A stretch of DNA of 30,166 bases from Ruminococcus sp. UBA3767 (GTDB lineage: Bacteria; Bacillota; Clostridia; Oscillospirales; Ruminococcaceae), in assembly GCA_002371625.1 (NCBI GenBank), contig DFFV01000042.1:1-30166 (forward strand), given 5' to 3'. This document shows positions 1 to 30,166 of the stretch, one piece after another (positions within the stretch are counted from its first letter, which is position 1; the number at the start of each line of letters is the position of its first letter). The notes beneath the pieces were generated by a model. It was not told the origin of the DNA. It saw nothing but the letters and a program-made list of their open reading frames with translations, and did no database searches. A program made the translations under genes and the position numbers.

Positions 1-103
1 CCTCTCCTGCATCGGCTCGTATCTCGAATTCCGAGTGACAACACATTGAGCCTCCGCTTGATTCATAGCGTATCCTTTTCAATTTACGATCATCAAATTC
101 CAT
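1..103 (-). CDS. Truncated N-terminus of an unknown protein
   Basis: This is the first 34 codons of a minus-strand gene that runs off the left edge. I chose the ATG at 103-101 because a G-rich Shine-Dalgarno-like run (GGGGGG) lies about 8 nt upstream. An in-frame ATG at 121-119 would add six residues but has no such site. The visible peptide is hydrophilic, begins MEFDDRKLKRIRY and contains a Cys-Cys-His run. There is no signal peptide or membrane segment. A good promoter (150-178) lies directly upstream. I do not recognise the family, and too little is visible to assign a role. Confidence 0.6.
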   Translation of the reverse strand, partial: MEFDDRKLKRIRYESSGGSMCCHSEFEIRADAGE

Positions 104-149
104 TTTGCTGCCCCCCGTCATTTTGATATTTTTCATGCCATGCTTTGTT

Positions 150-178
150 ATTATACCATAATGTACATCACTTTTCAA
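150..178 (-). promoter_or_regulatory. Sigma-A promoter for the truncated gene at 103
   Basis: Read on the minus strand: TTGAAA (178-173), a 17-nt spacer, TATAAT (155-150), with a TG one base before the -10 (extended -10). The expected start near 143 leaves a short leader before the ATG at 103. Confidence 0.75.
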
Positions 179-297
179 GGCGGATCGGCTGCACGCAGCG
201 TATTGCTGACCGATATGCATTTTTTTATTTATTGCGAACCAAATGGCGATTGCCGGGGCATTATATACAGAAGATCAAAACAGGAGGATCAACTGCT

Positions 298-498
298 ATG
301 CCCGCACCAAGAATCATAGACCCGACAGGAAAATACGATTACCTTTTCAAATGGATGGATAACGACTTCACCAAAAGCCTGCCGGACGGCAATCTGCTTG
401 ACCTGCTCGATCAGACTAACAATGATAAAAAGCTCAGCGATGAGGTGAAAAGCTCTCTTAAAAAGCTCAGCAAAAACAAAAACATTATGAAAAAATAA
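298..498 (+). CDS. Small hypothetical protein, 66 aa
   Basis: The ATG at 298 is preceded by AGGAGG at 282-287, a 10-nt spacing. A longer reading from 145 has no ribosome binding site and is rejected. The product has a mixed N-terminal half with aromatic residues (KYDYLFKWM) and a Lys-rich, probably helical C-terminus. There is no signal peptide, cysteine pair or recognised motif. A strong terminator (514-546) follows at once, so the gene appears to be monocistronic. No convincing promoter was found upstream; a TATATA at 262-267 lacks a matching -35. I do not recognise it. Confidence 0.7.
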   Translation: MPAPRIIDPTGKYDYLFKWMDNDFTKSLPDGNLLDLLDQTNNDKKLSDEVKSSLKKLSKNKNIMKK

Positions 499-513
499 CC
501 TCGGTATCTTACC

Positions 514-546
514 AAGCTCCCGTTCAGTTTGTTCGGGAGCTTTTTT
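514..546 (+). terminator. Intrinsic terminator after the 66-aa gene
   Basis: A perfect 9-bp stem, AAGCTCCCG (514-522) pairing with CGGGAGCTT (534-542), is followed by a run of T (541-546). It starts 16 nt after the stop codon. Confidence 0.9.
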
Positions 547-603
547 GTGTAACTAAACGCAGCCTGCACTGCGGTATAGCTTGACGGCAAAAGCCAAAAA
601 TCC

Positions 604-635
604 ATAAAAACAGCCGGAGCATTTCCGGCTGTTTT
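604..635 (-). terminator. Intrinsic terminator of the alpha/beta hydrolase gene
   Basis: An 11-bp inverted repeat, AAAACAGCCGG (607-617) with CCGGCTGTTTT (625-635), has a 7-nt loop. Read on the minus strand it ends in a T run and lies about 30 nt past the stop of the gene at 664. It could also act on the other strand. Confidence 0.85.
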
Positions 636-663
636 CAAGCTATCCTTTCATAAAAGAGAATAA

Positions 664-1476
664 TTATAGCAGCTTGCTAAGCTCCTGTGCGAACAGCTCA
701 GGGTGCTCTGCAATAAACATGTGCGTGCTTTCGGGGAAAGCAACAGCGTTGAAAGGAGCGTTTGCATTCTCCTTATACCACTGCGCAAGATCAGGCGAGA
801 AAAGCGAACCGGGCACTGCATAAAAATAATTGAGCGGAACTGTTATTTTTCCTATAACATCACGGTTATCCTGCGCCTTCATAGAGCCTGAAAGTCCTCT
901 CAGGACCGACTCATCACAATCAAGCAGCTTCTTTTTCAGCTTTGGGCGGATCATAAACCCCGGTATCTTGCTCAGCTTTGGTATTGCGCCGACCGCAAAT
1001 TCCTGATAAAGCCGCAGAAAATCCTTTTTTGCGTCACGTTCCATATCCTGCGCTGTATACCTGCCCTGATACAGCCCCAGCTTCCACTCGTCATCGTTGA
1101 GCTGCTTTGGTGTCATATCACACAAAACCACCTGTTTAAGCGCCGAGCAGCCGTAAAGACGGATATAATTCATTGCCACGCCCGAGCCCATTGACCAGCC
1201 GACCAGCGTAACATCCGAAAGCCCAAGACCCTGTATAAGCTCATTAAGATCGCTTGCCAGCGTTTCCATAGTTACGCTTTCCTTGTTAGCTCCCTTGCTG
1301 CCGCCGTGTCCCCTGTGATCGTAGATTATGAACCTTGCCTTATCCTTCATCATTTCAACAGGCTCACTATATATCTCGTGGCTGCTGGTCCACCCGTGCA
1401 TCAGAATAACCGGCTGACCGCTGCCCGACTCCTCATAGTATAGCTCCATTCCATTTTTCAGGGTAAAATAACTCAT
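664..1476 (-). CDS. Alpha/beta-fold hydrolase
   Basis: A 270-aa cytoplasmic serine hydrolase of the alpha/beta superfamily, nearest in look to the chloroperoxidase/esterase-type members. The oxyanion-side HGW is at residues 27-29, the YDHRGHG stretch follows, and the nucleophile elbow GWSMG places Ser95 as the nucleophile. His252 in STHMF is the likely catalytic base. The usual acid after strand 7 is not obvious (the region reads YAVPGSLFSPD), so Asp120 in LCDM or the later SPD aspartate are both candidates. The ATG at 1476 was preferred to a TTG six bases upstream because AAGGAGG lies 10 nt from the ATG and only 4 nt from the TTG. It has its own promoter (1509-1537) and terminator. The substrate cannot be told from sequence. 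Confidence 0.9.
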   Translation of the reverse strand: MSYFTLKNGMELYYEESGSGQPVILMHGWTSSHEIYSEPVEMMKDKARFIIYDHRGHGGSKGANKESVTMETLASDLNELIQGLGLSDVTLVGWSMGSGVAMNYIRLYGCSALKQVVLCDMTPKQLNDDEWKLGLYQGRYTAQDMERDAKKDFLRLYQEFAVGAIPKLSKIPGFMIRPKLKKKLLDCDESVLRGLSGSMKAQDNRDVIGKITVPLNYFYAVPGSLFSPDLAQWYKENANAPFNAVAFPESTHMFIAEHPELFAQELSKLL

Positions 1477-1508
1477 TGCCAAAGTTCCTCCTTACAGTTT
1501 ATACATAT

Positions 1509-1537
1509 ATTTTATCATATTTATAAAAAATATTCAA
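1509..1537 (-). promoter_or_regulatory. Promoter of the alpha/beta hydrolase gene
   Basis: Minus strand: TTGAAT (1537-1532), a 17-nt spacer, TAAAAT (1514-1509), with an extended -10 TG. The surrounding DNA is very AT-rich. Confidence 0.75.
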
Positions 1538-1650
1538 GTATTCGTAATTATCAGGTTGGGTTTTTGTAACATATTACAAAATCACCCCGTTATTTTCTCC
1601 ATATACACCAATCAAAGAGGCGAAATGAGCGCTGCAACTAACACAACAGC

Positions 1651-1688
1651 AAAGGCGTATTTACAGGATAGCCCGTAAATACGCCTTT
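1651..1688 (-). terminator. Terminator-like inverted repeat after the acyltransferase gene
   Basis: A perfect 14-bp inverted repeat (AAAGGCGTATTTAC at 1651-1664, its complement at 1675-1688) with a 10-nt loop lies 15 nt past the stop of the gene at 1704. The T-tract is only three bases on the minus strand, so release may be less efficient than at the other terminators here. Confidence 0.65.
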
Positions 1689-1703
1689 TCATGCCATGAA
1701 GGC

Positions 1704-2948
1704 TTAAATATCATCATATCTGAAACCGCACAGACGGTACTCCTCATCACCCATTTTCTCAAACGGTATCTGTGCCTGTTCAAGCTCACACAGCAGCGCT
1801 TCAAACACCGCCCTCGAGCAGCCCCTCTGTCCCAGAGCTACAAAGAAACTATGGTTTATGCAGGCGACCTCGCACATTATATCCACCGATCTTGTTTCCG
1901 CAAAACAATAAAGCTCCTCGATATATTCATCAAGCGGTCCGAAGCTGCGGCTGTTGACATAGGATACCGATGCTGTCCAGCGGTTTGCTCCGGCAGCCTT
2001 GGGCAGCATATCCATTTTCATCTCCAGCGGCATAGCTTTCATTTTTTCAAAGCCGAGCTTTCTTGTCTTTATGTACCACACCGAGTTCTCGGGCTGCGCC
2101 TGAAGCATGAGCTGCCCTCTTGTAAGCGTGCACGCCCTGAGGATATCTTCATTTTCACGCTTCTTCGGGAAATCCACCTCATAGGCATTTGCAAACATCC
2201 TGTAATTCTCAAAGTTGCCCAGCATAGCCTTGTGATCTGTTGCGATAGAAACGGTTATGGTCTTTTCGCTTTCCTTATCAGCACGCCTTATCGCCCTTGC
2301 GATCAGCACCGCCATAAGCACATTCGGACTTCCGTCATTCTCCCTGCAATATTTCATAACAGCCTTTTCGGGCAGCTTAAGGAAAAATACATGGTTTTTC
2401 TCATTCCCGCCCGTCTTCAAGCGGTAATGATCCTGCGTCGGCTTTCTCTGATATAACGGCTCCTGCGCCCCGTCTGTATCCACGCCCGCAAACGGATCGC
2501 CCGTTTCAGCCTCGGGTATCTCGCTTCCCGGCAGCCTAAAGCCCTGTTTATCAAAGCTCTCCCCCGTCTTTTTGGAAAGATATAAGAACAGCAGGCTCTT
2601 GAAATATGGGAAAACACCAGCGCCGTCCGAGAGCGTGTGTGTCATTTCAAGGCAAATGCGCTTCCCCTCGTATTTTATAGCCGCAAGGTGATAGTTTGCC
2701 TCCTTTGAAGCAAGCTCTATCGGCTCCCAGCTGTTTCTCACCGTGATCGGCAGCGGGTTGGGCACCACAACAATGTCATTGCCCTCGATCTTTGCCCTTA
2801 CATAAAAGTACGGGAACCTTACACGCAGCTGCTCCAGCACCTCTTTGATGAGTTTTCCGTCTATGTTTTCTTTAAGCACAGCTGAAATGCCCATAGTCAT
2901 CGGGTTTTCGGGTGAACAGGTGCACATTGTGGGATCATAGTATTCCAT
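1704..2948 (-). CDS. Stand-alone condensation/CAT-fold acyltransferase
   Basis: A 414-aa soluble protein of the BAHD/condensation-domain/chloramphenicol-acetyltransferase superfamily. The active-site signature reads THTLSDG, with His104 as the general base and Asp108 as the structural Asp of the HxxxDG motif. The first His of the textbook HHxxxDG is Thr here, which is tolerated in the superfamily. There are no adenylation or carrier domains in the protein or nearby, so it looks like a free O- or N-acyltransferase (alcohol acetyltransferase-like) rather than part of an NRPS. The start at 2948 follows GGAGG with a 7-nt gap; eight more codons upstream are possible but overlap the ribosome binding site. 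It has its own promoter. Donor and acceptor are unknown. Confidence 0.85.
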   Translation of the reverse strand: MEYYDPTMCTCSPENPMTMGISAVLKENIDGKLIKEVLEQLRVRFPYFYVRAKIEGNDIVVVPNPLPITVRNSWEPIELASKEANYHLAAIKYEGKRICLEMTHTLSDGAGVFPYFKSLLFLYLSKKTGESFDKQGFRLPGSEIPEAETGDPFAGVDTDGAQEPLYQRKPTQDHYRLKTGGNEKNHVFFLKLPEKAVMKYCRENDGSPNVLMAVLIARAIRRADKESEKTITVSIATDHKAMLGNFENYRMFANAYEVDFPKKRENEDILRACTLTRGQLMLQAQPENSVWYIKTRKLGFEKMKAMPLEMKMDMLPKAAGANRWTASVSYVNSRSFGPLDEYIEELYCFAETRSVDIMCEVACINHSFFVALGQRGCSRAVFEALLCELEQAQIPFEKMGDEEYRLCGFRYDDI

Positions 2949-2972
2949 TTGCAATCCTCCGCTTTTTTTCAC

Positions 2973-3001
2973 ATTATATCACACCTCACGCTCATTTTCA
3001 A
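2973..3001 (-). promoter_or_regulatory. Promoter of the acyltransferase gene
   Basis: Minus strand: TTGAAA (3001-2996), a 17-nt spacer, TATAAT (2978-2973), with an extended -10 TG. The start codon is about 25 nt beyond the -10. Confidence 0.8.
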
Positions 3002-3044
3002 GCGGGAACACGCTCCCCTGCCGTGATAACATTCCTGCAAAAGC

Positions 3045-3080
3045 AAAAAAGCACACTCTCAGATAATGAAAGTGTGCTTT
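3045..3080 (-). terminator. Intrinsic terminator of the CotH-family gene
   Basis: A 10-bp stem, AAAGCACACT (3048-3057) with AGTGTGCTTT (3071-3080), is followed on the minus strand by a run of six T. It lies just past the stop of the gene at 3096. Confidence 0.9.
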
Positions 3081-3095
3081 GCAGTTATTTATACA

Positions 3096-5924
3096 TCAGA
3101 AGTTCTCAGCAAAATATTTGCTTGCTGCCGTGCCGTATTCGTAAATTGCCTTTACGGTTTCGCACAGTGTTGCCTTTGCTGTATTATTCTCGTTGAACTT
3201 CAGCGCAAGGTACACATAGCTGTTTGCACTGAGCTTTATTGTTCCCTTATCGCCGAAAGTGATCTCATATTTATCGCTGAGCATCTGCGAACATATATTG
3301 TTGATCCTCACATAGTGACCATCATCAGTATCCCCTGTTTCAACATCGATCGCTTCATCGCCATGCTTTGCAGTGATATTGTCGATAGCATCGCCCTTGT
3401 AATACAGCGTAAGCGAGGTTTTTGAGGTAAGATCGAGTGAAACGTCAAGATCGCTCACATCAAAGTTTTCACTGCGCACCACATTAAACTCTTTGAGTGT
3501 ATCTGCATTTATACCCTGTATCGGCTCGGGATCCTTTATCTCAGCGGCAGATGCAGGGCTTTTTTTCAGCTCAATCATCATCTTTCTTGCCCACGCACCG
3601 TAGTTCTCCATTTTCCTTACAAGCTCGCCGAGCTCGTCATCTCTGTCCTTTACGGTGTTGATATATCTGCATACCGAGTAATTGAAGGTGTTGTATATCC
3701 TTGTTCTTGAGGAGTTGAGGAAGCTCCGGTGCTCATCATTGCCGTTGTAAATATCAAATGAAACGTTTTCGCCCATCTGCGGTGCATAAACAGGACACGA
3801 TGCGATGTATTTGCCCTCATCGTCCCTTGGCATATCTTTCAGAAGCTGCTTGACCGGTTCCTTGTCGTTAGGTCCTTTTATCAGCATATATGCGTTCTCA
3901 TCATCTTTAAGCTCGTCCGTAGGACTTATCACGATGTTGACGCTTATCTCTCCCGAAAGTGTAAGTGCAGCCGACTCTATGATAGAATACTCGCTCTCAT
4001 TTGCCCACAGAGCATAAAGCGTGGTTGTCGGTTCTGTAAGGGTTATGCTGTCCCATTGCTTATAACCCTTTCCTGTTCCGTCGGGTTCGGTGTTCCATGC
4101 AAGGAATTCCTTATCCCAATCAGGAGAGTATACCTGATGCTCGCCACGGTCTGTTCCGATGACCTCGACACTATCACCGATCTTAGCTATATACGGATTG
4201 AACACATAACCCGAGCCGCCGTTGGCATCGTAGTACAGCATTGCTCCGTCCTTCGCAAAGCCCTTGGAAAGCGCCTTGCATCTATTGGTTATAAAATCCT
4301 TTCCTATTGCAACTTTTGAATCATACGCTTTTGCTGCCGCATCCATATCCTCGCTCAATGCTTCTCTTACTTCTGTGTTCCAGCGCACAAGGTTCATCTC
4401 AGCAGATTCTTTAAGAACATTTGCCAGACCTTGTACATTTGCGGCAACAACGCTCTGCCTGCTCTCCTTTGACAGCTCTTCCCACCTCTTACGAACAGCG
4501 TCACGGAAATCATTCTGGCGATATGCGGCATTAAGAACGCTGCAAATTTCATAGCCGTAGTAATAACCGATAGAATTAGCCCACCAGATATCAGGATCGC
4601 CGATACTAACTCCGAACCTCTCCAAGCTGTCGCCAAAGCCGTGGTCAACGTCCCAGAATGGTGAGAAATAGATCTTGTCACTGCCTCTTCTCTTGAAAAG
4701 ATAGAAGCTCGAGCAGCCTGCATCGAGGTTGCTGCTCATTTCCTGGATTATGTAAGTGTTCACGAACGAATCCATATCGAAGTAATCGCTGTAATGCTTG
4801 CCCTTTTCATTGTATCCCGTTTTTGAATACAAAGCGTTGGTAGCATCGTTGACTATGCCCTGAATATATTTTACCTCGGATTCTGTTGCATACTCAGGTG
4901 ATTTGAGCACCACAGCCTGTCCGTTATCGGTAACAAAGCCGCTGACTTCGTTGTCATATCTTTCGGGGTACTCATACTCCATAAGATATCCGCCTGTAAC
5001 ATCAGCAGGTGAATTATCCATTATTGCCCACTTTGCCGAACCTGCATCAGTACCCGGCTGTGCCTCTCCGTCAAATCCTGTGCCGCCCTGCTGGATATTA
5101 TCCCAGTCAAGATCGGGGTTTGCTTCTTCGTTTTCATCGTCCAGATCGTCTATATTAACACGCTCTTTGCCCACTTCAACGCTCTCGCAGATAATATAGT
5201 TTCCACGGTATTCTTTGTTGATATACAGATCTACGTGCTTATACTCCGATGTATAATACAGTCCGAATGCCCTTGCATACTCCCAGCCGTAAACGTTACG
5301 CAGCAAGGTCGTGTCAAAGGCGTTTGCCATCAGCGTCCACTTTTTTGCGCTTCCCATTCCGAAAAGGTCGGTCTTGCTGTCGAATTTAATGTTATACGGC
5401 TTTTTGTCCGAGTCGCTCCATGTAGCATTTCCTCTGCCCTTGATCGATATTGTCTTGCCGTCAAGGGTCTTTACTCCGTTCTGATAAATGCTTATAACAG
5501 CATTTTCCTTATGATCCTTGCTTTCATGGATATAATCAAGGCTGCCGGATTCGGTATCTATATACACCGCAGGAATATGTGCCGAAACAAATACATAAAG
5601 AGGATACTGCTTATCTCCTATGGTCACAAAATGTTTGCCGGGGGTGAAAAAGTGTGCAAAGCTTCCCGAAACAACATCAAAGTCATCCACCTTGATACCG
5701 CCGGAGCAAAATACCTTTGCAGTATTTACGTTGGTGTTCTGCGGAAGGAACAAATAATATGAACCGTCTCTCTCATACCATTTGACCATATCAACGGCAT
5801 TTTCGCCCTCACCGTAAGGGTCGATCTTCAGCATCACATTCCCGCCTTCGTCTGCGAATGCTGCCAGATCAGTCAGCGGCAGTATCATCACAAATGCAAG
5901 CAATAACGATATTATCCTTTTCAT
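3096..5924 (-). CDS. Secreted CotH-family kinase with InlB-type repeat
   Basis: A 942-aa exported protein. Residues 1-24 are a signal peptide (probable cleavage after AFA). A Greek-key-like region leads into a CotH kinase domain at about 119-550. It has the RGNATW stretch (164-169), the paired lysines of KKPYNIKF (174-175), the LFGMGSAKKW and TTLLRN segments, and the acidic FWDVDHGFG motif (423-431) whose Asp425 and Asp427 are the expected metal and catalytic residues. Residues about 562-640 form one Listeria-Bacteroides (InlB B/Flg_new) repeat ending in LYALW. The last 300 residues are a beta-rich domain I cannot name. B. subtilis CotH phosphorylates spore coat proteins, but many clostridial homologues are simply secreted. 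The start at 5924 follows GGAGGG by 8 nt. No wall anchor or dockerin was seen. The gene lies downstream of the giant adhesin but has its own consensus promoter. Confidence 0.9.
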   Translation of the reverse strand: MKRIISLLLAFVMILPLTDLAAFADEGGNVMLKIDPYGEGENAVDMVKWYERDGSYYLFLPQNTNVNTAKVFCSGGIKVDDFDVVSGSFAHFFTPGKHFVTIGDKQYPLYVFVSAHIPAVYIDTESGSLDYIHESKDHKENAVISIYQNGVKTLDGKTISIKGRGNATWSDSDKKPYNIKFDSKTDLFGMGSAKKWTLMANAFDTTLLRNVYGWEYARAFGLYYTSEYKHVDLYINKEYRGNYIICESVEVGKERVNIDDLDDENEEANPDLDWDNIQQGGTGFDGEAQPGTDAGSAKWAIMDNSPADVTGGYLMEYEYPERYDNEVSGFVTDNGQAVVLKSPEYATESEVKYIQGIVNDATNALYSKTGYNEKGKHYSDYFDMDSFVNTYIIQEMSSNLDAGCSSFYLFKRRGSDKIYFSPFWDVDHGFGDSLERFGVSIGDPDIWWANSIGYYYGYEICSVLNAAYRQNDFRDAVRKRWEELSKESRQSVVAANVQGLANVLKESAEMNLVRWNTEVREALSEDMDAAAKAYDSKVAIGKDFITNRCKALSKGFAKDGAMLYYDANGGSGYVFNPYIAKIGDSVEVIGTDRGEHQVYSPDWDKEFLAWNTEPDGTGKGYKQWDSITLTEPTTTLYALWANESEYSIIESAALTLSGEISVNIVISPTDELKDDENAYMLIKGPNDKEPVKQLLKDMPRDDEGKYIASCPVYAPQMGENVSFDIYNGNDEHRSFLNSSRTRIYNTFNYSVCRYINTVKDRDDELGELVRKMENYGAWARKMMIELKKSPASAAEIKDPEPIQGINADTLKEFNVVRSENFDVSDLDVSLDLTSKTSLTLYYKGDAIDNITAKHGDEAIDVETGDTDDGHYVRINNICSQMLSDKYEITFGDKGTIKLSANSYVYLALKFNENNTAKATLCETVKAIYEYGTAASKYFAENF

Positions 5925-5974
5925 TTCCTGATCCCTCCACACTTCAGTTCAATGATATACTTCTATTGTACACC

Positions 5975-6003
5975 ATTATACAACCTGTCAGGCATTTTGT
6001 CAA
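5975..6003 (-). promoter_or_regulatory. Consensus promoter of the CotH-family gene
   Basis: Minus strand: TTGACA (6003-5998), exactly 17 nt, TATAAT (5980-5975). Both hexamers match the sigma-A consensus at all twelve positions, suggesting strong constitutive expression unless a repressor acts. Confidence 0.9.
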
Positions 6004-6075
6004 TATATATTACCAACTTATTTGTTCATTTTTTATCGGTTTGAAACTGTTATCCTCACCTCACCGCATGATACA

Positions 6076-6118
6076 AAAAAGCAAGAGCCCTGCACCGATA
6101 AACCGGTGCAAAGCTCTT
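6076..6118 (-). terminator. Intrinsic terminator of the giant adhesin gene
   Basis: A long interrupted stem (AAGAGC plus TGCACCG at 6083-6097, pairing with CGGTGCA plus GCTCTT at 6104-6118) is followed on the minus strand by GCTTTTTTG. It sits about 40 nt past the stop at 6159. Confidence 0.85.
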
Positions 6119-6158
6119 TGTTTTCACTTAAAAGCTGCAATAGCCTTTACTGTTTTGA

Positions 6159-9100
6159 TTATTCCTTATCAGCTTCTTCGCTGTCAGATCTTTTGATCCT
6201 GTTAAGGCAAAGTGCTGCGGCAAGTATCACAACTGCGCCGAATACCGAGTTCATAGAACCCGTATTACCTGTCTGCGGAGCAGTGTTGTCATTATCCTTG
6301 CTTTGTACATCTTCCTTGACCGGCTCTGTGTAGTTGTTTACAAATACCACTTTCTCGGCATCCTTATCATCTGCGGTGATCTTTCTTGAAACGCCAAGCA
6401 CGCTGTCTGTATCGGTAACAGTATCTGTGATCGTGTAAACGGTCTTGCTGTACTCGCAGTATGCATTGCCGCCCTTTGTTTCAGTGATCTTGTAGGTGTA
6501 AGTTCCTGCCTTTGTGTATGTCCACTTACCGAATTTGCCCTTGCCTGCACCCTTGATCTCCAGCTTGGTTATCTCCGGAAGCGGAGCTTCGCCCTCAGCC
6601 TTGAGCTCAAAAGTATAGGTCTCATCCTGCTGCGGAGCCTTTCCTGTGATCTTCTTTTCAAGCTCAAGCTCGGTGTCCACAGGAGTTGTTTCGTACTTGT
6701 TCACAAACAGCAGCTTTTCAGCAGCTTCTTCATCCTTTGTAAGCTCGCCCACAGCCTCCAGCTTTCCGTTATTATCCGTAACGGTTACCGTGTAGGTGTA
6801 AGCTGCGTCGTCCTTTGTGTATCCCGCATAGCTGTCGTCAAGATCCTTCTCGGTGATCTTGTAAACATAAACTCCTGCGGTCTCAAATGTGATCTCACCA
6901 AATGCGCTTGCCTCTCCCTCGCCTGTGACCTTAGCCTCGGTCACCTCAGGCATTGGAGCGTTCTCGTCCTCGGTGGTCAGTTCAAATACAAATTCCTTTT
7001 CAACAGGTCTTTCATCGCCCTGTATCTGCTTTACAGCAACAGGCGGAACGATGCTTGCCGGCTCAGGAGTATAGTTATTGATAAATACTGCTGCATCAGC
7101 CTCTTTGCCGTCCTTGGTAAGAACGCCCTGTGCTTTCAGCTTACCGCTCTCATCGGTAACGGTAACAGTATAGGTATAAACTGTGCTGTCCTTGCCGTAG
7201 CCTGTCTTGTCATCATCAAGATCGTCCTCGGTCAGTGTGTATTCATACACGCCTGCCTTTGTGTACCTGATCTCTCCGAATGCTGCCTTGCCTTCGCCTG
7301 TAACAGTCACCGTTGCATTTTCAGGCATCGGTGCACCGTCTGTTACGGCAGCCAGTGTAAAGTTAAAGCTCTTGTCCGAAGGTCTTGTCTGTCCTGTATA
7401 CTGCTTTGATACCTCAAGATCGGCATTTACAGGTGCAGGCTGATACTTGTTCACAAACAGCAGCTTATCAGCGGAAGCGCCGTCCTTTGTAAGCTCGCCT
7501 GCTGCCTCCAGCTTACCGTTATTGTCTGTAACAGTTACTGTATAGGTGTAAACAGTGTTATCCTTTGTGTAGCTTACATAGCTCTTGTCAAGATCCTTTT
7601 CAGCGATCTTGTAAACATAAACTCCTGCGGTATCGAACTTGATCTCACCAAATGCTGTTGCATTTCCCTCACCTGTGACTGTTGCATCGGTCTTGTCAGG
7701 CAGCGGAGCGTCTTTCTGCTCGGTGGTCAGTTCAAATACGAATGCCTTTTCAGCAGGTCTTTCATCGCCGTTTATCTGCTTAACTGCTATCGGCGGAACG
7801 ATGCTTACAGGCTGCGGAGCGTAGTTGTTTGTGAATACAGCTGCGCTTGCTTCACTTCCGCCCTTTGTCAGAGCGCTCTGTGCTTTCAGCGTACCGTTAT
7901 CATCGGTAACAGTAACGGTGAATGTATAAACTGTGCTGTCCTTTGTATAACCTGTCTTGTCATTGTCAAGATCGTTCTCGGTTATGGTGTAGCTGTATAC
8001 TCCTGCCTTGGTGTATGTGGTCTCGCCGAATGCTGCCTTGCCAACGCCTGTAACGGTAACTGTGTCCTTATCGGGCATCGGTGCACCATTGGTCACTGCG
8101 GCAAGTGTAAAGCTGAAGCTCTTATCCGAAGGTCTTGCCTGACCGGTATATACCTTTGATACCTCAGGGAATGTTACAGTGTTGCTCGGGTTCGGGTTGT
8201 AGGTATTTACAAACTCCACCTTTTCTGCCGGAGTCATGATCATAGTACCTGCCGGAGCCGACGCATAGCTGACCTGAGAAACTTTCAGCTTAGCATTATC
8301 ATCAACAACAGATATCAATACATAGAATGCTCTGTTATCATAAGTGTAGCCTGTTGCGCCTGCGCCCATTTCCTGTATGATGTAATAGTAGTTTCCTGCC
8401 TGGGTGAATGTGGCTTTGCCAAACGATGCAGTGCCTTCACCCGTTACAGTTGCCACCAGTTTTTCAGGTACCGGCGGAGATGCTGTGCTGAACTCCTCAA
8501 GGCCTCCTATCCTGAATGAGAATTCCTTTTCCTGCGGTCTTGCCGCACCTGTTATCTTCTTTGTAACAGCAGGTATCTCAAACTCAACAGGAACAACGCT
8601 GTAGCTGTTTACAAATGTCATTCCCGTGACTTTAACAGGAGCGCTCAGCAGCGAGCCGTCATTGTCATGCGTTCTGACAAGTGTTTTATTTACCTTGAGC
8701 AGTGTGTTTGTATCGTACTGTATCTCCTTACGATCATCCGTCACCTCTGCTGTCAGCTTATACTTTGCCTTGCTGTATGTTACGCCGCTCTTGCTGCCTG
8801 CCTTTTCGGTTATCTCATATTCGTAAGTACCCGGCTCGGTAAACAGTATTGCGCCGTTTTCATTTGAAACTGCACTTGTATTTCCTGCGCCGACCTTAAC
8901 ATCAACGCTCTTGATAACATCGCCCCATGTGCCGTTCTTGTAAGCCTTTGGAGCAGGTGCTGTTCCGATAGGCTCGATATTGAATGTGCAGGTCTCCTCA
9001 AAATCAGCAGGAAGCTCTGAGCCCGAATACGTCTTTGTGATCGCAGGTATCTCCAATGTTGCCGATTTAAGACCGATAGTAACAGTGTTTGCCTTAGTGG

Positions 9101-12100
9101 TATCCTTATCCCACGCTCCGGCGCCAATGCTCTGCTTTTCGCTGTAATAGTAAGGCTCGTTGTAAGCCAGTACCTGCTCGGTAGGTGTCTGCATCGGGCT
9201 GATAGTATCGGGTGCACGCATTTTCAGGTAGACGCTAATTGATTTAGGCAGGTTATCATCCTCGCCGAAAACAACGTCCTTGCCTATCGAGAATGCGATC
9301 GTGCGTACCTTTGACCAATCCTTGTATGTATCCGGGTCTATCTGCTGCCAGCCATTCGCAGCTGTCAGATCCTCAGGCTGAAGGCCCTCATAATCAGGTC
9401 TGTCGGTCATGTATTCCTTACCCGTATAATACTTGCTCGTGTTCACATAGACCTTTATTTTATCAAAGCCTGCATCCTTAGCTTCCTGAAGGTCTACTCC
9501 CGTGAGCATACCCAACCAGTAAGGCTTGCCCTGATATTCAGGCTGGTCAAATGCCTGCTCTATCGAGTCAAACAGCACAACATTCTTTGCTCTGCCGTTT
9601 CCGCATACAAACTGGATCTTGTATGTGTAATTGTGTCCTGCATAGGTCTGTGTGAAGAATCTGAACGAATCGTCCAGTTCATCTTCCTTTATCCACTTGA
9701 ACAGCTGAGTGTGTGAATATACCTTATCAGCCGTGTTGGATACTCTTGCAGAAACGATAGTCTTTTTAGTGGTCTCTCCGTCGTTGTTTACGTCGCTGAA
9801 AGCATTCTGACCTTTTCTGTCAAGAACTCCCTCTATTGCAGTTCCGTCATCGGGGAAGGTCATAGTGCCTTTAAGCTCAACAGGGTTTCCTTTGTTGTCT
9901 ATGAACTGTGCTTCCATATCGTTGCTCAGCTCATTCGTTCTCATGTCAAATACCTGACCCTCGACCTGAATATCAACAGCAGCACCAAGAGTATAACGAG
10001 CATTATCTTTTGCGTACAGACGCTGATTGTCTTCCATGCCTACCTTGAGTATCGGCAGATCCTTATACTTCAGCTTGATAATAGCCATCTGCCTGAGAGT
10101 GCCCTTATAGTTGTTGATAGTCGTTATGTCTATCTCGGGGGCCTCTGTGTTCACAGCAGTGATAAGGCTGCTGTCGCTTCCGACTACCCTTTCCCAGTTG
10201 TAGCTGCTGGAACCCAGGTTTTTCTGTTTTGCAACCGTAACGCTGTCCTTTTTCAGCACCGTACCCGAAGGGAGCAGATCATAGAATACTATCTCTCTGC
10301 TGTCGTCCAAAAGCCCTGTTTCTACCATGGACTTAATGTCTTCCTCACTGTTGGCAAGACCGTTTACAGCTGCCAGTGTGTATCTTCCGCTGAGCTTGTC
10401 CAGAACAGTTGTAGTGCCTTGCTTTGCAGCACCCGAGAAGTATCTCATATCTACAAGGTTGTTGCTTTTGGGAAGTCTTCTTGCGATAGCTATATTGCCC
10501 GGTTCATTGGAATGTCCCTCATAGTTTGCAGCATCAAATGCGAAAAGGTCTTCTCTCATTCCGGGGTTGCTTGTAAATATTGCAGCGCCGTCCGCTACAC
10601 CGTCCGTAGGATTTTCCCATACGCCCTTGCCGTCATAACCCATCTGAGCGTCCCAGTTGAAAAGCTGGAAGTTGGCAAGATGTATTTTCTCCATGTTGCT
10701 CAGCACTTTTTTAACAGTGTTTCCCGTACCCTTGAGCACGCCTGTTACAAGTGATTCAAGCTCAATATCGCCATTTGCCTTATTATAAACGAATTTTATC
10801 CTGTAAACATTATCATGCTTGAAATTAAAAGTTAGGCTCTTGTCATCATTTACATATCGCTGTTCGTTTAAATCGGTATATGGAGCATACGGCTTTGTAA
10901 CATACTGATCGAGCTGCCATACACCCGGCTTGTCTGCTGACATTACATAGACCTCGACCGGCTCTCTTTCCTTGAAGGGCATCGCATGTTGTTTTTTTAC
11001 AGACATATCAAGGTTAACGTCCTCAACAACATTGTGCTTTACCTTCAGCGAGAACGTCTTGAAATGGAAGTCTGTCTCATCAAGTCTTGCAATGTCCTCA
11101 CCTTTTTCACCCAGTCCGTTCACATAAAGCAGATCATCTACAAGCTCCAGCTTGTAAGGACCGTTTGAATAGGTATAATTATCAAGCGCACCATATTTGT
11201 ATGTATGACCGATACCTGTGATCTTATATGCAAAAGTAACGTCCTTTCCCTTTTTGAGCAGCTCAAGTCCGCCGGAAGGATCTTCATAGCCCGACTTCTT
11301 TACGCTCCATATATCTCCGTGATATATAGCGCCTGCTCCCTGCCATATAGTTCTGCATTCGAACATATCGCCTTTTACATCATCTGCGTCTCCGTCAATA
11401 CCGACATAAGTAACACTGATCCTATTCACCAGTACAGGCTCGTTTGTTGACGAGTCCTTATCGTAAGAGGCATGTTTGTCATATTGTACAAGTGCAAGAA
11501 AATAACGTGAACCTGAATCTCTGCAATACCTTTTCCACCGTCTTGCATAAGGTCCCGATGTTTCCTTTTCAAACATCTCGTGACCGGCAGTATCCTGCGA
11601 AGCAATAGAAATTGCCGTTCCGTTGATCGGCTGTTCATCAATATAAAGGTAACACGGCTGCGTTGATACCAGGGATGTATCTATCCTGTAGCTCACAAAA
11701 TAGTAATCCTTGCAAAGCTCGTTGAACTTAGCCTCATCTATACCGAGCTTGCTCGTGATAAGGAACTTATCCTCCAGCGAATCGTCCCATTTATAATAGC
11801 AGCCATTTATAACGCCCTTATCATCAGCACTCTTTCTGACTGTCGCACCTGTTACGTCCGACTGGAAAACTGCAGTTATGGGTTCCGGTGAATAGTCCGT
11901 TCCGGTAACAGTGTCGGTTATCGTTACCTTCAACGGCTGCTCCGATCCGTCCACTGTATTGTAGCAGTACAAATAATAGATCATACTGAGTGAAAGCTGC
12001 AGCGAGGATGACTTTTTGTTCTCAAGAACATATATACCCTTTTCCTTGTCCTCACTTACCAGCTTGAGCTGTGATTGATCCGATGATATCTGTCCCTTGA

Positions 12101-12479
12101 ATATTCTCTGCTGTTCATCGTTCATACCACGCAGTTTACCGTCACGTTCTTTGAACGGAAGATACGGTATCTCGATCCTGTATCGTCCCTCTTCGACCTC
12201 GCCGTTAAGGCTTATCTGAAGATCCGCACGGGGATACACAAATTTTACGCCTTGAGCAAACTTGTGTGTAGCTTTCTTTCCGCCAAGGTCGAGGGTGATA
12301 TAGTCTACCTTGTTGCCAAGACTGTCATGGTCTGAGAACGTCAGCGAAACGTTCAGCGGCAGCTCATCTCCGGCTGCGAACGCCTTTGGCATATTCCCCA
12401 TCACCAGTGAAAACAGACATATCAGCGAGAGCATCCCCGCAAGCAGCCTGTATCCCGGCTTGTGAGTTGTTACATTCAT
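6159..12479 (-). CDS. Giant wall-anchored adhesin with seven isopeptide (Spy0128-like) domains
   Basis: A 2106-aa surface protein. Residues 1-36 are a signal peptide ending AFA. Residues about 37-1136 are a beta-rich N-terminal part without close internal repeats; I cannot name its domains. Residues about 1137-2049 are seven tandem pilin-isopeptide-linkage domains of about 120-150 residues. Each domain keeps a Lys near its start (such as VSKVYTG), a Glu in Y-x-I-x-E, and an Asn in F-x-N-x-Y, the set that forms the Lys-Asn bond in Spy0128. The C-terminus has an APQTG sortase signal (DNA 6267-6281), a hydrophobic helix and the basic tail NRIKRS. Domains 3-4 and 5-6 are copies of one two-domain unit. 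The start at 12479 follows AAGGAGG by 11 nt; an upstream ATG lacks a site. No sortase gene is in the window. The likely role is binding to host, plant fibre or other cells; the ligand is unknown. Confidence 0.9.
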   Translation of the reverse strand: MNVTTHKPGYRLLAGMLSLICLFSLVMGNMPKAFAAGDELPLNVSLTFSDHDSLGNKVDYITLDLGGKKATHKFAQGVKFVYPRADLQISLNGEVEEGRYRIEIPYLPFKERDGKLRGMNDEQQRIFKGQISSDQSQLKLVSEDKEKGIYVLENKKSSSLQLSLSMIYYLYCYNTVDGSEQPLKVTITDTVTGTDYSPEPITAVFQSDVTGATVRKSADDKGVINGCYYKWDDSLEDKFLITSKLGIDEAKFNELCKDYYFVSYRIDTSLVSTQPCYLYIDEQPINGTAISIASQDTAGHEMFEKETSGPYARRWKRYCRDSGSRYFLALVQYDKHASYDKDSSTNEPVLVNRISVTYVGIDGDADDVKGDMFECRTIWQGAGAIYHGDIWSVKKSGYEDPSGGLELLKKGKDVTFAYKITGIGHTYKYGALDNYTYSNGPYKLELVDDLLYVNGLGEKGEDIARLDETDFHFKTFSLKVKHNVVEDVNLDMSVKKQHAMPFKEREPVEVYVMSADKPGVWQLDQYVTKPYAPYTDLNEQRYVNDDKSLTFNFKHDNVYRIKFVYNKANGDIELESLVTGVLKGTGNTVKKVLSNMEKIHLANFQLFNWDAQMGYDGKGVWENPTDGVADGAAIFTSNPGMREDLFAFDAANYEGHSNEPGNIAIARRLPKSNNLVDMRYFSGAAKQGTTTVLDKLSGRYTLAAVNGLANSEEDIKSMVETGLLDDSREIVFYDLLPSGTVLKKDSVTVAKQKNLGSSSYNWERVVGSDSSLITAVNTEAPEIDITTINNYKGTLRQMAIIKLKYKDLPILKVGMEDNQRLYAKDNARYTLGAAVDIQVEGQVFDMRTNELSNDMEAQFIDNKGNPVELKGTMTFPDDGTAIEGVLDRKGQNAFSDVNNDGETTKKTIVSARVSNTADKVYSHTQLFKWIKEDELDDSFRFFTQTYAGHNYTYKIQFVCGNGRAKNVVLFDSIEQAFDQPEYQGKPYWLGMLTGVDLQEAKDAGFDKIKVYVNTSKYYTGKEYMTDRPDYEGLQPEDLTAANGWQQIDPDTYKDWSKVRTIAFSIGKDVVFGEDDNLPKSISVYLKMRAPDTISPMQTPTEQVLAYNEPYYYSEKQSIGAGAWDKDTTKANTVTIGLKSATLEIPAITKTYSGSELPADFEETCTFNIEPIGTAPAPKAYKNGTWGDVIKSVDVKVGAGNTSAVSNENGAILFTEPGTYEYEITEKAGSKSGVTYSKAKYKLTAEVTDDRKEIQYDTNTLLKVNKTLVRTHDNDGSLLSAPVKVTGMTFVNSYSVVPVEFEIPAVTKKITGAARPQEKEFSFRIGGLEEFSTASPPVPEKLVATVTGEGTASFGKATFTQAGNYYYIIQEMGAGATGYTYDNRAFYVLISVVDDNAKLKVSQVSYASAPAGTMIMTPAEKVEFVNTYNPNPSNTVTFPEVSKVYTGQARPSDKSFSFTLAAVTNGAPMPDKDTVTVTGVGKAAFGETTYTKAGVYSYTITENDLDNDKTGYTKDSTVYTFTVTVTDDNGTLKAQSALTKGGSEASAAVFTNNYAPQPVSIVPPIAVKQINGDERPAEKAFVFELTTEQKDAPLPDKTDATVTGEGNATAFGEIKFDTAGVYVYKIAEKDLDKSYVSYTKDNTVYTYTVTVTDNNGKLEAAGELTKDGASADKLLFVNKYQPAPVNADLEVSKQYTGQTRPSDKSFNFTLAAVTDGAPMPENATVTVTGEGKAAFGEIRYTKAGVYEYTLTEDDLDDDKTGYGKDSTVYTYTVTVTDESGKLKAQGVLTKDGKEADAAVFINNYTPEPASIVPPVAVKQIQGDERPVEKEFVFELTTEDENAPMPEVTEAKVTGEGEASAFGEITFETAGVYVYKITEKDLDDSYAGYTKDDAAYTYTVTVTDNNGKLEAVGELTKDEEAAEKLLFVNKYETTPVDTELELEKKITGKAPQQDETYTFELKAEGEAPLPEITKLEIKGAGKGKFGKWTYTKAGTYTYKITETKGGNAYCEYSKTVYTITDTVTDTDSVLGVSRKITADDKDAEKVVFVNNYTEPVKEDVQSKDNDNTAPQTGNTGSMNSVFGAVVILAAALCLNRIKRSDSEEADKE
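6693..7442 (-). repeat. Two-domain repeat unit, copy 2 (domains 5 and 6)
   Basis: A 750-bp unit inside the adhesin gene that encodes one domain of type A (7071-7442) and one of type B (6693-7070). The neighbouring copy at 7443-8198 has the same order, and protein stretches such as VYTYTVTVTD, FGEI and LLFVNKY recur at matching places. The period was measured between equivalent Tyr codons (6693 and 7443). Confidence 0.85.
7443..8198 (-). repeat. Two-domain repeat unit, copy 1 (domains 3 and 4)
   Basis: A 756-bp unit with type A domain 3 (7821-8198) and type B domain 4 (7443-7820). It is the membrane-distal copy of the unit at 6693-7442. Domain 3 resembles 5, and 4 resembles 6, more than adjacent domains resemble each other, which points to duplication of a domain pair. 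Confidence 0.85.
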
Positions 12480-12546
12480 TTGTTTTCCAACCTCCTTATT
12501 ATAACCATATTCACGTTCTATCAACAATATATCGCTATATAATATA

Positions 12547-12575
12547 ATAATACCACTTTATTCTCACATTGTCAA
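12547..12575 (-). promoter_or_regulatory. Promoter of the giant adhesin gene
   Basis: Minus strand: TTGACA (12575-12570), a 17-nt spacer, TATTAT (12552-12547). It is divergent from the permease promoter at 12677-12705. The AT-rich DNA between them holds no other gene. Confidence 0.85.
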
Positions 12576-12676
12576 TATTTTATTCAATGTTTTTCGATGA
12601 AAAGTTCAGTTTTCAACTTTTTTGCTCTCGCCGTATTTAAGTCATTAGCTTATTCTTATTATATCCATAATCAACA

Positions 12677-12705
12677 TTTACATTTTGCCGCCGATGTGTT
12701 ATAAT
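12677..12705 (+). promoter_or_regulatory. Promoter of the permease gene
   Basis: TTTACA (12677-12682), a 17-nt spacer, TATAAT (12700-12705), with an extended -10 TG. It may also serve the phosphoglycerol transferase gene 67 bp beyond the permease, for which no clear separate promoter was seen. Confidence 0.8.
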
Positions 12706-12768
12706 AAAAGAACTGATGCTGCGAAGTTGTTTTGAATGCAGCATATACCCGGCAACGGAGGGATCATT

Positions 12769-13899
12769 TTGAAAAAAACATTAAAACTGCTATGGCGTGA
12801 GCCGATGCTTACTATATCAGCCGCAGCTGCTGCAGCGGCAATGTTCATAACTCCGCCGAGCACCCGTCTGCTGAGGGATATCGACTGGCATACACTGGGC
12901 ACCCTGCTGATGATGCTGTGTGTGCTTGAGGGCTTCAAGCAGGAAAACGTGCTTGAGCCGCTGGTCAGGCTCTCGCTCAAAACCAAAAGCATGGTCGGGC
13001 TTTCGCTGTTTTATATATTCGGAGTTTTCTTTTCCTCAATGTTCGTTACAAACGACGTTTCACTGATGATATTCGTACCTCTCACGATATTCACCTTCCG
13101 TGGCGGCGGAAAGGAAAAGTACATACTCCCCGTGATAACGCTTGAAAACATCGCAGCTATCCGTGGTTCTCTGCTAACGCCTTTCGGCAGTCCGCAGAAC
13201 CTGTTCTTCTTCAGCCGCTTCGGCATTTCAGCAGGCAGATTCATGCTGCACATGCTCCCGCTCTGCGCAGGCTCGGCATTGCTGCTGATAATATTCGTGC
13301 TGGTGCTTTACCGCAAGGGACTTCATGAGGATATTGATTTTGACCGTTCCCGTCTTGGTGCGCAGGCAGGCAAAAAGCGCCTGCTGTATATCTGCCTTTT
13401 CGCACTGGTCATCTTCACCATCGTCAGCCGGACGCAATACTGGTGGATAGCCGTTATCATCGTTGTGGCGGCGATAGCCGCAGGTGATGCAAAGCTGTTT
13501 CTCAAAGTCGATTATGTGCTGCTTTTCACATTTTTGTTCTTTTTCATCTTCTCGTCCTCTATCGCAGCAAATCAGGGCATTGCGGATTTTCTGAACAAGG
13601 CTGTTGCAGGGCGTGAATACTGGTGGGCTATAGGGCTGAGCCAGCTCATCTCCAACGTGCCTGCCTCTATCGTGCTCTACCCATTTTCGCAGAGCAACTC
13701 GGCACTTATCTACGGCGCTGATACCGCAGGTCTGTGTTCGCTCATCGGCTCGCTCGCCTCGGTGATAAACTACCGCATCTATGTGCGTGAGTACCCCGGG
13801 CAGGGCAAAAAATTCATCAAGGTGTTCACTCTTATCAGCTGGGCATTTTTCATCATCGTTGTTATCCCGGGCTTTCTGCTCACCTCGTGGGAGATGTAA
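12769..13899 (+). CDS. SLC13/ArsB-type anion permease
   Basis: A 376-aa integral membrane protein of the ion-transporter superfamily that includes SLC13 and ArsB/CitMHS permeases, with about ten hydrophobic segments. Family-type features are the VTNDVSLMIFVPL segment (about 93-105), the re-entrant GSPQNL turn (140-145) and, in the second half, SQLISNVPASIV, a symmetry-related loop. It probably moves a small anion (dicarboxylate, sulfate or arsenite-like) across the cell membrane; the substrate cannot be told. I chose the TTG start at 12769 because GGAGGG lies 6 nt upstream. The ATG at 12736 has no ribosome binding site and would add 11 residues before the natural MKKTLKLLW N-terminus. No terminator separates it from the next gene. 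Confidence 0.85.
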   Translation: MKKTLKLLWREPMLTISAAAAAAAMFITPPSTRLLRDIDWHTLGTLLMMLCVLEGFKQENVLEPLVRLSLKTKSMVGLSLFYIFGVFFSSMFVTNDVSLMIFVPLTIFTFRGGGKEKYILPVITLENIAAIRGSLLTPFGSPQNLFFFSRFGISAGRFMLHMLPLCAGSALLLIIFVLVLYRKGLHEDIDFDRSRLGAQAGKKRLLYICLFALVIFTIVSRTQYWWIAVIIVVAAIAAGDAKLFLKVDYVLLFTFLFFFIFSSSIAANQGIADFLNKAVAGREYWWAIGLSQLISNVPASIVLYPFSQSNSALIYGADTAGLCSLIGSLASVINYRIYVREYPGQGKKFIKVFTLISWAFFIIVVIPGFLLTSWEM

Positions 13900-13966
13900 A
13901 GCACAGCGCCAATATAAAACCCGGAAAAATAAGCATCCAATATTATAAAGCAAGGAATAAAGTGAA

Positions 13967-16006
13967 ATGAAAAAAACAACTCTCATCAGCAACGCATTGA
14001 AAAGAATCAAAAGCATCTCTCTGCTGCATCTGCTCTCCGCCGTTGCGGCGGCTCTTGCATCAGCAGGGATCGCTGCCGCATCCTCACCGCTGAGCATAAT
14101 GAAGCTGCCTGCGGCAAAACAGCTGCTCAGCGTTTTTATCGTGTTTGCGGCAATGTTTTTGTTTTTTGTTCTCCTGCGAAAGCCAAGACCCTCGGTCTTT
14201 CGCTGGACAAAGATATTTTACTCGACCGCAGTTCCGTTTCTGCTGATATTTGCGGCAGGTATACTGTTCAAACCAAGCAGAGCCGAGCTTTACCACGATG
14301 AGTTTTTCAGCCGCTTCCTGCCCGAATGGACAGCGCTTTGGCTGGCGGGCACAGCTGCGGCATCTATCCTTTTGCGCCTTGCGGGGCACGCCGTAGGCAG
14401 CGGCAGCGAAAAGGATTCGGGCAGCACAAGGCTGGTTTATGCGCTTGCTGCCATGTACACACCGCAGAAAACAATAAGCAAACAAAAGCGTGAGGGCAAA
14501 GCCAAGTGGATAGCATTCACAGCCTGTGCCGTGATGATAGCGCTTGCAGTATTTATCTGCACAGTTACGCTGTTTCTGCACACCGTTTACTCAAATATGG
14601 ATTTTGAAGCGATACTTTTCACCATTCGCTTTGCAGCAGGCGGACTTGCACTTGAAGATATCCTGTCAGGCACAGCACTCACCGTGTTTTTCTGCATAGT
14701 TACGGGCTATATCTGCTTTCACTTGTTCAAATGCTTCACCAACGAAAGCATTACTCTTGCCGACACGGGCAAAAAAGACAGCTACACCCTTGTCCTCAAC
14801 AGGCGGAAAAGGGCGCTGCATATAGTTTTGTCCGCAGTTTTCCTTGTTGTCAGCATACTGCTTTTCTCGGCTGAAACTCACTTTTTCCACTATCTTAAAA
14901 TGAAAAGCGGTACCTCTGACATCTACGAGCAATACTATGTTGCTCCCGATGACAGTGTTGTCAGCTTCCCCGATAAAAAGCGCAACCTCATCTTCATCTA
15001 TCTTGAATCCATTGAAAACACCTACGCCTCAAAGCAGGCAGGCGGAGTGCTTGATAAGAACTATATCAGCGAGCTTACCGACCTTGCGAACGACAAAGAC
15101 AGCGTCAGCTTTTCAAATACACAGCTGCTTGGCGGAGCATCTGCTTATGTCCCGTCAATAACCTTTACACAAGGCTCTACCGTTGCGCAGACCTCGGGAA
15201 TATCCCTCAACACCAAGATATTCCCCGATTACACCGCAGCTCAGTACCCTGCAATGACAAGGCTTGAAGATATACTGCACGACAACGGCTACGAGCAGCT
15301 TTATATCGAAGGCTCAAAGGGCGAATTTTCAATGTATGATAAGTATGTCGGAAGATATGAGGACAGCACCCTGTTTGACAGAAAAACAGCCGCCGATAAG
15401 GGCTACTGCAGCGAGGATTCCGAGTATATCTGGAAATGGGGCATTGAGGACAGAAAGCTGATCGACATAACCAAGCAGCTTATAACCGACATATCCCAAA
15501 AGGATAAACCGTTTTTCGTTACCATGTACACTATGGACACCCACACCTTTGAATCCGGCCACCGCTGCAAAGACTGCGACAGCAGTATCCACAGCGATTA
15601 CCTCGCATCAGTTGACTGCACCTCAAAGCAGATAAGCGAGCTTGTCAGCTGGATAAAGCAGCAGCCGTTTTACGAAAATACCACCATCGTGCTTGTGGGC
15701 GACCACCTCGGCAACGAGAAAACTACCATGATAGATATTGACGAAAGCTATGTAAGAACCACCTACAACTGCATAATCAACCCCGCAAAGCAAGCCATAA
15801 GCACAAAAAACCGTGAGTTCTCCTCACTGGATATGTTCCCCACCACCCTTTCTGCGATAGGCGCACAGATAAAGGGCGACAGGCTCGGGCTTGGCACAGA
15901 CCTTTTCTCATCAAGCAAAACGCTCTGCGAACAGCTCGGCAAAGAGGAATATATGAAGCAGCTCGAACAAAGCAGCAAATATTACGATACCGTCTTTTAC
16001 AAGTAA
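13967..16006 (+). CDS. Membrane phosphoglycerol transferase-like sulfatase (LtaS/OpgB family)
   Basis: A 679-aa protein with about seven hydrophobic helices in the first 330 residues, then an extracellular sulfatase-fold domain. Visible metal and catalytic positions are Glu347 in YLESIE, Thr401 in TFTQGS as the likely nucleophile (by matching the VAQTSGI stretch to the VASQCGI of OpgB-type enzymes), His526 in DTHTF, and Asp579-His580 in VGDHLG. Such enzymes take phosphoglycerol from phosphatidylglycerol to build lipoteichoic acid or decorate glycans outside the membrane. The sequence is closer to the OpgB-like branch than to classical LtaS, so the acceptor is uncertain. The ATG follows AAGGA by 10 nt. 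It faces the GT8/PlsC operon and shares its terminator, which fits a joint role in glycolipid or polymer synthesis (inference). Confidence 0.85.
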   Translation: MKKTTLISNALKRIKSISLLHLLSAVAAALASAGIAAASSPLSIMKLPAAKQLLSVFIVFAAMFLFFVLLRKPRPSVFRWTKIFYSTAVPFLLIFAAGILFKPSRAELYHDEFFSRFLPEWTALWLAGTAAASILLRLAGHAVGSGSEKDSGSTRLVYALAAMYTPQKTISKQKREGKAKWIAFTACAVMIALAVFICTVTLFLHTVYSNMDFEAILFTIRFAAGGLALEDILSGTALTVFFCIVTGYICFHLFKCFTNESITLADTGKKDSYTLVLNRRKRALHIVLSAVFLVVSILLFSAETHFFHYLKMKSGTSDIYEQYYVAPDDSVVSFPDKKRNLIFIYLESIENTYASKQAGGVLDKNYISELTDLANDKDSVSFSNTQLLGGASAYVPSITFTQGSTVAQTSGISLNTKIFPDYTAAQYPAMTRLEDILHDNGYEQLYIEGSKGEFSMYDKYVGRYEDSTLFDRKTAADKGYCSEDSEYIWKWGIEDRKLIDITKQLITDISQKDKPFFVTMYTMDTHTFESGHRCKDCDSSIHSDYLASVDCTSKQISELVSWIKQQPFYENTTIVLVGDHLGNEKTTMIDIDESYVRTTYNCIINPAKQAISTKNREFSSLDMFPTTLSAIGAQIKGDRLGLGTDLFSSSKTLCEQLGKEEYMKQLEQSSKYYDTVFYK

Positions 16007-16013
16007 AGCAAAA

Positions 16014-16043
16014 ACCGCCCGGAAGTCCATTCTTCCGAGCGGT
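16014..16043. terminator. Bidirectional terminator between convergent genes
   Basis: A 12-bp stem with one C-A mismatch (16014-16025 with 16032-16043). On the minus strand it is followed by TTTTTGCTTT, a good release signal for the glycosyltransferase operon. On the plus strand the tail ATTATTAT is weaker. Confidence 0.85.
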
Positions 16044-16056
16044 ATTATTATGTCCT

Positions 16057-17859
16057 TTAAACGATGCCCTCAACAAAGCCCCTGAGCTGTTCCTTGTTTT
16101 CCTGCGTTGTATATGAAAGCGGGATATGATATACGCTTTCGTATATCTCCTTCCACATCTCATAGTTCTTTTTCATCATATATTCCGCCTGGCTCCTGGG
16201 GTTCAGCCCTTCCTTGGGGAATATCGGCGGCGAGATGTGTATCGTGTATTCCTGAACGTAAAAGCCGTCCTCGCCCATAACGTCTGAATCCTTCATCGTT
16301 ATAAAGCACGGCAGAACAGGCGCTCCGCTTCGTGCAGCATACAAAAATGCTCCTCTTTTCAAAGGCTTTGGCTTGCGGTAGTTCCACCACATACTCTGCT
16401 CAGGGTAAAACAGTACATAATCCCCGTTCTTCACAAGCTCATCAACGGCATTGAAAAACTTTTTCATCGTGTCGATGTTTGAAGAAAGCGGCAGTGTATT
16501 GCAGTGGCGCATAAGAAATCCGTAGAATCCCGGGAAGGATGTGTAATTTCCCTCTCTGATGACTCTCCAGAAGCTGCGCTGTGGCTGCTGTGCGGCTTCA
16601 TAAGCGAGCTGTATCGCAAAGCTGTCAAATGCGTTGAAGTGGTTGCAGGTGATTATCGCACCGCTTTCAAGCGCATGGAAATTCTCAACGCCGATGATCT
16701 CCTTGATTATCAGCTTTTTGTCTGCAATAAGCTCATCCACGAACTTGTGCGCCATTTTGAAAGCGAACTTTGTTTTCAGCTTTTCAGCCTTTGTTTTGCG
16801 CACATATTCTATCTCATCGGGCATCAGCACTCTTCCCGGCGGATCGTTCTCAACGTCCTCGTCAAAGCGCCCCTCCCTTTCATACTGCTCTATCTTGTAA
16901 AGTATCTCTACCCTGTCCTTTGCACGCTTGTCACGGTTCAGGCGGTTGAGGAAATTATCCTCTCTGTTTATCTCCGCAACAGCCAACGCCAGCAGGTTGT
17001 CGCCCGACTTTGCATCACGCTGCTTTTCCTCATCACTGTAAGAATCAAGCACCGCCAAAAGCTCGCCGTAAACCTCAGTCTCCTTTGCATACTTCCAGAA
17101 GTATTCTCCGTAGCGGCAATCAGAATAATGCCAGGGCTTGTTGGTCATAATGTAGTGTATCATCTCAGCCTGCTCTATCGGGTAAGGCAGCGTGCCGAAC
17201 ACCTCCGTGTTCCAGCGCTGATCCAGCCAGAAAACGTGATCCTTGCAGATAAGATTGAGATAATCCTCGTCCTGTGTTACAACAAAATTGTAATAGTGCA
17301 GGTAATCGATAAACTTGTCAAGCACAAAATGCAGCCTGAACTGTTCGCAGTTTATCAGCATAAGTCCTGCGTTGAAAAAATTGTAGCGTGAAACTCCTAC
17401 TACCTTTTCAACATAAGTGCCGAATTCGTCCCTTTGCACCATAGCCTGCTCGTGGCAAGCCCCAAGATACGCATCTTTTATGTCCGTCAGGTATACCTTG
17501 CTTATATCTCCGTTCACGACTGTATCGCTGTCGATATATATCGCCTTGGAGTAATCCTGGAACATCTCGGCTATAAACAGCCTGTAATAAGTCGTTTTGG
17601 AATAGTAGTCACGCAGCGGCAGCTTTTCCGAGATAGACTGAAGATACGCCGTAACATCAACGAATCTGATCTCAAAGCATTCATCAGCCATTTTGTTCAC
17701 TACCGCCTGCATCTCGTCGGAGATCTCCGTGTAGAGAATGTGGATAACATATTTATGATCCCTTGAAGCATTCTTTATCAGCGAATGCATCGACACCACT
17801 GTGTATTTCACAAATGCGTCATCGCAGGCATAAAAGATGGGTATGATCGTTTCCTTCAT
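16057..17859 (-). CDS. GT8 glycosyltransferase fused to PlsC-type acyltransferase
   Basis: A 600-aa two-domain protein. Residues 1-270 are a family 8 glycosyltransferase: IPIFYACDD at the start, the nucleotide-sugar and Mn-binding DSD at 110-112 (YIDSDTVV), FFNAGLMLIN (161-170), and a QDEDYLN stretch. A charged linker (about 275-375) leads to a lysophospholipid acyltransferase domain (about 380-560) with a clean HX4D motif (NHFNAFD, His407 and Asp412) and the FYPEQS block (484-489). The fold suggests sugar transfer from a nucleotide sugar and acyl transfer onto a lipid or glycolipid, on the inner face of the membrane. There is no clear transmembrane helix. Its ATG overlaps the stop of the GT8 gene by 4 nt, implying translational coupling. 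Both active sites look intact. The joint substrate is unknown. Confidence 0.9.
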   Translation of the reverse strand: MKETIIPIFYACDDAFVKYTVVSMHSLIKNASRDHKYVIHILYTEISDEMQAVVNKMADECFEIRFVDVTAYLQSISEKLPLRDYYSKTTYYRLFIAEMFQDYSKAIYIDSDTVVNGDISKVYLTDIKDAYLGACHEQAMVQRDEFGTYVEKVVGVSRYNFFNAGLMLINCEQFRLHFVLDKFIDYLHYYNFVVTQDEDYLNLICKDHVFWLDQRWNTEVFGTLPYPIEQAEMIHYIMTNKPWHYSDCRYGEYFWKYAKETEVYGELLAVLDSYSDEEKQRDAKSGDNLLALAVAEINREDNFLNRLNRDKRAKDRVEILYKIEQYEREGRFDEDVENDPPGRVLMPDEIEYVRKTKAEKLKTKFAFKMAHKFVDELIADKKLIIKEIIGVENFHALESGAIITCNHFNAFDSFAIQLAYEAAQQPQRSFWRVIREGNYTSFPGFYGFLMRHCNTLPLSSNIDTMKKFFNAVDELVKNGDYVLFYPEQSMWWNYRKPKPLKRGAFLYAARSGAPVLPCFITMKDSDVMGEDGFYVQEYTIHISPPIFPKEGLNPRSQAEYMMKKNYEMWKEIYESVYHIPLSYTTQENKEQLRGFVEGIV

Positions 17860-18689
17860 ATTTTCTCCTTTGCAGGTACATTTATTATTCTGGCATATTC
17901 GCTGTATATATCATCGAACTGTCTGTAACCAAAAACAGCGTGTACCTTGTCGATATGCCACTGCTTTATGTTATCCGTGTGCGGATAAGGCAGCCAGAAA
18001 AGCCGTTTTGAGAAGTGCCGCACCACTGTGTGCCTGTGCAGGAACTTCTGATCGTTGAATCTCTGTGCAAGCAGCTTTCGCCTCGTTGTCGAGCGTATAA
18101 GGGCACTCTGATCTGCAAACATCAGCTTCTGCCGCCTGATCCACCATCGTGCCTTTTTGAAAAGCCCCGTCTGTCTGGCAAACTTCATATTAAAAAGCAA
18201 AACGCCCGCATTTATGTAGCCCTGCTTTATGATGTACTTTCCGTAGTGGTCCCTTGCCGCAGCGTATTCGTATCCCTCAAGGTCAGTGTCCCACAAAAGC
18301 CTTATATCACGGTTGAACATAATGTCCGCATCAAGATACAGCAGCTTGTCAGGTATCCCCTTTACAACATCCGCAAAAAGCCTTATCAGCGTATACGGCG
18401 AGCAGTAGGCATCTTCATTGGGGCAGCCTGCAAACGACTTCATATAATAAGCGGTCACATCATGCAGCTTAACGCAGTTGCTGCTGTTGAAGCCTTTCAC
18501 TGCCTTTTCAAGCATATCTATATGTTCCTGTGTTATGCAGGTGTACCTTTCGTCAAGGTGGGAAACGTCCATTGTAAAAATGTGAAAACAAAAAGGCTCT
18601 CTTGTTTTCGTGCGCATCAGTATCGAAAGAGTGCAGGTCAGCACCCCGTCGAAAACCCCGTCGTTTCCGCAGAACAAAATATCGATCAT
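17856..18689 (-). CDS. GT8-family glycosyltransferase
   Basis: A 277-aa single-domain glycosyltransferase of family 8 (galactosyl/glucosyltransferase type). It has the DAD metal motif at 120-122 (LYLDADIMF), YINAGVLLFN (158-167) and the FADQSAL segment that follows in this family. The C-terminal 60 residues are basic, as expected for membrane association. It overlaps both neighbours by 4 nt (18686-18689 and 17856-17859), so it is the middle gene of a coupled three-gene operon. It resembles the N-terminal half of the next protein in family but not closely in sequence, so it is not a recent copy. Sugar donor and acceptor are unknown. Confidence 0.9.
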   Translation of the reverse strand: MIDILFCGNDGVFDGVLTCTLSILMRTKTREPFCFHIFTMDVSHLDERYTCITQEHIDMLEKAVKGFNSSNCVKLHDVTAYYMKSFAGCPNEDAYCSPYTLIRLFADVVKGIPDKLLYLDADIMFNRDIRLLWDTDLEGYEYAAARDHYGKYIIKQGYINAGVLLFNMKFARQTGLFKKARWWIRRQKLMFADQSALIRSTTRRKLLAQRFNDQKFLHRHTVVRHFSKRLFWLPYPHTDNIKQWHIDKVHAVFGYRQFDDIYSEYARIINVPAKEKI

Positions 18690-19468
18690 TGGTCCTTCTC
18701 CATTTTTATATATCTGATCTGTACATGGTCAGACTTTTCAGCCCGCCTGCACATAGTGCGGTATACCCTGTCACGCAGCTCCCTTCTGCGAGCTTTCAGC
18801 GGTTTTTCCATATCCGGATAAAACGGACCGTCAATATAAGTCACTATCCTTGGGTGAGCAAAAAACCGTCTTTTGTGGTATGTGTTGGTAAAGCAGTAAA
18901 CAGGTGCTCCCAGCTTTGCGGGATAAGCAAAGCTCGTGTCGGGAAAATCCCTTATCTTCGTGTAATACGGCCATATATGCGCCTCGGGATAGACCACAAC
19001 GCAGTGCCCCTGCTCTATGCGTGTTTCAATAGCCTCAAGAAAATTCTTGTATCCGCCCAGTCCGTCAGGTATCGGCAAAGCGCCGAGCGACGGCGTTATC
19101 CTGCCCAGCACAGGCATAGAAACGTTGTTTGCGTGTACTACCACATAATCGGTCTTTGGGTAGCTTATAACATTGGGTATAAACGGATCTGCAATGTCCT
19201 GCGTGTGATTGCCGAACATAAAATAGCCGTCATTCAAGTGCTTTTTCAGCTTGTGCCTGCCCTTTGTCCTGTGCCCGAACACGAATATAACGTATGCAAA
19301 AGCTATCGGCGTAGCTATTATCCTGTACCAGAAAAAGTGGGTGAACCTTTTAAACAGCGAGTTATGGACGTAAACGTAATTCTCATCTATCGGGCGTGGA
19401 GTTATCTGCGCCGTAGAAAATTCATCATTGCGCTCGTCACAATAGTATATTACCTTTCGCTTGTCCAT
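18686..19468 (-). CDS. PlsC-like lysophospholipid/glycolipid acyltransferase
   Basis: A 260-aa acyltransferase of the PlsC superfamily. One hydrophobic stretch (about 43-65) probably lies in the membrane. The catalytic block reads GNHTQDIADPF: His88 is followed by Asp91 and Asp94, so the spacing is HX2D or HX5D rather than the usual HX4D. The second block is VVYPEAHIWPYYTKIRDF (about 158-175), in the place of the usual EGTRS-type motif. The start at 19468 was chosen because the mapped promoter -10 ends at 19509, so longer N-termini would begin within or before the promoter. The ribosome binding site is weak (GGTGA). It is the first gene of the operon. It could acylate a lysolipid or a sugar lipid; the substrate is unknown. 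Confidence 0.85.
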   Translation of the reverse strand: MDKRKVIYYCDERNDEFSTAQITPRPIDENYVYVHNSLFKRFTHFFWYRIIATPIAFAYVIFVFGHRTKGRHKLKKHLNDGYFMFGNHTQDIADPFIPNVISYPKTDYVVVHANNVSMPVLGRITPSLGALPIPDGLGGYKNFLEAIETRIEQGHCVVVYPEAHIWPYYTKIRDFPDTSFAYPAKLGAPVYCFTNTYHKRRFFAHPRIVTYIDGPFYPDMEKPLKARRRELRDRVYRTMCRRAEKSDHVQIRYIKMEKDQ

Positions 19469-19508
19469 TATATCACCCACAGTATCCGCATATACAATTA
19501 TCATTAAA

Positions 19509-19537
19509 ATGATACCATAACTACGCCGATATGTCAA
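19509..19537 (-). promoter_or_regulatory. Promoter of the PlsC/GT8 operon
   Basis: Minus strand: TTGACA (19537-19532), a 17-nt spacer, TATCAT (19514-19509), with an extended -10 TG. The predicted start near 19502 leaves about 35 nt before the ATG and rules out the longer N-termini of the first gene. Confidence 0.85.
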
Positions 19538-19596
19538 TAACAAACACGCTTCGCACAGCTAAAAAAACTGTTTTTTCCAGCCTTTCGGATATTTTG

Positions 19597-19908
19597 TCAG
19601 ATTATGTACTCCTCCTCACCGCCTGCGTATTTCGCATATTCCACCCTCAGCACGTTGTCACCTCCGCACTGATATGCCATGCGGCTGATGGTGTTGCAAA
19701 AGCAAACGCCCTTGTTTTGGGTAAGTGCAACAATATCGTGCCAACTCCCCGAGAACTCGTGCGGCAGGCGCTCACCAAAGCGGAAGCCCTCATTTTCCGC
19801 CTCGACAAGAAATGCCTCGTACTCTGCTTCGCTGCCGAAGTGCAGGTAAATGTGTCCCTCAAAGCTGTCCCTGAGCTGAGCAAGTGTCCTTTTTCCCGTG
19901 TTTTTCAT
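19597..19908 (-). CDS. Orphan 103-aa protein under an S-box-type riboswitch
   Basis: A 103-aa soluble, acidic protein. The ATG at 19908 follows GGAGG by 7 nt. Visible features are an N-terminal RTLAQLRDSF segment, HIYLHFGSEAEYEAFL, a central FSGSWHDIVAL, three cysteines (two in KGVCFCN, one in YQCGG), and a C-terminal VEYAKYAGGEEEYI. There is no signal peptide, membrane helix or catalytic motif that I know. It looks like a small alpha/beta fold. The leader reads as a SAM-responsive off switch, so a role in methionine, cysteine or SAM balance is a fair guess but only inferred. No terminator was found before the next gene's promoter 60 nt downstream. Confidence 0.8.
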   Translation of the reverse strand: MKNTGKRTLAQLRDSFEGHIYLHFGSEAEYEAFLVEAENEGFRFGERLPHEFSGSWHDIVALTQNKGVCFCNTISRMAYQCGGDNVLRVEYAKYAGGEEEYII

Positions 19909-19943
19909 AGTATGACCTCCATAAAATAATATTTACAGAGCGC

Positions 19944-19971
19944 AAAAAAAGAACCCATCGTCACCGACAGG
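19944..19971 (-). terminator. Riboswitch-controlled terminator
   Basis: Hairpin CCTGTCG (19971-19965), GTGA loop, CGATGGG (19960-19954), then TTCTTTTTTT. The competing antiterminator pairs 20004-19991 with 19975-19963 (13 pairs, one bulge). It uses both the P1 3' strand and the terminator 5' strand, so a folded P1 should allow termination (off switch). Confidence 0.8.
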
Positions 19972-19994
19972 AACACTTTTGATGAAAATATGTT

Positions 19995-20081
19995 ACCTAT
20001 CGGTCAAGCATTAGCACCTTACCCTCTCGGGCAGGTTGCTGTGCGGTCACAGGGCTTGTCCCTCACGCACTCTGTATAGGT
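19995..20081 (-). ncRNA. S-box (SAM-I clan) riboswitch aptamer lacking P4
   Basis: Read on the minus strand. P1 is ACCTAT (20081-20076) with ATAGGT (20000-19995). P2 is GTGCG (20070-20066) with CGCAC (20045-20041). A K-turn-like bulge has tandem G-A pairs (20064/20047 and 20063/20048). P2b is GGG/CCC (20062-20060, 20054-20052). The conserved GCAACC follows (20039-20034), then P3 with a GAGA loop (20028-20025), then GGTGCTAA (20018-20011). The P2b loop CAAG (20058-20055) can pair with CTTG (20008-20005), the S-box pseudoknot; the usual CTGG/CCAG pair is replaced by a matching one. The P4 hairpin of SAM-I is absent. The class is SAM-I or a SAM-I/IV-type variant. Ligand binding is inferred from the conserved core. 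Confidence 0.8.
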
Positions 20082-20097
20082 GTCTTACGACACTTTT

Positions 20098-20126
20098 ATA
20101 TTATCAGAAAAAAGCACGAATGTCAA
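20098..20126 (-). promoter_or_regulatory. Promoter of the riboswitch and 103-aa gene
   Basis: Minus strand: TTGACA (20126-20121), a 17-nt spacer, TAATAT (20103-20098), with an extended -10 TG. The transcript should start near 20091, opening with a 5' hairpin, GTGTC-GTAA-GACAC, just before the aptamer. Confidence 0.85.
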
Positions 20127-20159
20127 GGTAAATTTTTACTTGTTAGTCCAAAAAAAGGG

Positions 20160-20188
20160 CTGACAAATGCAAAACAGTGTGCTATAAT
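20160..20188 (+). promoter_or_regulatory. Promoter of the Thr-rich membrane protein gene
   Basis: CTGACA (20160-20165), a 17-nt spacer, TATAAT (20183-20188). It is divergent from the riboswitch promoter, with about 33 bp between the two -35 elements. Confidence 0.8.
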
Positions 20189-20228
20189 ATAAGCGGAGGA
20201 GAATAACGCTTTAACGGGAGGTGTTATT

Positions 20229-21140
20229 ATGAAAGGACCATTCGGACGAGACGGTTTTCTTGGAGAAATGGACAAATGGTGGCTGTACAACAAGATGCGT
20301 GAAGAGCAAGAGCAGAAAGAAAATGACGATTTCGATTATCACGATGATGACTTTGAATATTATAATGATATCCCCGAATATGATTATAGCGATTTTGATG
20401 AAGACGCCAACGAGACTAGGATATGGTATAAACTCCTTAGAACCGATCCCGAATACAGAGACATAATGACTGAGGAACAGTGGGATGAGATCTGTTCTAT
20501 TGGCACAGAAGAATCCAAAAAGATGGATGATGCTCTGCTGTCAGATCCGGACGCTATTGAAAAATGGATAGCCGAGCATACAGACGATGAAGCTACCCTT
20601 AAAGAGCGTAAAGAGCGAAATGAAAAACTGATAGCGTATTACAAGGCAGAATCAGAAGCCGCTAAAAAGGCTTATAACGACATGAAGTCCAAAGAAGAAC
20701 TAAAAGAAAAAGATGCCAAAAGTGACAACAAGCAGACATATCCACGGATAGTTGTAAACTGGGGTGCATTGAAGATACTGGCTGTCATTTGCATAGTTTG
20801 TCTTATAATAATCTGTGTATTTAGTACACTGGCAGAGGCGAAAAGGCAAAGATATGAGAGAAAACTCAAAGAAGAGGTAGAAGCACGAACTGCCAATACT
20901 ACTACCATCACAAAAGAGACCACGCAAAATGTGGTACTAACCACGACTTCACAAGAGACCACCACTGCAAAGAAAACCACTACATACAAAAAGGTCACCA
21001 CCAAAAAGAAGACCACTACCAAAAAAGACAAGTACAACGTATACGATTATAAAGACCCCGAGGATTTCTACGAGGACAACTACAATGATTTCTGGGACTA
21101 CGAAGATGCCGAGGATTACTATCGTGAAAAAACAAGATAA
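20229..21140 (+). CDS. Single-pass membrane protein with acidic and Thr/Lys-rich regions
   Basis: A 303-aa protein I do not recognise. Residues 30-62 are an acidic, aromatic stretch (DDFDYHDDDFEYY type). Residues 63-170 are charged and probably helical, with a Lys/Glu-rich coiled-coil-like part at 120-165. One transmembrane helix spans about 180-201. A low-complexity Thr/Lys-rich linker (220-268) follows, then a very acidic, Tyr/Trp-rich tail (269-300) with repeated ED-F/Y-Y units. The lack of a signal peptide and the basic KRQRYERK after the helix make topology uncertain. The ATG follows GGGAGGTG closely. Own promoter and terminator. Confidence 0.85.
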   Translation: MKGPFGRDGFLGEMDKWWLYNKMREEQEQKENDDFDYHDDDFEYYNDIPEYDYSDFDEDANETRIWYKLLRTDPEYRDIMTEEQWDEICSIGTEESKKMDDALLSDPDAIEKWIAEHTDDEATLKERKERNEKLIAYYKAESEAAKKAYNDMKSKEELKEKDAKSDNKQTYPRIVVNWGALKILAVICIVCLIIICVFSTLAEAKRQRYERKLKEEVEARTANTTTITKETTQNVVLTTTSQETTTAKKTTTYKKVTTKKKTTTKKDKYNVYDYKDPEDFYEDNYNDFWDYEDAEDYYREKTR

Positions 21141-21147
21141 AAAGACG

Positions 21148-21177
21148 AGCACTTTCTTATGCGGAAAGTGCTTTTTT
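21148..21177 (+). terminator. Intrinsic terminator after the Thr-rich protein gene
   Basis: A 9-bp stem, AGCACTTTC (21148-21156) with GAAAGTGCT (21164-21172), is followed by six T. It starts 8 nt after the stop codon. Confidence 0.9.
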
Positions 21178-21275
21178 ATGCCTGTTATCTATACAGTTTC
21201 GTGCGCCTTTGTAAATTAAACTACATTTTCATATCCCCGTGTAGCATAAACTACAAAGTGCGCTTTAATTGTCTA

Positions 21276-21304
21276 TTGAAAATGGCGCAAATGCGTGTTA
21301 TTAT
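21276..21304 (+). promoter_or_regulatory. Promoter with no ORF directly behind it
   Basis: TTGAAA (21276-21281), a 17-nt spacer, TATTAT (21299-21304). No start codon with a ribosome binding site follows before the hairpin at 21396-21421, so it may drive a small RNA. Confidence 0.65.
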
Positions 21305-21310
21305 ATAGAT

Positions 21311-21423
21311 ACAACAAGGGGAACACCCCAAAACAAAAAACCGCTGAATAAAACAATACTATCCTTAAACAATAAAACATAATAACTTCCTTCCAAAAGG
21401 AGCTGCAAGTGCAGCTCCTTTGA
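21311..21423 (+). ncRNA. Candidate small RNA of about 110 nt
   Basis: Within the 374-bp gap between genes (21141-21514), a good promoter is followed by a short hairpin, GGGG-AACA-CCCC (21318-21329), an A-rich unstructured middle (21330-21390), and an 11-bp perfect hairpin, AAAGGAGCTGC-AAGT-GCAGCTCCTTT (21396-21421). The T-tail is only three bases before GATATG, so termination is less certain. The GGAGC in the hairpin could pair with ribosome binding sites, but no target was traced. It could instead be a long 5' leader of the HAD gene. Confidence 0.4.
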
Positions 21424-21435
21424 TATGTGCCCCAC

Positions 21436-21464
21436 TTGAAACAGCATTAAAAAAGTGCTATAAT
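21436..21464 (+). promoter_or_regulatory. Promoter of the HAD phosphatase gene
   Basis: TTGAAA (21436-21441), a 17-nt spacer, TATAAT (21459-21464). It is about 50 nt from the ATG at 21515. Confidence 0.8.
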
Positions 21465-21514
21465 AAAACCGACCTTTTTTAAACAATCTCAGGTCGTAAA
21501 GGAGAAATGATAGT

Positions 21515-22654
21515 ATGAAAGAAAGTAAACGTTCACAAGGCGTTCGCTGGGAAGTTGTCTCGGGCGTGCTCGCATTCCTGCTGCTGACTATGTCCTGCCT
21601 TTACTTTGTGCAGCTGGCAAAGAACAGCCCCGAAAGCGTACCCTCCACATCTACCGCAGCTGCCGTTTCACAGCCCGATAAAGATGAGAAGGATTCACTT
21701 TCGCTTTGGACAGAAAACGCTCCGCTTAAAAAAGAGCTGAAGGATTACATAAGGAGGATAACCGATAAGGATTCCAAGGATTATATCCCCGTAAAGAACC
21801 GTATCGCAGTGTTTGATTTTGACGGCACGCTTTTCTGCGAAACAGATCCCGTTTATTTCGATTACCGGCTTTTCTACCACCGAGTTACCGAGGATCCCGA
21901 TTATAAGGACAAGGCAAGCGCTTATGAAAAGGAAACAGCTGCAAAGATAAAGACTATGATGGATACCGGCACTGCAGCCAAGGGACTTGAAACAGATCAC
22001 GGCAAGGGCGTAGCTTCCGCATTCAAGGGCATGACACTGAGCGAATTTGAAAAGTATGTCAAGGAATTCAGAGCAAAGCAGGCTCCGAGCTATAACAACA
22101 TGACCAACGGCGAAGCATATTACAGACCTATGCTCCAGGTCATCAAGTACCTTAAAGCCAACAGCTTCACAGTTTATGTTATCAGCGGCACCGACAGACT
22201 TATCGTAAGAGGTCTTGTGGATAATTCTCTGCTCGATCTTCCTGCAAGCCAGGTCATCGGTTCAGATGAAACGCTCGTTGCAGATCATCAGGGCAGCGAA
22301 GACGGTCTTACATACCAGTTCACTAAAGATGATAAGGTCATCACAGGCGGCGAATTTGTCGTAAAGAATCTCAAGATGAACAAGGTAAGCGTTATCGAAA
22401 AGGAGATAGGTGTGCAGCCTGTGCTCTCATTCGGCAACAGCTCGGGAGATAACAGCATGGCAAACTTCACCATAACCAACAACCCATACCCCGCAAAAGC
22501 ATTCATGCTCTGCTGCGACGACCTCACCCGTGAGAACGGAAACCTCGAAAAAGCAGAAAAAATGCGCAAGAGCTGCGAGGAAAACGGCTGGATGCCGATC
22601 TCCATGAAGGACGACTGGACCACCATTTACGGTGAGAACGTTACTAAAAAATGA
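21515..22654 (+). CDS. Membrane-anchored HAD-family phosphatase
   Basis: A 379-aa protein with one N-terminal signal-anchor helix (about 13-33) and a Ser/Thr-rich stalk, so the enzyme domain should lie outside the membrane. The HAD motifs are intact: DFDGTL at 101-106 (Asp101 nucleophile, Asp103 acid), Ser224 in VISGTD (motif II), a Lys in the 284-290 region (motif III), and GNSSGDNSM at 307-315 with Asp312 (motif IV). The layout with a helical cap between motifs I and II resembles the phosphoserine phosphatase-like branch. It may release phosphate from an extracellular or envelope phosphomonoester; the substrate is unknown. Start supported by AAAGGAG 9 nt upstream. Own promoter and terminator. 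Confidence 0.88.
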   Translation: MKESKRSQGVRWEVVSGVLAFLLLTMSCLYFVQLAKNSPESVPSTSTAAAVSQPDKDEKDSLSLWTENAPLKKELKDYIRRITDKDSKDYIPVKNRIAVFDFDGTLFCETDPVYFDYRLFYHRVTEDPDYKDKASAYEKETAAKIKTMMDTGTAAKGLETDHGKGVASAFKGMTLSEFEKYVKEFRAKQAPSYNNMTNGEAYYRPMLQVIKYLKANSFTVYVISGTDRLIVRGLVDNSLLDLPASQVIGSDETLVADHQGSEDGLTYQFTKDDKVITGGEFVVKNLKMNKVSVIEKEIGVQPVLSFGNSSGDNSMANFTITNNPYPAKAFMLCCDDLTRENGNLEKAEKMRKSCEENGWMPISMKDDWTTIYGENVTKK

Positions 22655-22670
22655 TCTTTAAATAAAATTC

Positions 22671-22701
22671 GGAGCACCTTAAATAAAGGTGCTCCATTTT
22701 T
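22671..22701 (+). terminator. Intrinsic terminator after the HAD gene
   Basis: A perfect 10-bp stem, GGAGCACCTT (22671-22680) with AAGGTGCTCC (22686-22695), is followed by ATTTTTG. Confidence 0.9.
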
Positions 22702-22720
22702 GTGCCCGTGCTCTGTGCAG

Positions 22721-22749
22721 TTGACAAAAATTCAGTTTGGGGCTATAAT
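22721..22749 (+). promoter_or_regulatory. Promoter of the D,D-carboxypeptidase gene
   Basis: TTGACA (22721-22726), a 17-nt spacer, TATAAT (22744-22749): a full consensus match. Confidence 0.88.
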
Positions 22750-22779
22750 TACTATATAACGTTTAAGTGAGGAAACCCG

Positions 22780-23754
22780 ATGAAGTCCATTTTTGTGAAA
22801 TTTGCAGCAGTCTGCTGCTGCGCAGCTTTGATGCTTACATCCTGCGCAAAGACCGAACCCAGCTCATCCCGTGAAGAGCAAAGCTCAAAGCAGGAGACCG
22901 TTTCAAGCGCAGCCGAAGAAAGCTCGCTCCCCGAGAAAAAACCGCCGGTCGTTTTTAATACAGTCTCCGGCGATACCGATCCATACAGCATATCCAGCGC
23001 AGTCTACTGCGTTGAAAGCAAGACCTTTAATTTCGGAAAAAATCTTGATACAAGAATATCTATCGCAAGCACGACCAAACTGCTCACCGCTGCTGTCGCA
23101 CTCAAGTATCTCAAACCCGATACCATTCTTACAGCAGGCAGCGAGCTTGGGATGATAGATCCCCAATCTACCGTATGCTACATATACTACGGCTGTGAGA
23201 TACCGCTCAGCGATCTTCTTGCAGGTCTGCTGTTACCCTCGGGAAATGATGCTGCTTATGTTATCGCAGCCAATGTCGCAAGGGCGCAGCAGCCGGATAA
23301 GCAGATGACCGATAAAGAAGCGATAGAACACTTCTGCCGGCTGATGAACGACTTTGCGCAGGAGCTTGGCATGACCGACAGCCACTTTTCAACTCCCGAT
23401 GGCTGGGACGATCCGCAGCACTACTCCACTGCCGCAGATATGGCAAAGCTCGCAGAATATGTACTCACCGTTCCCGAGATATGCGAGATAATGAAGACAG
23501 CATATAAGACTGTATACTTTTCAGCAGGCGGCTATGCGACCTGGACAAATTCCAATTACTTCGTTATCCCCGAGAGCAAGTATTATTCTCCCGATGCACT
23601 GGGCATGAAAACAGGAACTACCGAAAAGGCAGGGTATTGCCTTATAAGTGCGTTCAAGCGCAATTCAAAAACATATATCGTTCTTGCAATGGGCTGCAAA
23701 GACGACCTTGACAGGTATGACCTGACTCAGAAGCTGCTTGAAAACTATACTTAG
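22780..23754 (+). CDS. Serine-type D-alanyl-D-alanine carboxypeptidase lipoprotein
   Basis: A 324-aa low-molecular-weight penicillin-binding protein (peptidase family S11). The signal peptide ends in the lipobox LTSC, with Cys22 as the lipid-carrying residue, so it is tethered to the outer face of the membrane. A Ser/Glu-rich stalk (about 25-55) precedes the catalytic domain. The three active-site motifs are complete: STTK (Ser97, Lys100), SGN (154-156) and KTG (277-279). It should trim the terminal D-Ala from peptidoglycan stem peptides. The C-terminal domain found in PBP5/DacF is missing, so the protein ends soon after the catalytic fold. The ATG follows GAGG by about 8 nt. Confidence 0.92.
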   Translation: MKSIFVKFAAVCCCAALMLTSCAKTEPSSSREEQSSKQETVSSAAEESSLPEKKPPVVFNTVSGDTDPYSISSAVYCVESKTFNFGKNLDTRISIASTTKLLTAAVALKYLKPDTILTAGSELGMIDPQSTVCYIYYGCEIPLSDLLAGLLLPSGNDAAYVIAANVARAQQPDKQMTDKEAIEHFCRLMNDFAQELGMTDSHFSTPDGWDDPQHYSTAADMAKLAEYVLTVPEICEIMKTAYKTVYFSAGGYATWTNSNYFVIPESKYYSPDALGMKTGTTEKAGYCLISAFKRNSKTYIVLAMGCKDDLDRYDLTQKLLENYT

Positions 23755-23762
23755 CATTGTAT

Positions 23763-23790
23763 AAGCGTCCGTAAAAACGGGCGCTTTTGT
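23763..23790 (+). terminator. Intrinsic terminator after the carboxypeptidase gene
   Basis: A 10-bp stem, AAGCGTCCGT (23763-23772) with ACGGGCGCTT (23777-23786), has one T-G wobble and a loop of AAAA, followed by TTGTCTTTT. Confidence 0.85.
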
Positions 23791-23961
23791 CTTTTAATAT
23801 GCCATAATGATCATTTTTTGTGACCGAAGGGGTTTAGGGGGCGATCGGAAAGCCCCCTAAAATGAACTGGCACTTTTGTCTTTCAATATGCCATAATAAT
23901 CATTTTTTGTGACCGAAGGGGTTTAGGGGGCGATAGGAAAGCCCCCTGATAAGAACGGGCG
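23784..23961. repeat. Tandem 89-bp intergenic repeat with GC-rich hairpins
   Basis: Two direct copies (23784-23872 and 23873-23961) fill most of the 300-bp gap between genes. They differ at only about ten positions. Each contains a conserved GTGACCGAAGGGGTTTAGG stretch and a 7-bp hairpin, AGGGGGC with GCCCCCT, around a 9-nt loop. The motif AACGGGCGCTTTT, the 3' arm of the preceding terminator, also occurs at the end of the second copy, as if the terminator tail was duplicated with the unit. No ORF with a start site was found inside. Confidence 0.85.
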
Positions 23962-23988
23962 CTTTTTGCGGAATTCACAAAATCTTTA

Positions 23989-24017
23989 TGGAAACAAAGC
24001 CGAAAAAGTGTTATAAT
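23989..24017 (+). promoter_or_regulatory. Promoter of the metallophosphoesterase gene
   Basis: A TGGAAA -35 (23989-23994, 4 of 6), a 17-nt spacer, TATAAT (24012-24017), with an extended -10 TG that may offset the weak -35. Confidence 0.65.
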
Positions 24018-24053
24018 TGATAATAGTAAATCTATTCTCACGGAGGAAAAGCT

Positions 24054-25154
24054 ATGGGTATCTGGATGGCACTGCTTATTTTTGTCGCACTTCTCACCGT
24101 AACAGGCATCATCTATATAATGTCACGAACACGGCGCTTTGGACCGATAAAAAAGCTGTATGAGAAAAACAAGCTCCTGGGGCACCTTGCCTCTGCCGCT
24201 CCCCTGCTGCTGTGCCTGCCCTTTCGCCTTGTAAATACCTGGGCAGTCGTTATCGTCTTTCTGCACCTGGTAATTATCTGGGCGCTGTGCGACCTTACAG
24301 GCTTTGTCATCAACAAGCTGGGCAGCCGCAAAAAGCGTGAACGCTACATAAACGGCTTTGTCGCAATAGGTATAACTGCGCTGTATATGGGCTACGGCTG
24401 GTTCTGCGCACACCATGTTTTTCAGACCGATTATAAATTCACGACCTCAAAAGACCTCGGGCAGCAGTCGCTGCGCATAGTCGAGATAGCCGACCTGCAC
24501 CTTGGCATCACCCTTGACGGTGATGATTTCAAAGAGCAGTGTGAGCGTGTGAACGAGACCCAGCCCGATGTGGTCGTTATATGCGGAGATTTTGTGGACG
24601 ATGATTCGCAAAAAAGTGATATGATAAAAGCCTGCGATGCCCTTGGCACACTTAAAACAAAATACGGCGTTTACTGGATATACGGTAATCACGACAGGGG
24701 CTATTACAGCTACCGTGATTTCACCTCGCAGGAGCTTGAGGAAAACCTTGTGCGAAATAATGTCAAGGTGCTGCGTGATGAAACTGTGCTGGTCGATGAT
24801 AAGTTCTATATCGTCGGCAGAGAGGACAAGTCCGTGCGTGACCGCAAGGATGCTCAGGAGCTGACAAAGGACCTTGATAAAACAAAGTATATCATCATGC
24901 TCGATCATCAGCCGAATGACTACGCCAATGAGGAAAGCTCAGGCGCAGACCTCGTACTTTCAGGGCATACCCACGGCGGACATATCTTCCCCGCAGGTCC
25001 GGTAGGACTTCTGATGAAAGCAAACAACAGGATCTACGGCACCGAGCAAAGGGGCGATACAAGATTCCTCGTCACCTCGGGAATATCCGGCTGGGGCATA
25101 CCATTCAAGACCATGACAATATCCGAATTCGTAGTTATCGACATCAACACATAA
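24054..25154 (+). CDS. Membrane-bound calcineurin-like metallophosphoesterase
   Basis: A 366-aa protein with three or four N-terminal membrane helices (about 3-23, 45-60, 63-88 and 100-120) and a phosphoesterase domain from about 140. All metal-binding blocks are present: DLHLG (Asp147, His149), GDF (Asp179), GNHD (211-214), His285 in LDHQP, and SGHTHGGH (303-310). It resembles the YkuE/YaeI group of cell-envelope phosphoesterases in layout, so a phospholipid or wall-linked phosphate ester is a plausible target (inference). The ATG follows GGAGG by 7 nt. It ends at a terminator shared with the convergent STAS gene. Confidence 0.9.
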   Translation: MGIWMALLIFVALLTVTGIIYIMSRTRRFGPIKKLYEKNKLLGHLASAAPLLLCLPFRLVNTWAVVIVFLHLVIIWALCDLTGFVINKLGSRKKRERYINGFVAIGITALYMGYGWFCAHHVFQTDYKFTTSKDLGQQSLRIVEIADLHLGITLDGDDFKEQCERVNETQPDVVVICGDFVDDDSQKSDMIKACDALGTLKTKYGVYWIYGNHDRGYYSYRDFTSQELEENLVRNNVKVLRDETVLVDDKFYIVGREDKSVRDRKDAQELTKDLDKTKYIIMLDHQPNDYANEESSGADLVLSGHTHGGHIFPAGPVGLLMKANNRIYGTEQRGDTRFLVTSGISGWGIPFKTMTISEFVVIDINT

Positions 25155-25159
25155 ATAAA

Positions 25160-25198
25160 AACTGCTGCCGACCGTACACCGTACAGCCTGCAGCAGTT
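25160..25198. terminator. Bidirectional terminator between convergent genes
   Basis: A 9-bp stem, AACTGCTGC (25160-25168) with GCAGCAGTT (25190-25198), has a 21-nt loop. Tails are ATTATTTTG on the plus strand and TTTTTATTT on the minus strand. Confidence 0.85.
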
Positions 25199-25207
25199 AT
25201 TATTTTG

Positions 25208-25504
25208 TCATTGGATATTCAGAAGATCTGCAAAACCCGTAATGTTGAAAATATCAAGCACCATTTCGTTAGCGCCCTTTATCGTGACCTTCCCTTCCCC
25301 CTCGAGCTTGTCATTTGCGATAAGCAGCGTCCTCAGTCCTGCGGAGGATATGTATTTCAGCTCGGTCATATCAAAAATGAGCTGCTCAAGTCCGCCGGGG
25401 ATATAATCCAGCTTTTCCTCCAGCTGCGGAGCAGTGCCTGCATCGAGCTTTCCGATCAGAACTATTGTGCATTTCTTATCCTGTTTTTCAACCTTGATCT
25501 CCAT
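25208..25504 (-). CDS. STAS-domain anti-sigma factor antagonist
   Basis: A 98-aa single STAS domain of the SpoIIAA/RsbV type. The phosphorylation loop reads MTELKYISSAGLRTLL; Ser54, just before AGL, corresponds to the phosphorylated serine of SpoIIAA. These proteins bind an anti-sigma kinase when not phosphorylated and so free a sigma factor. No partner kinase, phosphatase or sigma gene lies nearby, so this is an orphan copy. I chose the ATG at 25504, six nt after a GAGGGGGG ribosome binding site; a TTG two codons upstream overlaps the spacer. Own promoter. Confidence 0.9.
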   Translation of the reverse strand: MEIKVEKQDKKCTIVLIGKLDAGTAPQLEEKLDYIPGGLEQLIFDMTELKYISSAGLRTLLIANDKLEGEGKVTIKGANEMVLDIFNITGFADLLNIQ

Positions 25505-25524
25505 ATACAACCCCCCTCTTTATT

Positions 25525-25553
25525 ATTGTACACTGTAATTCACAAAAAATCAA
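25525..25553 (-). promoter_or_regulatory. Promoter of the STAS gene
   Basis: Minus strand: TTGATT (25553-25548), a 17-nt spacer, TACAAT (25530-25525), with an extended -10 TG. It is divergent from the promoter at 25592-25620. Confidence 0.75.
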
Positions 25554-25591
25554 TACCCTGCGGATATTTTTTTGTTTGTTGGCATGATTTG

Positions 25592-25620
25592 TTGACATCA
25601 CAGCCATATCGTGCTATAAT
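25592..25620 (+). promoter_or_regulatory. Promoter of the zinc-ribbon membrane protein gene
   Basis: TTGACA (25592-25597), a 17-nt spacer, TATAAT (25615-25620): a full consensus match. Confidence 0.88.
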
Positions 25621-25656
25621 TACCAATAGAATTTAGTTACAAAAAGGGGCAATTAT

Positions 25657-26634
25657 ATGAAAACTTGTACAAAATGCGGCTCTATGCAGGAGGATAACGC
25701 AGTTTTCTGCAACAAATGCGGCACACCGATGACCAATGATGTACCGATCATACCCGAGCAGCAGACGCAGTTCCGGGCAGCACCTCAGATGCAGGACGCA
25801 CCGCAGTTCCAGCAGGCACCTCAGTTCCAGCAGGCACCTCAGTTCGGTGCTGCACCGCAAATGCAGGGCGGCTACGGACAGCTCCCGGCAGGCGCACCCG
25901 TTCAGCAGGCGCAGGGCAAGAGCAAAAAGAAGCTCATCATTATTATATGCGCTGTCGCAGCGGTCATTGCGATCACGCTGCTCGTGCTGTTCCTTTTTGT
26001 GTTCAAGTCATATAAAAAGAAGATCATCGGAACATGGACCAGCAATAATTCTACCCTTACCTTCTATGATGACGGCACATATTCATCGGGCAGCAGCAAA
26101 AAGTATAACTATTCCATCGACGGTGACACTCTCAGAATGGAAGAAAGCGGAATGACACTCACCTGCAAGATCGAAAAGCTCACGGGCGATACAATGGTGC
26201 TCAATCTCTTTGGCATTGAGCAGACCTTTACCAAGGTAGATGAAAGCAATTCTTCTGCTATGTATATGACCAAAACTGCGCTTCGCACGGCAAATTCAAA
26301 TGCCAAGCTCGTTTTCACCTCAATAAACAACAAGGCAGCCGATCTTATCGCTGACGGTGAAAGCGTCAAAGCATTAAAGACTGACGGCGCTGTGCCTGTT
26401 GAGAGCTTCAAGGATTCAAGCGATCCGCTTGAAAAAGCTGTATATGAGGCTCTCCACGACAGCGGAGACGAAATGGGTTATGTCTATATCGACTTTGATC
26501 CGAACTCCATAGATGCTGAAAACTTTGCTCAGTGGTCAGCAAAAGAGAAAGATGCCGTCATCGGTCAGTATCCAAACCCACCAAAAGATGTCGATACCGC
26601 TAAGGATATCACCTTCGGCACGAAGCATAAATAA
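25657..26634 (+). CDS. Zinc-ribbon membrane protein with lipocalin-like domain
   Basis: A 325-aa protein. Residues 4-21 form a four-cysteine zinc ribbon (Cys4, 7, 18, 21). Residues 34-86 are a Gln/Pro/Ala-rich linker with APQFQQ repeats. A transmembrane helix spans about 92-117. Next comes a small beta domain starting IIGTWTSNNSTLTFYDDGTY (about 124-190), of the kind seen in lipocalin-like DUF5640 proteins. The C-terminal part (about 200-325) has TANSNAKLVF and an acidic region ending near DFDPNSID. The zinc ribbon is predicted inside and the rest outside. Proteins with this order are common in gut clostridia, but the function is not known to me. Start supported by AAGGGG 7 nt upstream. Confidence 0.85.
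   Translation: MKTCTKCGSMQEDNAVFCNKCGTPMTNDVPIIPEQQTQFRAAPQMQDAPQFQQAPQFQQAPQFGAAPQMQGGYGQLPAGAPVQQAQGKSKKKLIIIICAVAAVIAITLLVLFLFVFKSYKKKIIGTWTSNNSTLTFYDDGTYSSGSSKKYNYSIDGDTLRMEESGMTLTCKIEKLTGDTMVLNLFGIEQTFTKVDESNSSAMYMTKTALRTANSNAKLVFTSINNKAADLIADGESVKALKTDGAVPVESFKDSSDPLEKAVYEALHDSGDEMGYVYIDFDPNSIDAENFAQWSAKEKDAVIGQYPNPPKDVDTAKDITFGTKHK
25804..25839 (+). repeat. Two 18-bp tandem repeats in the Gln/Pro linker
   Basis: The unit CAGTTCCAGCAGGCACCT occurs twice in a row (25804-25821, 25822-25839), encoding QFQQAP. It is identical at DNA level, so linker length may vary between strains by slippage. Confidence 0.85.
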
Positions 26635-26645
26635 AACGTTCTTTC

Positions 26646-26672
26646 AAAAGCAGTCCGAAAGGGCTGCTTTTT
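26646..26672 (+). terminator. Intrinsic terminator after the zinc-ribbon gene
   Basis: An 11-bp stem, AAAAGCAGTCC (26646-26656) with GGGCTGCTTTT (26661-26671), has a GAAA loop and a T-tail running into the next promoter. Confidence 0.88.
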
Positions 26673-26673
26673 G

Positions 26674-26702
26674 TTGACAAAGCCCCTGAAATGTGATATA
26701 TT
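26674..26702 (+). promoter_or_regulatory. Promoter of the pth-mfd operon
   Basis: TTGACA (26674-26679), a 17-nt spacer, TATATT (26697-26702), with an extended -10 TG. It begins only 2-3 nt after the previous terminator. Confidence 0.82.
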
Positions 26703-26723
26703 TATAAAATGAAAATAAGCAAC

Positions 26724-26747
26724 ACCCCGTTTTGCAAAAAACGGGGT
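26724..26747 (+). promoter_or_regulatory. Perfect leader hairpin upstream of pth
   Basis: A 10-bp perfect stem, ACCCCGTTTT (26724-26733) with AAAACGGGGT (26738-26747), is closed by a GCAA tetraloop. It lies in the 5' leader about 15 nt past the predicted transcript start. It lacks a T-tail, so it is not a simple terminator. It may stabilise the mRNA or bind a protein. Confidence 0.6.
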
Positions 26748-26780
26748 TATCTGCGTTAATACAGGTAAGGAGAAAATGCT

Positions 26781-27398
26781 ATGGATATTTTTGAAAAGCT
26801 CAAAGCGCTTTCCGCTAAAAGACCTCAGGGAAAGCCCGAATATATCATCGCAGGGCTTGGCAACCCCGGTATTGAGTACGAAAGAACACGTCACAACACA
26901 GGCTTTATGGCAGTTGACCGCCTTGCCGAAAGGTTCGGATTTTCGGTCAATACACACAAGTTCAATTCCCTCATCGGCGATGCCGTTATCGCACAAAAGC
27001 GCTGCCTTGTTATGAAGCCGCTCACATATATGAACAAAAGCGGCGAGGCTATTGCTGACGCAATGGATTTTTACGGCATCAGCCCGGAAAACATCATCGT
27101 AATATTTGACGACATCTCACTTGATGTCGGAAAAATGCGCCTGCGCAGAAAGGGTTCGTCCGGCGGACACAACGGCATTAAAAGTATAATCCACAACTGC
27201 GGCAGCGAGGATTTCCCACGCATAAAAATAGGCGTGGGTATGAAGCCGCACCCCGATTACGACCTTGCCAAGTGGGTGCTCTCAAAATACAGCGATGATG
27301 AAATGAAGCTGCTCAGCGAGGTGTTTGACCACACGGGCAGAGCCGTTGAGCTTATCCTGCAGGACAGGATAAACGAGGCAATGAACAGCTTCAACTAA
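26781..27398 (+). CDS. pth: Peptidyl-tRNA hydrolase
   Basis: A 205-aa bacterial-type peptidyl-tRNA hydrolase, which frees tRNA from peptidyl-tRNA dropped by ribosomes. Family blocks are complete: GLGNPG with Asn28, RHNTGF with catalytic His38, KPLTYMNKSG (79-88), FDDISLDVGKMRLRRKGSSGGHNG with Asp110 (matching E. coli Asp93), and the C-terminal ADxVLSKYS-like stretch. About 17 extra residues precede the core, so it is slightly longer than the E. coli protein. The ATG at 26781 follows AAGGAG by 8 nt. It is followed 18 bp later by mfd, the pairing also seen in Bacillus (spoVC-mfd). Confidence 0.96.
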   Translation: MDIFEKLKALSAKRPQGKPEYIIAGLGNPGIEYERTRHNTGFMAVDRLAERFGFSVNTHKFNSLIGDAVIAQKRCLVMKPLTYMNKSGEAIADAMDFYGISPENIIVIFDDISLDVGKMRLRRKGSSGGHNGIKSIIHNCGSEDFPRIKIGVGMKPHPDYDLAKWVLSKYSDDEMKLLSEVFDHTGRAVELILQDRINEAMNSFN

Positions 27399-27416
27399 CA
27401 GAAAGGTTATGACTCT

Positions 27417-30166
27417 TTGAATATTTTTTACGAGATAAGCAGCAAGCTGCCTGCTTTTAAAGAAATAAAAAAATGCCTGCTCGGCGGCTACACTCCCTGC
27501 TGTGTGACTGGTGTTTCACATATACATAAAGCGCAGCTCTCAATGGCGCTTTCCACACTTTCCTCATGCCTTGTTATCTGTCAGGACGAGGCTTCCTGTA
27601 CAAGAATGGCGGAGGATATCAATTCAATGGCGCAGCAGCGCATCGCCTGCGTATATCCTGCAAAGGACCTCAACTTTGCGTATATGGAGGGCATCTCAAG
27701 AGAGTATGAGCATAAACGGCTTGAAGCACTCTCGCTGCTGCTTCAGGGTAAATGCAGCATTATCTGCGCAAGCATAGAAGCCTGCCTTCAGGGAACTATC
27801 CCACGCAGCACCCTCAAAGAGAATTCCTTTGAGATAAGCACAGGCAGCGAGATACAGCTCGATGAGCTTGTTAAAAAGCTGCTCGCAGGCGGATATACAC
27901 GCACCCAGCAGATAGAAGGTCAGGCGCAGTTCTCTGTAAGAGGCTCGATAGTTGATATTTTTCCCGTTCAGGAAGAGCACCCTGTAAGGCTGGAGCTGTG
28001 GGGCGATGAGGTGGATACGCTTTCCTACTTTGATACCGTTACCCAGCGCAGAACTCAGCCGCTTGATTCGATAACCGTTTTCCCTGCCCTTGAGATAATC
28101 TTTGAAAGCACCGATGTGCTCACCGAAAAGCTGAGCTCGCTTTCAAAAGCCGCAAGGGGCAAAAAGATAGACGCTATAAGGAAAAACATCAGCCGTGATA
28201 TCGAGATAGCACAGGCAGGGATAAACCTTACCAACCTTGATAAATACTACTCCCTCGCATACGAGCAGACCGCCACTGTATTTGATTATTTTGACGGCGG
28301 TGCAGCTGTTGTGTGCGAATATTCCAACTGTATAGAAAAAGGCAAGGCTGCCCTTTCTCAGCTCAGCGAGGATATAAAGCTGCTTTATGAGGACGGCATT
28401 CTTTTCAAGCGCCTTGAAGGCTTTTTTATCGACCTGCCCTCAGCGCAGAGCAAGCTGCTGTCGATGCGCAGCGTTTTTCTCGATACCTTCATGCGTTCAA
28501 ATAATGATATAAAGTTCAAAAAGCTCATCAACAGCGACCAGCGCCAGACTTCGGCGTGGGGAGGAAATATCGTTCACCTTGAGGAAGAGCTGCACACTCT
28601 CTGCGATGACGGCTACTGCACCGTTGTGCTCGCAGGCTCAGAAAAAACAGTGCCCATAATCGTCAAGGATCTTGTCGAGGCAGGCATCAGTGCACAGGCG
28701 CTCAACGAAAACAGCAGGATCATACCCGGCATAGTCTATGTCCGCACAGGCAGCCTTTCGGGAGGATTTGACCTGCCCGAGATAAAGTGCGCAGCTATAA
28801 CGCAGATGAAAGCAATGTCTGCCAAGCGCAAACGCAGGAGCAAAAAGCCGGGCGAGGAGATAAAAAGCCTTTCGGATATCAAGAGCGGAGATATAGTTGT
28901 TCATTCAATGTACGGCATCGGCCGCTTTGACGGCATAAAGAGCATCGAAACAGGCGGCATCACAAAGGACTATATAACCATAAAGTACGCAGGCACGGAT
29001 GTGCTGTATGTCCCCGTTACCCAGCTTGACCTTGTTTCAAAATATATCGGCGCAGGCGATGACGATAAGATAAAGCTCAACAAGCTGAATTCTGCCGAGT
29101 GGACAAAGACACGCAACCGTGTAAAAGCTGCCGTAAAGGATATGGCGGAGCAGCTCACCAAGCTGTATGCGCAAAGGCAGCTCGCAAAGGGCTTTGCATT
29201 CTCACCCGATAACGAGTGGCAGGCGGAGTTTGAGGAGCGCTTTGACTACGACGAAACAGAGGACCAGCTGCGCAGTATCGAGGAAATAAAAGCAGATATG
29301 CAAAAGCCGTCGCCGATGGACAGACTTCTGTGCGGAGATGTCGGCTTCGGAAAGACCGAGGTCGCATTGCGTGCAGCGTTCAAGGCTATCCTCGACGGCA
29401 AACAGGTCGCCGTACTTGTCCCCACAACAGTCCTTGCCTGGCAGCACTACCAGACAGCCATAAAGCGCTTTGAGCACTTTCCCGTAAAGGTCGAGCTGCT
29501 CTCACGCTTCCGCAAGCCAAAGGAGCAGAAAGCCGTTATCCGTGAGCTTGGCAGGGGCACTGTCGATATAGTCATCGGCACGCACCGCCTTGTGCAGAAG
29601 GACGTTGTTTTCAAAGACCTCGGACTTGCGATAGTGGACGAAGAGCAGCGTTTCGGCGTTGCAGCCAAGGAAAAATTCAAGGAGCTTTTCAAGGGCGTAG
29701 ATGTGCTCACACTTTCGGCGACTCCTATCCCAAGAACGCTGAATATGGCGCTCAGTGGGATAAGGGATATGTCCGTGATAAACGAAGCTCCGATGGACAG
29801 ACACCCTGTACAGACCTACGTTATCGAGTATAACATCGGCGTTATCGCTCAGGCGATAAGCAAAGAGCTGCGCCGTGGCGGACAGGTGTATTATATCCAC
29901 AACAGGATAGATTCTATCGAGAGGACCGTTGCAAAGCTGCATGAGCTTCTGCCCGATGCAAGGATAGGCGTAGCGCACGGCAGGATAGACGAAGATGAGC
30001 TTTCGGAAATATGGCGTCAGCTCGTTGACAGAGAGATAGATGTGCTTGTCTGCACCACGCTTATCGAAACGGGCGTAGATGTGCCGAATGTTAACACGCT
30101 GATAATCGAAAACGCCGACAGAATGGGACTTTCACAGCTCTATCAGCTCAGGGGAAGAGTCGGGCG
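27417..30166 (+). CDS. mfd: Transcription-repair coupling factor Mfd (3' end outside window)
   Basis: The first 916 codons of Mfd, the ATPase that removes stalled RNA polymerase from DNA lesions and recruits UvrA; the full protein is usually about 1150-1180 aa. The N-terminal UvrB-like module includes [15 protein letters not shown] and [11 protein letters not shown]. The RNA polymerase interaction domain begins near [14 protein letters not shown]. The RecG-like motor shows Walker A GDVGFGKT (640-647), DEEQ (741-744), SATPIPRTL and LIETGVDVP, and the window ends within the QLRGRVG block of motif VI. The reading frame has no ATG at its start. I chose TTG at 27417, with AAAGG 10 nt upstream, because the ATG at 27409 meets a stop after three codons. 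No frameshift was seen. Confidence 0.95.

Follow-up and report, generated by a model that had tools for sequence, protein, structure and literature searches.

A SAM-I riboswitch variant lacking P4, with two candidate expression platforms, upstream of an unnamed protein family of Clostridia and their phages

Which gene would an S-adenosylmethionine (SAM) riboswitch control when the protein encoded behind it belongs to no known methionine pathway, and by what steps would it do so? This question is raised by a minus-strand leader in a 30,166-nucleotide stretch of Ruminococcus sp. UBA3767 (contig DFFV01000042.1; the whole stretch is referred to here as the window). A first-pass annotation, made from the letters alone, had read the leader as an S-box relative without the P4 arm, controlling an orphan gene for a 103-aa protein through a transcription terminator.

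A SAM-I aptamer without P4 and its client family

The aptamer at positions 19994-20082 of the minus strand matches the SAM-I family RF00162 with 62.3 bits (E 2.1e-12; gathering threshold 44.4), and RF00162 is the only RNA family to reach its gathering score in the 30-kb window (cmscan). The alignment spans model positions 1-108 and includes P1, P2a, P2b, P3, and the loop pseudoknot, but the P4 stretch is absent, with 18 model positions facing a single base. In P1, as placed by the RF00162 alignment and by folding, the 5′ strand ACCUAU (20081-20076) pairs with the 3′ strand AUAGGU (20000-19995), which is also part of the antiterminator discussed below. The P4 arm of the four-way junction was found neither in this alignment nor in that of 55 relatives, where the pseudoknot strand is separated from P1 by only 4 alignment columns (5 nt in three sequences, by eye), versus 20-33 nt at P4-bearing metK loci, mostly with a visible CGG...CCG arm (42 loci checked). 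The proposed loss of P4 was thus borne out, and the RNA is filed as a variant of SAM-I rather than as a standard member of it. Other classes of the SAM clan share its core, and SAM-IV likewise lacks the P4 of SAM-I according to the accessible part of PMC6890682; scoring nevertheless sets the window RNA apart from them, since the SAM-I/IV model (RF01725) stopped at 33.2 bits (cut-off 41.1) and the SAM-IV model (RF00634) gave no match at E<=1. Membership in both classes was therefore dropped. The metagenome-assembled genome holding the window (84% complete) contains two SAM-I matches, namely the window copy and an 88-bit copy with P4.

Upstream of the aptamer, a candidate sigma-70-type promoter (TTGACA-17-TAATAT, 20126-20098) agrees with the consensus at 10 of 12 positions, this consensus match being its sole basis. 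A small hairpin, GUGUC-GUAA-GACAC, occupies the 5′ end of the leader (20093-20080) and overlaps the 5′ strand of P1.

The regulated open reading frame (19908-19597, minus strand) encodes 103 amino acids. A search with the single protein sequence returned one cluster, in keeping with the orphan reading. Using tblastn, however, members were located in six of 297 genomes of the same taxonomic family, its own included, and a profile built from these six matched 985 protein clusters; readings of the gene as an orphan or as confined to a single genome were consequently abandoned in favor of a large unnamed family that carries the same RNA in most loci examined. Thirty members scanned against Pfam, NCBIfam, and PHROGs gave no convincing family match (best E-values 0.0043 for Pfam SH3_15, in two members; 0.021 for PHROGs; and 0.035 for NCBIfam, over the 30 members), in agreement with the earlier view that the client is not a known methionine gene. 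Among 67 named genome loci, the hosts are Clostridia, including Oscillospiraceae, Ruminococcus, Lachnospiraceae, and Caproiciproducens, with some record titles giving just Bacillota or Eubacteriales. A plasmid search with one family member (P0010) gave no match. Architectural variants were also observed: a 208-aa protein (L177, reverse strand) fuses the family domain to an N-terminal part of unassigned homology, and two proteins of ~205 aa (L038 and L051) appear to be tandem duplicates of the domain.

Association between the switch and the family is extensive. RF00162 was found upstream of four of the first five diverged homologues, all four reading as P4-less with a CAAG/CUUG pseudoknot. Of the 67 genome loci, 55 have a same-strand match within 1.5 kb upstream of the family gene; one of the 55 (L066) is weak and doubtful, at 33 bits and 698 nt away, and the matches at L049 and L067 (57.6 and 59.2 bits) are true ones. 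The 12 misses comprise four genes at contig ends (L032, L056, L074, and L086), two loci that resemble decayed remnants by eye (L035 and L053), and six with enough upstream sequence but no recognizable switch (L027, L037, L057, L061, L083, and L084). Over the 63 genomes searched, RF00162 gave 128 matches, two of them without sequence and six left unclassed by the script, with L047 and L048 set as P4-less by eye. The two forms mostly precede different genes: 61 of 72 P4-less matches lie ahead of a family gene, ten ahead of other or no clear genes, and one ahead of metK, whereas all 48 matches classed as P4-bearing lie ahead of metK.

Core conservation and the candidate ligand

Covariation was measured in 55 sequences, obtained from a set of 59 leaders by excluding two with a long P3 (by script) and L058 and L106 (by hand). 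Changes on both sides were observed in 13 pairs, versus 6.3 in shuffles, and none of 500 shuffles reached this value. The pseudoknot, which the first-pass annotation had described as changed on both sides, is formed in the window by CAAG in the P2b loop (20058-20055) and CUUG (CTTG in the DNA; 20008-20005); it is paired in 100% of alignment cells, two of the 55 sequences have changes in both of its strands, and two of its four pairs show such two-sided changes. Two sequences that are not in the alignment have other forms, L170 with CAGG/CCUG and L068 with AGAC/GUCU. The RNA is real, and its core is conserved far beyond chance. In P3, columns 52-69 hold G.U in 27 sequences, A.C in 16, G-C in 10, and A-U and G.A in one each, a composition that suggests a conserved wobble.

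The pocket is kept as well. Columns A6, U7, A10-G13, C46, U74, and G75 are invariant in all 55 sequences, A47 is kept in 53, and A48 in 54; from the SAM-I structure, we take these columns to be the ones that contact SAM. One P4-less copy (L180; 54.9 bits, one genome) lies ahead of a metK gene whose product was confirmed as an S-AdoMet synthetase, which supports SAM as the ligand and is the best indication that the P4-less form would still read SAM. Four loci (L175, L176, L178, and L182) carry a second P4-less SAM-I copy with a CAGCC/GGCUG pseudoknot, 1.5-2.7 kb from the first and with no family gene behind it.

Could the P4-less form instead sense another ligand, such as SAH, MTA, or a polyamine, in the manner of the spermidine variants of SAM-I? 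Such variants on the SAM-I scaffold do exist, as described in the available text of PMC10853860, and, apart from the single metK, the client genes seen here are not SAM biosynthesis genes. As defined in the same text, the spermidine class retains four stems but carries changes in J1/2 and in the internal loop of P3; the window RNA does the reverse, keeping the pocket (intact in 53-55 of the 55 sequences) and losing a stem, so that it does not fall under that definition. Together with the copy ahead of metK, this makes a change of ligand quite improbable, and SAM is retained as the putative effector below.

Termination and ribosome access as candidate expression platforms

Downstream of the aptamer, the strand ACCGAUAGGUAAC (20004-19992), which includes the P1 3′ strand, is predicted by folding to pair with GUUCCUGUCGGU (19974-19963) through one bulge. 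The latter strand overlaps the 5′ arm of an intrinsic terminator (19971-19944) with a stem at 19971-19954 and a run of seven T residues at 19950-19944. The antiterminator proposed earlier, sharing the 3′ strand of P1 and blocking a U-tailed terminator, was therefore recovered. Across 59 family leaders (kept from 103 once near-duplicates were removed), a terminator-like hairpin was identified in 49, and the P1 3′ strand is complementary to a downstream stretch at z<-2 in 44. Six leaders of 120-129 nt (L034, L046, L052, L062, L077, and L081) show neither a terminator-like hairpin nor antiterminator complementarity beyond z -2, and the terminator scan also failed in four leaders of 147-159 nt.

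A second set of pairings involves the opposite side of the aptamer. Element A, ACAGAGUGCG (20075-20066), comprises the end of the P1 strand, J1/2, and the P2 5′ strand, and it can pair with element B, CGCUCUGUAAA (19942-19932), located beyond the terminator. B can alternatively pair with the Shine-Dalgarno region UUUAUGGAGG (19925-19916), in which UUUAUGGAG forms 9 bp with CUCUGUAAA of B and includes the GGAG of the Shine-Dalgarno sequence (19920-19916). The resulting hairpin (19940-19917) is separate from the terminator, which ends at 19944. In the family leaders, B mostly ends 21-30 nt ahead of the start codon.

We conclude that the leader is probably a P4-less SAM-I OFF switch with two serial expression platforms, one for each strand of the P1/P2 region, and the gene seems, as far as its sequence tells, to be shut first at transcription and again at ribosome binding. 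Each strand of P1 would power its own OFF step. With SAM bound, P1 and P2 would be held, the P1 3′ strand could not build the antiterminator, and the terminator would form as a consequence. In transcripts that escape, A would stay within P1/P2, leaving B to fold onto the Shine-Dalgarno region and block translation. With SAM absent, the antiterminator would take the P1 3′ strand, and B, once transcribed, would pair with A, the 5′ strand now released, so that the ribosome site would open. Since B is present in read-through RNA only, A:B pairing would also dismantle the aptamer and lock the message ON. Folding of the window's read-through RNA gave a structure of -64.6 kcal/mol that contains A:B and the antiterminator. 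Enforcing P1/P2 gave -52.3 kcal/mol, with B on the Shine-Dalgarno region and the terminator formed; this gap would have to be covered, presumably while the RNA is still being transcribed, by SAM and the pseudoknot, neither of which the fold model includes.

The comparative support for A:B was evaluated with B confined to the sequence between P1 and the Shine-Dalgarno region (a wider B gave 52/59, with the L036 match there being a terminator arm) and with shuffles, for A:B as for B and the Shine-Dalgarno region, that preserve base counts only. A:B exceeds shuffled sequences at z<-2 in 54 of 59 leaders (window z -4.4; mean -19.0 kcal/mol, versus -9.3 for shuffles) and is absent in five (L007, L058, L085, L102, and L103). 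Shortening A to its first 15 nt omits the purines able to pair with the T run, and 46 of 59 leaders still reach z<-2. Single covarying cases were seen, with GAGUAUGC matched to GCAUACUC in L011/L098. In the same genomes, the leaders of P4-bearing SAM-I/metK served as controls (39 for A:B, 10 of 49 having been dropped on re-anchoring); only six of the 39 reach z<-2, and a tail hairpin at z<-2 occurs in six of 48 metK leaders versus 34 of 59 family leaders.

An ordinary S-box acting through its terminator alone, with the Shine-Dalgarno hairpin and the A:B match arising as by-products of a U/C-rich spacer, would account for the terminator-like hairpins in 49 of the 59 leaders. It is also favored by how often the Shine-Dalgarno sequence would find an upstream partner by chance, in ~37 of 59 leaders as against the 51 observed. 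Partner specificity argues against it. When partners were permuted among leaders, the own partner was better in all 2,000 trials, both for A:B (-19.0 versus -16.5) and for B with the Shine-Dalgarno region (-12.3 versus -8.5), so that 0 of 2,000 permutations reached the own value in either case. The metK controls show no such preference for B with the Shine-Dalgarno region (1,532 of 2,000 permutations reach the own value) but slightly favor their own A:B partners (-10.3 versus -9.6; reached by 18 of 2,000), indicating that relatedness or composition accounts for part of the A:B permutation result; in addition, A is purine-rich like the Shine-Dalgarno sequence, and part of A:B could thus follow from the pairing of B with that sequence. 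The A:B signal is register-specific, a further point against the terminator-only account: in the 47 leaders with the CTCT motif that the fixed-register test required (12 of 59 being excluded), own partners form 4.13 of 7 pairs versus 3.76 for permuted ones, a value reached by none of 2,000 permutations, whereas 275 and 668 of 2,000 reach the own value after shifts by one and two positions. Moreover, the six short leaders without a terminator all retain A:B (z -3.8 to -5.1). On this evidence, a terminator-only switch is unlikely.

Minimum free energy (MFE) folds, which are thermodynamic and leave out ligand and pseudoknot, contain A:B in 39 of the 59 full leaders, with the Shine-Dalgarno sequence essentially free in only 21 of these; in the terminator-less L062 and L081, the fold lacks A:B and the Shine-Dalgarno sequence is paired instead. 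The A:B helix might alternatively serve mRNA stability by closing the 5′ end rather than ribosome access, since the predicted ON state has A:B closing the leader near that end. B nevertheless mostly ends 21-30 nt ahead of the start codon, and besides A it can pair, in a partner-specific manner, with the Shine-Dalgarno region, making a stabilizing role very unlikely.

The proposed arrangement of two serial OFF steps would differ from the known designs compared here in how the steps are fed. The SAM-I class shares with the window RNA its P1, P2a/b, P3, loop pseudoknot, SAM pocket, and terminator OFF logic; the P4 loss and a predicted Shine-Dalgarno platform worked by the 5′ strand are what set the window RNA apart. 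Dual platforms, in which one switch can act on both transcription and translation, have been described (Barrick and Breaker 2007, PMC2258182); in the part of that paper available to us, the ribosome site lies inside the 3′ arm of the terminator. No such overlap was found in the window, where the terminator stem ends at 19954, ahead of the Shine-Dalgarno sequence at 19920-19916, and the two hairpins would be fed by different P1 strands. The SAM-I riboswitch of Xanthomonas campestris, in the accessible text of PMC7270179, acts mainly on translation and has an anti-Shine-Dalgarno element, to which uncharged initiator tRNA binds; here, the aptamer's own 5′ strand would take that place. The term antiterminator is absent from the same text. 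Neither a P4-less SAM-I class nor the two-strand arrangement appears in the available portions of PMC2258182, PMC6890682, PMC7270179, PMC10853860, PMC9004378, and PMC10907184, and neither the P4-less form nor the client family was recognized in titles and opening lines of abstracts of the papers that searches of the open-licence PMC literature listed. If the proposed mechanism is true, a SAM-I aptamer can naturally lose P4 across an entire client family, and a single switching helix can use its two strands to control separate decisions in series.

Phages, other clients, and neighboring genes

The same gene-switch unit occurs in viruses. Twenty-two virus records with a family gene were counted (11 earlier virus loci lie largely on the same contigs and were not added), and 21 of them contain exactly one RF00162 match in the whole record, on the same strand as the gene and ahead of it, at 40-100 nt in 20 and at 959 nt in L107; in the remaining record (L108), the family gene lies at the contig edge. 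Riboswitches are described as rare in phages in the accessible part of PMC9004378. A protein-independent pattern scan of viral contigs located 15 P4-less switches, 11 of them at a family gene, five of the 15 contigs being known before from the protein search. Behind the other four switches lie unnamed genes, one of which (L203) resembles by eye the gene behind a P4-less switch in a genome (L173); the two proteins, of 147 and 141 aa, respectively, possibly represent a second client family. At L186, a P4-less SAM-I match lies upstream of an HD-domain protein (Pfam HD_4). Among seven P4-less leaders with other clients, both pairings of B are found in four (L173, L200, L203, and L206), A:B only in L180, and neither in L186 and L213.

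Set against these results, the first-pass annotation was supported on the P4-less S-box, the pseudoknot, the OFF logic, and the type of client; it was mistaken about the orphan gene and overlooked the Shine-Dalgarno platform, the phages, and the P4-less copy ahead of metK. The comparisons presented here show the match to the RNA family, its covariation, its association with the gene, and complementarity beyond that of controls; from them, we infer the ligand, the switching, and a role for the client as a ~100-aa protein that would be made at SAM shortage in Clostridia and their phages. If so, a large set of unnamed host and phage proteins joins the SAM regulon.

The gene neighborhoods contain SAM-consuming and SAM-producing enzymes. 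Of 93 loci, which are partly related, 11 have a C5 DNA methyltransferase near the family gene, 8 an N6/N4 DNA methyltransferase, and 6 a SAM synthetase; one member of each enzyme type was identified. In Ruminococcus phage NatCom_28274, the family gene (annotated as hypothetical) is next but one to an annotated DNA methyltransferase. The N domain of SAM synthetase exceeds its cut-off in 10 of the 22 virus records with the gene, whereas the C domain does so in just 4 (7 at E<=0.001), implying that six of the ten viral synthetases are diverged, short forms. One such synthetase was matched by 133 of 50,697 phage records, a count obtained by another method and not strictly comparable with 10/22. 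We treat a role of the family in methylation or in the supply of SAM as a lead rather than as a finding. On the basis of the viral synthetase N domains and of the family gene's position beside DNA methyltransferases in some of the virus records, it is conceivable, although we hold this reading tentatively, that P4-less SAM-I RNAs form a subclass working as a portable device with two checkpoints, common to phages and Clostridia, in which the P1 3′ strand would govern termination and the 5′ strand both ribosome access and dismantling of the aptamer after commitment, turning on several unnamed small-protein families at SAM shortage, possibly in a contest over SAM for DNA methylation.

Other features of the window were also recorded. 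The divergent neighbor of the leader (20229-21140, plus strand) encodes an acidic protein of 303 aa with a membrane-like segment, and L004, L077, and L079 have blastp relatives of it in the vicinity of their family genes, suggesting that it may be a recurrent partner. Downstream of the client gene, the minus strand at 19543-16057 encodes in a row an acyltransferase, a glycosyltransferase 8, and a glycosyltransferase 8-acyltransferase fusion, with a promoter-like site ahead of them at 19537-19509. Farther along the same strand (12527-6159), there is a repetitive surface-type protein of 2122 aa with PQTGN near its C-terminus, as read by eye.
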